Source: a virus. From it: a DNA stretch of 48,557 nt. The translations under genes and the position numbers were made by a program. Shown piece by piece: positions 1 to 48,557 of this stretch (position 1 is its first letter; the number at the start of each line of letters is the position of its first letter). The notes below the pieces were generated by a model. That model was not told where the DNA came from. It did not search any database and worked only from the letters and a program-made list of their open reading frames with translations. The stretch covers positions 1 to 48,557 of IMG/VR virus record IMGVR_UViG_3300025101_000036; one strand, written 5' to 3'.

Positions 1-103
1 CACAACTGAAGATGAGAATGGAAATGAAATAAGAGAAGATATAACTGACTATGAAGCATATCAAATCTTTCAACTAATTAAAAACATTCGGGGGGAATCC
101 TAA
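1..103 (+). CDS. 3' end of a hypothetical protein (partial)
   Basis: An open frame enters the window and reads 33 residues from base 2 to a TAA stop at 101-103. The visible tail is acidic and hydrophilic and ends IKNIRGES. The stop overlaps the next start by one base (TAATG), which suggests translational coupling. No domain can be named from so short a fragment. The gene begins outside the window. Confidence 0.6.
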   Translation, partial: TTEDENGNEIREDITDYEAYQIFQLIKNIRGES

Positions 104-399
104 TGACTTACTTACAAGATCAGTACAACGAAATGCATCCAAAACCAAAAACAAAAGAAGAACAATTCCATGAATGGTTAAGTGAGTGTCCTATTAGCAT
201 CACAGACATTCAAGATAATAGTCTGGATGGATATGTAGGATATGCGGTTGACTTTGAGATTGTAGATAGTGAGGCAGAAAAAGTAGAACAGTGTGTTATA
301 GACACTAATGGTGACTATGCTGAGTGTGTTGATCGTATGGTTGATACAATGAATAGCAGTACACCCCCTGAAGTTTTCATTCCTAATTTCCATGACTAA
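103..399 (+). CDS. Hypothetical protein, 98 aa, acidic
   Basis: I do not recognise this protein. It is 98 residues, acidic, with two Cys (C29 in SECP and another in EQCVID) and no membrane segment or signal peptide. It starts with an ATG overlapping the upstream stop and is preceded by a strong purine-rich ribosome site (GGGGGGAA). Its 3' end overlaps the next start by 8 bases. It sits in a polycistronic run of very small genes typical of the early region of T4-like marine phages, whose products usually act on host metabolism or takeover. That role is inferred from context only. Confidence 0.7.
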   Translation: MTYLQDQYNEMHPKPKTKEEQFHEWLSECPISITDIQDNSLDGYVGYAVDFEIVDSEAEKVEQCVIDTNGDYAECVDRMVDTMNSSTPPEVFIPNFHD

Positions 400-583
400 G
401 AAACTAACTGAAGATGAGTATGACCTTGTAGTATGGTCACTTGAGCAAATGTGGTTAGACTTTGATCCACAATCCGAACAGGATGCTCATAATGCTATAT
501 CAAAGTTGAGAGAAATGACTGACTTTGTGCCAGTTGCAGAAGTGGCACACATACACCAGAAAAGAGATCTGGACTCGCTATAA
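392..583 (+). CDS. Hypothetical protein, 63 aa
   Basis: An unrecognised small acidic protein of 63 residues, predicted mostly helical (LTEDEYDLVVWSLEQMW followed by a short basic C-terminus). The ATG lies inside the end of the preceding gene (8-base overlap), so translation is probably coupled. No catalytic motif or membrane segment is visible. The function is unknown. It is kept as real because it continues the head-to-tail packing of the region without gaps. Confidence 0.6.
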   Translation: MTKKLTEDEYDLVVWSLEQMWLDFDPQSEQDAHNAISKLREMTDFVPVAEVAHIHQKRDLDSL

Positions 584-610
584 TAAAAGAGTAAACAAGG
601 GAACAACCCA

Positions 611-817
611 ATGAGACTTGCTTCTAAAGACGGTAATATGGTTGTTGACTTCAATCCTATCAAGGGTGACAACAACCAAGTATTGAAAACATTACGTTTT
701 CGTGGTGACACTCAAAGAGAATATCCTATTTCAAGGGATCACTTCTACTATCAGATTAGAGAGTATGTTCAGACTCACAAGTATGTAATCACTAACGACT
801 CTATGGAGGCAGTTTAA
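611..817 (+). CDS. Hypothetical protein, 68 aa
   Basis: An unrecognised 68-residue protein with alternating charged and hydrophobic residues and no membrane segment. An AAGGGA ribosome site lies about 9 bases before the ATG, after a short 27-base gap. The TAA stop overlaps the next ATG by one base (TAATG). It belongs to the same co-directional early-type gene run. No function can be assigned. Confidence 0.65.
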   Translation: MRLASKDGNMVVDFNPIKGDNNQVLKTLRFRGDTQREYPISRDHFYYQIREYVQTHKYVITNDSMEAV

Positions 818-990
818 TGACAGTTCAAGTATTCGACTCTGTAGACCTGTTAGTTCAGGTCTATGAAGATTACGTCACAAAACAGGGTTTACCCTTTGTT
901 TCTGCTGATGAACAGGACAAATCCGAACTTACCATTGAACAGGTAAGGTGGATTGAATCATTTGAAAACCTATGGGATCTTGCAACATGA
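817..990 (+). CDS. Hypothetical protein, 57 aa
   Basis: A 57-residue frame from ATG 817 to TGA 988-990. Its start overlaps the upstream TAA by one base and its stop overlaps the next ATG (ATGA), so it fits exactly between its neighbours. The product is acidic (VDLLVQVYEDYVTKQG near the N-terminus, WIESFENLWDLAT at the C-terminus) and probably helical. I do not recognise it. The chained overlaps are the main argument that it is a real gene. Confidence 0.6.
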   Translation: MTVQVFDSVDLLVQVYEDYVTKQGLPFVSADEQDKSELTIEQVRWIESFENLWDLAT

Positions 991-1259
991 ACACTTTTGA
1001 CTTAGATGAGTTTATTGATTATGTCTGGTCATTCTATGGTGAGCATGACGATACTCTTTATCCTATTCAGGGATTGACCAAAAAAGACATTTATGATGGT
1101 TATGTCATTTACCTTGATCGAATTGAGAAAGGTGACATTGAGTATTCACATTATTCATGGGGTGATGGAGATAGCGTAGATCGTGAGCATGTAAGAGACA
1201 TTATACTGGAGAATCCAAAATTTGATAACATTAATCGTTTTTCCCTTTTAAATCAATGA
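987..1259 (+). CDS. Hypothetical protein, 90 aa, conserved marine-phage type
   Basis: An acidic 90-residue protein. I take ATG 987, overlapping the upstream stop as ATGA, rather than the in-frame ATG at 972, which would overlap the previous gene by 19 bases. It has an aromatic N-terminal part (FIDYVWSFYGEHDD) and a C-terminal segment (GDGDSVDREHVRDIILE). The pairing of an FYG segment with DREhVRDIIL resembles a small conserved protein I recall from T4-like cyanophages; this is from memory and unverified. Function is unknown. The stop overlaps the next start. Confidence 0.7.
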   Translation: MNTFDLDEFIDYVWSFYGEHDDTLYPIQGLTKKDIYDGYVIYLDRIEKGDIEYSHYSWGDGDSVDREHVRDIILENPKFDNINRFSLLNQ

Positions 1260-1480
1260 ACACCCCTTCAAACCAAATCTTTGCCGACATTGACTTCTTA
1301 GTTGATATTATGGGCATGAACGCTGATGACTGTGATGAGATTCTAAGAGCATGTGAGGATCTTGGAGGCATTAGTGCAGAATACTTCTGTGAAGAGTTTG
1401 TATTCATTACAGAAGATCCTGATGATATTCCAAGACTACATGATGACAATTATCTTAAAATTAATTGGACATTAAAGTAA
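1256..1480 (+). CDS. Hypothetical protein, 74 aa, very acidic
   Basis: A 74-residue strongly acidic protein starting at an ATGA overlap with the upstream stop and ending in TAATG with the downstream gene. It contains three Cys (DDCDEIL, RACEDLGG, YFCEEF). They do not form a clear zinc-binding spacing. There is no membrane segment and no recognised family. It is part of the coupled early-type gene chain. Confidence 0.65.
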   Translation: MNTPSNQIFADIDFLVDIMGMNADDCDEILRACEDLGGISAEYFCEEFVFITEDPDDIPRLHDDNYLKINWTLK

Positions 1481-1704
1481 TGAAATTAGACACTACAGGA
1501 AGGGTCATTGGATCTTTCCTGATTGTGGTATCATATTTTGTTGTATTACATGTATCTGCTACCATAGGAGCATTAATGTATTTGGTATCAAACTTCATTA
1601 GCATACCATATTTTGTACGCACAAAAGGATGGGATGTAGTTGTTATGTTATCATTTCTAATTGTAATATCAATGACAAAATTACTACCTGTTGACATATT
1701 GTAA
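1480..1704 (+). CDS. Small integral membrane protein, 74 aa
   Basis: Start taken at ATG 1480, overlapping the upstream TAA. A TTG five codons earlier is possible but less likely. The protein has two or three hydrophobic stretches, roughly residues 10-45 (possibly two helices) and 54-72, separated by the basic linker YFVRTKGWD, as expected for a small inner-membrane protein. The family is unknown. It is the last gene before a strong promoter, whose -35 box lies inside the 3' end of this gene, so it probably closes a transcription unit. Confidence 0.65.
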   Translation: MKLDTTGRVIGSFLIVVSYFVVLHVSATIGALMYLVSNFISIPYFVRTKGWDVVVMLSFLIVISMTKLLPVDIL

Positions 1705-1719
1705 CATTTCCTGTATAAT
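1691..1719 (+). promoter_or_regulatory. Perfect sigma-70 promoter
   Basis: TTGACA at 1691-1696, a 17-base spacer, then TATAAT at 1714-1719, preceded by TG at -12/-13. This is an exact match to the bacterial housekeeping consensus with ideal spacing. It should fire early from host RNA polymerase and serve the genes from 1761 on. Confidence 0.9.
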
Positions 1720-1720
1720 G

Positions 1721-1728
1721 TATAAATA
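1721..1728 (+). promoter_or_regulatory. T4 late-type promoter box TATAAATA
   Basis: TATAAATA begins two bases after the sigma-70 -10 box. It is identical to the T4 late promoter consensus read by gp55-type sigma factors in T4-like phages. In AT-rich DNA an 8-mer can occur by chance, so a late start here is a possibility, not established. Confidence 0.4.
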
Positions 1729-1760
1729 TTAACTAACTGTTCTTAAGGGAGTCACTTGCC

Positions 1761-1979
1761 ATGAAAACCATAACATTAGAGAACGCAGAATTTGATCTGT
1801 TAACAAATCTATTAGTAGATCACTTAGAGGAAATAAGCGAGGATGAGTTTTTTCATTCCTCAACTCAGGATGAATGTGTAAACAACATGGAAGTGACTAA
1901 GAATACAATACGCTCAATGCATTGTGCATTAGAGGATGATATTGTATATACTGAACAGGACGCAGGTTGTACTCTGTAA
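1761..1979 (+). CDS. Hypothetical protein, 72 aa, acidic
   Basis: First gene after the consensus promoter, with an AAGGGAG ribosome site 9 bases before the ATG. The 72-residue product is acidic and likely helical (ENAEFDLLTNLLVDHLEEIS). Three Cys lie in the C-terminal half (DECVNN, MHCALE, AGCTL). Its TAA overlaps the next ATG by one base. No family is recognised. The strong promoter suggests abundant early expression. Confidence 0.7.
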   Translation: MKTITLENAEFDLLTNLLVDHLEEISEDEFFHSSTQDECVNNMEVTKNTIRSMHCALEDDIVYTEQDAGCTL

Positions 1980-2164
1980 TGAGTGATTCTGAGATAGCAG
2001 AATTTATTAAGACATTTAAATCCTTTATGGATCATGCATCCATAGAGGAACTTGCTTATATGCGTAGAGAAACAACACGCAAGTGTAATGAAACCTATTA
2101 TAAGCGTAGAGCAAAAGAAATGCAGGTTACTTATGATTATTACATGAAAGAGTTTGTATTATGA
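1979..2164 (+). CDS. Hypothetical protein, 61 aa
   Basis: Start taken at ATG 1979 (TAATG overlap) in preference to an in-frame TTG at 1967. The 61-residue product is helical and rich in charged residues. A basic central segment (RRETTRKCNETYYKRRAK) might contact nucleic acid, but no fold can be named. The stop overlaps the next start as ATGA. It is in the same operon as the preceding gene. Confidence 0.6.
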   Translation: MSDSEIAEFIKTFKSFMDHASIEELAYMRRETTRKCNETYYKRRAKEMQVTYDYYMKEFVL

Positions 2165-2325
2165 GATTGAATAGTCAAACTAAGATCATGCTTGCTCAGG
2201 AACATTTGGAGCATTTAAAAGATTTATTGGAAGATAATGCTGATGGTGCATTATTAACAGCATCAATCAGGGATATTAATATGATATTAGACAGACAATT
2301 AGAGAGGTTGAATAATAGAAAGTAG
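2161..2325 (+). CDS. Hypothetical helical protein, 54 aa
   Basis: A 54-residue frame from ATG 2161 (overlapping the upstream TGA) to TAG 2323-2325. The sequence has regular Leu/Ile spacing (EHLEHLKDLLED, then IRDINMILDRQLERL), consistent with two amphipathic helices or a short coiled coil. The function is unknown. A sigma-70-like promoter begins within its 3' end. Confidence 0.6.
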   Translation: MRLNSQTKIMLAQEHLEHLKDLLEDNADGALLTASIRDINMILDRQLERLNNRK

Positions 2326-2336
2326 TGTGGTATAAT
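2308..2336 (+). promoter_or_regulatory. Probable sigma-70 promoter
   Basis: TTGAAT (4 of 6 matches) at 2308-2313, a 17-base spacer, then a perfect TATAAT at 2331-2336. It lies 24 bases before the GTG start at 2360 and would give a short leader. Confidence 0.6.
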
Positions 2337-2359
2337 ATCAATTAAGTTATATTATTCAA

Positions 2360-2593
2360 GTGACTAAATCATTATACATAGTTGACTATTGGGTTCCCTT
2401 TCCACAATCAGAGTATGGTGGAATAGTAAACTTAATTGCGGATGATGACTCAGAAGCATTTGAGATACTAGCATCTGAAGAGGGATTCAATGAGGACTAC
2501 GTTGATCGTATCATGCCAAATGTAATTAAAGCAACTAAGTTGCCCTTACAGGATGAATATGAATCAGGTATTATAGAAGCATTTACTACTTAA
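2360..2593 (+). CDS. Hypothetical protein, 77 aa (GTG start)
   Basis: A 77-residue acidic protein read from GTG 2360; no ATG lies near the 5' end. The N-terminal part (KSLYIVDYWVPFPQSEYGG) is followed by VNLIADDDSEAFEIL and a helical acidic region. The start of a beta-strand followed by DDxxEAxEIL suggests a small alpha/beta fold, but I recognise no family. It is the first gene downstream of the promoter at 2308-2336. Confidence 0.6.
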   Translation: MTKSLYIVDYWVPFPQSEYGGIVNLIADDDSEAFEILASEEGFNEDYVDRIMPNVIKATKLPLQDEYESGIIEAFTT

Positions 2594-2597
2594 AACA

Positions 2598-2765
2598 ATG
2601 GCAGCAAAGTTATGGCGTGTAGAACAGAACTACACAAATGGATGGTTACTATTAGATGAGAAAGCAGTACATCTTACAAAGGCAGAAGCATCTCAGGTAT
2701 TAGAGAGAGCAATGGAACAGGGTACAAACCCAAGAGACTTAAGAGCAGTACCCGATAAACTATGA
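2598..2765 (+). CDS. Hypothetical protein, 55 aa
   Basis: A 55-residue frame from ATG 2598 to TGA 2763-2765, overlapping the next ATG (ATGA). The product begins MAAKLWRVEQNYTNGW and ends with a helical segment and RDLRAVPDKL. It is small, soluble and near neutral, with no motif recognised. The tight coupling to the oxygenase gene downstream supports it being real. Confidence 0.6.
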   Translation: MAAKLWRVEQNYTNGWLLLDEKAVHLTKAEASQVLERAMEQGTNPRDLRAVPDKL

Positions 2766-3307
2766 GTTTGACTGATCCTTACAGGGGTTTTGATGTTATA
2801 GGAGTCAATAAAGAATTACCTATATTCAGTACAATACCAAGAGATCATTATCATATTAATGCAAGGTTATTACCATTAATTGAAGAGTATCGAAAGGAAC
2901 ATAGTGAAAGTATAACAACTAATGTTGTATGTAATTGGAGAAGTGATTGGCATGTAGAAAGTGATAAAAGATTTAATTGGTTCAATGATTGGATCTTAAA
3001 TCATGTAGATTTCCTATGTAAGTATCATCTTCAAGAGAATAATATATCATTCAGTATTGCGAATGAATGGTTGATGATGTATGAGTCAGGTGATTATGCA
3101 AAGTATCACGATCATTTTCCCTTCTGCCTAAGTGTTATATACTATGTTGATTGTGATGAAAATGCTGCCCCTGTAGTATTTGAAAATCAATTAGAAGTAT
3201 TACCTGAGAATGGTAAGTTAATTATATTCCCTTCATCGGTTTCCCATGAGGTAAATCAAACAGAAGGTAAGAGAGTTGTAGTGTCCATGAATCTAAATCA
3301 GTATTAA
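2762..3307 (+). CDS. 2OG-Fe(II) oxygenase-like protein
   Basis: A 181-residue protein resembling the small phage 2OG-Fe(II) oxygenases (2OG-FeII_Oxy_5-like). These use iron and 2-oxoglutarate to hydroxylate a protein or small-molecule substrate. Seen in the sequence: a jelly-roll core with candidate metal ligands in YHDHFP (H116/H118) followed by the strand SVIYYVD, the segment KLIIFPSSVSHEV with the distal His H162, and GKRVVVSMN with R171, which would bind 2-oxoglutarate. The usual HxD Asp is replaced by an HDH arrangement, as in that subfamily. It is translationally coupled to the upstream gene. Such enzymes are frequent in marine T4-like phages; the substrate is unknown. Confidence 0.75.
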   Translation: MSLTDPYRGFDVIGVNKELPIFSTIPRDHYHINARLLPLIEEYRKEHSESITTNVVCNWRSDWHVESDKRFNWFNDWILNHVDFLCKYHLQENNISFSIANEWLMMYESGDYAKYHDHFPFCLSVIYYVDCDENAAPVVFENQLEVLPENGKLIIFPSSVSHEVNQTEGKRVVVSMNLNQY

Positions 3308-3309
3308 CA

Positions 3310-3681
3310 ATGTATGAACCACAAGTCGATGATTATGTTGTATGGACTAATAGTTTAGGACAAGTCCATGAAGGGTGGGTATATTTTAAGGGTGATCCTG
3401 TAAACAATGCGTTAAGGCGTAAGCAAGGGTGGAACCCAATATCACAGTATATCACTATAGAAATACACAGTTACCCGAAACCCGACAATGTTTATTCGTC
3501 AGGCAAATTTCATAGGCATAGGAATGTTCATTGTTTACTTCAATGTAATAGAGAGAACTGGGGAGAATTAGAATATATTAAGAATAGGAGAGGCATCTCC
3601 GAGGGGTGCAGCGAGGTTGCAACGCCAAATTCTGTAAGCATGTATAAGAGTCAAGAAGGACGGTATTCCGACCCCCAATAG
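3310..3681 (+). CDS. Conserved hypothetical protein, 123 aa
   Basis: A 123-residue protein starting two bases after the oxygenase stop. The N-terminal half (EPQVDDYVVWTNSLGQVHEGWVYF) looks like a small beta-barrel of SH3 type. The middle has a His/Arg/Cys-rich stretch (HRHRNVHCLLQC). The C-terminus has SEGCSEVATPNS and YKSQEGRY. I recall similar proteins in cyanophages without known function (memory only). The placement suggests co-transcription with the oxygenase. Confidence 0.65.
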   Translation: MYEPQVDDYVVWTNSLGQVHEGWVYFKGDPVNNALRRKQGWNPISQYITIEIHSYPKPDNVYSSGKFHRHRNVHCLLQCNRENWGELEYIKNRRGISEGCSEVATPNSVSMYKSQEGRYSDPQ

Positions 3682-3734
3682 TTTGAGAGGGTGTGCTATA
3701 GTATCTAAATATTAATGTAAACATTTATTAAGCA

Positions 3735-3845
3735 ATGGATTGGTTAATAACTTTAAAGATGGTTGCCATTATTCTGAGTGGGGTATCTGCATTTACTGTC
3801 ATGTACTTGGCAATGATGAGTTATATGATAGAGGATAATGGTTAA
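3735..3845 (+). CDS. Single-pass membrane peptide, 36 aa
   Basis: A 36-residue frame from ATG 3735 to TAA 3843-3845. Residues about 8-31 form one hydrophobic Met-rich helix (MVAIILSGVSAFTVMYLAMM) followed by the acidic tail IEDNG. The stop region overlaps the start of the next small gene (ATG 3838). Small membrane peptides of this kind are common in phage early regions and often act on the host envelope. No specific role is known. Confidence 0.5.
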   Translation: MDWLITLKMVAIILSGVSAFTVMYLAMMSYMIEDNG

Positions 3846-3960
3846 GGAAGAAGATAATGTAAAGGTGTTGACTAAAGAGGATAGAGAGTTATTAGCAGAC
3901 TTGACATCTACATTTGACTTAGGGACTGAGTGTATTATAGGAGAGGAGGACAATGCCTAG
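3838..3960 (+). CDS. Hypothetical acidic peptide, 40 aa
   Basis: A 40-residue frame from ATG 3838, overlapping the membrane peptide gene by 8 bases, to TAG 3958-3960, which overlaps the next ATG (3953). The product is highly acidic (VKEEDN, LTKEDRELLADL, IIGEED) and soluble. The family is unknown. The chain of three overlapping mini-genes (3735-4132) supports reality, but each is short. Confidence 0.45.
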   Translation: MVKEEDNVKVLTKEDRELLADLTSTFDLGTECIIGEEDNA

Positions 3961-4132
3961 TAAAGAGTATAAGGAGTGGTTACTTGAACAGAGTAAGAAT
4001 ATACTGAAAGCAAAGTACCCTGAAGGAGAGTACATTGACGAGTGTAGCAAAGAATGGGTTGAGAAATTCGTTACTACCAATGGGATTGTAAAATACTATT
4101 CAGCATATTTCATAGGAAAGAGTGTGGTATAG
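3953..4132 (+). CDS. Hypothetical protein, 59 aa
   Basis: A 59-residue frame from ATG 3953 to TAG 4130-4132. A GGAGAGGAGG ribosome site lies just upstream, within the preceding gene. The lysine-rich helical N-terminal part (KEYKEWLLEQSKNILKAK) is followed by a Tyr-rich C-terminal part. No known domain. It ends the run of overlapping small genes. Confidence 0.55.
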   Translation: MPSKEYKEWLLEQSKNILKAKYPEGEYIDECSKEWVEKFVTTNGIVKYYSAYFIGKSVV

Positions 4133-4157
4133 ATATATTACTGAGTAAGATAGAAAG

Positions 4158-4616
4158 ATGCCTACAGGTATTACAACGGATTGGAAAGTAGAACAATTAG
4201 CAGTCTTAAAGGACAATGGATTTGTTGAAGCAGTTCAGTATAATGTAACGTGTAATGAGTGGATTACTATAGAACCTGATCCAGCAATTTATGGTGGACA
4301 TACATTGAATTCTGATAAGACTTTAGATGCTAATCATACAGCACATACTAACCCATATACTGCACCAGCAGCAGTTAGTTCTAAGGATGAAATATTCAAG
4401 TCTCAGACATACACAGGTAACATAGAGTTTGCTTATAATACACCTGAAATAGCGTATGATAATTTGACAGAATCGAAGGTACTTGAATGGGTCAAAAGTG
4501 GGTTGGGAACGACAGAGTGTGAACGTATTGAGAGTAGTCTAAGACCTGATATAACACAGTACGTTACTGACCCTGTAAGACTTGCAAAGCAGGGTGATTC
4601 ATTACCTTGGAATTAA
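4158..4616 (+). CDS. Conserved hypothetical protein, 152 aa
   Basis: A soluble 152-residue protein. The N-terminal half is beta-rich with aromatic residues (VEQLAVLKDNGFVEAVQYNVTC). The C-terminal part has LTESKVLEWVKSGLG followed by a short helix and ends DSLPWN. A C-terminal 'vleWVksgLG' helix is something I remember from small cyanophage proteins of unknown function (unverified). It is the last gene before the 700-base regulatory block. Confidence 0.6.
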   Translation: MPTGITTDWKVEQLAVLKDNGFVEAVQYNVTCNEWITIEPDPAIYGGHTLNSDKTLDANHTAHTNPYTAPAAVSSKDEIFKSQTYTGNIEFAYNTPEIAYDNLTESKVLEWVKSGLGTTECERIESSLRPDITQYVTDPVRLAKQGDSLPWN

Positions 4617-4671
4617 GAGAAACTGTATTGGTTGATACAATAATTAATTAAAATAAGGTTTTAAATACCTT

Positions 4672-4679
4672 TATAAATA
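4672..4679 (+). promoter_or_regulatory. T4 late-type promoter box TATAAATA
   Basis: An exact TATAAATA 56 bases after the preceding stop. Transcription from it would run into the regulatory block rather than into an obvious late gene. It could be a chance match in AT-rich DNA. An odd palindrome, AAGGATA-G-TATCCTT (4696-4710), sits about 17-31 bases downstream. Confidence 0.3.
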
Positions 4680-4740
4680 TATTTCTGTGTTTTATAAGGA
4701 TAGTATCCTTGAGTATCCATTTGTAATCCTCTGAGGTGTT

Positions 4741-4842
4741 GTGGACTTAGCGAGCGTACCATGCAGAGGGCGTTTCGTCAACCCACAAGGCGAAAATTTC
4801 TGGAAATCAGGACATAAAAAGTCATCGAGATCTTCGTGTTGA
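4741..4842 (+). CDS. Possible small protein, 33 aa (GTG start)
   Basis: A 33-residue frame from GTG 4741 to TGA 4840-4842, preceded by GAGG four bases upstream. The predicted peptide has CRGRF, NPQGENFWKSG and HKKSSRSSC. It is basic and more protein-like than expected from chance. A second overlapping frame from ATG 4761 (begins MQRAFRQPTRRKFLEIR) is equally short, so the coding assignment is uncertain. This segment is clearly more GC-rich than the flanks. The stop lies inside the -35 region of the downstream promoter. Confidence 0.25.
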   Translation: MDLASVPCRGRFVNPQGENFWKSGHKKSSRSSC

Positions 4843-4930
4843 CTTCGTGTCTTATTCGTGTTATAATCTAGTCGAGATCTGTTCGAGATCTTCGTGTTTG
4901 CTCAACTAGATTTTCGTGTTACATTCGTGT
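4833..4930 (+). repeat. TTCGTGT repeats, mostly 11-bp spaced
   Basis: Six copies of TTCGTGT start at 4833, 4844, 4855, 4891, 4913 and 4924. The first three are exactly 11 bp apart. The last three are offset by 22 and 11 bp. Copies 1 and 6 run directly into the -35 boxes of the two promoters (TTCGTGTTGAC). Copy 3 runs directly into a -10 box (TTCGTGTTATAAT). The regular spacing puts copies on the same helix face, as expected for binding sites of a regulator. Confidence 0.75.
4839..4867 (+). promoter_or_regulatory. Strong sigma-70 promoter P1
   Basis: TTGACT (5 of 6) at 4839-4844, a 17-base spacer, then a perfect TATAAT at 4862-4867. It lies among the TTCGTGT repeats. Its -10 box overlaps an inverted copy of the operator-like sequence (4866-4878). 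Confidence 0.75.
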
Positions 4931-4993
4931 TGACAATCTCGACTAGATCTGCTATAATATTCATATAACATCAAATGAATCTCGACTAGATCT
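4866..4993 (+). promoter_or_regulatory. Operator-like repeats (ATCTCGACTAGATCT)
   Basis: The 15-mer ATCTCGACTAGATCT occurs identically at 4936-4950, inside the P2 spacer, and at 4979-4993, immediately before the ATG at 4995. Their spacing is 43 bp, about four helical turns. A 13-base inverted copy (ATCTAGTCGAGAT) lies at 4866-4878 over the -10 box of P1. The site has ATCT-N5-AGAT dyad arms. The placement at the polymerase-binding sites of two promoters suggests repressor binding; no binding protein is identified. Confidence 0.6.
4930..4958 (+). promoter_or_regulatory. Perfect sigma-70 promoter P2
   Basis: TTGACA at 4930-4935, a 17-base spacer, then TATAAT at 4953-4958: an exact consensus. 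Positions 4936-4950 of the spacer are one copy of the operator-like 15-mer. Transcription would start near 4965 and read the 42-codon ORF at 4995. Confidence 0.9.
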
Positions 4994-4994
4994 C

Positions 4995-5123
4995 ATGCAT
5001 ACAGAAACAGAACTAGATTCTCATCTAGACGAGATCTACGCATCATCATATGATGATCTAGATGACGCATATGCACGTCTCGATGTATCATATGAGGCAC
5101 TAGCATATAAGCACTATGCATAA
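4995..5123 (+). CDS. Small acidic protein, 42 aa
   Basis: A 42-residue frame from ATG 4995 to TAA 5121-5123, the first ORF downstream of the perfect promoter P2. The product is acidic (11 Asp/Glu against one Arg and one Lys), with a Tyr/Asp-rich segment SSYDDLDDAYARLDVSYEAL that could form an amphipathic helix. I do not recognise a family. An acidic peptide made at high level early could mimic DNA or bind host polymerase, but that is speculation. Its coding DNA contains a perfect 16-bp palindrome (5042-5057). The start is preceded by an operator-like repeat rather than a clear ribosome site. Confidence 0.5.
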   Translation: MHTETELDSHLDEIYASSYDDLDDAYARLDVSYEALAYKHYA

Positions 5124-5325
5124 TCATATGTTACACATATTATAGCATGTGCACTTTATGATGTGGCACAGCATGTGACAGTATGTGAACTGGCACATAT
5201 GGCATGACACTATGAGATGTGGCATAGGATGTGCCACTTGAGAAACTGTATTATACATCGGAATGTGCCGATTTGTCAAGCGTCCTTGTGACAGTTTGAG
5301 AAGTGGCACATAGGCATTAATATTT
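5124..5325 (+). other. Hairpin- and repeat-rich non-coding stretch
   Basis: No convincing gene. The stretch is packed with variants of TGGCACA (5164, 5191, 5304) and TGTGACA (5174, 5287), plus inverted TGTGCCA (5230). Short inverted repeats include GTGGCA/TGCCAC with a 7-base loop (5219-5237) and ATCGG/CCGAT with a 6-base loop (5257-5272). It could be a structured 3' untranslated region or a small RNA transcribed from P2, or a protein-binding array. TGGCACA-type words also occur after the stops at 5768 and 7387. Confidence 0.4.
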
Positions 5326-5350
5326 GTGACTAATAATAATTCATCGCAGG

Positions 5351-5390
5351 GGGAGTGGCGAAGGTTGTTCAGTAGAGCGACCCTGCTCCC
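5351..5390 (+). ncRNA. Candidate nested RNA hairpin
   Basis: An 8-bp stem, GGTTGTTC/GAGCGACC (5363-5370 with 5375-5382, including G-U pairs), has a 4-base loop AGTA. It sits inside an outer GGGAG/CTCCC stem (5351-5355 with 5386-5390) with an asymmetric internal loop. No long T-run follows, so it is not a standard terminator. The region to 5522 has no gene I can support. Confidence 0.35.
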
Positions 5391-5522
5391 GTCTTTGCTT
5401 GTTATTCTTATTATAGAGGATCAAATCTGCAAATTTGGTATATTTCACAATCATTTAACATTTGAAGGACAGTTAAAATATTGGCACAAGGGACGTAGGC
5501 AGGGCATGAAAAATAGGCAATA

Positions 5523-5768
5523 ATGGAGCATACCCGAATTTCCCAGATGATTTTTCAGATTGATGAGCATACTCAGATCGAAGCAGCGTACAACCCAACA
5601 GGGGATTATGTGTCTTTGAGAGAAGTTTCAGCAGGTGGCGACCCTGTGGAGGATTTTGTAGATTATGATCCAATCCACGGAGCGAGCAGTCAGGAGATGT
5701 CTACAATATGTGATGAAATCCTACAATCTATGAGAAACATTTACGCCCAACAGGATGCCAACTGGTAA
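5523..5768 (+). CDS. Hypothetical protein, 81 aa
   Basis: An acidic 81-residue soluble protein beginning at ATG 5523. It has an N-terminal strand-rich part (RISQMIFQIDEHTQIEAAYN), a Gly/Asp-rich middle and a C-terminal helix (TICDEILQSMRNIY). The family is unknown. It is followed by an intrinsic terminator (5783-5804), so it is the last gene of its transcript. Its codon use is more GC-rich than that of the genes on either side of this cassette. Confidence 0.65.
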   Translation: MEHTRISQMIFQIDEHTQIEAAYNPTGDYVSLREVSAGGDPVEDFVDYDPIHGASSQEMSTICDEILQSMRNIYAQQDANW

Positions 5769-5782
5769 ACTGTCACACATAA

Positions 5783-5804
5783 CCCCTATTCTTCGGAGTG
5801 GGGG
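5783..5804 (+). terminator. Intrinsic terminator with TTCG tetraloop
   Basis: CCCCTATTC pairs with GAGTGGGGG (9 pairs, two of them G-U) around the very stable tetraloop TTCG at 5792-5795. An AT-rich tail (ATTATTATTAAT) follows. It ends the transcript of the 5523-5768 gene. Confidence 0.75.
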
Positions 5805-5837
5805 ATTATTATTAATATTATTCACACATTCCCCGAC

Positions 5838-6125
5838 ATGATTAATTCAGACAAAGTAGGACACACATTTTGGATTGACCAGAACGGCATTTTCCAATCT
5901 GCTCCGACCTTTGCCGATGGAACACCCGATCTTGACAATGCCATTCCCGTGGAGGACTGGGAGGGTGACGACCTAACCATTGAAGAGTTTACAGACGTTA
6001 TCCGCATTTTTCAACGTCTATCTTCTCGCAGGGTGACAGGCGTGGGCGGTACTGGTATTAACTCCGCAGGTATTCATCAGGACTCTAAGGGTAATTTTTA
6101 TTTCAACCCTGTGACAGTTGACTAA
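5838..6125 (+). CDS. Hypothetical protein, 95 aa
   Basis: An acidic 95-residue protein. The N-terminal part (DKVGHTFWIDQNGIFQSAP) and the C-terminal part (GIHQDSKGNFYFNP) look like beta-hairpins. Between them lies an acidic helix (DDLTIEEFTDVIRIFQRL). No family is recognised. It is flanked by intrinsic terminators on both sides and so forms its own transcription unit; I could not find a convincing promoter for it. Confidence 0.65.
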   Translation: MINSDKVGHTFWIDQNGIFQSAPTFADGTPDLDNAIPVEDWEGDDLTIEEFTDVIRIFQRLSSRRVTGVGGTGINSAGIHQDSKGNFYFNPVTVD

Positions 6126-6134
6126 CCTGCACAT

Positions 6135-6158
6135 TGCCCCTTTACAGGGGCATTTTCT
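6135..6158 (+). terminator. Intrinsic terminator
   Basis: TGCCCC (6135-6140), loop TTTACA, GGGGCA (6147-6152), then TTTTCTTT. It lies ten bases after the stop of the 95-residue protein gene. Confidence 0.85.
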
Positions 6159-6193
6159 TTGCTATCATTAACTTAAGTTCAAATTAATTCCCT

Positions 6194-6328
6194 ATGGACG
6201 ACCTTTTATTCGACACAGTATCAGACGAAGCAATTCAAATGCTTATGGAAGATGCTATTAACGGAACCCTAACCGATGAGCAAAACAAGTCCATAGATGA
6301 GTATTTGAACGGTTCAACCGATTTTTAA
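6194..6328 (+). CDS. Hypothetical acidic protein, 44 aa
   Basis: A 44-residue frame from ATG 6194 to TAA 6326-6328. The product is strongly acidic and helical (DEAIQMLMEDAINGTLTDEQ). The family is unknown. It is followed three bases later by another 44-codon frame, and the three small genes 6194-6584 form one unit bounded by terminators. Confidence 0.5.
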   Translation: MDDLLFDTVSDEAIQMLMEDAINGTLTDEQNKSIDEYLNGSTDF

Positions 6329-6331
6329 CCC

Positions 6332-6466
6332 ATGACCCAAATTACACTCAAGAACACCAAAGCACAAATCTTTGATGCGTTACAGAGTGTGAAGGATGTT
6401 AGAGAAGAGCGTAACGCCCTAGCAATCCTTAGTATAATACTATTCACAACAACTTGCCTTTTTTAA
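6332..6466 (+). CDS. Hypothetical protein, 44 aa, with C-terminal membrane segment
   Basis: A 44-residue frame from ATG 6332 to TAA 6464-6466. A basic/charged N-terminal helix (KNTKAQIFDALQSVKDVREERN) is followed by a hydrophobic C-terminus (ALAILSIILFTTTCLF), so it may be a tail-anchored membrane peptide. The function is unknown. It lies between two equally small genes with spacings of 3 and 1 bases. Confidence 0.5.
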   Translation: MTQITLKNTKAQIFDALQSVKDVREERNALAILSIILFTTTCLF

Positions 6467-6467
6467 A

Positions 6468-6584
6468 ATGCAACCTTTGACATCTCAGATTTACGCAGCA
6501 CTTAAAGAGGCAGAGCGTAAGCAAAAGGAAGAACTACTTTCTAATGCCCCACGCAGAAGAACTTCCATTCTAAATGATTTCTAA
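6468..6584 (+). CDS. Hypothetical basic peptide, 38 aa
   Basis: A 38-residue frame from ATG 6468 to TAA 6582-6584. It is a charged helix (ALKEAERKQKEELL) followed by the basic segment APRRRTSILNDF. Its length and composition are like other phage mini-proteins, and the function is unknown. A terminator starts nine bases after the stop, closing the three-gene unit. Confidence 0.45.
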   Translation: MQPLTSQIYAALKEAERKQKEELLSNAPRRRTSILNDF

Positions 6585-6592
6585 AGATTTGG

Positions 6593-6614
6593 GGGGTAGT
6601 AATACCCCTCTTTT
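6593..6614 (+). terminator. Intrinsic terminator
   Basis: GGGGTA (6593-6598), loop GTAA, TACCCC (6603-6608), then TCTTTT. TATACTAA downstream of it (6619-6626 region) resembles a -10 element for the next gene, but no -35 box is visible. Confidence 0.8.
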
Positions 6615-6649
6615 CATGTATACTAATAATAACAAACGCAATCATTCCC

Positions 6650-7171
6650 ATGACCGCAACTCCCCTTTCTTTCGTTGAATACTTTAACCAGCAGGAGGAC
6701 AAGCACATCCGCACTGAGTGGATAAAGCACGTTAACGACCTTCTCAACTTTGTATTTGAAGAGGGTGAGGATTTATTCCTTAATCTTAAGGGCATCCGCA
6801 TAGCAGCAGACGCACTATTAGAAGGCGACCTTGAATGGGATCAGATCTCTGAATTTGTTTCAGATCACGGCATTGCCGAACTGCCTTACATCCTTGAATA
6901 CTTTGAGGCAGTAGAAAATACTACCAAAGAAGTTGTAGAGGATTTCTTAGAGGAGCAGTGCGGCGACTGTGCCTACTGTGAGCATGTAGAGGATGCCTAT
7001 CACGGATGTTGGGAATCAGGAGCAGACTACGCTCAAGAGTTGGTTGAGGACTGCTTCTTTGAGAATAAGAACCCTTGGTGGGTAGAAACCGATTGGAACG
7101 CCACATGGGAGAACCTTTCACAAGATTACTGGATCTCTGAGAACGGACACGTTTTCTCATACAACTTTTAG
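6650..7171 (+). CDS. ArdA-like antirestriction protein (putative)
   Basis: A 173-residue very acidic protein. The C-terminal half has an arrangement reminiscent of ArdA antirestriction proteins: an AYHGCWESGADYAQELVEDC segment, which recalls the ArdA 'AYxGExdSxxdYAeel' motif, then PWWVETDWNATWENL and a terminal DYWISENGHVF, which recalls 'iDwexxaxdlxxDY...g.vf'. ArdA is a DNA mimic that inhibits type I restriction enzymes. The length (173) and strong negative charge fit. The N-terminal half is poorly matched and contains CGDCAYC, which is not typical. The gene has its own terminator downstream. Family assignment is from memory of the motif and is moderate. Confidence 0.55.
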   Translation: MTATPLSFVEYFNQQEDKHIRTEWIKHVNDLLNFVFEEGEDLFLNLKGIRIAADALLEGDLEWDQISEFVSDHGIAELPYILEYFEAVENTTKEVVEDFLEEQCGDCAYCEHVEDAYHGCWESGADYAQELVEDCFFENKNPWWVETDWNATWENLSQDYWISENGHVFSYNF

Positions 7172-7186
7172 ATTAATTTAAGATTT

Positions 7187-7209
7187 GACCCCTCCACAGG
7201 GGTCTTTTT
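7187..7209 (+). terminator. Intrinsic terminator
   Basis: GACCCC (7187-7192), loop TCCACA, GGGGTC (7199-7204), then TTTTT. It lies 15 bases after the stop of the ArdA-like gene. Confidence 0.9.
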
Positions 7210-7225
7210 ATGGTATTATAAAGGT

Positions 7226-7387
7226 ATGGAAAAAACAATCACTTTCACTTCAGAAGAACTCCGTCTTATCTCTGACCTCTTCTCAACCGTTGCCTCTTTA
7301 GATCTCTATCATGACGACGCAGAGAACGAACAGGATTCAGATCCCGACCTCTTCGACAAAACGTGGGACAAAGTGACCAGTTCATAA
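7226..7387 (+). CDS. Hypothetical acidic protein, 53 aa
   Basis: A 53-residue frame from ATG 7226, with an AAAGG ribosome site directly upstream, to TAA 7385-7387. The N-terminal half is an amphipathic helix (SEELRLISDLFSTVASLDL). The C-terminal half is highly acidic (DDAENEQDSDPDLFD). The family is unknown. It lies immediately downstream of a terminator, and its 3' flank repeats a TAAACTGGCACAC word similar to the flank after 5768. Confidence 0.55.
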   Translation: MEKTITFTSEELRLISDLFSTVASLDLYHDDAENEQDSDPDLFDKTWDKVTSS

Positions 7388-7438
7388 ACTGGCACACTCC
7401 CACCCCTATTTTCTCCCATCCTTCCCTATACTAAGAGT

Positions 7439-7615
7439 ATGAAAAACAAAATGATCACAGGCAACGGTTACTACTGCTCCCCTAATATGGTTCAGTTCTG
7501 TAAGGACATGGTAGCAAAAGAGTTGCTAGAGGCATACGAAGCAGATCAGGTTCGTGCTGGTCTCCGTCCTGCCCCTCCTACCCCTTCGTATTATAACGTA
7601 TCCGACAGGCATTAG
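7439..7615 (+). CDS. Hypothetical protein, 58 aa
   Basis: A 58-residue frame from ATG 7439 to TAG 7613-7615. Its stop codon lies in the loop of the terminator hairpin. The product has an N-terminal NGYYCSPNMVQFCKDM (two Cys), a short helix (KELLEAYEADQV) and a Pro-rich tail (RPAPPTPSYYNV). No known family. TATACTAAG about 12 bases upstream may be a -10 element. Confidence 0.55.
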   Translation: MKNKMITGNGYYCSPNMVQFCKDMVAKELLEAYEADQVRAGLRPAPPTPSYYNVSDRH

Positions 7616-7629
7616 TGCCTGTCTTTTTT
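7604..7629 (+). terminator. Strong intrinsic terminator
   Basis: GACAGGCA (7604-7611), loop TTAG, TGCCTGTC (7616-7623), then TTTTTT. This is a perfect 8-bp stem with a six-T tail. The stop codon of the upstream gene lies at the loop. Confidence 0.95.
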
Positions 7630-7657
7630 CGTGCTCTTTTCCCTAAAACCCCAAAAA

Positions 7658-7834
7658 ATGCAAAAAAGAACAGTTTCTCTGAACGGCAAAATCTACAAAG
7701 TGACAAAACTGCCAATTGCTCACGGTAAGGCAGCGAACAAATGGGCAACCCGAACAGGTGGGCGTTATGGCGTGGCAGTCCCACCCCTGAAATATGTACC
7801 CACGGGAGAGCGTGGGGTGATCAGCAGGTCTTAG
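7658..7834 (+). CDS. Hypothetical basic protein, 58 aa
   Basis: Start taken at ATG 7658; an in-frame GTG at 7631 lies next to the terminator tail and would add nine residues. The 58-residue product is basic (HGKAANKWATRTGGRYG, ERGVISRS) and has no known domain. Positive charge would suit nucleic-acid binding, but this is not shown. Near the 3' end the coding DNA forms a CCCACG/CGTGGG hairpin (7799-7816). Confidence 0.5.
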   Translation: MQKRTVSLNGKIYKVTKLPIAHGKAANKWATRTGGRYGVAVPPLKYVPTGERGVISRS

Positions 7835-7986
7835 TCGTTCGTGTATCAGCAGGGGGTCCGCCGCCCCCCGCCCCCGTTTAAAAAGCACTAACTACCCTAA
7901 CCTACAAAGTGTTACGGAAGCGAGAACAATATTACAATGAAACTCAAATTTTTTTTCCCTGTTAAAAAACGCCCACAGTCCACGAC
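7835..7986 (+). other. Intergenic stretch with extreme G/C tract
   Basis: About 150 bases without a supportable gene. It opens with a tract of almost pure G and C (7850-7876). There GGGGG (7852-7856) can pair with one of the following C runs, but no T-run follows, so a terminator function is unclear. The rest is AT-rich and leads into a promoter. A 19-codon frame at about 7937 is too short to call. Confidence 0.5.
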
Positions 7987-8015
7987 TTGCGAATAATTCA
8001 AAAGTGATATATAAT
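7987..8015 (+). promoter_or_regulatory. Probable sigma-70 promoter
   Basis: TTGCGA (4 of 6) at 7987-7992, a 17-base spacer, then TATAAT at 8010-8015. It lies 21 bases before the ATG at 8036 and would give a very short leader. Confidence 0.6.
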
Positions 8016-8035
8016 GGAAAAATCATATCCACAGT

Positions 8036-8209
8036 ATGCAAAAAAATATCCCAAATCAAAAACGCCCCATAGAGATTGATACTGCAACAGGAGAATACCT
8101 ACTAAGAATACCAGAGTGGGTTATAAATGATCAAGGTTGGTACGAAGACACAGAAGTAACCTTTAAAACAGATGGCGATGAACTCATCATTACAGAATCA
8201 GAGGACTAG
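8036..8209 (+). CDS. Small AbrB-like protein, 57 aa (tentative)
   Basis: A 57-residue frame from ATG 8036 to TAG 8207-8209. The pattern GEYLLRIPEWVINDQGWYED followed by TEVTFKTDGDELIIT recalls the swapped-hairpin AbrB/SpoVT fold (beta, 'IP', helix, 'GW..G..', beta, beta). Proteins of this fold bind DNA as dimers and act as transition-state regulators or antitoxins. The protein lacks the usual basic N-terminal strand, so DNA binding is doubtful. It is preceded by its own promoter and overlaps the next gene by 38 bases. Confidence 0.5.
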   Translation: MQKNIPNQKRPIEIDTATGEYLLRIPEWVINDQGWYEDTEVTFKTDGDELIITESED

Positions 8210-8372
8210 TACATATCACATATATCTAAGAGGAGAGTGTCTCTTTAAGGATCTTGATGATTATGAGTTTAAATTGATATGGGGAAGAATATATCAATCA
8301 TACTTTAAGGATGAACTAACATACGAAGAAATAGAATACGATACAGATATAACAGAAGATGCAAGTTACTGA
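8172..8372 (+). CDS. Hypothetical protein, 66 aa
   Basis: A 66-residue frame from ATG 8172 (ATG 8178 also possible), overlapping the preceding gene by up to 38 bases in another frame. The core YHIYLRGECLFKDLDDYEFK, followed by LIWGRIYQSYF, is the kind of compact conserved protein I recall from cyanophages ('yhiYl.gecLfkdLde.eF'). No function is known. It ends 23 bases before the -35 box of a strong promoter. Confidence 0.6.
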   Translation: MAMNSSLQNQRTSTYHIYLRGECLFKDLDDYEFKLIWGRIYQSYFKDELTYEEIEYDTDITEDASY

Positions 8373-8394
8373 TAACCCTACCTTATAATTTAAG

Positions 8395-8423
8395 TTGACT
8401 TACTATACATAATGGGATATAAT
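8395..8423 (+). promoter_or_regulatory. Strong sigma-70 promoter
   Basis: TTGACT (5 of 6) at 8395-8400, a 17-base spacer, then TATAAT at 8418-8423. It reads the glycosyltransferase-like gene from 8447, with GTAGG just upstream of that ATG. Confidence 0.8.
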
Positions 8424-8446
8424 ATGATTATAACATTACGTAGGTT

Positions 8447-9202
8447 ATGTCAAAAGGATTTACAGTTAAAGCGAAATCCCCTGTGGTAAAAAAAGAAGCA
8501 GAGTGGGATTACGATAAAGCAAAAGAACTCATAAAGGGAAAGACAGTAGTATTCTGTCTACCAGGTCGTGGAGTTTCATATCAATTTTTAAAGAGTTTTG
8601 TACAGTTATGCTTTGATCTTGTCCAAGCACAGGCTTCGATACAGATCTCCCAAGATTATTCGTCAATGGTTAACTTCGCAAGATGTAAGTGCTTAGGTGC
8701 TAATGTCTTAAGAGGACCTGATCAGAAACCTTGGGATGGTAAGTTACAGTATGATTATCAGTTATGGATTGATAGTGATATAGTATTCAATACAGAAAAG
8801 TTCTGGCAATTAGTTCTAATGGATCAGGATCTTGCTGGTGGTTGGTATTGTACAGAAGATGGTAAGACTACATCAGTTGCTCATTGGTTAGAGGAGGATG
8901 ACTTCCGTACTAATGGTGGTGTGATGAATCATGAAACCATTGAAAGTATCTCAAAGAGAAAGAAACCATTTACAGTAGACTATACTGGTTTTGGTTGGTT
9001 GCTCATCAAGAATGGAGTATTTGAGCATGAAGGTATGCCTTATCCTTGGTTCGCTCCGAAGATGCAAATCTTTGAATCGGGCGAAGTCCAAGACATGTGT
9101 GGCGAAGATGTCTCATTCTGCCTAGATGCAAAGGAGGCAGGTTTCGAGATCTGGTGTGATCCAAGAGTTCGAGTCGGTCATGAGAAAACAAGGGTAATCT
9201 AA
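8447..9202 (+). CDS. GT-A-like glycosyltransferase
   Basis: A 251-residue protein with features of a GT-A glycosyltransferase, which transfers sugar from a nucleotide-sugar donor. Seen in the sequence: a Rossmann-like start (KTVVFCLPGRGVSYQFLKSF), NFARCKCLG, a DxD metal/donor motif in WIDSDIVF (D109-S-D111), then the acceptor region GGWYC...HWL and VDYTGFGWLLIKNGVF, and a late GEDVSFCLDAKEAGFEIW segment with VGHE, as in GT2-like enzymes (ED and H near the active site). Such genes are frequent in cyanophages, where the acceptor could be DNA, a virion protein or host envelope sugar; none is shown here. It has its own strong promoter and is coupled to the next gene (TAATG). Confidence 0.7.
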   Translation: MSKGFTVKAKSPVVKKEAEWDYDKAKELIKGKTVVFCLPGRGVSYQFLKSFVQLCFDLVQAQASIQISQDYSSMVNFARCKCLGANVLRGPDQKPWDGKLQYDYQLWIDSDIVFNTEKFWQLVLMDQDLAGGWYCTEDGKTTSVAHWLEEDDFRTNGGVMNHETIESISKRKKPFTVDYTGFGWLLIKNGVFEHEGMPYPWFAPKMQIFESGEVQDMCGEDVSFCLDAKEAGFEIWCDPRVRVGHEKTRVI

Positions 9203-9357
9203 TGACTCGTTATAATATTCTAATTGATGGTAAGGTTGCTTATGAGGATCTCTCTCAAGACGAGTATTTTAACACTATGGAGGATTTGGCACAGGACTTC
9301 TATATTGATGGAACACCAGATCCTTCTCATATTAAAACTGAATTTATTGAAGATTAA
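9202..9357 (+). CDS. Conserved hypothetical protein, 51 aa
   Basis: A 51-residue acidic protein whose ATG overlaps the glycosyltransferase stop by one base. It begins TRYNILIDGKVAYEDLSQDE, then has a short helix and a C-terminal HIKTEFIED. I recall closely similar mini-proteins near the baseplate genes of T4-like cyanophages (memory, unverified). The function is unknown. Confidence 0.7.
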   Translation: MTRYNILIDGKVAYEDLSQDEYFNTMEDLAQDFYIDGTPDPSHIKTEFIED

Positions 9358-9359
9358 TT

Positions 9360-9503
9360 ATGGCAAAAATGTTTAACGCTAACGGTGTTGAAACAGTAGA
9401 ATCAAAACCGAAAAAAACTCGTCAAGGAACAGGAAAGCATACAAAATATGCCCCCACATCCCGTAACTCGTCTCGTAAAAGATACAGAGGTCAGGGGAGA
9501 TGA
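9360..9503 (+). CDS. Conserved basic protein, 47 aa
   Basis: A 47-residue frame from ATG 9360 to TGA 9501-9503, overlapping the next start (ATGA). The C-terminal two thirds are very basic and Ser/Arg-rich (KPKKTRQGTGKHTKYAPTS, SRKRYRGQGR), likely disordered and able to bind nucleic acid. Similar Lys/Arg-rich tails are common in small cyanophage proteins at this locus (recollection). No function is assigned. Confidence 0.65.
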   Translation: MAKMFNANGVETVESKPKKTRQGTGKHTKYAPTSRNSSRKRYRGQGR

Positions 9504-10126
9504 GTCAATCTCCCGAAATCACGGGCTATAGAAATCACGACAATTTTATTTCCGAATATCAAAGTAATCTTGATGGAGATAAATTTGTCGATTTTTATGA
9601 GCGTATGGCATCTGCTGGTGCTGGTCTAATTACTCCTCGTAGTACAGGTGCAGTAAAGAACGAACAACTGTTTCTTACACAACTATTACAGCATGAAGAA
9701 CAGAGTGTCTATAATACTACATTACCAATGGCACAGGATTGGAATCATATTGTAATGAGTGTACTTAATCATTACATGGAAACATATGAAATACTTAAAA
9801 ATACTCCCTTTGAGTACAAGTATTGTAAATTACAGAAGACTCGTCCCTCTGAAGGGTATCATACGTGGCATCATGACGCATGTGCTCCTGACACCTATCG
9901 TAAGTTAGTCGTTATTACTTACTTAAATGATGGATTTGAAGGTGGAGAGACTGAATTCTTATATCAAAGGTGTAGAATTGCCCCAAAAACAGGTAAAATC
10001 ATTGTTTTTCCTGCAGGATGGACTCATACACACCGTGGAAATCCACCTTTAACTGGTAATAAGTACATTATGAATGGTTGGATTGAGGAATTTCCGCAGA
10101 ATTCTTATCAACATGGCATAAATTAA
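9500..10126 (+). CDS. 2OG-Fe(II) oxygenase, prolyl 4-hydroxylase type
   Basis: A 208-residue protein with the double-stranded beta-helix signature of prolyl-4-hydroxylase-like dioxygenases. Visible features are WHHDA, giving the HxD iron ligands H124 and D126; the strand LVVITYLNDGFEGGETEF; FPAGWTHTHRGNPP, supplying the distal His (H176 or H178); and NKYIMNGW, with K188 in the place of the 2-oxoglutarate-binding residue. All catalytic positions are present. The enzyme would hydroxylate a protein side chain, perhaps a virion protein given its position just before the baseplate genes. That is inference. It is coupled to the preceding gene. Confidence 0.85.
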   Translation: MSQSPEITGYRNHDNFISEYQSNLDGDKFVDFYERMASAGAGLITPRSTGAVKNEQLFLTQLLQHEEQSVYNTTLPMAQDWNHIVMSVLNHYMETYEILKNTPFEYKYCKLQKTRPSEGYHTWHHDACAPDTYRKLVVITYLNDGFEGGETEFLYQRCRIAPKTGKIIVFPAGWTHTHRGNPPLTGNKYIMNGWIEEFPQNSYQHGIN

Positions 10127-10135
10127 GAAATCTGG

Positions 10136-10143
10136 TATAAATA
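10136..10143 (+). promoter_or_regulatory. T4 late promoter TATAAATA
   Basis: An exact TATAAATA 32 bases before the gp25 ATG, at the switch from small accessory genes to the virion module. Expected to be used by the phage gp55-type sigma factor. Confidence 0.8.
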
Positions 10144-10174
10144 ACAAGAGAAAATAATATACATTGCTTCGTCA

Positions 10175-10576
10175 ATGCCGATTAAGCGAACATCTAGGGG
10201 ATTTAAAGACATAAGTTTGTCGTTTATGCCCCACCCAGTTACTAATGATATGCCCGTTCTACTTAATGAACGTGCAATTGCTAGGTCAGTTAGGAACATA
10301 GTGGAAACTATACCTACTGAGAAGTTTTTTGATCCCTTATTCGGTTCCAATGTGAGAGGAATGTTGTTTGAGAACTATACTCAGACCACTTCTTATATAA
10401 TTGAAGATCAAATTAAGACTTCAATTAGAAACTATGAACCTAGAGTGAACAATATTAGAACTATTGTTCAAGGAAAACCAGATTTGAACGCTTTTGAAGT
10501 TACAGTTGTATTTGATATTGTTGGTTTAGAGGTTCCTCGTCAATCTTTTACCTTTTTGTTAGAACCTACCAGATAA
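10175..10576 (+). CDS. gp25: Baseplate wedge subunit gp25
   Basis: A 133-residue protein, the same length as T4 gp25 (132). gp25 has a lysozyme-like fold, is conserved in contractile tails and type VI secretion, and connects the baseplate wedge to the sheath. Key features are the N-terminal basic segment (PIKRTSRGFKDISLSF), the NERAIARSVRNIVET helix, the LFGSNVRGMLFEN segment and the conserved NYEPRV motif (the EPR core shared with TssE). Expression is expected from the late promoter 32 bases upstream. Four bases separate it from gp6. Confidence 0.93.
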   Translation: MPIKRTSRGFKDISLSFMPHPVTNDMPVLLNERAIARSVRNIVETIPTEKFFDPLFGSNVRGMLFENYTQTTSYIIEDQIKTSIRNYEPRVNNIRTIVQGKPDLNAFEVTVVFDIVGLEVPRQSFTFLLEPTR

Positions 10577-10580
10577 GATA

Positions 10581-12554
10581 ATGCCATTCACCCAATTTAG
10601 TACGCTAGATTATGATCAGATCAAAACTCAGTTAAAGGATTTCTTACAATCCAACTCAAATTTTACTGATTTTGACTTTGAAGGGTCTAATTTTTCTGTT
10701 TTAATAGATGCCTTAGCATATAATACCTATATTAACGCATTTAATGCCAATTTAGTGGTAAATGAGTCATTTTTAGACTCTGCTACTGTAAGAGAGAACG
10801 TAATATCACTTGCTCGTAACATTGGATATGTACCTAGATCTAAAACTGCAGCAACAGCAACAGTTAATTTTGATGTAAAGATACAAGATAGTAATAATGA
10901 TATAAGACAACTTAGAATAAGACCTGGTATTGTATGTGTAGGAAACGCTAATAACACAAACTATAGATTTTCAATATCAAACCCTGTTACAGCAAACGTA
11001 GCAACTAATACTCTAGGTGAAAGAGTAGCATCTTTTGAAAATATCGAAGTAAGACAGGGAACTGCAGTTGAAACTAGGTTTTTAGTCAATAGTAGTCAAG
11101 ATCAAAGGTTTATTTTAGATAATTCTCAGATTGATACTTCAACTATAGTAGTTAAAGTTAAAGGAACTAATGAAACGGGTGAAGGTAGAGAGTATAGAAA
11201 GATTGATAATATCCTTAATTTGAATAAAGACTCTGAAATCTTCTTAATTCAAGAGGTTCAGGATGAAAAGGTAGAAATTCTCTTTGGTGATGGTTTCTTT
11301 GGTAAAAAACTTGAGAATAATGCTCAAGTTTTGGTTAGATATATCGTAACTGATGGTGCTGAAGGTAATGGAGCAGGTGGAAAAGCAGGATCTACGGGTA
11401 TATTTGACTTCCAAGGAACATGTGACTATCTTTTAACTAATAATGTTGACACTGTATCGGTAATACCAGTCGATACTGTAACAGTAACTACCGTTAATCG
11501 TGCCTCAAATGGGTCTGAGAACGAAGATTTAGCGTCAATCAAGTATTTGGCTCCTAGACTATATTCGGCACAATACAGGGCAGTTACGCCAAGAGATTAT
11601 GAAGCAATAATACAGTCAATTTATCCTGCAACAGAGTCTGTTGCGGTTGTTGGTGGTGAAGAATTAGATCCACCACAGTTTGGTAAGGTAAAAATCAGTA
11701 TTAAACCAAAAAATGGAACATTTGTTTCTGATTTTGATAAGCATCAAATTAAAAATAAATTAAAGAGTTATGCTATTGCTGGTATTAATTCTGAGATTGT
11801 TGACCTTAAAATACTATATGTGGAGATTGATTCAACAGTTTATTATAATACTTCTCAATTCTCAAGTGGTAATTTACTAAGAAGTAATATTGTCAACACT
11901 CTTCAAAAGTATGGTAATAATGTAGAAATTAATAAATTTGGTGGTAGATTTAAATTTAGTAAAATTAACCAACTGATTGATAGGGTTAACAATGCTATTA
12001 CTTCTAATATCACCAAAGTGAAAATTAGAAGAGATATGAAGGTCTTGATAAACCAATTTGCACAGTATGAATTATGTTATGGTAATCGTTTTTATATAAA
12101 TCAAGCAGGGTTTAACATAAAAAGTACTGGATTTAATATTTCTGGATATCCAAATACTGTTTATTTGACTGATATTCCAAATAAAAATAGTATAGGTGAT
12201 TTGGATGGTAGTAAAAAAGGTGTTTTATGTATCGTATCCAAAGATGATAAGAATGAAATGAAGATTGTTAAAAAGGATGTCGGTACAGTTGATTATAACA
12301 AAGGAGAACTCCTTATTAATACCGTTAACATTACATCTACAGTCTCTGCCAACGATTTAATCGAAATACAGGCATTTCCAGATTCTAATGACATCATAGG
12401 ATTGAAGGATTTATACTTAAGTTTTGATGTTTCTAATAGTAAGATAAATATGGTTAAAGATGTAATTGCTTCTGGTGAAGACGTTTCGGGCGTTGTATTC
12501 TCAAGAGACTATTATACATCAAGTTATTCTAACGGATCAATAGAAAGAAAGTAG
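10581..12554 (+). CDS. gp6: Baseplate wedge subunit gp6
   Basis: A 657-residue protein against 660 in T4. gp6 dimers form the inner ring of the baseplate and are related to baseplate-J proteins. The N-terminal half (FSTLDYDQIKTQLKDFLQSN, DALAYNTYINAFNANL, NVISLARNIGYVPRSKTAA) is the recognisable gp6/J-like part. Around residues 335-345 lies LYSAQYRAVTPRDYEAII, the conserved 'RAVTxxDYE' element of baseplate-J proteins. The C-terminal part binds neighbouring wedge proteins. It sits between gp25 and the giant protein in the canonical order. Confidence 0.92.
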   Translation: MPFTQFSTLDYDQIKTQLKDFLQSNSNFTDFDFEGSNFSVLIDALAYNTYINAFNANLVVNESFLDSATVRENVISLARNIGYVPRSKTAATATVNFDVKIQDSNNDIRQLRIRPGIVCVGNANNTNYRFSISNPVTANVATNTLGERVASFENIEVRQGTAVETRFLVNSSQDQRFILDNSQIDTSTIVVKVKGTNETGEGREYRKIDNILNLNKDSEIFLIQEVQDEKVEILFGDGFFGKKLENNAQVLVRYIVTDGAEGNGAGGKAGSTGIFDFQGTCDYLLTNNVDTVSVIPVDTVTVTTVNRASNGSENEDLASIKYLAPRLYSAQYRAVTPRDYEAIIQSIYPATESVAVVGGEELDPPQFGKVKISIKPKNGTFVSDFDKHQIKNKLKSYAIAGINSEIVDLKILYVEIDSTVYYNTSQFSSGNLLRSNIVNTLQKYGNNVEINKFGGRFKFSKINQLIDRVNNAITSNITKVKIRRDMKVLINQFAQYELCYGNRFYINQAGFNIKSTGFNISGYPNTVYLTDIPNKNSIGDLDGSKKGVLCIVSKDDKNEMKIVKKDVGTVDYNKGELLINTVNITSTVSANDLIEIQAFPDSNDIIGLKDLYLSFDVSNSKINMVKDVIASGEDVSGVVFSRDYYTSSYSNGSIERK

Positions 12555-12555
12555 A

Positions 12556-15500
12556 ATGAGCATAGAATTTGACAGAAGAGTACAAGTCAATAAAATAATA
12601 GAAAGTCAGTTACCCGAATTCGTGGTAGCTGATTTTCCATTAGCAACTGATTTTCTAAAGCAATACTATATTTCTCAAGAGTATCAAGGTGGTGCTACTG
12701 ATCTAATTGACAATTTAGATCGATATCTTAAAGTTGATAACCTAGTTCCAGAAGTTATTACTGGAACAACTACTCTACCTGCAGATATTAGTGCTTCTGA
12801 TACAACTATTACAGTTGCTTCAACTAAAGGATTTCCTAGTTCTTACGGTCTTATTAAGATTGGTGATGAGATTATATCATATACAGGTAAAACAGACACT
12901 ACTTTCACTGGATGTATTCGTGGTTTTAGTGGTGTAAGTGGATATAATGTAGGTATTTCATCTTCATTATTAGATGTTAATAGAGAAAGTTTAGTATTTA
13001 ATGAAACTAATGCTCTTTCTCATAACATTAATTCAGTAGTTACTAATTTAAGCGTACTATTTTTACAAGAGTTTTATAAGAAGATAAAAAGAACCTTTTT
13101 ACCAGGTTTGGAGGATGAAACATTCTATCCTGGTATTGATGTTGGTAACTTTATAAAGAATGCTAGATCATTCTACCAATCAAAAGGTATTCAAGAGTCT
13201 ATAATAATACTATTCAAACTCTTATATGGTGTTGAAGCTAAGGTATTAGATCTTGAAGAACGTTTAGTAAAGCCATCAACTGCGGAATTTATTCGTAGAG
13301 AAATAGTTGTTGCAGAAGCAATATCTGGTGATCCATATAATCTAGTAGGACAGACAATATACAAATCAAATGATAATGGAACTAATGCTTCCGTATCTGA
13401 AGTTGAGATTATAACAAGAGAAGGTAAAACTTATTATCAACTATCATTATTTGTTGGATTTGATGATAGAGATACAATTCAAGGAACTTTTAGTATTCAA
13501 GCAAAAACTAAAGTTTTAGAATCAGTTTCTGTTGGATCTTCTATTATCTCTGTAGATTCGACTATTGGTTTTGGTAATACAGGATCACTTATTGCTCAAG
13601 ATCAAAATAATGTTATTACTTACACTAATAAGTCAATAAATCAATTCTTTGGGTGTTCTAATATCCTTAATACTATTGATCAAGGAAATGGTATAAGAAC
13701 TTCTGAAAATGTATATGGATATGAAAATGGAGATATATCTAAAAAATGCGAAATAAGAATTACTGGTGTTCTATCTAAGTTTGTTGCTGGCGAAGATATA
13801 TCATTAGTTTCTGAACGTGAAGAGATTTCTATAAAGAATGTTGGTGAAGTTATACTAAACACACCAGAGACTACTCAATCATATAAAGAAGTTTTTGCTA
13901 ATAGTTGGATCTATAACACTAGTTCTAGGTATCAGGTTTCAAGTATACAGTCAGGACAAACCTCCTTTACTTTATTAAGTAATATTGATAAATCAAGTTT
14001 AAAAGTTGGTGATAATGTTAGCTTCTTAAGAAGAGGCACTATGTCAGTAGTTGGTGGTGGTATAATTAAGAGAATTGATTCTTCTAATGTAGTTACTCTA
14101 GATGGAGTATCATTTATTACAGGAGAACCAAATTCAGGTGCTAAGTATGATTTAAGAAGAAATTTAAATAAAGTAAAAACTACCGATTCAGTAACAATAC
14201 CTGGAACTTCAATTGGTATTGGGGCATCAAATAGTGTTATTCTTTCAGATATACTAAACGTTTATGTTGATGGTAAAAAAGATGGTTATGTTGCTTCTAA
14301 CTCATTACCAAGTCGTACACTTAAATTAGAACAGTTTGTATCAGAACTTCATTATCCATTAAGTGGAATTACACTTGTTCAAGATGATCAGGTTGGTACT
14401 GCTTCTACTAATGCTACTCAAATAGATCCTATTAGTGGATTAGAATACGACTTTAGTGCGTTTAAATTATCTACTCCAACAAAGTTTATTACAGGTAATG
14501 ATGTCATCTATCAGGTGAGAGATTCTGCAGGTAATGTTGGAATTCCATTTAATGGTTTAGATGATGGTGAGACTTATTATATAAGTATTGCTGAAGGTTC
14601 TGATAGAAAAACTATAAGTTTATATAACTCTATTAGTGCTGTTGGTAGTGCTAGTAGTGTAACTTGGAATGATCCAGTTGGAGCAGGTGGTACACATGTT
14701 CATAGTTTCATTCTTAAAAATCATTATCAAAGACAGTTATATGAGAATAGAATTTTAAGAAAATTCCCATTATCTCAAGATTTAAGTGTTACTACAAAGA
14801 AAGATGTACCTGTAAATGATATTGGTGTTTTAATAGATGGTGTTCAGATAAGATCTACCATAGCAAATGAAACCATGTCATATGGTCCTGTGTCCTCTAT
14901 TGATGTATATAACAGTGGTACTGGATATGATGTTGCTAATCCACCAAAACTATCAATAGAAGCACCTTTAGATTCGGATGGTACAACTGCTTATGCAGAA
15001 CCTATTATTAATGGAACTGTTAAAGAAGTTCTTGTAGATGAGCAAAACTTTGATATTGATAAGGTTTTATCTGTAAGTTTAACTGGTGGTAATGGTAAAG
15101 ATTGTTTGTTGGAACCAATAACTGGTCCAAGATTTAGAGAAATTCAATTTGATAGTAGAGATATATTCTTCTCAGGTGGTTTAGATATACAAGAAGAAAC
15201 AATAACATTTAAATCTGATCATAATCTTGTTGATGGTCAAAAAGTTTTTTATAATAGTAATGGACAAGATTCTGTAGGAATTACTAAATTCAAAGAAGTT
15301 AGTAATGTTGTTACTGAATTTTTAGTTAATGGTGCACCTTATTTCATTAAGGTCATTAATCCAAAGAGGATATTCTTATTTAAAACTGAAGCAGATGCCA
15401 TGTTTGGTGTCACTGGTATTAATACCATAGGATTCTCTACAGCAACAAGTGCTGCTGGTTTCCATAAGTTTAGAACAGAATCTAAGAATACTCTAAGAAA

Positions 15501-18500
15501 AATTAAGGTATTAAATTCTGGTTATGATTTCCAATATAGAAAATTACCTGTAAATCCTTCAGGAATTTCAACCGCTTTCGATAGTGTTAATTTTAACAAT
15601 CATGGGTTTAGAGATGGTGATTTAGTAGAATATTCTACTATGGTTGGAATAGGATCTACTCAACCAAAGGCAATTCAGGGATTAGATACTACTCATTCAT
15701 ATAAGGTTATTAAATTAAATGACAATTCGTTTAGATTAGCGGATGCAGGAATTGGTGGAACATCTACTGTAAATTATGAAAGAGGTAATTATGTTGGATT
15801 AAATTCTACTGGTACTGGTTATCAGGTATTTAAATATCCAGATATAAAAATAGATGCTAAAGTATCATTTGCTTCATCAGTTACTGGATCATTTACATTT
15901 ACTCCAATTGTTACTGGTGAGATAACAGGTGCTTATCTATATGATCAAGGTAGTAAATATGGATCAAAAATCTCTGGACATTATTTTAATCCTCAAGTAA
16001 CAATACAAAATGGAAGAACTGCTGAAGTAAAACCAATAATTGAAGGTGGAAAAATTGTTGACGCTTTTGTAGTTAATAAAGGAAAAGAATACTTCTCATT
16101 ACCAGAACTTAGTGTAGTTGGATCTGGAACGACTGGTAGTGGAGTACAATTAAAACCAATTATTAATGAATTGGGTCAATTAGATGATATTGTTGTAATT
16201 AATCCTGGTATTGGTTATTCTACTAATACAAGTATATTTGTAGAATCTAGGGGCAAGAATGGATTATTAAATGCCAAAATAAGAAAATTATCTATCGATA
16301 ATTATCAATGGCAGGGTATAGATCATCTTGAAAATCTTAATAATGATCTATTACAATATAGTATTCATGCTTATGATCAAGATATAGCAGAATCATTTAA
16401 TGATATTGGGGGTGTTACTAATGCTGGAGTAGGAACACACTCAGCATTAATTGGATGGGCATATGATGGCAATCCAATATATGGACCTTTTGCCTATAAG
16501 GATCCTAATGATATCAACTCTGGAATCAAAAGAATGGAATCCAGTTTTGTTAATAACACATCATACCCTGATAGACCTTCTATAGGAGAATATCCTTCTA
16601 AGTTCTTTATTGAAGATAATGTTTATGATGGATCTGGTGATTTAGATATCCATAATGGAAGATTTGGTAAAACTCCAGAATTCCCAGATGGTGTATATGC
16701 ATATTTTGCTACTAGAGATGCTAATGATAATCCAGTATATCCATATTTTGTTGGTCCAACATATAGATTACCGTATATCGATGAAAATACTACATTAGAT
16801 CAATCATTTGATTTTAATAATTCTAATCTTTCTAGAAACACATTACCATATAAAGTTAATGAAGAGTTTGCTGATAATGATTTTATTATAGAATCTAATG
16901 AAGCAATTAAGCAAAAATCAATTGTTGAGTCTGTAACTAGGGGTGTTGTAGATACATTCCAAATATTAGATGGTGGTGATGGATATAAAGTTGGTGACTT
17001 TACAGTATTTGATGATGATGGTACTAATGGTGTAGGTGCTAGAGGACAAGTTGATGAAATAGTTGGTATTGGAGTTTCTAGTATTAATACTGAATTAACT
17101 TCCTTTGATAAAGCAGTATTTGTTTGGGAATCTGCAGATACTGTTACTGCCCATCATTTACCAAATATAGAATTAAATGATCAGGACACTGTTTTAGTTT
17201 CTGGATTAAGTACTGCTAATTATAAATTAAATAATTCATTTAGTGTAGGTGTTAGTACAGATGTTATTGGATTGGCAAAAACAATGTCACTCAATAATAA
17301 CAGTGCTGGTATTACTGAAGATATCTACGTTAATTACATACCAAATACAGTTTCAATTGGTGGATCTCTTAGAGTAGGTGATGAAGTACTGAAGGTATTG
17401 AATCTTTATAAGGTAGGATCTATTATTAGGGTATTCAGACCTTCATCAGGTATTGCTCATACTCTTGGATCCCAAATTGATGTATTGAATACAAAGATTA
17501 GTATTCCAGTTAAGACAACTCCATTTAATTCTGATCTTAATTTGATTGAGCATTTTAATGGAACTCTATCAGTTGGTATTGGTACTACATCAGGAAGTGT
17601 TATTGATTATGCTATAGGAGAGTCTACAAAGTCAATTAATGTTCCACCACAAAGCATTTATCTACCATCACATTCATTTAAAGGTGGAGAAAAAGTTACT
17701 TTCACAAAGAGACCTGCTAAATCCTCATTCTTAGTAGGTAGAACAGTAGATGCTGTTAATCAATTCTATATTCCTGATCAAACTACATCTACCACAGACC
17801 TTTATATTGTTGATAAAGGAACTGATTATATTGGACTTGCCACTAATGTTGGGGCAGCAAATACTGAAGGTGGATTATTCTTCTTTGGGAATGGTGATGA
17901 TGATTATCAGTATCAGTTAGAAACTAATTTTACCCAATTAACAGGTAATATTGATAGGATAGTTTCCACAGTAACCACTAAAATTGGTGCTGCTAATACA
18001 ACAACTCATGGATTGCAGAATGGTGATAGGATTAGTCTTAATGTTGTACCAAACACTACAGTAGGATTAGGTACAACTTCACCACTAGTCTTAGATTATA
18101 ATGAGCAATATCAGAAATTATTAATTAATACTGTAGGTTTTGAGTCTCCTGATGTTGATATTGTTAATAATTCTATAACAATTACTGATCATGGTTATAA
18201 AACTGGGGATAAAGTATTTTATGACAGTACTGAAGTAGCTACTGGACTCACTACAGGATGTTATTATATTCATGTATTAGATTCAAATAAATTTAATCTA
18301 TCAGAAACTTATACTGATACATTCTTGACTCCACCATTATTTGTCAATATTACTGGAATTGGTGGAAATTATCACAAGTTATCTTTAGTTAATCCTAAGA
18401 TAGATGTAGTTAAGAATTCTAAATTAACATTTGGTGTTGGATCTACTAATCTAGCAGGTTATAATCTTAAATTCTTCTATGATCATGAATTTAAGAATGA

Positions 18501-21500
18501 ATTTGTAACTGCTGGTGATCTTAATGAATTTAATGTTAGTGGTATAGGAACAATTGGTGTTGGTACATTCTTATCCAGTCCCGTTGTTGGTGCTGCAGTA
18601 TCAATAGGATTCTCCACAGCAGTTCCTGCTATTTTATACTATGCTTTAGAGAAAGGTGGTTATATTAGTACTTCCGATAAAGATGTAGTAAATTATTCGC
18701 AGATTGTATTTACTGATAGTAAGTATTCTGGTGAATATAATATATTTGATTCTACTACTGAGACATTTAAGTTCTCTCCTAGATCAATTCCAGAAGTTTT
18801 AAAATATGAAGAAGATCAATGCGATAAACTTGAATATTCTAGTAAGTCTGGAAATGTAGAAGGACCTATTAAGAATATTAGATTAATTTCTGAAGGATCT
18901 AGTTATAAGAAAGTACCAAAATTCCTTTCAGTTAATAGTGTAAGTGGATCTAACGCCAATATTGTAGCAATATCAACATCAATCGGTAGAATCAATGATT
19001 TAAGAATTGTTGATGTTGGATACGAATATTCTTCAGACAGGACATTAAGACCAGAGGCATTTATATCACCAGTTGTTAGAATTGACGATTTAGACTTTAT
19101 TGATAGTGTATCTGTTGTTGATACTGGAACTGATTATCTAAATGCACCTGATTTAGTTCTAATTAATCCACAAACGGGTGAAGTTGTTGACGATACTTCA
19201 TTAGAAGCGTTAGTTCCTAATCAAGGTATTGCCGAAGTTAGTGTAATTGCTCCGATAAAAGGATTAGAATCTATAACACATAGAGTTATTGCTATTAATA
19301 ATTCAAATGGAATTGGTATTAACTCCATGACAATTATCAATAATACTATTGCTAGATGTGTGATGGAGACTCCAATTAATGGATATACTCAAGCACCATT
19401 TGCGACTGATGATGAAATTTTTGTTGAAGGTATTCAATTATTTGGAGAATCTGGTATAGGTACTCAAACTTCTTCAAATACTGGTATATCAACAGATGGT
19501 GATGGATGGAACTCTTCAAATCATGGATATCAGTTCTTTAAAGTTAAGTCTTATATCTCAGCAAATCCAGATATTTTAGAATTTGATTTAGCAGGAATAA
19601 CAACTAATCCAGGAATTGCTAAGACATATCAATCAGGATATGCCAATGTTATAAACAGAAATAAGTACCCAGTATTTGCACCTGTTCAAGGTAGATCTAA
19701 ATTCTCAACCAATGAACCATTATTGGTTAAAGAGAGTCAAACAAATACATTCCAATCTAAAGATCTTAAGGCGATTGATATTAGAGAAGATTTTATTAAA
19801 ACATCAGGACTTCATGTTCTGAAGATTGGAGATAGAATAGCTGGAGAATTTAGTGGTGTTACTGCCACAGTTACTGGAATTGTGGCAAACTCTGCTAAAT
19901 TTGATGTTGACTTCTCAAATAGAAGAGAGATTGGATGGAACGATAATACTGGAGTTTTAAATGAAGATTTCCAAGTAACTCCTAATAATGATTATTATCA
20001 GAATCTATCATACTCTGTTAGAAGTTCTAAGGCATGGGATGACTTTGTAGATCCTCTGAATAGGGTCATACATCCAGCAGGATTGAAGAACTTTGCCGAT
20101 ACATTAGTTGAGACTAATGTTGATGTTAGAGTGGGTCTAGGAAGCACTGAACCAGCAAGTGCTGTGGTTATTCTTGATGTATTCGGTGAGAGAAGAGTAG
20201 ATACAATTAATGACTTTGATTTGGTTATTGATTATGATGCTAGAGATAATAAATCTAAGTTTATTGACTTTAAAAATAGGAAATTAACAGACTTTACTAA
20301 GTGTAAAACTAATAGAGTTCTAATACATGATGATATAAGTGATAAGTTCTCAAGTAAAGGAAGTCAAGATGGATTTACTGAAATTGAAGAAATATCATCA
20401 AGATTCTCAAAATATACAATACAGGTTATTGATGCTGATACCTTTGACGTTCAAATCAATGATATAGTCACATTAACTTCTACAAGTGATGCTTTCTTAT
20501 TAGAAAGAACTAGTGATTATACTAATCAAGTATTGGGATCATTTGATACTAAAGTTGATAGATTTAATAGAAAAACTTTAGAATTCTCTCCCATTGAAAA
20601 GTTTGAAAAGGATTTTGATATAAAAGTTATCAAGACATCATTTAATACAGATACAATATCTGATGGTATTAACGAAATTGGATCTGTAGATTTAGTTGGT
20701 AAAAATGTTGCGGTTTCTGCTGCACAAACAGCGATGAGTGGCAATAATGTTATTGTTACTGGTACGACTACAACCAATATTTTACAATTCCCAGATACAG
20801 ATTTTAATGGTTTCTTTGCTAATGTTTTAGTTAGAGATGATGCTTCTGGTGAAATGGACTATAATGAAGTTATTGTTAATTTTGATGGTACAGATACTTA
20901 TATTTCAGAATCTTATGCTGACGTTTTAGGAGTTACATATAGTTCTAGTTCTAATAGTAAAGTTGGTATATTAACTGCTAGGTATGATTCTGGTACAATT
21001 TTCTTTGATTGTATCAATGATAGATCATCTAAATTAGTTCTTAGTGCTAATGTTGTTGGTTTAGGAACTACAACTGCTGGTATTGGAACATTTAGATATC
21101 AAGTTCCAGGACAACCAGATGGATCTGAAAGAACTGCTAGGTTTGAATCAAATTATGTTACTACGAATAATGGCACATCAGCAACAATTACGACTATTGA
21201 TAGACTTGTAGATAGTACTATCAAAGCATTGGTAAGAGTTTCTTGTGGACAAACTAGTGCTATTCACCAAGCATTACTTATTCAAGATCAGAATGATGAT
21301 GCTATAAGTATTCAATATCCACATGTTTCAATTGATGATATAAGTGGTATAGGAACATTTGGCACAGTTACTGATATTACTAATCAAAAGGTTAGACTTG
21401 AGTTCTATCCAGACTCTAAGTATAACTCAGGATTAGTAGAAATTCAAGCATTTACTGAAATATTCCAAACTATAAATGATTTTGAAAATGAACCAAGTCC

Positions 21501-24500
21501 TTTACAGTTTGGTCCAGTATCATCCGAAGTCATAGTATCTTCTTATGATGGTATTAATGGTACAAGAGGAAATAGAATTAACTTTGATATTAAGCACGAA
21601 GGAACTCCAGTATACTTTAAGAAATTTAATCCAGCAAATACTAGTCAGGTTATTAATTCAACTGGAGCAGGAACTACTTTTAGTATACCTAGTCATTTCT
21701 TCAATACGAATGAAGTGTTGTCATATAAAGCAGATTCTACATTCATTGGTGTTTCTCCTGTTTCTGTAGGTATTGCTCAAACAGCAGATAATGAGGGTAA
21801 CTTGGTTACTATTATGCCACCAACAGTATTTGTTAAGGCATTAACTCCAGATTCTTTCCAACTATTCACCAAGAAAGAATATATTGCTGATGGTAAACCA
21901 ATTGAAGTAACAAATGTTGGTTCTGGTAATGCTCATAAATTTGAAATGTCCAATAAACTGAGTAAAACTGTTATTGGTCTTGATGGTATTATTCAACAAC
22001 CAATTACATATACATCAATTAAGCATACATTATCAAATGATATTGGTATTGGATTATCACAATTCAGTTTAAGTGGTATTAGTTCAGTACAACCAAGAGA
22101 TGTATTGAAGATTGATGATGAATATATGAAGGTTGTTGAAGTTGGATTTGCTACAGAAACAGGTGCAACTATTAATTCATTCAATGGAACTATTCCTGAA
22201 GTTAAGGTTATTAGAGGATCTCTAGGTGTATCTGCTGGTGTTCATACTGCTACAACTAGTGTTCAAGTACATAGAGGATCATTTAATATTGTTGATAGTA
22301 CATTGTGGTTCTTAGATCCACCTAAAGGTAATACTAGAACTAGAAGAGATGCTACTAATCTCCCATATGTAAAGGCAGAATTTAGTGGTAGAACATTCTT
22401 AAGAACAAATTATGATACCAATATGGTATTTGATGATATATCAGATTCCTTTACTGGTATTGGCAGAACTTATAGTCTAACCGTTGGTGGTGCTAATACT
22501 TCTACTGGTGTTGGTGTAGGAAATGGTATTTTATTCATTAATGGAGTATTCCAGACACCATTAACACTTAACAACTTAGGCAATAATTATGAAATCGAAG
22601 CAGATACTGTTTCTGGAGTCTCTAGTGTTACCTTTACTGGAATTAGTTCTGAAAATGGACAATTAATTCAATCAGAATTTGATATTAATCAAAATCAGGT
22701 TCCAAGAGGTGGATTGATTGTTTCTATGGGTTCTACTACTGGTGTTGGATATGCTCCACTAGTTGGTGCTAGAGTCTATCCTAAGATGACCAATAGTGCT
22801 ATTAGTAGTATTGTTGGTATGGGTATGTCAGTTGGACCTATAGGTTCTGGTATTGAAACTGCAAATTATGATAACAATACTGGAATTATTACAGTTACAA
22901 CTAATAAAGTTCATGGATTTGGATTAGGTAGTCCTGATACAGTTAAATTAGAAGATTTTGAATTTATTTGTCCAACTAATGCTGTTGGTACTCCTGTTAC
23001 AGGCACAACATATGATCCAGCAACGGGTGATATGGTAATAACAATTGCTGGTCACGGTCTTTCAAATGGTGATGCAGTTAAGTTAGAAAAAGAATCAATT
23101 ACCTTCAGTTGTGGATATGGCGGTGCTACGGGTGCTGCTGCTGAAAAGGCATATCCAAGAGAAACTGACCCTGCCTATGATAGGTATATGTACGTCTCTG
23201 ACGTTACTACAGATACATTTAAGGTGAATGTATTGTTTGGTGTTACACCTACCAATACAGACGCACACACGTTCGTTTCAGCAACAACTAATGCTGTAAG
23301 AACAATTGGTGGTGGTGGATATGTAGGAGTTACTACAACAATATTCCAAGATCATGAAAGACCACTTCAATTAGTTGGTATTGTTTCTGAAAGATCGTTT
23401 GAAGTTAATGTTGGAATTACCAGTATCCCACATGTATATGTTAAGGGTGGTTCAGTTTGGCGTTATGAAAACGAATTAACATTTGGATCTGGATATCGTG
23501 AACCAGTTTCTATTGGTGTTACTGATATTGCTTATATTCATAATTTTGTAAGTGCTGATACAGATTCTGTCACAGCATACACTGGATCCTTTATGGGTCA
23601 AAATTTAACACCCATAGATGCTGATTATGATTCAGTTACGGGTGCTTTCTTAATGACAGTACCAGATCATGGAATACCAGGACCAGTTGATTTAACAGTT
23701 AATTCTGCTGAATATGATGCAAATGTTGGTATATTAACAGCAAGTGCTGGTACAAAGTTTGATGTCAGCGATGCTACTTATGATCCAACGACTGGTATTA
23801 TGGTATTGACAATTGGTACACATACTTTAACTACCAATGATAAACTTAAGATAGAGGCAAATTCATTAACATTTAGTTGTGGATTTGGTGGTGCTACTGG
23901 TTCTGCTGCTCAGAAGACATATCCAAGAGCAACTGGAACAGGTGTAAATTCTGGAACTCCTGATCCTGGATATAATACTTTCTTAGATATAACTGCTGTA
24001 GATACTATCGCTGGAACAGTTGCGGTTAAAGTATTGAGTACTACTCCTTCTACAAACGTTGATCCTCATACATTTGTTAGTGCTACTGCTGGAGCAGTGT
24101 TCGCACCGAGAGTATTCACTAATAATGAGCAAGTTTACTTTGAACAGAATTCAATCACATTTAAGTGTGCTATGGATAATAATTCCACTACACACACTTA
24201 TCCAAGAGAAAGTGATCCATCAAATGGTAAATGGTTATTAGTTTCTAATGCAACATCAACTGAATTTGAAGTTAATGTTGGGACAAGTCCATTAGTTTCA
24301 CATACACCAGTATCAGGTACTACATATGATCCTAATACTGGATTAATGACTTTAGAGATTGGTGCTCATAGTTTGACAGCAGGTACAAGTGTTAAATTGG
24401 AAGAAGAATCAATTACCTTCAGTTGTGGATATAATGGTGCTACTGGTGCTGCTGCTCAGAAAGCATATCCAAGATCTAATGGAAATGATCCATATTATAA

Positions 24501-27500
24501 TACTGCGATTACTATTGAATCGGTAACAGCAACTACAATAACCTTAAAGGTATTGAACACTGTTCCTTCTACAAACACTGATCCTCATACATTTGTAAGT
24601 GCTACAGCAGGAGCTGTTAAATCTGGTGGGTATTACACTCATGTATTTGATTCTGCAACATCTAATGGTGCTAAAGCAACAAAATCACTTAAGATTGCTA
24701 CTGAATCGATGGTGTTTACTTGTTCTAAAGATGATTACATGAGCAATCATCCATATCCTCGTCAAGTTGCTGGTGATGGAAATGCTGATCCTGCATATGA
24801 TACTTTCTTACCAATAGTATCCACAACATTAGATACAATTTCAACTAATGTTGGATCTGGTGGTGGTGCTGGTAAAGGTGCTATAGTTACTGCTAAAGTT
24901 GCTAAGAATACTCATATATTTGATTCAGCAACAACTGGTGGAATAACAGCAGACGTTGGTGGTCCATTTACTGCTACTAATGGCGATTATGATCCACAAT
25001 GTGGAATAATGACTATAACTACATCTGCTGCTCATGGATTTACTGCTGCAGTTACTAAGAATACAACAAACGCAGTGTATGATCCAATTGTAGGAATAGT
25101 AACTGTTACGACCAATACAAATCATGGATTTAGTAATGGCGATTATGTCAAGATTGCTGAGAATTCATTAGTATTTAAGTGTGCTAAGGACGGATTTATA
25201 AGTGAGCATAGTTATCCAAGAAAAGGAGATCCTCTTTTCAATAAGTGGGTACAAGTTTCAAATATTACTGCTAAGAAGTTTGAAGTTCAATCATTAGTAA
25301 ATATACCTTCAACAAATACAACTTCTCACAGTTTCTATAGTGCTGCTACTGGAAACATCATGGGTGCGAAGAATACAGTACAGTTTGCTCAAGGGTCTAT
25401 TACATTTACATGTAATAAGGATCGCCATTCTACATTACATCCATATCCTAGAACAACAGATCCAATATACAATGTACCTGTTGGTATTGAGGCAGTTGAA
25501 AGTACTACTAAGTTTAGTATTAATGTTGGTAGATCTCCATATGGAACTGGTGGATCTCTAGAATTTACTATTGAAAATGGTGGATCTGGATATGTTAATC
25601 CTGAAATTGTTATCCCAGAACCAAATTATGAAAATATTCCTGTTAAGGGTGTTTCTAGACTTGGTATTGGAAAAACAACAACTACAGGTGTTAATCTTCT
25701 ACTTAATTTAAAAGTTGGAGCAGCACAAACCTCAGTTGGAATTTCTTCTACATTATTTGAAATATCTGAGTTTGATATAGCAAGACCAGGACATTCATTT
25801 AAAGTTGGGGATAAATTTACTCCAATTGGATTAGTTACTTCTGCTGAAGTAGAGGAACCATTAAAAGACTTTGAATTAGAAGTTATTGAAATATTCAATG
25901 ATTACTTCTCCTCATGGCAATTTGGTGAGATAGACTTTATTGATACTATTAGAGATCTTCAGAATGGAACTAGAAAGAGATTCCCTCTATTCTTTAATGG
26001 ACAATTGCTCAGTTTTGAAAAGGATGAATCCGATCCATTATCTGCTGATATAAACCTAAACGCAGTATTACTAATATTCGTAAATGGAGTATTACAGACA
26101 CCAGGAACTGCATATCAGTTTGAAGGTGGAACTACGTTTACATTTACTGAATCACCAGGTGCTGGTGATAAGGTTGATATATTCTTCTATCTTGGACAAA
26201 GAGGAATTGATGTTGAGTTGATTGATATTCAAGAAACAATCAAACCAGGTGATGATGTTAGAATCTATCGTCATCCAGCATTACCAAATTCTATTAGTCA
26301 AGATAGAGAAAGAGTTGTAAAAGAAATTTTATCATCCGATTTAATTGAAACCGATATCTATACTGGACAAGGAATCAATGAAGATGATGATAAACCACTT
26401 AGTTGGACTAAACAGAAGATTGATAAGGTAATAGCAGGTGAATTGGTAACTAAAGCAAGAGAATCTCTTGAACCTTGTGTATATCCAACCGCAAAGATTA
26501 TTGGTGATGTTAGTACAACATCTGGTGTAGGTATTGGATTACAAGATGGAATATTTGTAGATGATGCTGAATTCTTCTTCTATGAGGAAGGACCACTTCG
26601 CATTCCTAGTTCTGAAAGATATGGTATTACAGTTGATGCTGTTGACGCATTAATGTTACCAGCAAGTGGTGCAGAGAGTCCAGCAGGAGCATCTGTTACT
26701 GCTATGCTTAATGTTGGTGCTGGTTATACCACTATTCCTCAAGAACAGGTTACTTCAATAACTATCACTGATGGTGGTTCAGGATATACTACTGCTCCTA
26801 CTATTAAATTATCGGCTCCACCAATAATTGGAGTTGGTATTGGAACAACTGCTACAGCAACAACGACAATTACAAATGGTTCTGTTACATCAGTAACTAT
26901 TACTAATCCTGGATTATATCAGGGAGGAATTCCAAATGTTATTATTGAAAGTCCTACATATAAACCAGAAAAAATTGAGTTATTTAAGTTTGCTCAAGGA
27001 TTTACTGGAATAATCACTGGTATTTCAACTTCTGCAGGTACAAATAACAATCCTGTTGCTGTTAAATTCTTCTTTAAGACTATTGATGGAAATCAGGCAG
27101 GTGATTTAAGAGTTGGATATCCAATTGCTATTAAAGATACTAAGATTGGTGATGGTGTTACATCCATTGACAGTCATGATACTTCACTCATTGGTATTGG
27201 TACTCAGTTCTTAGATAATATATACAAGGTCCATGCTATTACTACTGCGGATAAGACAGGTGAAATTACCTGTAATATACTAAGTACAACCAATACGGTT
27301 GGTATGGCATCTACTGGACAGTATAACCAAACTGACATTGGTATAACAACTTCTCTAGGAACAATTTCATGGGGAAGATTATATGGAGCAGATACAGTTA
27401 GAGCAGCAAATCCAATTTCAATTGGTGTAACTGGACTAACTATTGATTCTGGATTATCTACATTCCCAGTTCTTCAAAGAAGAAATTATTCTCTCGGATC

Positions 27501-27546
27501 CCTCAAAGGATTGAGGAATACTGGTGCTATTAGATTACAAGTTTGA
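12556..27546 (+). CDS. Giant baseplate/tail structural protein, 4,996 aa, YHYH domain
   Basis: One uninterrupted 15-kb frame between gp6 and gp8, the position of T4 gp7 (1,032 aa), so it probably contains the gp7-like wedge function plus large extensions. Residues about 1-300 are helical and wedge-like (FPLATDFLKQYYISQEY, VGNFIKNARSFYQSKGIQES). From 300 on it is mostly beta and rich in Gly, Ser, Thr, Asn and Val. A YHYH-type domain lies at about 1280-1430 (GWAYDGNPIYGPFAY at 1300; GRFGKTPEFPDG), with YAYF instead of the YHYH motif. At least eleven 'GxGY...P' repeats are scattered through it. Seven FxC...YPR modules occupy about 3515-4335. INGVFQTP-type modules occur near 3325 and again near 4500. 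It likely forms long wedge-attached arms or fibres. No stop or frameshift is seen. Confidence 0.85.
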   Translation: MSIEFDRRVQVNKIIESQLPEFVVADFPLATDFLKQYYISQEYQGGATDLIDNLDRYLKVDNLVPEVITGTTTLPADISASDTTITVASTKGFPSSYGLIKIGDEIISYTGKTDTTFTGCIRGFSGVSGYNVGISSSLLDVNRESLVFNETNALSHNINSVVTNLSVLFLQEFYKKIKRTFLPGLEDETFYPGIDVGNFIKNARSFYQSKGIQESIIILFKLLYGVEAKVLDLEERLVKPSTAEFIRREIVVAEAISGDPYNLVGQTIYKSNDNGTNASVSEVEIITREGKTYYQLSLFVGFDDRDTIQGTFSIQAKTKVLESVSVGSSIISVDSTIGFGNTGSLIAQDQNNVITYTNKSINQFFGCSNILNTIDQGNGIRTSENVYGYENGDISKKCEIRITGVLSKFVAGEDISLVSEREEISIKNVGEVILNTPETTQSYKEVFANSWIYNTSSRYQVSSIQSGQTSFTLLSNIDKSSLKVGDNVSFLRRGTMSVVGGGIIKRIDSSNVVTLDGVSFITGEPNSGAKYDLRRNLNKVKTTDSVTIPGTSIGIGASNSVILSDILNVYVDGKKDGYVASNSLPSRTLKLEQFVSELHYPLSGITLVQDDQVGTASTNATQIDPISGLEYDFSAFKLSTPTKFITGNDVIYQVRDSAGNVGIPFNGLDDGETYYISIAEGSDRKTISLYNSISAVGSASSVTWNDPVGAGGTHVHSFILKNHYQRQLYENRILRKFPLSQDLSVTTKKDVPVNDIGVLIDGVQIRSTIANETMSYGPVSSIDVYNSGTGYDVANPPKLSIEAPLDSDGTTAYAEPIINGTVKEVLVDEQNFDIDKVLSVSLTGGNGKDCLLEPITGPRFREIQFDSRDIFFSGGLDIQEETITFKSDHNLVDGQKVFYNSNGQDSVGITKFKEVSNVVTEFLVNGAPYFIKVINPKRIFLFKTEADAMFGVTGINTIGFSTATSAAGFHKFRTESKNTLRKIKVLNSGYDFQYRKLPVNPSGISTAFDSVNFNNHGFRDGDLVEYSTMVGIGSTQPKAIQGLDTTHSYKVIKLNDNSFRLADAGIGGTSTVNYERGNYVGLNSTGTGYQVFKYPDIKIDAKVSFASSVTGSFTFTPIVTGEITGAYLYDQGSKYGSKISGHYFNPQVTIQNGRTAEVKPIIEGGKIVDAFVVNKGKEYFSLPELSVVGSGTTGSGVQLKPIINELGQLDDIVVINPGIGYSTNTSIFVESRGKNGLLNAKIRKLSIDNYQWQGIDHLENLNNDLLQYSIHAYDQDIAESFNDIGGVTNAGVGTHSALIGWAYDGNPIYGPFAYKDPNDINSGIKRMESSFVNNTSYPDRPSIGEYPSKFFIEDNVYDGSGDLDIHNGRFGKTPEFPDGVYAYFATRDANDNPVYPYFVGPTYRLPYIDENTTLDQSFDFNNSNLSRNTLPYKVNEEFADNDFIIESNEAIKQKSIVESVTRGVVDTFQILDGGDGYKVGDFTVFDDDGTNGVGARGQVDEIVGIGVSSINTELTSFDKAVFVWESADTVTAHHLPNIELNDQDTVLVSGLSTANYKLNNSFSVGVSTDVIGLAKTMSLNNNSAGITEDIYVNYIPNTVSIGGSLRVGDEVLKVLNLYKVGSIIRVFRPSSGIAHTLGSQIDVLNTKISIPVKTTPFNSDLNLIEHFNGTLSVGIGTTSGSVIDYAIGESTKSINVPPQSIYLPSHSFKGGEKVTFTKRPAKSSFLVGRTVDAVNQFYIPDQTTSTTDLYIVDKGTDYIGLATNVGAANTEGGLFFFGNGDDDYQYQLETNFTQLTGNIDRIVSTVTTKIGAANTTTHGLQNGDRISLNVVPNTTVGLGTTSPLVLDYNEQYQKLLINTVGFESPDVDIVNNSITITDHGYKTGDKVFYDSTEVATGLTTGCYYIHVLDSNKFNLSETYTDTFLTPPLFVNITGIGGNYHKLSLVNPKIDVVKNSKLTFGVGSTNLAGYNLKFFYDHEFKNEFVTAGDLNEFNVSGIGTIGVGTFLSSPVVGAAVSIGFSTAVPAILYYALEKGGYISTSDKDVVNYSQIVFTDSKYSGEYNIFDSTTETFKFSPRSIPEVLKYEEDQCDKLEYSSKSGNVEGPIKNIRLISEGSSYKKVPKFLSVNSVSGSNANIVAISTSIGRINDLRIVDVGYEYSSDRTLRPEAFISPVVRIDDLDFIDSVSVVDTGTDYLNAPDLVLINPQTGEVVDDTSLEALVPNQGIAEVSVIAPIKGLESITHRVIAINNSNGIGINSMTIINNTIARCVMETPINGYTQAPFATDDEIFVEGIQLFGESGIGTQTSSNTGISTDGDGWNSSNHGYQFFKVKSYISANPDILEFDLAGITTNPGIAKTYQSGYANVINRNKYPVFAPVQGRSKFSTNEPLLVKESQTNTFQSKDLKAIDIREDFIKTSGLHVLKIGDRIAGEFSGVTATVTGIVANSAKFDVDFSNRREIGWNDNTGVLNEDFQVTPNNDYYQNLSYSVRSSKAWDDFVDPLNRVIHPAGLKNFADTLVETNVDVRVGLGSTEPASAVVILDVFGERRVDTINDFDLVIDYDARDNKSKFIDFKNRKLTDFTKCKTNRVLIHDDISDKFSSKGSQDGFTEIEEISSRFSKYTIQVIDADTFDVQINDIVTLTSTSDAFLLERTSDYTNQVLGSFDTKVDRFNRKTLEFSPIEKFEKDFDIKVIKTSFNTDTISDGINEIGSVDLVGKNVAVSAAQTAMSGNNVIVTGTTTTNILQFPDTDFNGFFANVLVRDDASGEMDYNEVIVNFDGTDTYISESYADVLGVTYSSSSNSKVGILTARYDSGTIFFDCINDRSSKLVLSANVVGLGTTTAGIGTFRYQVPGQPDGSERTARFESNYVTTNNGTSATITTIDRLVDSTIKALVRVSCGQTSAIHQALLIQDQNDDAISIQYPHVSIDDISGIGTFGTVTDITNQKVRLEFYPDSKYNSGLVEIQAFTEIFQTINDFENEPSPLQFGPVSSEVIVSSYDGINGTRGNRINFDIKHEGTPVYFKKFNPANTSQVINSTGAGTTFSIPSHFFNTNEVLSYKADSTFIGVSPVSVGIAQTADNEGNLVTIMPPTVFVKALTPDSFQLFTKKEYIADGKPIEVTNVGSGNAHKFEMSNKLSKTVIGLDGIIQQPITYTSIKHTLSNDIGIGLSQFSLSGISSVQPRDVLKIDDEYMKVVEVGFATETGATINSFNGTIPEVKVIRGSLGVSAGVHTATTSVQVHRGSFNIVDSTLWFLDPPKGNTRTRRDATNLPYVKAEFSGRTFLRTNYDTNMVFDDISDSFTGIGRTYSLTVGGANTSTGVGVGNGILFINGVFQTPLTLNNLGNNYEIEADTVSGVSSVTFTGISSENGQLIQSEFDINQNQVPRGGLIVSMGSTTGVGYAPLVGARVYPKMTNSAISSIVGMGMSVGPIGSGIETANYDNNTGIITVTTNKVHGFGLGSPDTVKLEDFEFICPTNAVGTPVTGTTYDPATGDMVITIAGHGLSNGDAVKLEKESITFSCGYGGATGAAAEKAYPRETDPAYDRYMYVSDVTTDTFKVNVLFGVTPTNTDAHTFVSATTNAVRTIGGGGYVGVTTTIFQDHERPLQLVGIVSERSFEVNVGITSIPHVYVKGGSVWRYENELTFGSGYREPVSIGVTDIAYIHNFVSADTDSVTAYTGSFMGQNLTPIDADYDSVTGAFLMTVPDHGIPGPVDLTVNSAEYDANVGILTASAGTKFDVSDATYDPTTGIMVLTIGTHTLTTNDKLKIEANSLTFSCGFGGATGSAAQKTYPRATGTGVNSGTPDPGYNTFLDITAVDTIAGTVAVKVLSTTPSTNVDPHTFVSATAGAVFAPRVFTNNEQVYFEQNSITFKCAMDNNSTTHTYPRESDPSNGKWLLVSNATSTEFEVNVGTSPLVSHTPVSGTTYDPNTGLMTLEIGAHSLTAGTSVKLEEESITFSCGYNGATGAAAQKAYPRSNGNDPYYNTAITIESVTATTITLKVLNTVPSTNTDPHTFVSATAGAVKSGGYYTHVFDSATSNGAKATKSLKIATESMVFTCSKDDYMSNHPYPRQVAGDGNADPAYDTFLPIVSTTLDTISTNVGSGGGAGKGAIVTAKVAKNTHIFDSATTGGITADVGGPFTATNGDYDPQCGIMTITTSAAHGFTAAVTKNTTNAVYDPIVGIVTVTTNTNHGFSNGDYVKIAENSLVFKCAKDGFISEHSYPRKGDPLFNKWVQVSNITAKKFEVQSLVNIPSTNTTSHSFYSAATGNIMGAKNTVQFAQGSITFTCNKDRHSTLHPYPRTTDPIYNVPVGIEAVESTTKFSINVGRSPYGTGGSLEFTIENGGSGYVNPEIVIPEPNYENIPVKGVSRLGIGKTTTTGVNLLLNLKVGAAQTSVGISSTLFEISEFDIARPGHSFKVGDKFTPIGLVTSAEVEEPLKDFELEVIEIFNDYFSSWQFGEIDFIDTIRDLQNGTRKRFPLFFNGQLLSFEKDESDPLSADINLNAVLLIFVNGVLQTPGTAYQFEGGTTFTFTESPGAGDKVDIFFYLGQRGIDVELIDIQETIKPGDDVRIYRHPALPNSISQDRERVVKEILSSDLIETDIYTGQGINEDDDKPLSWTKQKIDKVIAGELVTKARESLEPCVYPTAKIIGDVSTTSGVGIGLQDGIFVDDAEFFFYEEGPLRIPSSERYGITVDAVDALMLPASGAESPAGASVTAMLNVGAGYTTIPQEQVTSITITDGGSGYTTAPTIKLSAPPIIGVGIGTTATATTTITNGSVTSVTITNPGLYQGGIPNVIIESPTYKPEKIELFKFAQGFTGIITGISTSAGTNNNPVAVKFFFKTIDGNQAGDLRVGYPIAIKDTKIGDGVTSIDSHDTSLIGIGTQFLDNIYKVHAITTADKTGEITCNILSTTNTVGMASTGQYNQTDIGITTSLGTISWGRLYGADTVRAANPISIGVTGLTIDSGLSTFPVLQRRNYSLGSLKGLRNTGAIRLQV
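23092..25560 (+). repeat. Seven tandem FxC...YPR modules inside the giant gene
   Basis: Each module starts with an (I/L)TF(S/K/T)C-type strand, has YPR 12-20 residues later, often a D-P-x-Y/F segment, and then a strand ending near HTFVSAT. Two modules are alike at DNA level: 27 identical bases at 23092-23118 and 24406-24432, and the CCTTCTACAAAC...CATACATTTG segments near 24045 and 24564. This points to recent duplication. The modules correspond to residues about 3515-4335. Confidence 0.8.
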
Positions 27547-27553
27547 TTATGTC

Positions 27554-27561
27554 TATAAATA
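27554..27561 (+). promoter_or_regulatory. T4 late promoter TATAAATA
   Basis: An exact TATAAATA eight bases after the giant gene stop and 30 bases before the gp8 ATG. It re-initiates late transcription after the 15-kb gene. Confidence 0.8.
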
Positions 27562-27590
27562 AAGAAAAAAAGTGTAATTAAGACAAGATA

Positions 27591-29210
27591 ATGCCAGCAA
27601 TTGTCACCGACCAATTTAGGATATTAAATGCTAGTAATTTCGTAGATTCTATTGATAATAATAATTACTACGTTTTTATTGGTTTGCCTAACCCAACACA
27701 ATTAACAGAATCAACTGTTGTTGGTTATGGTAGATCCGCAAATTGGAATACCAATCCACCACAACCACTTGATAGTTTCTCTACTAACGCTCATGCAGGA
27801 GATACTATGATGTTTGGTAAGAAGATTACTTCTGCTAATATTCGTAGGGTTATAAAGAGAGTTGATTGGACAGCAGGTACTAGATATGAAATATACAGAG
27901 ATGATTATGCTAGTGATAACCGAAGTCCTCTGAAAAGTGCTGGTAGATTATATGATGCTCAGTATTATGTAATGAATGCTGATTTTAAAGTTTATATTTG
28001 TATTGATAATGGTTCTAATGGAGATAATGAAAAGGGAAATGTTTCTCAGGACGAACCAACATTTACTGATTTAGAACCATCAAAGGCTGGTGGATCTGGT
28101 GATGGATATGTTTGGAAATACTTATATACAGTTTCTCCTAGTGATATTATAAAGTTTGATTCTACAGAATATATTACTGTCCCAAACAATTGGGCAACAA
28201 GCACTGATCCTCAAATAAGAGCAGTCAGGGAGAATGGTGATTCTTCTATTAATAACAACCAAATTAAGCATGTATACATCGATAATGGTGGTTCTTCATA
28301 CCAAACATTAACAGGTCAAGAGGTTGATATTGTAGGAGATGGTACAGGAGCAAAGGCAAGAGTAAGTGTTAATCAGGGTGTTATATCTGATGTAACAGTT
28401 AGTGCTGGTGGACAAGGGTATAGTTATGGATTAGTTGATTTACAAGCAATCAACAATACATCTTCTGGTACTTCTGCAAAGTTAGTTCCTATAGTTCCTC
28501 CAAGTAAAGGTCATGGATATGACATTTACACAGAACTGGGTACAGATAAAGTTTTAATTTATGCTAGATTTGATGATTCATCTAAAGATTTCCCAACAGA
28601 CACTAAATTTTCTGTAGTTGGTATAGTAAAAAATCCAACTGTTGGTGGTAGTGGTGGTACAGTTTCTACTGGATTTACTGGAAGTCAGTTTTCATCATTA
28701 AACGCAATGTTATTTCATGATGAACCAAATAGTAATGATGTTACTAAGAAGGTTCAGGGAAATCCTGAAGTTGGTGAAATTATTGAACAGCAATTAATTC
28801 TTGCTAATGGTGATACCAGAGTTGCGAGAGCATATGTTGCTTCTTTTGATACTGAAACTAAAGTTTTAAAATACTTTACTGACAGATCATTAAACTACAA
28901 AGGTAGTAGAGATCAAACTGATTATATTGGTATCTCAACTGAAGGTCGCTTTTTTGATTTTTCATCTACTGGACCTGTAGTTGAAGGTAAGTCCTCTGGA
29001 TTTAAAGGTTATATAAACAGTGATTATACTGGAATTACCACAAATCCAACTGGATCTAAGCAAATTAATTTGAATACCTCCTTCACAAGTGGGTTATCCA
29101 AACCAGAGATAAATAAAGGATCAGGGGATTTGGTTTATATTGACCATAGACCTTTGATTGCTCGAAATACTCGACAAAAAGAAGACGTTAAAATCATCCT
29201 GGAATTCTAA
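27591..29210 (+). CDS. gp8: Baseplate wedge subunit gp8
   Basis: A 539-residue protein (T4 gp8 is 334). The match to T4 gp8 is seen in the N-terminus (IVTDQFRI...NNYYVFIGLPNP), GDGYVWKYLYTVSP with EYITVPNNW in the middle, and a C-terminus GDLVYIDHRPLIAR...EDVKIILEF, parallel to the T4 ending GEMIYMENRPPI...EEINILFTF. gp8 sits on the outside of the wedge. The extra length includes two 'GxGY/GxSY' beta repeats (about residues 230-290), also found in the giant protein and gp14. Late promoter 30 bases upstream. Confidence 0.9.
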   Translation: MPAIVTDQFRILNASNFVDSIDNNNYYVFIGLPNPTQLTESTVVGYGRSANWNTNPPQPLDSFSTNAHAGDTMMFGKKITSANIRRVIKRVDWTAGTRYEIYRDDYASDNRSPLKSAGRLYDAQYYVMNADFKVYICIDNGSNGDNEKGNVSQDEPTFTDLEPSKAGGSGDGYVWKYLYTVSPSDIIKFDSTEYITVPNNWATSTDPQIRAVRENGDSSINNNQIKHVYIDNGGSSYQTLTGQEVDIVGDGTGAKARVSVNQGVISDVTVSAGGQGYSYGLVDLQAINNTSSGTSAKLVPIVPPSKGHGYDIYTELGTDKVLIYARFDDSSKDFPTDTKFSVVGIVKNPTVGGSGGTVSTGFTGSQFSSLNAMLFHDEPNSNDVTKKVQGNPEVGEIIEQQLILANGDTRVARAYVASFDTETKVLKYFTDRSLNYKGSRDQTDYIGISTEGRFFDFSSTGPVVEGKSSGFKGYINSDYTGITTNPTGSKQINLNTSFTSGLSKPEINKGSGDLVYIDHRPLIARNTRQKEDVKIILEF

Positions 29211-29216
29211 AGTAAA

Positions 29217-32200
29217 ATGCCACAAAAGACTAATTTAAATATAAGTCCTTATTACGATGATTTTGATAAGGCGAAGAACTATTATAAGGTCTTGTTTAAA
29301 CCTGGATATCCAGTTCAAGCAAGAGAATTAACAGGACTCCAATCAATATTACAGAATCAGATAGAATCTTTCGGTAATCATATATTCAGAGAAGGATCTA
29401 TGGTTATACCTGGATCTGTCACATATGATAGTACATATTTTTCATGTAAGGTAAATGATGATCATTTAGGTATAGATGTTAGTATATACCTTGATTCATT
29501 AATAGCTAATGGTGGAACAAAGGTAAGAGGTCAAAACTCTCAAATTGTTGGTAAAATTGTTAATTATGTTTTACCACCAGCAGAAGGTGTTGATGATATT
29601 ACAATATTTGTAAAGTATACAGAGTCTGATAGTGTTGGTTCAAGTGAACATTTTCCAAATGGAGAAATATTAGTTCTTGATGAGAATGTTACTTATGGAA
29701 ATACAACATTAAATTCTGGTGATACTATACTAACATTGGTTAGTGAAAATGCTACAGAAACTGGATCTGCAGTTGGTGTTGATAATGGTGTATATTTTAT
29801 AAGAGGTACTTTTGTCGATGTAACAAAATCTCTAATAGTATTAGAACCATATACAAACAAACCATCATATAGAGTTGGATTTGAAATTATTGAAGAAACT
29901 GTATCTTCTAATGATGATTCTACTTTAAATGATAATGCAAAAGGTTTTACTAATTTTGCTGCTCCAGGTGCAGATAGGTTTAAAATTAGTGTTAAATTAG
30001 CGAAAAAAGCACTTGATGACTTTGATGATACTAATTTTGTAGAATTAGTTAAAGTAAAAAAAGGTCAAGTCAAGAAAATACAGAATAGTACTCTTTATTC
30101 TGAGATAAGAAAATATCTTGCTAAGAGAACATATGATGAATCTGGTAACTATGCTATAAAACCATTTACCGTTAATGTTCAAAATTCATTGAATGATGAA
30201 ATAGGATCTAATGGTTTATTTGTAGAGGGTGAGAAAACAGATGAACTTAATACACCTAACGAGGATTTAGCATGTATAAAGTTATCTTCAGGTACAGCAT
30301 ATGTTAGAGGATTTGATGTTCCTTTAACTGGAACTACTGTTTTAGATGTAGAAAAACCAAGAGATACTAAGTCCATAAAATCTTCTTCAATATCTTTCAA
30401 GATGGGAAGCCTTTTAAGGATTAATAATCCACATGGAACTCCTCTTGTAAACCTTGGAAACTCATCAACTGGTAGTAAACTTGCTAATAACGTAGATCTT
30501 TTCAGTCAAAGAAAGGGAACTGGTGTTCCAACTGCTGGTGCTGGAACTAAAGTTGGTGAAGCTCGTGTTTATTCTTTTTCTCCTTCAGATGATACTTATA
30601 AGGATGCAACTACTGAATGGGATCTATACATGTATGATCTCCAAACATATACAGCATTAGAAATTGGCAATGGTGCTGGTGGATTAACTTATCAGCAAAA
30701 TACTTTAGCTCCAGTTGGATCTAAAGTTAGAGGGATGAGTAGTGGTGCTGAAGCATATGTTGCCGATCATCCAACTGCAGGTACTATAAATGTTTCTCAA
30801 ACAACTGGAAGTTTTGTTGCTGGTGAAAAGTTAGTATTTAATGAAAGAATAAGTAATGTTGGATTAGATACATGTACAGCTTCAGTATCTGCTGTAACGC
30901 AATATACTATTGATGATATAAAATCTGTTTTCCAATCAACATCCGTTGGATCTCTTCAAAAAGATTTTACTGCAGATGCTGTTCTATATGATAAAATTCT
31001 TCCTAATTTCTCAACAACAGATCAGTTAAATGTTGCTACTGATGGAAGTAATGTTACTACTGCAACCTGCCCACAAAGAAGATTTTCTGGTGTTAATGGG
31101 GTAAAAGTAGATAGTATACTTGGATATTCAAATAGCACTTCAACTGATCCAGTTTATAACGTAGTTTCTGCTATTAGTGGTGATGGTGGTACTGTTACTC
31201 TTACAGCAGCACCTGCTGATGTTACTGGTATTTGTGATAAAGATGTACCAGGAACTAGCACAACAGTTAGTTCAACATTTACAGTTAAAGTTCCTAAAAT
31301 AGTTAATTTTAATAGATCTGGACTTTATAGTAGATTACCTAAGAAAAATATTTCTACTGTAGATTTATCAGATTCTAATTTGATAGTATCGAGACAGGTT
31401 TCTGGTAAGTCATTGGAGTCAAGTGGTACTTATAGTGGAAATCTAGTAGTTCAAGCTAGTCAGGTATTTGAAAATTCTGGGGCAGATGGTGCTTTAGGAA
31501 TTACAACTGCTTTCTTTGAACCATTTGATGCTGAAAGATATTCAATTCACTATAATGATGGTACTATTGAAAAATTAACATCAGACAGAGTAGAAATTTT
31601 ATCTGGTGGTTCTGCAATAAGATTTAATGTACAAAGACCTGGAGAATGGGATACTGCCAATCCATCAAACCAAGGAGATTTGGATAGTAATATAACAGTT
31701 AATGTTACTATGAAGAAGTTGGGACTCAGTAGTAAAGGTAAAACTTATAATAGAAGTGCTCAACTAGAGGTAACAAGTTCAGTAGGACTTTCTACATTTA
31801 TTACACAAAGTAATGCTTATGGTTTACGTGTTGAAGATAAAGAAATATCATTAAATGTTCCTGATGCTGTTAAGGTTCATGCTGTATTAGAATCAACTGA
31901 TAATTCTAAACCAACTCTTGATACTTTAGAATTTGTATCTGGATTAGATCTTAATACAAATACTTTTGTTGGTGAACAGATCTTAGGGGTAGATAGTAGA
32001 GCTATTGGTCAAGTTGTAAACAGACCTAATGTTGGAAATAAAATTGAATTTGTATATTTAAATGGAAATAGATTTATTCGTGGAGAATCTGTAACTTTTA
32101 AAGAATCTCAAATTACTGCAAATATACAGAAGTCAATAGAAGGTAATTATATTGATAGAACATCTAATTATACATTAGATAAGGGTCATAGAAAGCAATT

Positions 32201-35200
32201 CTGTGATTATTCTAGACTTGTAAGGAGAGGTAATTCTTCTAATCCATCTAAGAGATTATTGATTATTTTTGATCATTATGAAAATGCTGGAACTATAGGT
32301 GACTTCTATACTGCAAATTCATATTCTAGAAATAGATTTACAAATGATGTTCCTGCTATTGCCAGTAATAGAGCATCTGATGTTCTTGATTTCAGACCAA
32401 GAGTTAAGGCATTTGCTGATGTAACAGTACCATCTGGTAATACTGAATCACCATTTGCATATGAGAATAGAGTATTTGAAACTGTTACAAGATATGTTGT
32501 TACACCAGATGAAAGTACGGTTCTTGGATATAGCTATTACTTACCTAGAATTGATAAGGTAGTAATTAATAAAAATGAACAAGTAAAATTAGTTAAAGGT
32601 GTATCAGACGATAATCCAGCACCACCAACTGAAGTTGGTGATTCTATGGAAATCGCTCAGATTACCTTCCCACCATATCTTTATGATCCTATTAAAGGAC
32701 CTAAGATTAGGTTATATGATAATAGAAGATTTACTATGAGAGATATTGGAAAACTCGAAAAGAGGATTACCAATCTTGAAGTAATGACTTCATTAACTGC
32801 TCTTGAACTTGATACAAAATCACTTCAAGTCAAAGATGCTGACGGTATAGATCGATTTAAATCTGGTTTTGTAGTTAATGACTTTAAAAATAGAGATTTT
32901 ATTAACTTCAATACTGAAGATGGGTCTAGATGTGATGTTGATGTTGTAAATAAGCAATTAGTTAGTGCGGTTGATTTTTGGTCAATGAAAGCACAGTTAG
33001 CACTCAATCCAGGAATTGATGCAACAACTGCTGATATGACATCCAACTTAAGTTTATTGGATAGCAATACCAAGAAGACTGGAGATTTAGTAACTTTAGA
33101 TTATACTGAAGATGATTGGATTGTCCAACCACAGGCATCTGGTGTTGAGAATATTAACCCATTTAATGTTATTGTTTATGTTGGTGGAATTCAGTTAGAT
33201 CCTCCATCAGACAACTGGACAAGAACAATTTATGTTGACAATAAGAGAACAGAGTCTACTGGTAATACTTGGAATACAATATCTAATGTTGTTTCTGATA
33301 ACACAACAACACAAACAGATGTAGATGTAACTGTAACTGAAGTTGATCCTGGAGAGGATGATCCAGATACACATGGAATGTTTGATGGTAATCATATTGA
33401 TACCACTACAACAACCACTACAACTACAACACAAACTGTAGAGACTAGTTTTACCAATCAATTAACTGGTAATAACCAAGAATTTGATTATGTTGAAAGT
33501 ATTAAGATTAATGGTAATACAGATCCATTCATGAGATCTAGGAATGTTTACTTTGCCGCTAATGGATTAAAACCATTTACAAAACATATCCATAAACTTG
33601 ATAGTGGTGTGCCTGATATGTTCCCTAAATTGATTGAAATTTCAACTACTGCTGGATCTGGTAATGGATTTACAGTTGGTGAAAATGTTAAGGTAATGAA
33701 TGGATTCTATACCATAGGTTACGTTAAAGCACAAGCACCAAATCATAAATTTGGTGATGAAAGTAGACCAGAATTTGCTGCTGGATTAGGACATCCTGCA
33801 GTTACAGTTGAAGCATATACAGTTGATCCATTTGATAGATCAAGACCTGCACCTTCAAATACATATTCTTCAACATCAGTTTTGTTTAACTGTGATATTA
33901 GTGCTTTAGCTAATGGAACAAACTATTACGGTTATGTTGTTAAGGGTGCTAAGTTGATTGGAGAAACATCTGGTACTGAAGCAACAGTAACAAATGTTGA
34001 TTTAATGTCTGATAATTGGGGTGATGTTTTAGGGGCATTCTTCTTTAGAAATGCTAATCAAACACCACAACCTTCAGTATTATTCTATACAGGAACTAAG
34101 ACATTTAGATTAACTGCTAATACAACTGGAGCATTTGTTCCTCCAGGTAGTACTGCTCTTGCTAGTGATGCTAGTGGTACTTATACAGGAACTGGAACAA
34201 TATTAGAAGTAAATACAAGTACTGTTGGAGTTAGAAATCCACCAGAACCTACACAGAAACCTAATGAAATTTCAACTACAATAAGTGTAAATTCAACATC
34301 ATCTACAACGAGAGTAGAAGCACCTTATAGGGATCCTCTAGCACAATCATTTACTGTTGATGAAACTGGAGCGTTCTTAACATCATTTGATGTTTATTTC
34401 TATAAGAAAGATCCAAATGCTAAAGTTTTTGTTGAACTAAGAACTGTAGAACTAGGAACACCTACAAGTTTCCTTGTTCAAGATTATGCTCAAGTAGCAT
34501 TAAATCCAAATAATATTAATACTTCAGATGATGCGTCTGTAGCAACTACAATTAATTTCCCATCACCAGTATTTTTAGAATCTGGTAGAGAATATGCTTT
34601 AGTATTCTTATCACCTGGTTCTGATGAATTTGAGATGTGGGTTGCTACTATGGGTCAAAAGAATGTGACTCCTCCTGTAGGATTACCTGCAACAACTGAT
34701 GATTCTCAATTCGGTGTTGTTACTAAGCAATACATTGGTGGTAGTTTATTTAAATCTCAAAACGGTACAATTTGGACACCAAGCCAATATCAAGATCTTA
34801 AGTTTACTCTTAGGAAGGCGGCATTTGTTCCTTCAGGATCAGTAACTTTCTATAATAGTTCTATTGAACCTGGTAATAACAATACACAATTGTTACCTAG
34901 CAATCCAATTAGATCTTTCCCTAGAAAACTTAGGGTTGCTTTATCTGGTGTTGCTGAAGCAACTGTATCAAGTATACCTGTAGGTAGAAAGGTAAGTACA
35001 GGTCTTGTTGGAGATGTTGAGGATAATAGTATTACTGCTGTTATTGAAGAAAGAGGTGGTCCTATTTCAACAACACCTGTTGGATTGAAACCAGTAGCAA
35101 ATGGTTCTGGATATGATGTTGCTACTCATTCTTCTACACAATTTGTTTCTGTAGATGGTAACGGTTCAGGATTAGTAGGAAGCGTTGTCGTTGCGACTAA

Positions 35201-36827
35201 TGGAGCATTGAGTGTCAGTAGTTTAACTAATGGGGGATCTGGATACAGAGTTGGTGAAATTGTTACTATGGATGTTTCTCAGACATCAACATTAACTGGT
35301 GGAGCAGGTGCTAAATTTGTTGTTACTGATATTCAACAAAATAGTATTGATACATTATACCTAACTGATGTTCAAGGTGAAAAATTTGTCAGTGGTGATC
35401 AAATTATTCATTATGGTGCTAATAATGATACAAGAACAATTCTTACTGCAGTAACTGCTGCAGCAGATTCAGTTGTTATTGATGATTTACATTCTGGAAA
35501 TATTGTTGAAGTTATTCAGCACAACCATGCTCATCATGGTTCTAATAACACAATTAAAATTGAAAATATTCACCCAGATACTTCTAAATCTGAAACAACA
35601 CAAGACATATCTTCTTCTGCTACCGCAGTATCAGTAGCATCAACTGCTATATTCTCTAAATTTGCTGGTATAACAACTGATAGAGGTGAAGCATTATTGA
35701 ATAATGAGATTGTATCGTATGTAATCGGTGCTTCTAATATATTATCATTAAGTGGTAGGGGTGTTGATGAAACTTTTGCTATCTCTCATCCAACTGGATC
35801 TACTATCCAACCATATGAAGTTAATGGAATGCCATTGACTAAAATTAATACTACACATACAATTCCTACAAATTCTACATTAAGAAATTTATCAAATATT
35901 GATAATTATTACTTAGAAATTGATAGAGGAATTGGTAATAGAGCTGCTGGTAAAAATCAGTTAAACTTTATTAGTGAAAAAACCGTAGGTGGTAATACTG
36001 TTGGAATATCTCAAAATCATCAGTTTAGTACACTATCTGCTCAATTTAATGTAATAACACCAGGTAAAACGCAAGTTAGTTCATCATTTAGAACTATAAC
36101 TGGTACAAGTGCTAATGGAAATGAAGTATCCTTCATTGATCAAGGATTTGAACCTACTATTTTAAATGAAACTACATTCTTCCCAACTCCTAGACTTATT
36201 GCTTCTAGAGTTAACGAGGCTGCTAGATTAGATTCTCTTCCAAATCAAAAATCACTTACACTGAAAGTTGATATGATATCCAGTGATCCTAATCTTTCAC
36301 CAGTATTGGATGTTCAGAACGCAACATTTATTTCTGGAAGAAATAAGATTAACAATCCAATAGGCATAGATAATTATGCTAGTGATACTAGGACAACACA
36401 AGTTACTGGTGATCCACATGGATCCATCTTTGTGACAAGAAGGGTTAATTTGAAACAACCAGCAAGTTCATTAAAAGTTCTTGTTGCTGCTAATGTACAA
36501 CCAGAAGCAGATTTCAGAGTTTATTACAGATTGTTTACTGCAGATTCTAGTGAAGTTTCTCAAAATTACAGAGCATTCGCTGGATATAAAAATCTAATTG
36601 ATACAGATGGTGATGGATTTGGTGATCAAATTATTGATATTGGTTTGAATGATGGTAGAGCAGATGCTAAAGTTAATAAGAGTGGTCAAAATGACTTCTC
36701 AGAGTATCAGTTCAGCATTGATGATTTAGAACAATTTAGTGGATTTGTAATTAAGATTGTAATGACATCTACTAATGAATGTGTTCCTATTAAATTAAAA
36801 GACTTTAGAGCAATTGCTTTAGCATAA
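29217..36827 (+). CDS. Large baseplate/fibre protein with DUF4815-type N-terminus, 2,536 aa
   Basis: The N-terminus (LNISPYYDDFDKAKNYYKVLF, PGYPVQARELTGLQSILQNQ, FGNHIFREGSMVIPGS) is typical of the DUF4815 domain found in large T4-like marine phage structural proteins. The remainder is beta-rich with Thr/Ser/Gly runs, including ten consecutive Thr encoded near 33399-33430. Two 'GSGY' repeats lie near residues 1955-2020 and an IVSYV...SGRGVDET module near 2150. A DxDxDG calcium-type loop lies near 2462. The C-terminus ends FSGFVIKIVMTSTNE...KDFRAIALA. It is probably a baseplate-attached arm or fibre in the gp9-gp12 region of the order. The stop overlaps the next ATG. Confidence 0.8.
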   Translation: MPQKTNLNISPYYDDFDKAKNYYKVLFKPGYPVQARELTGLQSILQNQIESFGNHIFREGSMVIPGSVTYDSTYFSCKVNDDHLGIDVSIYLDSLIANGGTKVRGQNSQIVGKIVNYVLPPAEGVDDITIFVKYTESDSVGSSEHFPNGEILVLDENVTYGNTTLNSGDTILTLVSENATETGSAVGVDNGVYFIRGTFVDVTKSLIVLEPYTNKPSYRVGFEIIEETVSSNDDSTLNDNAKGFTNFAAPGADRFKISVKLAKKALDDFDDTNFVELVKVKKGQVKKIQNSTLYSEIRKYLAKRTYDESGNYAIKPFTVNVQNSLNDEIGSNGLFVEGEKTDELNTPNEDLACIKLSSGTAYVRGFDVPLTGTTVLDVEKPRDTKSIKSSSISFKMGSLLRINNPHGTPLVNLGNSSTGSKLANNVDLFSQRKGTGVPTAGAGTKVGEARVYSFSPSDDTYKDATTEWDLYMYDLQTYTALEIGNGAGGLTYQQNTLAPVGSKVRGMSSGAEAYVADHPTAGTINVSQTTGSFVAGEKLVFNERISNVGLDTCTASVSAVTQYTIDDIKSVFQSTSVGSLQKDFTADAVLYDKILPNFSTTDQLNVATDGSNVTTATCPQRRFSGVNGVKVDSILGYSNSTSTDPVYNVVSAISGDGGTVTLTAAPADVTGICDKDVPGTSTTVSSTFTVKVPKIVNFNRSGLYSRLPKKNISTVDLSDSNLIVSRQVSGKSLESSGTYSGNLVVQASQVFENSGADGALGITTAFFEPFDAERYSIHYNDGTIEKLTSDRVEILSGGSAIRFNVQRPGEWDTANPSNQGDLDSNITVNVTMKKLGLSSKGKTYNRSAQLEVTSSVGLSTFITQSNAYGLRVEDKEISLNVPDAVKVHAVLESTDNSKPTLDTLEFVSGLDLNTNTFVGEQILGVDSRAIGQVVNRPNVGNKIEFVYLNGNRFIRGESVTFKESQITANIQKSIEGNYIDRTSNYTLDKGHRKQFCDYSRLVRRGNSSNPSKRLLIIFDHYENAGTIGDFYTANSYSRNRFTNDVPAIASNRASDVLDFRPRVKAFADVTVPSGNTESPFAYENRVFETVTRYVVTPDESTVLGYSYYLPRIDKVVINKNEQVKLVKGVSDDNPAPPTEVGDSMEIAQITFPPYLYDPIKGPKIRLYDNRRFTMRDIGKLEKRITNLEVMTSLTALELDTKSLQVKDADGIDRFKSGFVVNDFKNRDFINFNTEDGSRCDVDVVNKQLVSAVDFWSMKAQLALNPGIDATTADMTSNLSLLDSNTKKTGDLVTLDYTEDDWIVQPQASGVENINPFNVIVYVGGIQLDPPSDNWTRTIYVDNKRTESTGNTWNTISNVVSDNTTTQTDVDVTVTEVDPGEDDPDTHGMFDGNHIDTTTTTTTTTTQTVETSFTNQLTGNNQEFDYVESIKINGNTDPFMRSRNVYFAANGLKPFTKHIHKLDSGVPDMFPKLIEISTTAGSGNGFTVGENVKVMNGFYTIGYVKAQAPNHKFGDESRPEFAAGLGHPAVTVEAYTVDPFDRSRPAPSNTYSSTSVLFNCDISALANGTNYYGYVVKGAKLIGETSGTEATVTNVDLMSDNWGDVLGAFFFRNANQTPQPSVLFYTGTKTFRLTANTTGAFVPPGSTALASDASGTYTGTGTILEVNTSTVGVRNPPEPTQKPNEISTTISVNSTSSTTRVEAPYRDPLAQSFTVDETGAFLTSFDVYFYKKDPNAKVFVELRTVELGTPTSFLVQDYAQVALNPNNINTSDDASVATTINFPSPVFLESGREYALVFLSPGSDEFEMWVATMGQKNVTPPVGLPATTDDSQFGVVTKQYIGGSLFKSQNGTIWTPSQYQDLKFTLRKAAFVPSGSVTFYNSSIEPGNNNTQLLPSNPIRSFPRKLRVALSGVAEATVSSIPVGRKVSTGLVGDVEDNSITAVIEERGGPISTTPVGLKPVANGSGYDVATHSSTQFVSVDGNGSGLVGSVVVATNGALSVSSLTNGGSGYRVGEIVTMDVSQTSTLTGGAGAKFVVTDIQQNSIDTLYLTDVQGEKFVSGDQIIHYGANNDTRTILTAVTAAADSVVIDDLHSGNIVEVIQHNHAHHGSNNTIKIENIHPDTSKSETTQDISSSATAVSVASTAIFSKFAGITTDRGEALLNNEIVSYVIGASNILSLSGRGVDETFAISHPTGSTIQPYEVNGMPLTKINTTHTIPTNSTLRNLSNIDNYYLEIDRGIGNRAAGKNQLNFISEKTVGGNTVGISQNHQFSTLSAQFNVITPGKTQVSSSFRTITGTSANGNEVSFIDQGFEPTILNETTFFPTPRLIASRVNEAARLDSLPNQKSLTLKVDMISSDPNLSPVLDVQNATFISGRNKINNPIGIDNYASDTRTTQVTGDPHGSIFVTRRVNLKQPASSLKVLVAANVQPEADFRVYYRLFTADSSEVSQNYRAFAGYKNLIDTDGDGFGDQIIDIGLNDGRADAKVNKSGQNDFSEYQFSIDDLEQFSGFVIKIVMTSTNECVPIKLKDFRAIALA

Positions 36828-37336
36828 TGAAATCATTTCAAGAATTTTTACAATTATGTGAAGGTGGATTAGCAAGATCTCTTGCTAAATCCGACAAATT
36901 TGATACTGGTCATATATCACCAGATCGTGGTGATGATGAAAATGAGAATCGTAAGAAAAGATCAAATCTCGAAAATGATTTGAAACGAAATAAGATTGGT
37001 TTTAAGAAATCAACTGGAAAATATAAGTATGATGATGGATCAGATGCTCGTGAAGTTTCTTATTCAACATCAAGACCAGATACTATGTCAAAGACAAAGT
37101 TTGGTAGAGTTATGAGAAGACTTGGTAATAAGTATGGTCAAGAATCAGTTATTACAAAGAAGGCAGGAAAGGATGCTAGATTACACTACACTGATGATAG
37201 TGGAAGAAGTCCTGACAATATAGGATCAGCAAAGGCAGGTCCACATCCAGATGGTTATGGTGAAACTGGTGAAAAGAGACAACGTGGTAAAAAATTAAAA
37301 GATAAGAAAAAGGATAGAGACTTCCATTATTCATGA
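36827..37336 (+). CDS. Candidate capsid-targeted internal protein, 169 aa
   Basis: A 169-residue very basic, hydrophilic protein. Its N-terminus MKSFQEFLQLCEGG closely parallels the T4 capsid-targeting sequence MKTYQEFIAEA of the internal head proteins. L10-C11-E12 followed by Gly fits the (L/I)xE cleavage rule of the gp21 prohead protease. The rest is Lys/Arg/Asp/Gly-rich, with LGNKYGQESVI followed by LHYTDD, a pattern I recall from small phage proteins of unknown role. It would be packaged inside the head and possibly injected with the DNA. This is inference from the N-terminus. It overlaps the upstream stop (ATAATGA) and the downstream start. Confidence 0.65.
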   Translation: MKSFQEFLQLCEGGLARSLAKSDKFDTGHISPDRGDDENENRKKRSNLENDLKRNKIGFKKSTGKYKYDDGSDAREVSYSTSRPDTMSKTKFGRVMRRLGNKYGQESVITKKAGKDARLHYTDDSGRSPDNIGSAKAGPHPDGYGETGEKRQRGKKLKDKKKDRDFHYS

Positions 37337-37494
37337 GGAATTCGGTAAATCCAGCAACTAAATTTATTATAGATCCTAGTGGATCTGGTAAATTAGTCAA
37401 ATTTCATCTTCCAATAGATCTTAGAACTGTTGAGGATAAGTTAAAACAATATCCATTCAATAAACTGATAAATACCTATAAGTATTGCTTATAG
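37333..37494 (+). CDS. Hypothetical protein, 53 aa
   Basis: A 53-residue frame from ATG 37333, overlapping the upstream TGA, to TAG 37492-37494. It contains IIDPSGSGKLVKFHLPIDL and a helical segment VEDKLKQYPFNKL. The GSGK string resembles part of a P-loop but lacks the surrounding pattern and is probably coincidental. The 3' end of the gene forms one arm of a strong hairpin and contains a GATAAATA late-promoter-like box (37467-37474). The family is unknown. Confidence 0.5.
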   Translation: MRNSVNPATKFIIDPSGSGKLVKFHLPIDLRTVEDKLKQYPFNKLINTYKYCL

Positions 37495-37498
37495 GTAT
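37472..37498 (+). promoter_or_regulatory. 11-bp perfect hairpin before a TTG-start gene
   Basis: ATACCTATAAG (37472-37482) pairs perfectly with CTTATAGGTAT (37488-37498) around the loop TATTG. The right arm contains the TAG stop of the 53-codon gene and the AGG ribosome-site candidate of the gene starting at TTG 37502. No T-run follows, so a terminator is unlikely. Confidence 0.7.
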
Positions 37499-37501
37499 AT
37501 C

Positions 37502-37768
37502 TTGAAGTTATTCAAAAATTTTTTAAACGAAGCTGCTAATGCTATAAAATCTTTAGGTGCTAGTGGATGGGCAACTAAACTTGTAGGTAAAGGTGGATAT
37601 AATAATGAGGATGGATCTTGGTATTTTAAAAAGACAAGAGAATTATTTAAAAAGTCAAAATATAATGGAGATTTGAAGAAATCTGATATCAATAAATACA
37701 ACGGTAAGATAAATGGCGAATATAAAAAGATAACAAATCCAATTAAATCTAAAAAACCAAAAGTATGA
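37502..37768 (+). CDS. Candidate capsid-targeted internal protein, 88 aa (TTG start)
   Basis: An 88-residue, Lys-rich basic protein read from TTG 37502; no ATG is in frame near the 5' end. Its N-terminus MKLFKNFLNEAANA resembles the T4 capsid-targeting sequence. L8-N9-E10 followed by Ala fits gp21-type prohead cleavage. The middle has GWATKLVGKGGYNNEDGSWYF, split by Gly turns. It may be a second internal head protein next to the one at 36827. The ribosome site lies within a hairpin, which suggests translation coupled to the upstream 53-codon gene. Confidence 0.55.
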   Translation: MKLFKNFLNEAANAIKSLGASGWATKLVGKGGYNNEDGSWYFKKTRELFKKSKYNGDLKKSDINKYNGKINGEYKKITNPIKSKKPKV

Positions 37769-37968
37769 TACAAGTTGAAGGACATAAAGACCTGTTTCGT
37801 GATGAAAAAACAGGAGCAATATTAGATACAAACACTAATTCATATTCTAGTTATATTTCTAGAAAAAATAAAAAATTAGACGAGAAAGCGGAATTAGATA
37901 ACATGAAAAAGGACATACAAGAAATTAAAGAACTATTAAAGCAAATTACAGGTCAGATAACATCTTAA
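37765..37968 (+). CDS. Hypothetical coiled-coil protein, 67 aa
   Basis: A 67-residue protein starting at an ATGA overlap with the preceding stop. The first half (VEGHKDLFRDEKTGAILDTN, NSYSSYISRKNK) looks like a small conserved head. The second half is a strong heptad helix (LDNMKKDIQEIKELLKQI) likely to oligomerise. I have seen short proteins of this layout in T4-like marine phages with no role assigned (recollection). It ends two bases before a late promoter. Confidence 0.65.
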   Translation: MIQVEGHKDLFRDEKTGAILDTNTNSYSSYISRKNKKLDEKAELDNMKKDIQEIKELLKQITGQITS

Positions 37969-37970
37969 AG

Positions 37971-37978
37971 TATAAATA
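37971..37978 (+). promoter_or_regulatory. T4 late promoter TATAAATA
   Basis: An exact TATAAATA two bases after the preceding stop and 28 bases before the ATG at 38007. It starts the fibre-like and neck gene unit. Confidence 0.8.
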
Positions 37979-38006
37979 ATACATAGATTCTGAATTGCAT
38001 ACATAA

Positions 38007-38234
38007 ATGGCAGATATTAAGGTAAGGGTTGGGCAACATAATGCGGTGAAGGTTGTTTCCTCACTTGCTGGTGCTCAGGGCTTATCACTCGCTGAACTCA
38101 GTGATGTTAGTGCCTCGAACCTGTTAAATGGAATGGTATTAGTATATAACGGAGCAACTCAAAAATGGGATGCTACACATGAACTTACACCTGGAACGGA
38201 ACAGAATTTAAACATTAACGGGGGAAATTTTTAA
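38007..38234 (+). CDS. Small virion-associated protein, 75 aa (putative)
   Basis: A 75-residue protein beginning MADIKVRVGQHNAVKVVSS, followed by LSLAELSDVSASNLLNGMVLVYNG and a C-terminal LTPGTEQNLNINGGNF. The 'LsDVdas.l.nGmvLvyn..t..W' pattern is a common tail-fibre-type repeat in phages. Together with its location directly before the 523-residue fibre-like gene (stop and start adjacent), it is probably a small fibre or fibre-attachment component. First gene after a late promoter. Confidence 0.7.
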   Translation: MADIKVRVGQHNAVKVVSSLAGAQGLSLAELSDVSASNLLNGMVLVYNGATQKWDATHELTPGTEQNLNINGGNF

Positions 38235-39806
38235 ATGGCTAGTATTATCAGGATCAAACGATCCTCTGGAACCGATAAACCTGCCAGTCTAAATTGGGGT
38301 GAAATGGCCTATGTGACTGGTATAGGAAGTCATGCAGGTATAAATCAATATAAAGACCGAGTATTTGTCGGTGATGATGGTAATAATGTCCATGCGATTG
38401 GAGGTCATTTTTATACATCTATGATGGAACATGCAGCAGGAAATGTTGCTGGTGTTCAAAATACAAGAAATACTGATGGTGGTATAGTTGCCATCATGGA
38501 TAATAATAGAAAGGTTGATCAGTGGAATGTAGATAATATAAGAATAGATCTGAATACAATTTCATCAACTAATGTAGATGGTGATATTATATTTGATACT
38601 AATGGTGATGGTCATATCAATGTTGTAGATGACACTTTCTTATCATTTGGTACTGATAAAGATGCTAAGATTGAATATGATGAAGATGGAGATAATGATG
38701 TAAAAGTTACTGGTGCTCAGTGGACTTATGATACTAATATTAAAGTTACTGGTAAAGGTAAGTTTGGTTGTGTTGGAATAAGTTCTAATGTTATTGAAAC
38801 TGAAGCAGGATGTGGAGATCTTCTGTTTATTGACCCATACCCAGATGGTTTAAGTAATGAAGGTACAGTTGTTATTAAAGGTAGTTTACAGGTAGATGGT
38901 ACAACAACATCAGTAAACTCAACAACATCAACTTTAAATGATCCTATTCTACACTTAGGTGATCTTACTAGTGAAAGAACTGTAACAGAAACCGTTGTTG
39001 TTGGTATTAGTACAATTACATTAGATTCTGTAATTGGTATTAATACAGGAGACGTTATTTCTTCAAGTTCTGCTTTATCAGCATCTGGTGTCGCAACTGT
39101 TACTTCCTATGATGAAGCAACAAAAATTATTACTGTTGACCAGACTATTGGTGCTCCAGGTATTAATACCACTACACAATTAACTATTACTCACGCATAC
39201 GATACAAATACTGATCGTGGTATTTCTTTCGGATATAATACAAGTACTGGTGCAGGTAATAATAAATTAGGATTCTTTGGTTATATTGACCAAACTAATC
39301 CAAATAGTAGTGCTACTGCAAGAGCATGGACTTATATTCCTGATGCCAGTACTGCTAATGCTTTAGTATCTGGAACTAGAGGATATCTTGATATAAAAGG
39401 TATTTACTATCAGACAGGTGATTTCAATACCCACGGTGTTGTATATTTTGATGAGAATGGACTACAGACTTCTACTAATGCTGTCGCAACTCCAGTTAAT
39501 ACATCAAAACAGATATTAACTGCGGTTACTAAAAATACTCTTGCCTTATCTGGCAGTGTAACAGTTAGTGTTGGTGACATTGTTAGACAAGATACCAGTA
39601 ATGCTTATGGTGTTGTTGAGACTGGTGGATCTGGTACTTCAATAAGTTTAGTCGGTGTTGAAGGTACATTTGATACTACTAATAATTTAAGAAAAGAAGG
39701 TAATAATGGTGCAATTGAAAACTTATCCGTAACAGCATCCTCTGTTAATGTGATATATACTAATAAGCCTAGTTGGACTTCTACACTAGACGGAGGTACT
39801 TTCTGA
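38235..39806 (+). CDS. Tail-fibre-like structural protein, 523 aa
   Basis: A 523-residue beta-rich protein. The start SIIRIKRSSGTDKPASLNWG, with GEMAYV, is the typical N-terminus of phage tail-fibre or virion proteins ('ikRs...g.ap..L..GElay'). A dockerin/EF-hand-like calcium loop lies near residues 120-132 (DTNGDGHINVVDD), with EYDEDGDND soon after. The segment LQVDGTTTSVNSTTSTLND, followed by PILHLGD, is a common phage fibre motif. It lies directly downstream of the 75-residue protein, with no intergenic base. It likely acts at the tail tip or as a whisker; the receptor is unknown. Confidence 0.75.
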   Translation: MASIIRIKRSSGTDKPASLNWGEMAYVTGIGSHAGINQYKDRVFVGDDGNNVHAIGGHFYTSMMEHAAGNVAGVQNTRNTDGGIVAIMDNNRKVDQWNVDNIRIDLNTISSTNVDGDIIFDTNGDGHINVVDDTFLSFGTDKDAKIEYDEDGDNDVKVTGAQWTYDTNIKVTGKGKFGCVGISSNVIETEAGCGDLLFIDPYPDGLSNEGTVVIKGSLQVDGTTTSVNSTTSTLNDPILHLGDLTSERTVTETVVVGISTITLDSVIGINTGDVISSSSALSASGVATVTSYDEATKIITVDQTIGAPGINTTTQLTITHAYDTNTDRGISFGYNTSTGAGNNKLGFFGYIDQTNPNSSATARAWTYIPDASTANALVSGTRGYLDIKGIYYQTGDFNTHGVVYFDENGLQTSTNAVATPVNTSKQILTAVTKNTLALSGSVTVSVGDIVRQDTSNAYGVVETGGSGTSISLVGVEGTFDTTNNLRKEGNNGAIENLSVTASSVNVIYTNKPSWTSTLDGGTF

Positions 39807-39814
39807 GTTAAATT

Positions 39815-40045
39815 ATGCAACAACCTAATAGTGATGTGGATGTGAACGTTCTCGTCAGTTTATATCATAACAAACTTGCTCAATCATATAATCAAAATGT
39901 TCTTTTGGAAGCAAGAATACAAACATTAAAACAAGATTATGAAAAGGAAAAAATGGATTTGTTACAGCAAATAGCAAATCTACAAGAAGAAAAAACTGAA
40001 AGTAAACCAAAACCAACTTTGGGTAATATAGCATCAAGGAAATAA
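39815..40045 (+). CDS. Coiled-coil protein, 76 aa
   Basis: A 76-residue protein with one long predicted coiled coil covering about residues 12-60 (YHNKLAQSYNQNVLLEARIQ, then QDYEKEKMDLLQQIANLQEE) and a short basic tail. It starts eight bases after the fibre gene stop and its TAA is immediately followed by the gp13 ATG. The heptad pattern and location suggest an oligomeric structural or chaperone role in neck or fibre assembly. This is inference. Confidence 0.65.
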   Translation: MQQPNSDVDVNVLVSLYHNKLAQSYNQNVLLEARIQTLKQDYEKEKMDLLQQIANLQEEKTESKPKPTLGNIASRK

Positions 40046-40891
40046 ATGGCAAAACCATCAACTAGACAAGGACTTATCGATTATTGCTTGAGAAAGCTAG
40101 GTGCTCCTGTATTGGAAATTAATGTTGCTGATGATCAAATAGATGATCTTGTGGATGATGCTCTCCAGTTGTTTAATGAACGACATTTTGATGGTGTTGA
40201 GAGAATGTACCTTAAGTACAAACTCACCGAAGAAGATATTGACAGAGGAAAGGCAAAGAATACAGACGGAGTTGGTATTGTAACCACAACTGCTACTTCT
40301 ACAAATATAGCAGGTTATGGAACTACAACAAGTAGTTGGTATGAGACTTCCAATTTTTTACAAGTTCCAGATTCTGTAGTTGGAATAGAAAAGATTTTTA
40401 AATTTGATAGCAGCACCATATCGGGTGGAATGTTTAGTATTAAATATCAATTATTTTTAAATGATTTATATCAGTTTAATTCTATACAATTACTTCAATA
40501 TGCAATGACAAAATCATATCTTGAGGATATAGACCATTTACTTACTACTGATAAACAAGTAAGATTCAATAAGAGACAAGATAGATTATATTTGGATATT
40601 GATTGGGGTGCGGAATCTGTTGGTAATTGGTTGGTTCTTGATTGCTATAGGGCATTAGATCCAAATTCATTTACTCAAGTTTATAATGATATATTCTTAA
40701 AACAGTATCTCACTGCTCTCATAAAGAGACAGTGGGGACAAAATTTAAGTAAATTTAAGGGTGTTAAGTTACCAGGTGGCATAGAAATGAATGGTGGAGA
40801 GATTCTCCAACAAGCAGAATCTGAATTAGAGTCTATAAAATCGAGAATGAGTACAGAATATGAATTACCACCATATGACTTTATAGGTTAA
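40046..40891 (+). CDS. gp13: Neck protein gp13
   Basis: A 281-residue protein (T4 gp13 is 309). gp13 and gp14 close the filled head and join it to the tail. Recognisable features are RQGLIDYCLRKLGAPVLEIN at the N-terminus, the acidic helix DDQIDDLVDDALQLFNERHFDG, and YLKYKLTEED. The C-terminal half has FLKQYLTALIKRQWGQNLSKF, then the typical LPGGIEMNGGEILQQAESEL ending. It sits immediately before gp14, which confirms the call. Confidence 0.9.
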   Translation: MAKPSTRQGLIDYCLRKLGAPVLEINVADDQIDDLVDDALQLFNERHFDGVERMYLKYKLTEEDIDRGKAKNTDGVGIVTTTATSTNIAGYGTTTSSWYETSNFLQVPDSVVGIEKIFKFDSSTISGGMFSIKYQLFLNDLYQFNSIQLLQYAMTKSYLEDIDHLLTTDKQVRFNKRQDRLYLDIDWGAESVGNWLVLDCYRALDPNSFTQVYNDIFLKQYLTALIKRQWGQNLSKFKGVKLPGGIEMNGGEILQQAESELESIKSRMSTEYELPPYDFIG

Positions 40892-40896
40892 TAAAC

Positions 40897-42330
40897 ATGG
40901 CATTAAATCCATTTTTCCTACAAGGTGCTCAGTCTGAACAGAGATTAACACAAGATTTAATAAACGAACACCTAAGAACTTTTGGTGTTGAAGTAACGTA
41001 TATACCAAGAAAGTATGTAAGTAGAGAAACTATTATGGAAGAGGTTACTTCTTCCAAATTTGATGATAATTTTTCTATAGAAGCATACGTTAATACTTAT
41101 GAAGGGTATTCTGGTGCAGGAGATATTCTAACAAAATTTGGTATGAGTATTAAGGATGAAGTAATTCTTACTATATCAAAAGAAAGATTTGAAGATTTTA
41201 TATCACCATTCATGGCTGGATTGGATGATGGAAGTGATACCAGTGAAATTATTCTTTCTTCAAGACCAAGAGAAGGTGACTTAGTATATTTTCCATTAGG
41301 TCAAAGATTATTTGAAATAAAATTTGTAGAGCATGAAGACCCATTTTATCAATTGGGTAAGAATTACGTTTATCAACTTAAATGTGAACTCTTTGAATAT
41401 GAGGATGAGGTTATTGATACTTCTATTGAGGCAATCGATACTCAAGTTCAAGAGGAAGGATTTATAAACACACTTAGACTTGTTGGTTTGGGACAAACTG
41501 CTGAAGCATCTACTTCAATTGGTAGTGGATTTATTAGTAAGTTATATTTAAATAATGATGGTTCTGGATTTACTTCAGCACCATCAGTTGTATTCAGTCC
41601 TTCACCTGCTAATGATACTGCTAGGGCAGTAGCAATAACAACAACTATAGCAAATGTAACTTCTATTGAGAAAATATTATTCACAAACCGTGGTTCTGGA
41701 TATGTGACTCCACCTACAGTATCATTTATTGGTGGAGGTGGTAGTGGAGCAGCAGCAACTTGTTCTATCGAAACTGCTTTACAAGGAGTAATTAGAATTA
41801 ATACATTATCTGGTGGATCTGGATATGGAACTGTACCAAATATACTTATTGCTTCACCTGGTGCAGGTGTTACTGCTACTGGAATAGCATCTATTAGTGC
41901 TAGTGGTGATCAAAGTACTGCTTTCTTCAATCAAGATGATATTGTTAGATTTGTTTATGTTGATGAACCAGGAAAAGGTTATACTTCAACACCAACAATT
42001 GCTATAGCAAATCCAGACTCAATGGCTGGAGTTGGAACTTATCAGTTTAATGAAATAATCAAGGGATCTCAATCTGGAACAGAAGCAAGAGTTAAAAATT
42101 GGGATGTTGATTCATATACTCTTCTAATAGGAAATGTTGGTATTGGATCAACAGTTTCTGGATTCTATACGGGAGAAGAAATTGTAGGACAAACATCTGG
42201 AGCAAAATATGCATGTGCTTCGTTTAATTCTGACGATTCTAATGATAAATACAACGAGGGTGATGAATTTGAATTTGAAGCAGATAACATCCTTGATTTC
42301 ACAGAATCCAATCCATTTGGTGTAGTTTGA
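40897..42330 (+). CDS. gp14: Neck protein gp14 with beta-repeat insertion
   Basis: A 477-residue protein against 256 in T4. The first 190 residues match gp14 (NPFFLQGAQSEQRLTQDLIN, VEVTYIPRKYVS, ILTKFGMSIKDEVILTISKE, RPREGDLVYFPLGQRLFEIK and YQLKCELFEYEDE). Residues about 193-380 add four repeats of the 'GxG(Y/F)xxxP' type, and the C-terminus has GSQSGTEARVKNWDVD and an acidic ending NDKYNEGDEFEFEAD. The core joins the head to the tail. The insertion probably forms a decoration on the neck. Confidence 0.88.
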   Translation: MALNPFFLQGAQSEQRLTQDLINEHLRTFGVEVTYIPRKYVSRETIMEEVTSSKFDDNFSIEAYVNTYEGYSGAGDILTKFGMSIKDEVILTISKERFEDFISPFMAGLDDGSDTSEIILSSRPREGDLVYFPLGQRLFEIKFVEHEDPFYQLGKNYVYQLKCELFEYEDEVIDTSIEAIDTQVQEEGFINTLRLVGLGQTAEASTSIGSGFISKLYLNNDGSGFTSAPSVVFSPSPANDTARAVAITTTIANVTSIEKILFTNRGSGYVTPPTVSFIGGGGSGAAATCSIETALQGVIRINTLSGGSGYGTVPNILIASPGAGVTATGIASISASGDQSTAFFNQDDIVRFVYVDEPGKGYTSTPTIAIANPDSMAGVGTYQFNEIIKGSQSGTEARVKNWDVDSYTLLIGNVGIGSTVSGFYTGEEIVGQTSGAKYACASFNSDDSNDKYNEGDEFEFEADNILDFTESNPFGVV

Positions 42331-42331
42331 T

Positions 42332-43174
42332 ATGTTAGGGACTTATTTTTATCACGAAATAATGAGAAAGACTGTTATCGCTTTCGGTACAGTTTTTAAT
42401 GATATTAATGTTAGACATCAAGATAAGACAGGTAAAGATATTTCAACTGTTAGAGTCCCTATTGCTTATGGTCCAAGACAAAAGTTTTTAGCAAGACTTC
42501 AACAGCAACCAGATCTTAATAAGGCTGTCCAAATTACATTACCTAGAATGTCATTTGAGATGACTTCTATTGATTATGACCCATCAAGGAAGTCGGGAGT
42601 TACTCAAACATTTAAAGCACAAGACGATAAGAAATTTAAAAAAGTTTTCATGCCCGTTCCATATAATTTAGGGTTTGAACTAAATGTTTTAACTAAAACT
42701 CAAGATGATGCATTACAAATTGTAGAACAAATATTACCATTTTTTCAACCAGGATTTACATTAACAATAGATCTAGTTAAATCTATTGGAGAAAAAAGAG
42801 ATATTCCTTTAATACTTCAAAATATATCATTTACAGATGATTATGAAGGTAATTATGAGACAAGAAGAGCATTAATTTATACTTTCACATTTACTGCAAA
42901 AACTTATATGTTTGGTCCTATCGCTGATAGTACTGATGGACTTATTCGTAAGGTTCAGTTGGATTACTACAGTGATACTAATAGGCAGACTGCTAATCGT
43001 GAAATGAGATATAGAATAGAATCAAAAGCCAAGAAGGACTATAATGAAGATGGATATATAGATCAGTTAGACGATCCATTGATTCCTCCAGGGGATGATT
43101 TTGGATTCACGGAAACTAGAGAGTTCTTCGACAATTCTAAAGAATATAGTCCAACTCGTAAGGTAGACATCTAA
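42332..43174 (+). CDS. gp15: Tail sheath terminator/stabiliser gp15
   Basis: A 280-residue protein (T4 gp15 is 272). gp15 forms the hexamer that caps the tail sheath and tube and docks to the neck. Matching features are GTYFYHEIMRKTVIAFGTVF, VPIAYGPRQKFLARL, ITLPRMSFEMTSIDYDPSRK, PVPYNLGFELNVLTKTQDD and LPFFQPGFTLTIDLV. Near residues 236-248 a DxNxDGxIDxxDD stretch forms a calcium-type loop. The stop overlaps the next ATG. Confidence 0.92.
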   Translation: MLGTYFYHEIMRKTVIAFGTVFNDINVRHQDKTGKDISTVRVPIAYGPRQKFLARLQQQPDLNKAVQITLPRMSFEMTSIDYDPSRKSGVTQTFKAQDDKKFKKVFMPVPYNLGFELNVLTKTQDDALQIVEQILPFFQPGFTLTIDLVKSIGEKRDIPLILQNISFTDDYEGNYETRRALIYTFTFTAKTYMFGPIADSTDGLIRKVQLDYYSDTNRQTANREMRYRIESKAKKDYNEDGYIDQLDDPLIPPGDDFGFTETREFFDNSKEYSPTRKVDI

Positions 43175-44163
43175 TGGCATCTTTAAAAGAAGGTAATTTA
43201 CATAAATGGTTTAATTCATCAAAGTCTAAAGACGGTAAGAAAGGATGGGTTAATGTAGTTACAGGTGGAACTTGTGCTAGTGATGAGAAGGGTGAGGGAA
43301 CTCCTAAGTGTGTTTCATCATCTAAAAGAGCAAGTATGACAAAAGCAGAAAGACGTTCTGCATCAAGAAGAAAGAAGAAAGCAGATCCTGGTCAACAATC
43401 TAAAACAGGTGCTGCAAAGCCTACATATGTTAGTACCGACAAGAAGAAGATGAAAGAAGAAACTTCTATTGACGAAAAATGTTGGGATGGATATACTCAA
43501 AAAGGAATGAAGAAAAAGGGTAAAAGAGTTGTTCCTAATTGTGTAAAAGAATCTGATCTTCAATTAATTTGGGAAAAGGCAAGAAAGAAAGCAGATAAGA
43601 AAACAATAAAAAGATGGTGGGATGATGATGGTGATGGAATAGGATATGAAAAGGGTGAAGTCAAAGAACATCATAAGAAGGATGATAATGGTAATACTAT
43701 TCCTCATGAAGATGAATTAACCGAATCAGATAAGAAAGGTAAGGGTAGTGGTAAGAAAGATGCTTGCTATCATAAGGTAAAATCAAGTGCTAAGGTTTGG
43801 CCAAGTGCATATGCTTCTGGTAGATTAGTTCAGTGTCGTAAGAAAGGTGCTGCTAATTATGGTAAGAGTAAGAGTGAATCATACTCTTGGAGAGATACTT
43901 TTGATTATATTGAAGAAGGTGCTGCTTGGACAAAAAAATCTGGTAAAAATGAAAAAGGTGGTTTAAATGAAAAAGGAAGAAAAAGTTACGAAAGAGAGAA
44001 TCCAGGCAGTGACCTTAAAGCTCCTTCAAAGAAACCTGGCAACAAGCGTAGAGCGTCTTTTTGTGCGAGGATGAAAGGTATGAAGAAGAAACTTACTTCT
44101 GCCAAAACCGCAAGGGATCCAGATTCAAGAATTAATAAGTCCTTAAGGGCTTGGAACTGTTAA
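43174..44163 (+). CDS. Basic structural or internal protein, 329 aa (DUF6321-like C-terminus)
   Basis: A 329-residue very Lys-rich protein with several small Cys-bearing modules. Residues about 2-55 are LKEGNLHKWFNSS...GWVNVVTGGTCASD followed by TPKCVSS. Then come KRASMTKAERR and DPGQQSKTGAAKPTYVSTDK. Next are two CWDGYTQKGMKKKG-type segments, a DDDGDGIGYEKGE calcium-type loop, and CYHKVKSSAKVWPSAYASG. It also carries the SYSWRDTFDYIEEG motif. The C-terminal GGLNEKGRKSYERENPGSD plus RASFCARMKGMKKK block resembles the DUF6321 family (from memory). This kind of protein recurs between gp15 and gp16 in cyanophages. Its high charge fits packaging with DNA or scaffold contact, but no role is proven. 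Confidence 0.65.
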   Translation: MASLKEGNLHKWFNSSKSKDGKKGWVNVVTGGTCASDEKGEGTPKCVSSSKRASMTKAERRSASRRKKKADPGQQSKTGAAKPTYVSTDKKKMKEETSIDEKCWDGYTQKGMKKKGKRVVPNCVKESDLQLIWEKARKKADKKTIKRWWDDDGDGIGYEKGEVKEHHKKDDNGNTIPHEDELTESDKKGKGSGKKDACYHKVKSSAKVWPSAYASGRLVQCRKKGAANYGKSKSESYSWRDTFDYIEEGAAWTKKSGKNEKGGLNEKGRKSYERENPGSDLKAPSKKPGNKRRASFCARMKGMKKKLTSAKTARDPDSRINKSLRAWNC

Positions 44164-44167
44164 TACC

Positions 44168-44602
44168 ATGAAAGATAATTATGACGATTTGAATGATACA
44201 TTTAATACTGAACTTGAAGTTCAGCAAGTTAATGAGGGTGGTTGTGTCCGAAGAAAGGATACACTGCCCGATATTACTGATGATGCTGAAAAGGATTACA
44301 AGTACGCAAGAGCACAATTATATTCATTAATAGAAAAGGGTCAGGAAACTCTAAATGGAGTTATGGAACTTGCTGGTGAAAGTGCAAGTCCAAGAGCATA
44401 TGAAGTTGCTGGTCAAGTATTAAAGTCAACTGCCGATATTACGGATAAATTAGCAGATCTTCAAAAGAAGATGAAAGATTTGGATGAAGATAAACCAAAA
44501 GGTCCAAGTAATGTTACAAATAACGCATTATTTGTTGGATCCACTAGCGAACTTTCAAAGATGATAAAGGAAGGTATTCTAAATAATACTGAAGAATCAT
44601 AG
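44168..44602 (+). CDS. gp16: Small terminase subunit gp16
   Basis: A 144-residue protein (T4 gp16 is 164). gp16 forms a ring that recognises DNA and stimulates the packaging motor. The core DDAEKDYKYARAQLYSLIEK, followed by GQETLNGVMELAGESASPRA and YEVAGQVLKSTADITDKLAD, is the conserved helical hairpin of T4-type small terminases. KDLDEDKPKGPSNVTNNALF and VGSTSELSKMIKEG form the typical C-terminal tail. Its position ahead of gp17 supports the call, although two other genes intervene. Confidence 0.9.
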   Translation: MKDNYDDLNDTFNTELEVQQVNEGGCVRRKDTLPDITDDAEKDYKYARAQLYSLIEKGQETLNGVMELAGESASPRAYEVAGQVLKSTADITDKLADLQKKMKDLDEDKPKGPSNVTNNALFVGSTSELSKMIKEGILNNTEES

Positions 44603-44609
44603 TAAAGGC

Positions 44610-45134
44610 ATGAGTATTGGCGAAAATATAAAAGCAAAATCTTACGATACTTATAATTGGAGAGATGATTTCCATCCAATGGAAATTGAATCTATTGACA
44701 TAATTAAGGCAGATCCATTGGTATCAGAAAATGCAGCAGCAGTTGTTGGTAACTTAACAGGTCCAGCAATAGATGCTACAAAAGTAGCTCTTGGTTCTAT
44801 TGCTAGTGTAGGTAATACTATGAGAAGAAAGGAAAAGGAAGAACAGAAAGAACTTGATGATAAAAGAATAAAATCAAAAAAGATAGAAGTTTATACTAGA
44901 AAAGATGAAGAAAAAATTGATGAAGGTAAAACCACTAGAGTTAGGGGTATAAAGATTCTTGGATCAGGGCATCCAAAAAATTCAGCTGCAGGAACAAATG
45001 AAAAACCACTCTTAGATTATTCAAAGATTAGAGCAAAAGCACCAATAACTAATGACGGAAAGAAAAATATAAACCCTAGCAAAAATGAAGTAATTGCTGC
45101 TTCATATTCTTGGAGAAATCAATTAGGACTATGA
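44610..45134 (+). CDS. Hypothetical protein with paired SYxWR motifs, 174 aa
   Basis: A 174-residue protein with an acidic and hydrophobic middle (AAAVVGNLTGPAIDATKVAL), a Lys/Glu-rich helix (RRKEKEEQKELDDKRIKSKK) and basic GSGHPKNSAAG and KKNINPSKNE segments. It carries a SYDTYNWRDDF motif near the N-terminus and ASYSWRNQLGL at the very C-terminus. The same motif appears in the 329-residue protein (SYSWRDTF). No family is recognised. The stop overlaps the next start (ATGA). A structural or assembly role is suggested by context only. Confidence 0.55.
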   Translation: MSIGENIKAKSYDTYNWRDDFHPMEIESIDIIKADPLVSENAAAVVGNLTGPAIDATKVALGSIASVGNTMRRKEKEEQKELDDKRIKSKKIEVYTRKDEEKIDEGKTTRVRGIKILGSGHPKNSAAGTNEKPLLDYSKIRAKAPITNDGKKNINPSKNEVIAASYSWRNQLGL

Positions 45135-47725
45135 AAATATTAGGTGGAGAAACAAATCTAAACGCTCCTATTAGCGTTGGTAGTGCTCGTGTTGTAAGAG
45201 TCTTTAATAGCGATTCTTCTAATTTACTTGTAACTAGAAAAACTTATGGTGGTACTACTGTAGGTACTTTTATAGTTCCTGCAGGTGAAGTTGTATATTG
45301 TGAAAAGGATTATACAGATACTCTAGAAGGTAGTGCGAATCTTAAAGTAACACAGGTTGCTTTTTCACCTATGATGAGTTTTGTATCTGAAGATTCTGCT
45401 GGACCAACATATACTCATTCAGTATCTGCTACTGCTGTAGATGAAGGTGGTAATTTTACAACTACAATTACAACTACTAATGTTGCTGATGGAACTAATT
45501 TATATTGGGAGTTAACTGGCGTACAATCTGCAGATTTCTCATCAGGAGCACTAACAGGAACAGCATCTATATCAAGTAATTCTGCCACTTTCTCTCATAC
45601 AGTTGATGAAGATTTAACTACTGAAGGAACAGAAACTGCTACGATTAAAGTTTATAGCGATTCTGGAAGAAATACTCAGGTAGGTAATACTTTAACTGTT
45701 ACTATTTCTGATACCTCTACAACACCTGTTGTTCAGGATTTTAGTGTAGACTTTGACGATAATAATGATAGTAGTCCTGGCCATCTTACTCTTCCTCAAA
45801 ATAGTGACTTTAACTTTGGGGGAGATCCTTGGACGATAGAGTGTTGGGTATATCCAAGCAACATAGCAAATACTACTGGTGGAAAATTAAATATTCTTTG
45901 GAATAGTGGTGGTAATAATAATAACACTTTATTCACACACTTCACTAACGCTCAGTTAAGTGTAGGAAATCAGAATGCATATATCGTTAATACAGCAGCT
46001 ACTTTTGAGGATAGTAGATGGTATCACCTTGCATTTACTAGAGATGGTAGTAATAATCTAAGAGTATTTCAAAATGGTATTAAACTTGCTACGGTTTCAG
46101 ATAGTACAAATTGGATATGCGGTGGACCAGTACTAATTGGAAGATCATCAGTAGATTCTCAATCCATGAATGGTCTGGTTTCAAACTTTAGAGTTGTAAA
46201 AGGAGAAGCACTTTATACAGATACTTTCACACCACCATTCACAAGATTAACAACAACAAGTCAAAGTGCAACTGCAAGTAATGTAAAACTTTTATGTTGT
46301 AACAAATCTACAGAAACAGGTTCAACTGTTGCTCCTGATGGTCTTACTGCGAATGATGATCCTACAACTGGAACTGCAACTATCGGTGGAACGGCTAATA
46401 CACCATATGTAGATTTTGATGATGATGATGGTTTAAATGGAGCTGCTGATAGTGATCTTAGTATAGGGACATCCGCATTTACTATTGAGTTTTGGGTTTA
46501 TCTTGATAATGCTCCTGGTACAGGTTCTCCTAGTTATGCCAGAATGTTCCAATTAGATGGTCCTAGTGGAAATAGTGATTCAAAGAATTTACAAATTACA
46601 ATCAATCCAAGTACTAAGGCAGTTCAAGTTTGGGCATATGATGGAAGTATTGCTGTAACTATTGGTGGTAGTACGAACATGCAGAATGCCTGGCACCATG
46701 TTGCTGTTGTTAGAGATAGTAATCAACTTATGACTCTGTTTATTGATGGAACTTCTGAAGGTACTCAATCAAATGCAACTCAAAGCTTTGATCCTAATAG
46801 TGGTAGTCCTCGTGTAAGAATAGGTTCATATGATAATGGTGAAACAAATGGTGTATTTAATGGTAAAATTAGTAATTTAAGAGTATTAGTAGGAACAGCA
46901 CTTTATACATCAAACTTTACAACTCCAAATCCACCACTTACGAATATAACTAATACAAAATTGTTATGTTGCCAATCATCTGATTCTACTACCACTGCTG
47001 CAGTAGGTCCTGATAGTATTAGTGAGGTTAATCCTAATAATATTGATTCCAGTACTGCTGATCCATTTACAGATGATTGGAGTGTTGAGTTTGATGGTGA
47101 TGATTATTTAACTATAGCTGATAGCACTGATTTTGATCTTGATTCATCAGACTTTACAATAGAATGTTGGTATAACCCAGATACTAATCCAAGTTGGTGT
47201 GGATTAATAGCTCAGTGGCCAAATGGAAATTATAACGTAACAAACAGTTGGGTACTTGAACCTGTTGGTAATACTTTATCATTCTATTATTGTAATACTG
47301 CTGGTAATTTATATAATGCTAATGGACCTGGTTCAGTTCAAACAAACCAATGGCAACATTGTGCCGTAACAAGGAGTGGTAATACAATTAATGTTTGGTT
47401 AAATGGTTCTAAAGGAGCAGATCATACTATTGTTGGTACTATGCAGAACAGTACTGTTAATGTAGATATTGGTGGTAATGTTGCTGGTAGTGGTTATGTT
47501 GATGGTAATCTTTCTAATATAAGACTTACAAAAGGACAGGCACTTTATACTAGTAACTTTACACCTTCAACATCAGCATTAACAACAACAAGTCAGGGTG
47601 CTACAGCATCAAACGTTAAATTATTATGCTGTCAGAAGGCTATCGAAACTATGGCAATAGTTACACCTAATCCTATTACTATTGGTGGAGGAAATCCCAC
47701 ACCATCTACTAGTGATCCATATTGA
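45131..47725 (+). CDS. Adhesin-like protein with three LamG-type domains, 864 aa
   Basis: Start taken at ATG 45131, overlapping the upstream stop (ATGA); an in-frame TTG at 45110 is less likely. Residues 1-80 form a small beta domain (VRVFNSDSSNLLVTRK, GTFIVPAGEVVY) that is paralogous to the protein at 47755. A Calx-beta-like domain follows at about 95-195. Then come three concanavalin-A/LamG-like domains at about 203-385, 424-618 and 647-838. Each has a WTIECWVYP or FTIEFWVY-type strand, a W(Y/H)H(L/V)A(F/V)xR strand and an ending NVKLLCCxxS. Such domains bind glycans, so this is probably a receptor-binding or capsid-surface adhesin. Position inside the terminase cluster is unusual for T4. 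The C-terminus ends TPNPITIGGGNPTPSTSDP. Confidence 0.8.
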   Translation: MKILGGETNLNAPISVGSARVVRVFNSDSSNLLVTRKTYGGTTVGTFIVPAGEVVYCEKDYTDTLEGSANLKVTQVAFSPMMSFVSEDSAGPTYTHSVSATAVDEGGNFTTTITTTNVADGTNLYWELTGVQSADFSSGALTGTASISSNSATFSHTVDEDLTTEGTETATIKVYSDSGRNTQVGNTLTVTISDTSTTPVVQDFSVDFDDNNDSSPGHLTLPQNSDFNFGGDPWTIECWVYPSNIANTTGGKLNILWNSGGNNNNTLFTHFTNAQLSVGNQNAYIVNTAATFEDSRWYHLAFTRDGSNNLRVFQNGIKLATVSDSTNWICGGPVLIGRSSVDSQSMNGLVSNFRVVKGEALYTDTFTPPFTRLTTTSQSATASNVKLLCCNKSTETGSTVAPDGLTANDDPTTGTATIGGTANTPYVDFDDDDGLNGAADSDLSIGTSAFTIEFWVYLDNAPGTGSPSYARMFQLDGPSGNSDSKNLQITINPSTKAVQVWAYDGSIAVTIGGSTNMQNAWHHVAVVRDSNQLMTLFIDGTSEGTQSNATQSFDPNSGSPRVRIGSYDNGETNGVFNGKISNLRVLVGTALYTSNFTTPNPPLTNITNTKLLCCQSSDSTTTAAVGPDSISEVNPNNIDSSTADPFTDDWSVEFDGDDYLTIADSTDFDLDSSDFTIECWYNPDTNPSWCGLIAQWPNGNYNVTNSWVLEPVGNTLSFYYCNTAGNLYNANGPGSVQTNQWQHCAVTRSGNTINVWLNGSKGADHTIVGTMQNSTVNVDIGGNVAGSGYVDGNLSNIRLTKGQALYTSNFTPSTSALTTTSQGATASNVKLLCCQKAIETMAIVTPNPITIGGGNPTPSTSDPY

Positions 47726-47731
47726 TAAATA
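47724..47731 (+). promoter_or_regulatory. Late-type promoter GATAAATA
   Basis: GATAAATA overlaps the stop of the LamG protein and lies 24 bases before the ATG at 47755. It differs from the T4 late consensus TATAAATA at the first base only. Confidence 0.6.
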
Positions 47732-47754
47732 AGTTTATAGTGTAAGTAAGAGTA

Positions 47755-48024
47755 ATGTCAAGAACTTTGATTAAAGGTGCTGAAGCAGCATCTCCGACAT
47801 CAACAGGAGCAGCAAGTACATTTGGTAGTGCTACTGTTGTGCGTTTAGTTAATACTGACACAAGTGCTCACTTAGTAACACTTGTGGAGGCTGCTAATGG
47901 AACGGTTGTTGGTTCGTTTACAATGCCAGCAGGTTCAGTTGAGTTTTTGGAGAAAGTAAGCACATATGCCATATTTGCTGCTAATGCTGGAGTAAAGGGA
48001 GCAGCAGCAGGATTTACTGATTAG
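47755..48024 (+). CDS. Small virion-associated protein, 89 aa, paralogue of the LamG protein N-domain
   Basis: An 89-residue beta-rich protein. Its layout FGSATVVRLVNTDTSAHLVT, then GTVVGSFTMPAGSVEFLEK and YAIFAANAGVKGAA, parallels residues 10-80 of the LamG-domain protein upstream (VGSARVVRVFNSDSSNLLVT, GTFIVPAGEVVYCEKDYTD). The spacing is the same. It is probably a small structural subunit or head decoration. It has its own late-type promoter and lies 17 bases before the gp17 ATG. Confidence 0.7.
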   Translation: MSRTLIKGAEAASPTSTGAASTFGSATVVRLVNTDTSAHLVTLVEAANGTVVGSFTMPAGSVEFLEKVSTYAIFAANAGVKGAAAGFTD

Positions 48025-48041
48025 TAAGTTTTTTATTTGTT

Positions 48042-48557
48042 ATGTCACAAGAAGTATACTTAGGTAATCCCAACCTGAAGAAGGCGAATACGCCTATAGA
48101 ATTCTCTAAGGACAATATTAGAGAATTTTTAAAGTGTAAAGAAGACCCCGTATATTTTACTAGGAATTATATAAAGATTGTTTCTCTTGATGAGGGACTG
48201 GTTCCTTTTAATATGTACGACTTCCAAGAGAAGTTAATTAAGAGATTTCACGAGAATAGATTTAATATTTGTAAGATGCCTCGTCAGACAGGTAAATCTA
48301 CTACTTGTATATCATATCTTTTACACTATGCGGTTTTTAATGATAATGTCAACATTGCTGTTCTGGCGAACAAAGCGTCCACTGCTAGAGATCTACTTGG
48401 CAGATTACAACTTGCATATGAGAATTTGCCTCGATGGATGCAACAAGGTATAATATCTTGGAATAAAGGTTCTCTGGAATTAGAAAATGGATCTAAAATA
48501 TCGGCAAACTCTACTTCTTCCTCTGCTGTTCGTGGTGGATCTTATAATGTCATATTT
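48042..48557 (+). CDS. gp17: Large terminase subunit gp17, 5' part (partial)
   Basis: The first 172 residues of the packaging ATPase/nuclease; the gene continues beyond the window. Seen: NIREFLKCKEDPVYFTRNYI, YDFQEKLIKRFHENRFNICK, and the Walker A-type PRQTGKST at residues 80-87 (T4: SRQLGKT) followed by YLLHYAVFNDNVNIAVLANK and the RLQLAYENLPRWMQQG helix. The 5' end is well conserved but Walker A lies about 80 residues earlier than in T4 gp17, so the N-terminal region is shorter. The nuclease domain is not in the window. Confidence 0.93.
   Translation, partial: MSQEVYLGNPNLKKANTPIEFSKDNIREFLKCKEDPVYFTRNYIKIVSLDEGLVPFNMYDFQEKLIKRFHENRFNICKMPRQTGKSTTCISYLLHYAVFNDNVNIAVLANKASTARDLLGRLQLAYENLPRWMQQGIISWNKGSLELENGSKISANSTSSSAVRGGSYNVIF

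Follow-up and report, generated by a model that had tools for sequence, protein, structure and literature searches.

The window analysed here is the complete 48,557-nucleotide stretch of the IMG/VR virus record IMGVR_UViG_3300025101_000036, a fragment of a T4-like cyanophage with the Prochlorococcus phage P-SSM2 and the single-cell virus AG-345-F15 as close relatives. Table 1 lists the features of the locus: two promoters (P1 and P2) upstream of a small open reading frame (ORF1), four copies of a 13-bp palindrome (dyads 1 to 4) and two single half-sites. It also includes one small gene located further downstream.

Table 1. Positions of promoters, repeated sites and genes in the window.
Feature	Position	Strand	Remarks
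Promoter P1, TTGACT-17-TATAAT	4839-4867	+	promoter scan 11/12, extended -10 TG
Promoter P2, TTGACA-17-TATAAT	4930-4958	+	promoter scan 12/12, extended -10 TG
Dyad 1, ATCTAGTCGAGAT	4866-4878		covers the final two bases of the P1 -10 box; conserved in P-SSM2
Dyad 2, ATCTCGACTAGAT	4936-4948		in the P2 spacer; position conserved in other phages
Dyad 3, ATCTCGACTAGAT	4979-4991		at about +20 from P2, just before the ORF1 start codon
Dyad 4, ATCTAGACGAGAT	5023-5035		inside ORF1; codon-level constraint in the family
Single half-site CGAGAT	4826-4831	+	upstream of P1
Single half-site CGAGAT	4884-4889	+	between P1 and P2
ORF1, 42-aa acidic protein MHTETELDSHLDEIYASSYDDLDDAYARLDVSYEALAYKHYA	4995-5123	+	homologue of PSSM2_098
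57-aa AbrB/MazE-fold protein, PHROG 661	8036-8209	+	candidate binder (weak)

A first-pass annotation of this DNA had proposed both promoters, with 17-bp spacers and near-perfect or perfect boxes, and the promoter scan recovered them at the same positions. It had also reported an identical pair of 15-mers. The 15-mer ATCTCGACTAGATCT is indeed present in exact form at 4936-4950 and again, 43 bp further on, at 4979-4993, where it ends one base ahead of the ORF1 ATG at 4995; such a pair appeared in only 0.06% of Markov-simulated regions and is thus far beyond chance. An inverted 13-mer over the P1 -10 box was verified by direct reading (Dyad 1). The sites had been described as an ATCT-N5-AGAT dyad within 4833-4993. 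They are real, but the true repeat unit is the full 13-bp palindrome ATCTMG-W-CKAGAT, consisting of two CKAGAT half-sites around a central A or T, and the array runs past 4993 into the small coding sequence, where the fourth copy is located.

The window (48.5 kb) contains four copies of the 9-bp dyad core (at 4868, 4938, 4981 and 5025) compared to 0.53 expected occurrences under a Markov-1 model, and none of 5000 Markov-simulated regions held four or more cores. All four 13-bp dyads of the window are confined to 4866-5035, and six of its eight CGAGAT half-sites fall at 4826-5035. When up to 3 mismatches were permitted we counted 10 matches to the repeat compared to 1.73 expected, a number that was reached by none of 100 shuffles.

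The surrounding sequence showed several other characteristics. A leftward promoter of perfect consensus (TTGACA-18-TATAAT) is present on the minus strand at 5250-5279, in antisense orientation to ORF1. An inverted repeat of another sequence, ATCGG-N6-CCGAT, is located in its spacer, and the promoter is not obviously conserved in P-SSM2. The words TGGCACA and TGTGACAG recur in intergenic stretches around the array (5130-5320 in the window, contig L196 and 4320-4400 in contig L179) and are common to these phages. About 1.5 kb downstream of ORF1 a 173-aa ORF (6650-7171) matches a PHROG named anti-restriction protein with an E-value of 2e-13.

Conservation and distribution of the array

We aligned the array region of the window with P-SSM2, AG-345-F15 and a third relative. 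The dyads and P2 are unchanged across all three. In P-SSM2 the boxes of P1 are gone, yet the dyad at P1 is kept, as is the single half-site at 4826-4831. The dyads are therefore better conserved than the promoter boxes, which is the opposite of the pattern that the first-pass annotation had named as speaking against its reading, namely conserved boxes without conserved 15-mers. The homologous array of P-SSM2 sits between PSSM2_097 and PSSM2_098, and the complete genome (252,401 bp) contains four strict dyads, all at 66030-66169. Searching the remainder of the genome and the relatives, as had been suggested, thus found dyads that are clustered in one stretch (140 bp in P-SSM2) and conserved. 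Upstream of the array, in non-coding sequence at 4647-4724, about 70 bp are 92-94% conserved in P-SSM2 and P-SSM5, and a T4-type late promoter TATAAATA lies there at 4672-4679.

We then scanned IMG/VR for a dyad followed by 7-14 bases, TATAAT, 12-36 bases and a second dyad. At least 120 contigs matched, compared to a single one with a scrambled palindrome; a scan with TAATAT was not a clean control because TAATAT overlaps TATAATAT in true arrays. The exact 15-mer had 51 matches in IMG/VR, which overall is near chance, and it was the roughly one third of them located in arrays that revealed the array family. Arrays occur in many viruses of ocean and lake cyanobacteria, the named carriers being P-SSM2/P-SSM5, the Synechococcus phages S-T4 and S-SRM01 (reservoir isolate) and AG-345 single-cell viruses. 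Starting from a conserved downstream gene we reached 13 loci for which 5 kb or more of sequence was available upstream, and 10 of these had a dyad or half-site array. No array was detected in ten named genomes (P-SSM4, Syn9, S-PM2, P-HM2, S-SSM7, S-CRM01, S-TIM5, S-SSM5, S-SM2 and T4), with Syn9 and S-SSM7 showing stray single dyad matches only. A search for analogous palindrome arrays in Syn9, P-SSM4, S-PM2 and S-SM2 yielded none, which is a weak test as it used exact 5-bp arms and missed the P-SSM2 array too.

Apart from stray single matches, each array-bearing genome carries one to three arrays, all within a few kb. The S-T4 record NC_048049.1 lists the array twice (2777-2934 and 174346-174503, 171,569 bp apart), probably due to end redundancy left in the assembly. 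Arrays of at least three dyads were encountered 35 times away from a recognised ORF1, a set that includes a few main arrays in which ORF1 is absent or has diverged, and TATAAT was lacking in 27 of the 35. In S-SRM01 and several contigs secondary arrays are found about 1.5-7 kb from the main array, and several end in a dyad directly before the start codon of a small gene. The missing TATAAT implies that the putative binder would also sit where there is no obvious promoter, so that promoter occlusion would not explain everything.

Array and ORF1 travel together. We found 96 arrays with ORF1, nearly all of them with TATAAT (94 of 96), and no ORF1 in the four array-lacking genomes that were checked. 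In 91 of 109 array loci ORF1 is followed by a second small gene (MSVAQKR.VQVTLD.., PHROG 12516), for example at 2837-2991 in L057, 4126-4299 in L179 and 4273-4434 in L178; it was not seen in the window or in P-SSM2. The 13-mers in four forms had no match in the papers searched and neither array nor ORF1 is mentioned there, most subscription journals lying outside that search; Sullivan et al. (2010) describe no such palindromes in their main text (PMC3037559). The array is a real, conserved cis-regulatory element linked to a new small protein family and apparently undescribed.

Array geometry and promoter placement

Across 78 non-redundant arrays the dyads showed preferred spacings of approximately 21-26, 30-33, 39-44 and 59-68 bp, or more narrowly about 24, 31-32, 42 and 62-67 bp, with troughs in between. 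These values are close to 2, 3, 4 and 6 helical turns, which suggests that the sites lie on one face of the helix. A strict helical period was rejected: the preferred spacings are real, but no single period fits them.

In about a hundred contigs the dyads occupy fixed places relative to sigma-70-type promoters. Usually one dyad fills the -35/-10 spacer and the next is found just upstream of the ORF1 start codon. The gap between the dyad core and TATAAT is typically 7-8 bases (6 in the window); among the matches listed this distance was observed in 78 of 94 cases, the permitted range of 7-14 being set by the search. Promoters with a dyad in the spacer have TTGACA or TTGCAA at 17 bp from the -10 box and often an extended -10. 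S-T4 deviates in that its dyad does not lie in the spacer but takes the -35 position, and the promoter in question lacks a good -35 box. In contigs L357 and L383 direct half-sites (C)TACGAGAT stand in for most dyads at the corresponding promoter positions, as does ACTAGATYT in contig L330. As half-sites are kept where the dyad is lost, the half-site rather than the palindrome is probably the unit recognised.

Forward repeats of a different type, TTCGTGT(T), occur six times in 4833-4931 with a spacing of 10-36 bp, including three steps of 11 bp. L330 has ten TTCGTG copies at 5568-5845 and P-SSM2 has few, so the repeats are clade-specific. Repeats of this type are often located immediately ahead of a -10 or -35 box.

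We interpret the dyads as an operator array for a putative sequence-specific protein that most likely represses the ORF1 promoters, and consider this reading reasonably probable. It seems rather unlikely that the dyad-bound protein instead activates or re-times the promoters, for example as a middle-mode factor replacing the missing MotA/AsiA. Such a role would suit cyanomyoviruses, which have no homologues of alt, mod, motA and asi and whose early and middle control was described as unresolved by Clokie et al. (2010), with no middle promoter found in P-SSM2 (PMC2984593), and it would suit the S-T4 dyad in place of a good -35 box. However, most promoters with a spacer dyad are near-consensus and thus should not require an activator, and no MotA box (TGCTTTA) was found at the array.

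The arrays could also be iterons, belonging either to a replication origin or to some other nucleoprotein structure (a partition or packaging site), with the promoters only providing primer RNA. The small number and close grouping of arrays per genome, the secondary arrays without a promoter and the iterated palindromes lying partly within a coding gene, as in the lambda origin, are consistent with this idea. We nevertheless regard it as unlikely given the strict register of the dyads with the -10 boxes and the lack of arrays in most cyanophages with a T4-like replication apparatus. The GC skew of P-SSM2 does not switch at the array either, a weak test as nearly all genes run one way.

ORF1 and the constraint on its codons

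The 89 sequences of the ORF1 family have a mean length of 51 aa and a net charge of -13.7, are DLDE-rich with frequent acidic repeats and end in LAYRHYA. ORF1 is annotated as hypothetical PSSM2_098 in P-SSM2 and carries no annotation in S-T4 or S-SRM01; comparison with Pfam, PHROG, NCBIfam and PADLOC gave no family match at a meaningful score, so the family is named by no library. The predicted structure has no usable fold (pLDDT 59.6) and only a short C-terminal helix. Differences in the last ten codons are mostly synonymous, with an approximate dN/dS of 0.08 from a crude all-pairs count, and on this basis ORF1 very likely is a real protein.

The dyads continue inside ORF1, where they encode LDE in frame. 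LDE is written CTC GAC GAG in 118 of 145 cases compared to approximately 0.06% predicted from the codon usage of the large genes of the window, whereas the Leu of LAYRHYA is encoded by CTC in only 1 of 88 cases. This extreme codon choice reflects selection at the DNA level on the sites within the coding region, which are kept through rare codons. The in-frame LDE and the frequent acidic repeats might suggest that the dyads are a mere by-product of repetitive LDE-rich acidic coding or of spreading neutral repeats. We judge this very improbable: CTC is extreme for the Leu of LDE and not for that of LAYRHYA, the dyads are found again at set positions in promoters and in arrays outside coding sequence, and relatives swap them for half-sites at the same places. 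An action at the RNA level, in which base-paired repeats would govern how the ORF1 message is translated or degraded, is hardly credible. Pairing between dyads is possible and the start codon has a dyad immediately upstream, but four transcripts folded no better than shuffles (z = -0.94, 0.10, 1.22 and 0.67), no Rfam match was found and several dyads are upstream of the start site.

Candidate binders, putative mechanism and comparison with known systems

We compared the gene content of five array-bearing and five array-lacking genomes and obtained mostly structural and unknown small proteins and no clear DNA-binding candidate. PHROG 3252 and a gene for an AbrB/MazE-fold protein of 57-63 aa stand out, a few kb downstream of the array, the latter being syntenic in 41 of 49 loci. 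The model predicted for the copy in the window (pLDDT 83.5) has a swapped-hairpin fold with MazE and AbrB as best solved matches (probability 1.00, E-values 0.05-0.2), and the predicted fold match is convincing by topology. However, its family is also present in array-lacking phages and has an acidic consensus (IEVDPVTGEY), while the DNA-contact face of MazE is basic, which leaves it as a weak candidate only. Across 84,980 prokaryote genomes we detected 59 scattered matches to paired dyads, many of them in GC-rich contigs; none was titled cyanobacterium and none had ORF1. For paired sites, as distinct from single host sites, this argues mildly for a phage-encoded binder.

The first-pass annotation had suggested that the locus looks like a repressor/operator switch. 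The operator part of this suggestion is backed by conservation, promoter placement and the retention of rare codons in the coding sequence; repression is proposed from the geometry. From the sites we infer a protein that would recognise CKAGAT half-sites, usually as inverted pairs, and would occupy several of them, from the -35/-10 spacer through the start region into the opening codons of the ORF1 operon. The near-consensus sigma-70 promoters seem constitutively strong and should be used at once on infection by unmodified host RNA polymerase, so binding would most likely shut them off, and sites in the spacer and start region are classic positions for steric repression. ORF1 might then be made in a short early burst or be held down until the protein is removed. 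The promoter-less arrays about 1.5-7 kb away may serve as auxiliary sites for looping or as a roadblock to elongation. More speculatively, a lytic T4-like lineage may possess a true operator switch with the operators superimposed on the coding sequence of an acidic protein, the DLDE-rich product acting on the same circuit, for example as an anti-repressor that counters the operator-binding protein through acidic DNA mimicry; we hold this to be a tentative possibility.

The array has the appearance of a regulatory switch and offers a concrete, testable control site in the cultivable phages P-SSM2, S-T4 and S-SRM01 as well as in about a hundred environmental contigs. T4 middle promoters are similar in that the host polymerase uses promoters with a phage-specific element in their -35/-10 region. 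They depend on a MotA box at about -30 and on motA/asiA, whereas the array has a different sequence, intact -35 boxes and no TGCTTTA. The iterons of the lambda origin and T4 oriE are iterated palindromes partly inside a coding gene, as observed here, but the array differs by its strict promoter register, by the presence of up to three arrays per genome and by its absence from most relatives with the same replication genes. AbrB and MazE autoregulatory sites are palindromes at a promoter, and an AbrB/MazE-fold gene does lie a few kb downstream of the array; it is, however, separated from the array, belongs to a family that is also present where arrays are lacking and has an acidic consensus at its predicted DNA-contact face.

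The stoperators of mycobacteriophage L5 are 13-bp asymmetric sites bound by one protein, at promoters and at promoter-less intergenic places, and are scattered genome-wide. The array shares the site length and the two kinds of position (27 of 35 without TATAAT), but most of its sites are palindromes, and they are grouped within a few kb, in one to three arrays, rather than scattered. In the OR/OL regions of lambda several palindromic operators lie over strong sigma-70 promoters with further operator groups a few kb away, and the array has the same arrangement. It differs from them by its 13-bp odd palindrome with CKAGAT half-sites, by more sites, some of which are inside the regulated coding sequence, by no repressor gene being recognised adjacent to it and by the strictly lytic T4-like phage type. 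With iterated, conserved and sequence-specific sites that overlap promoter contact regions, the array appears to work like a repressor/operator region and can be placed putatively in that class.
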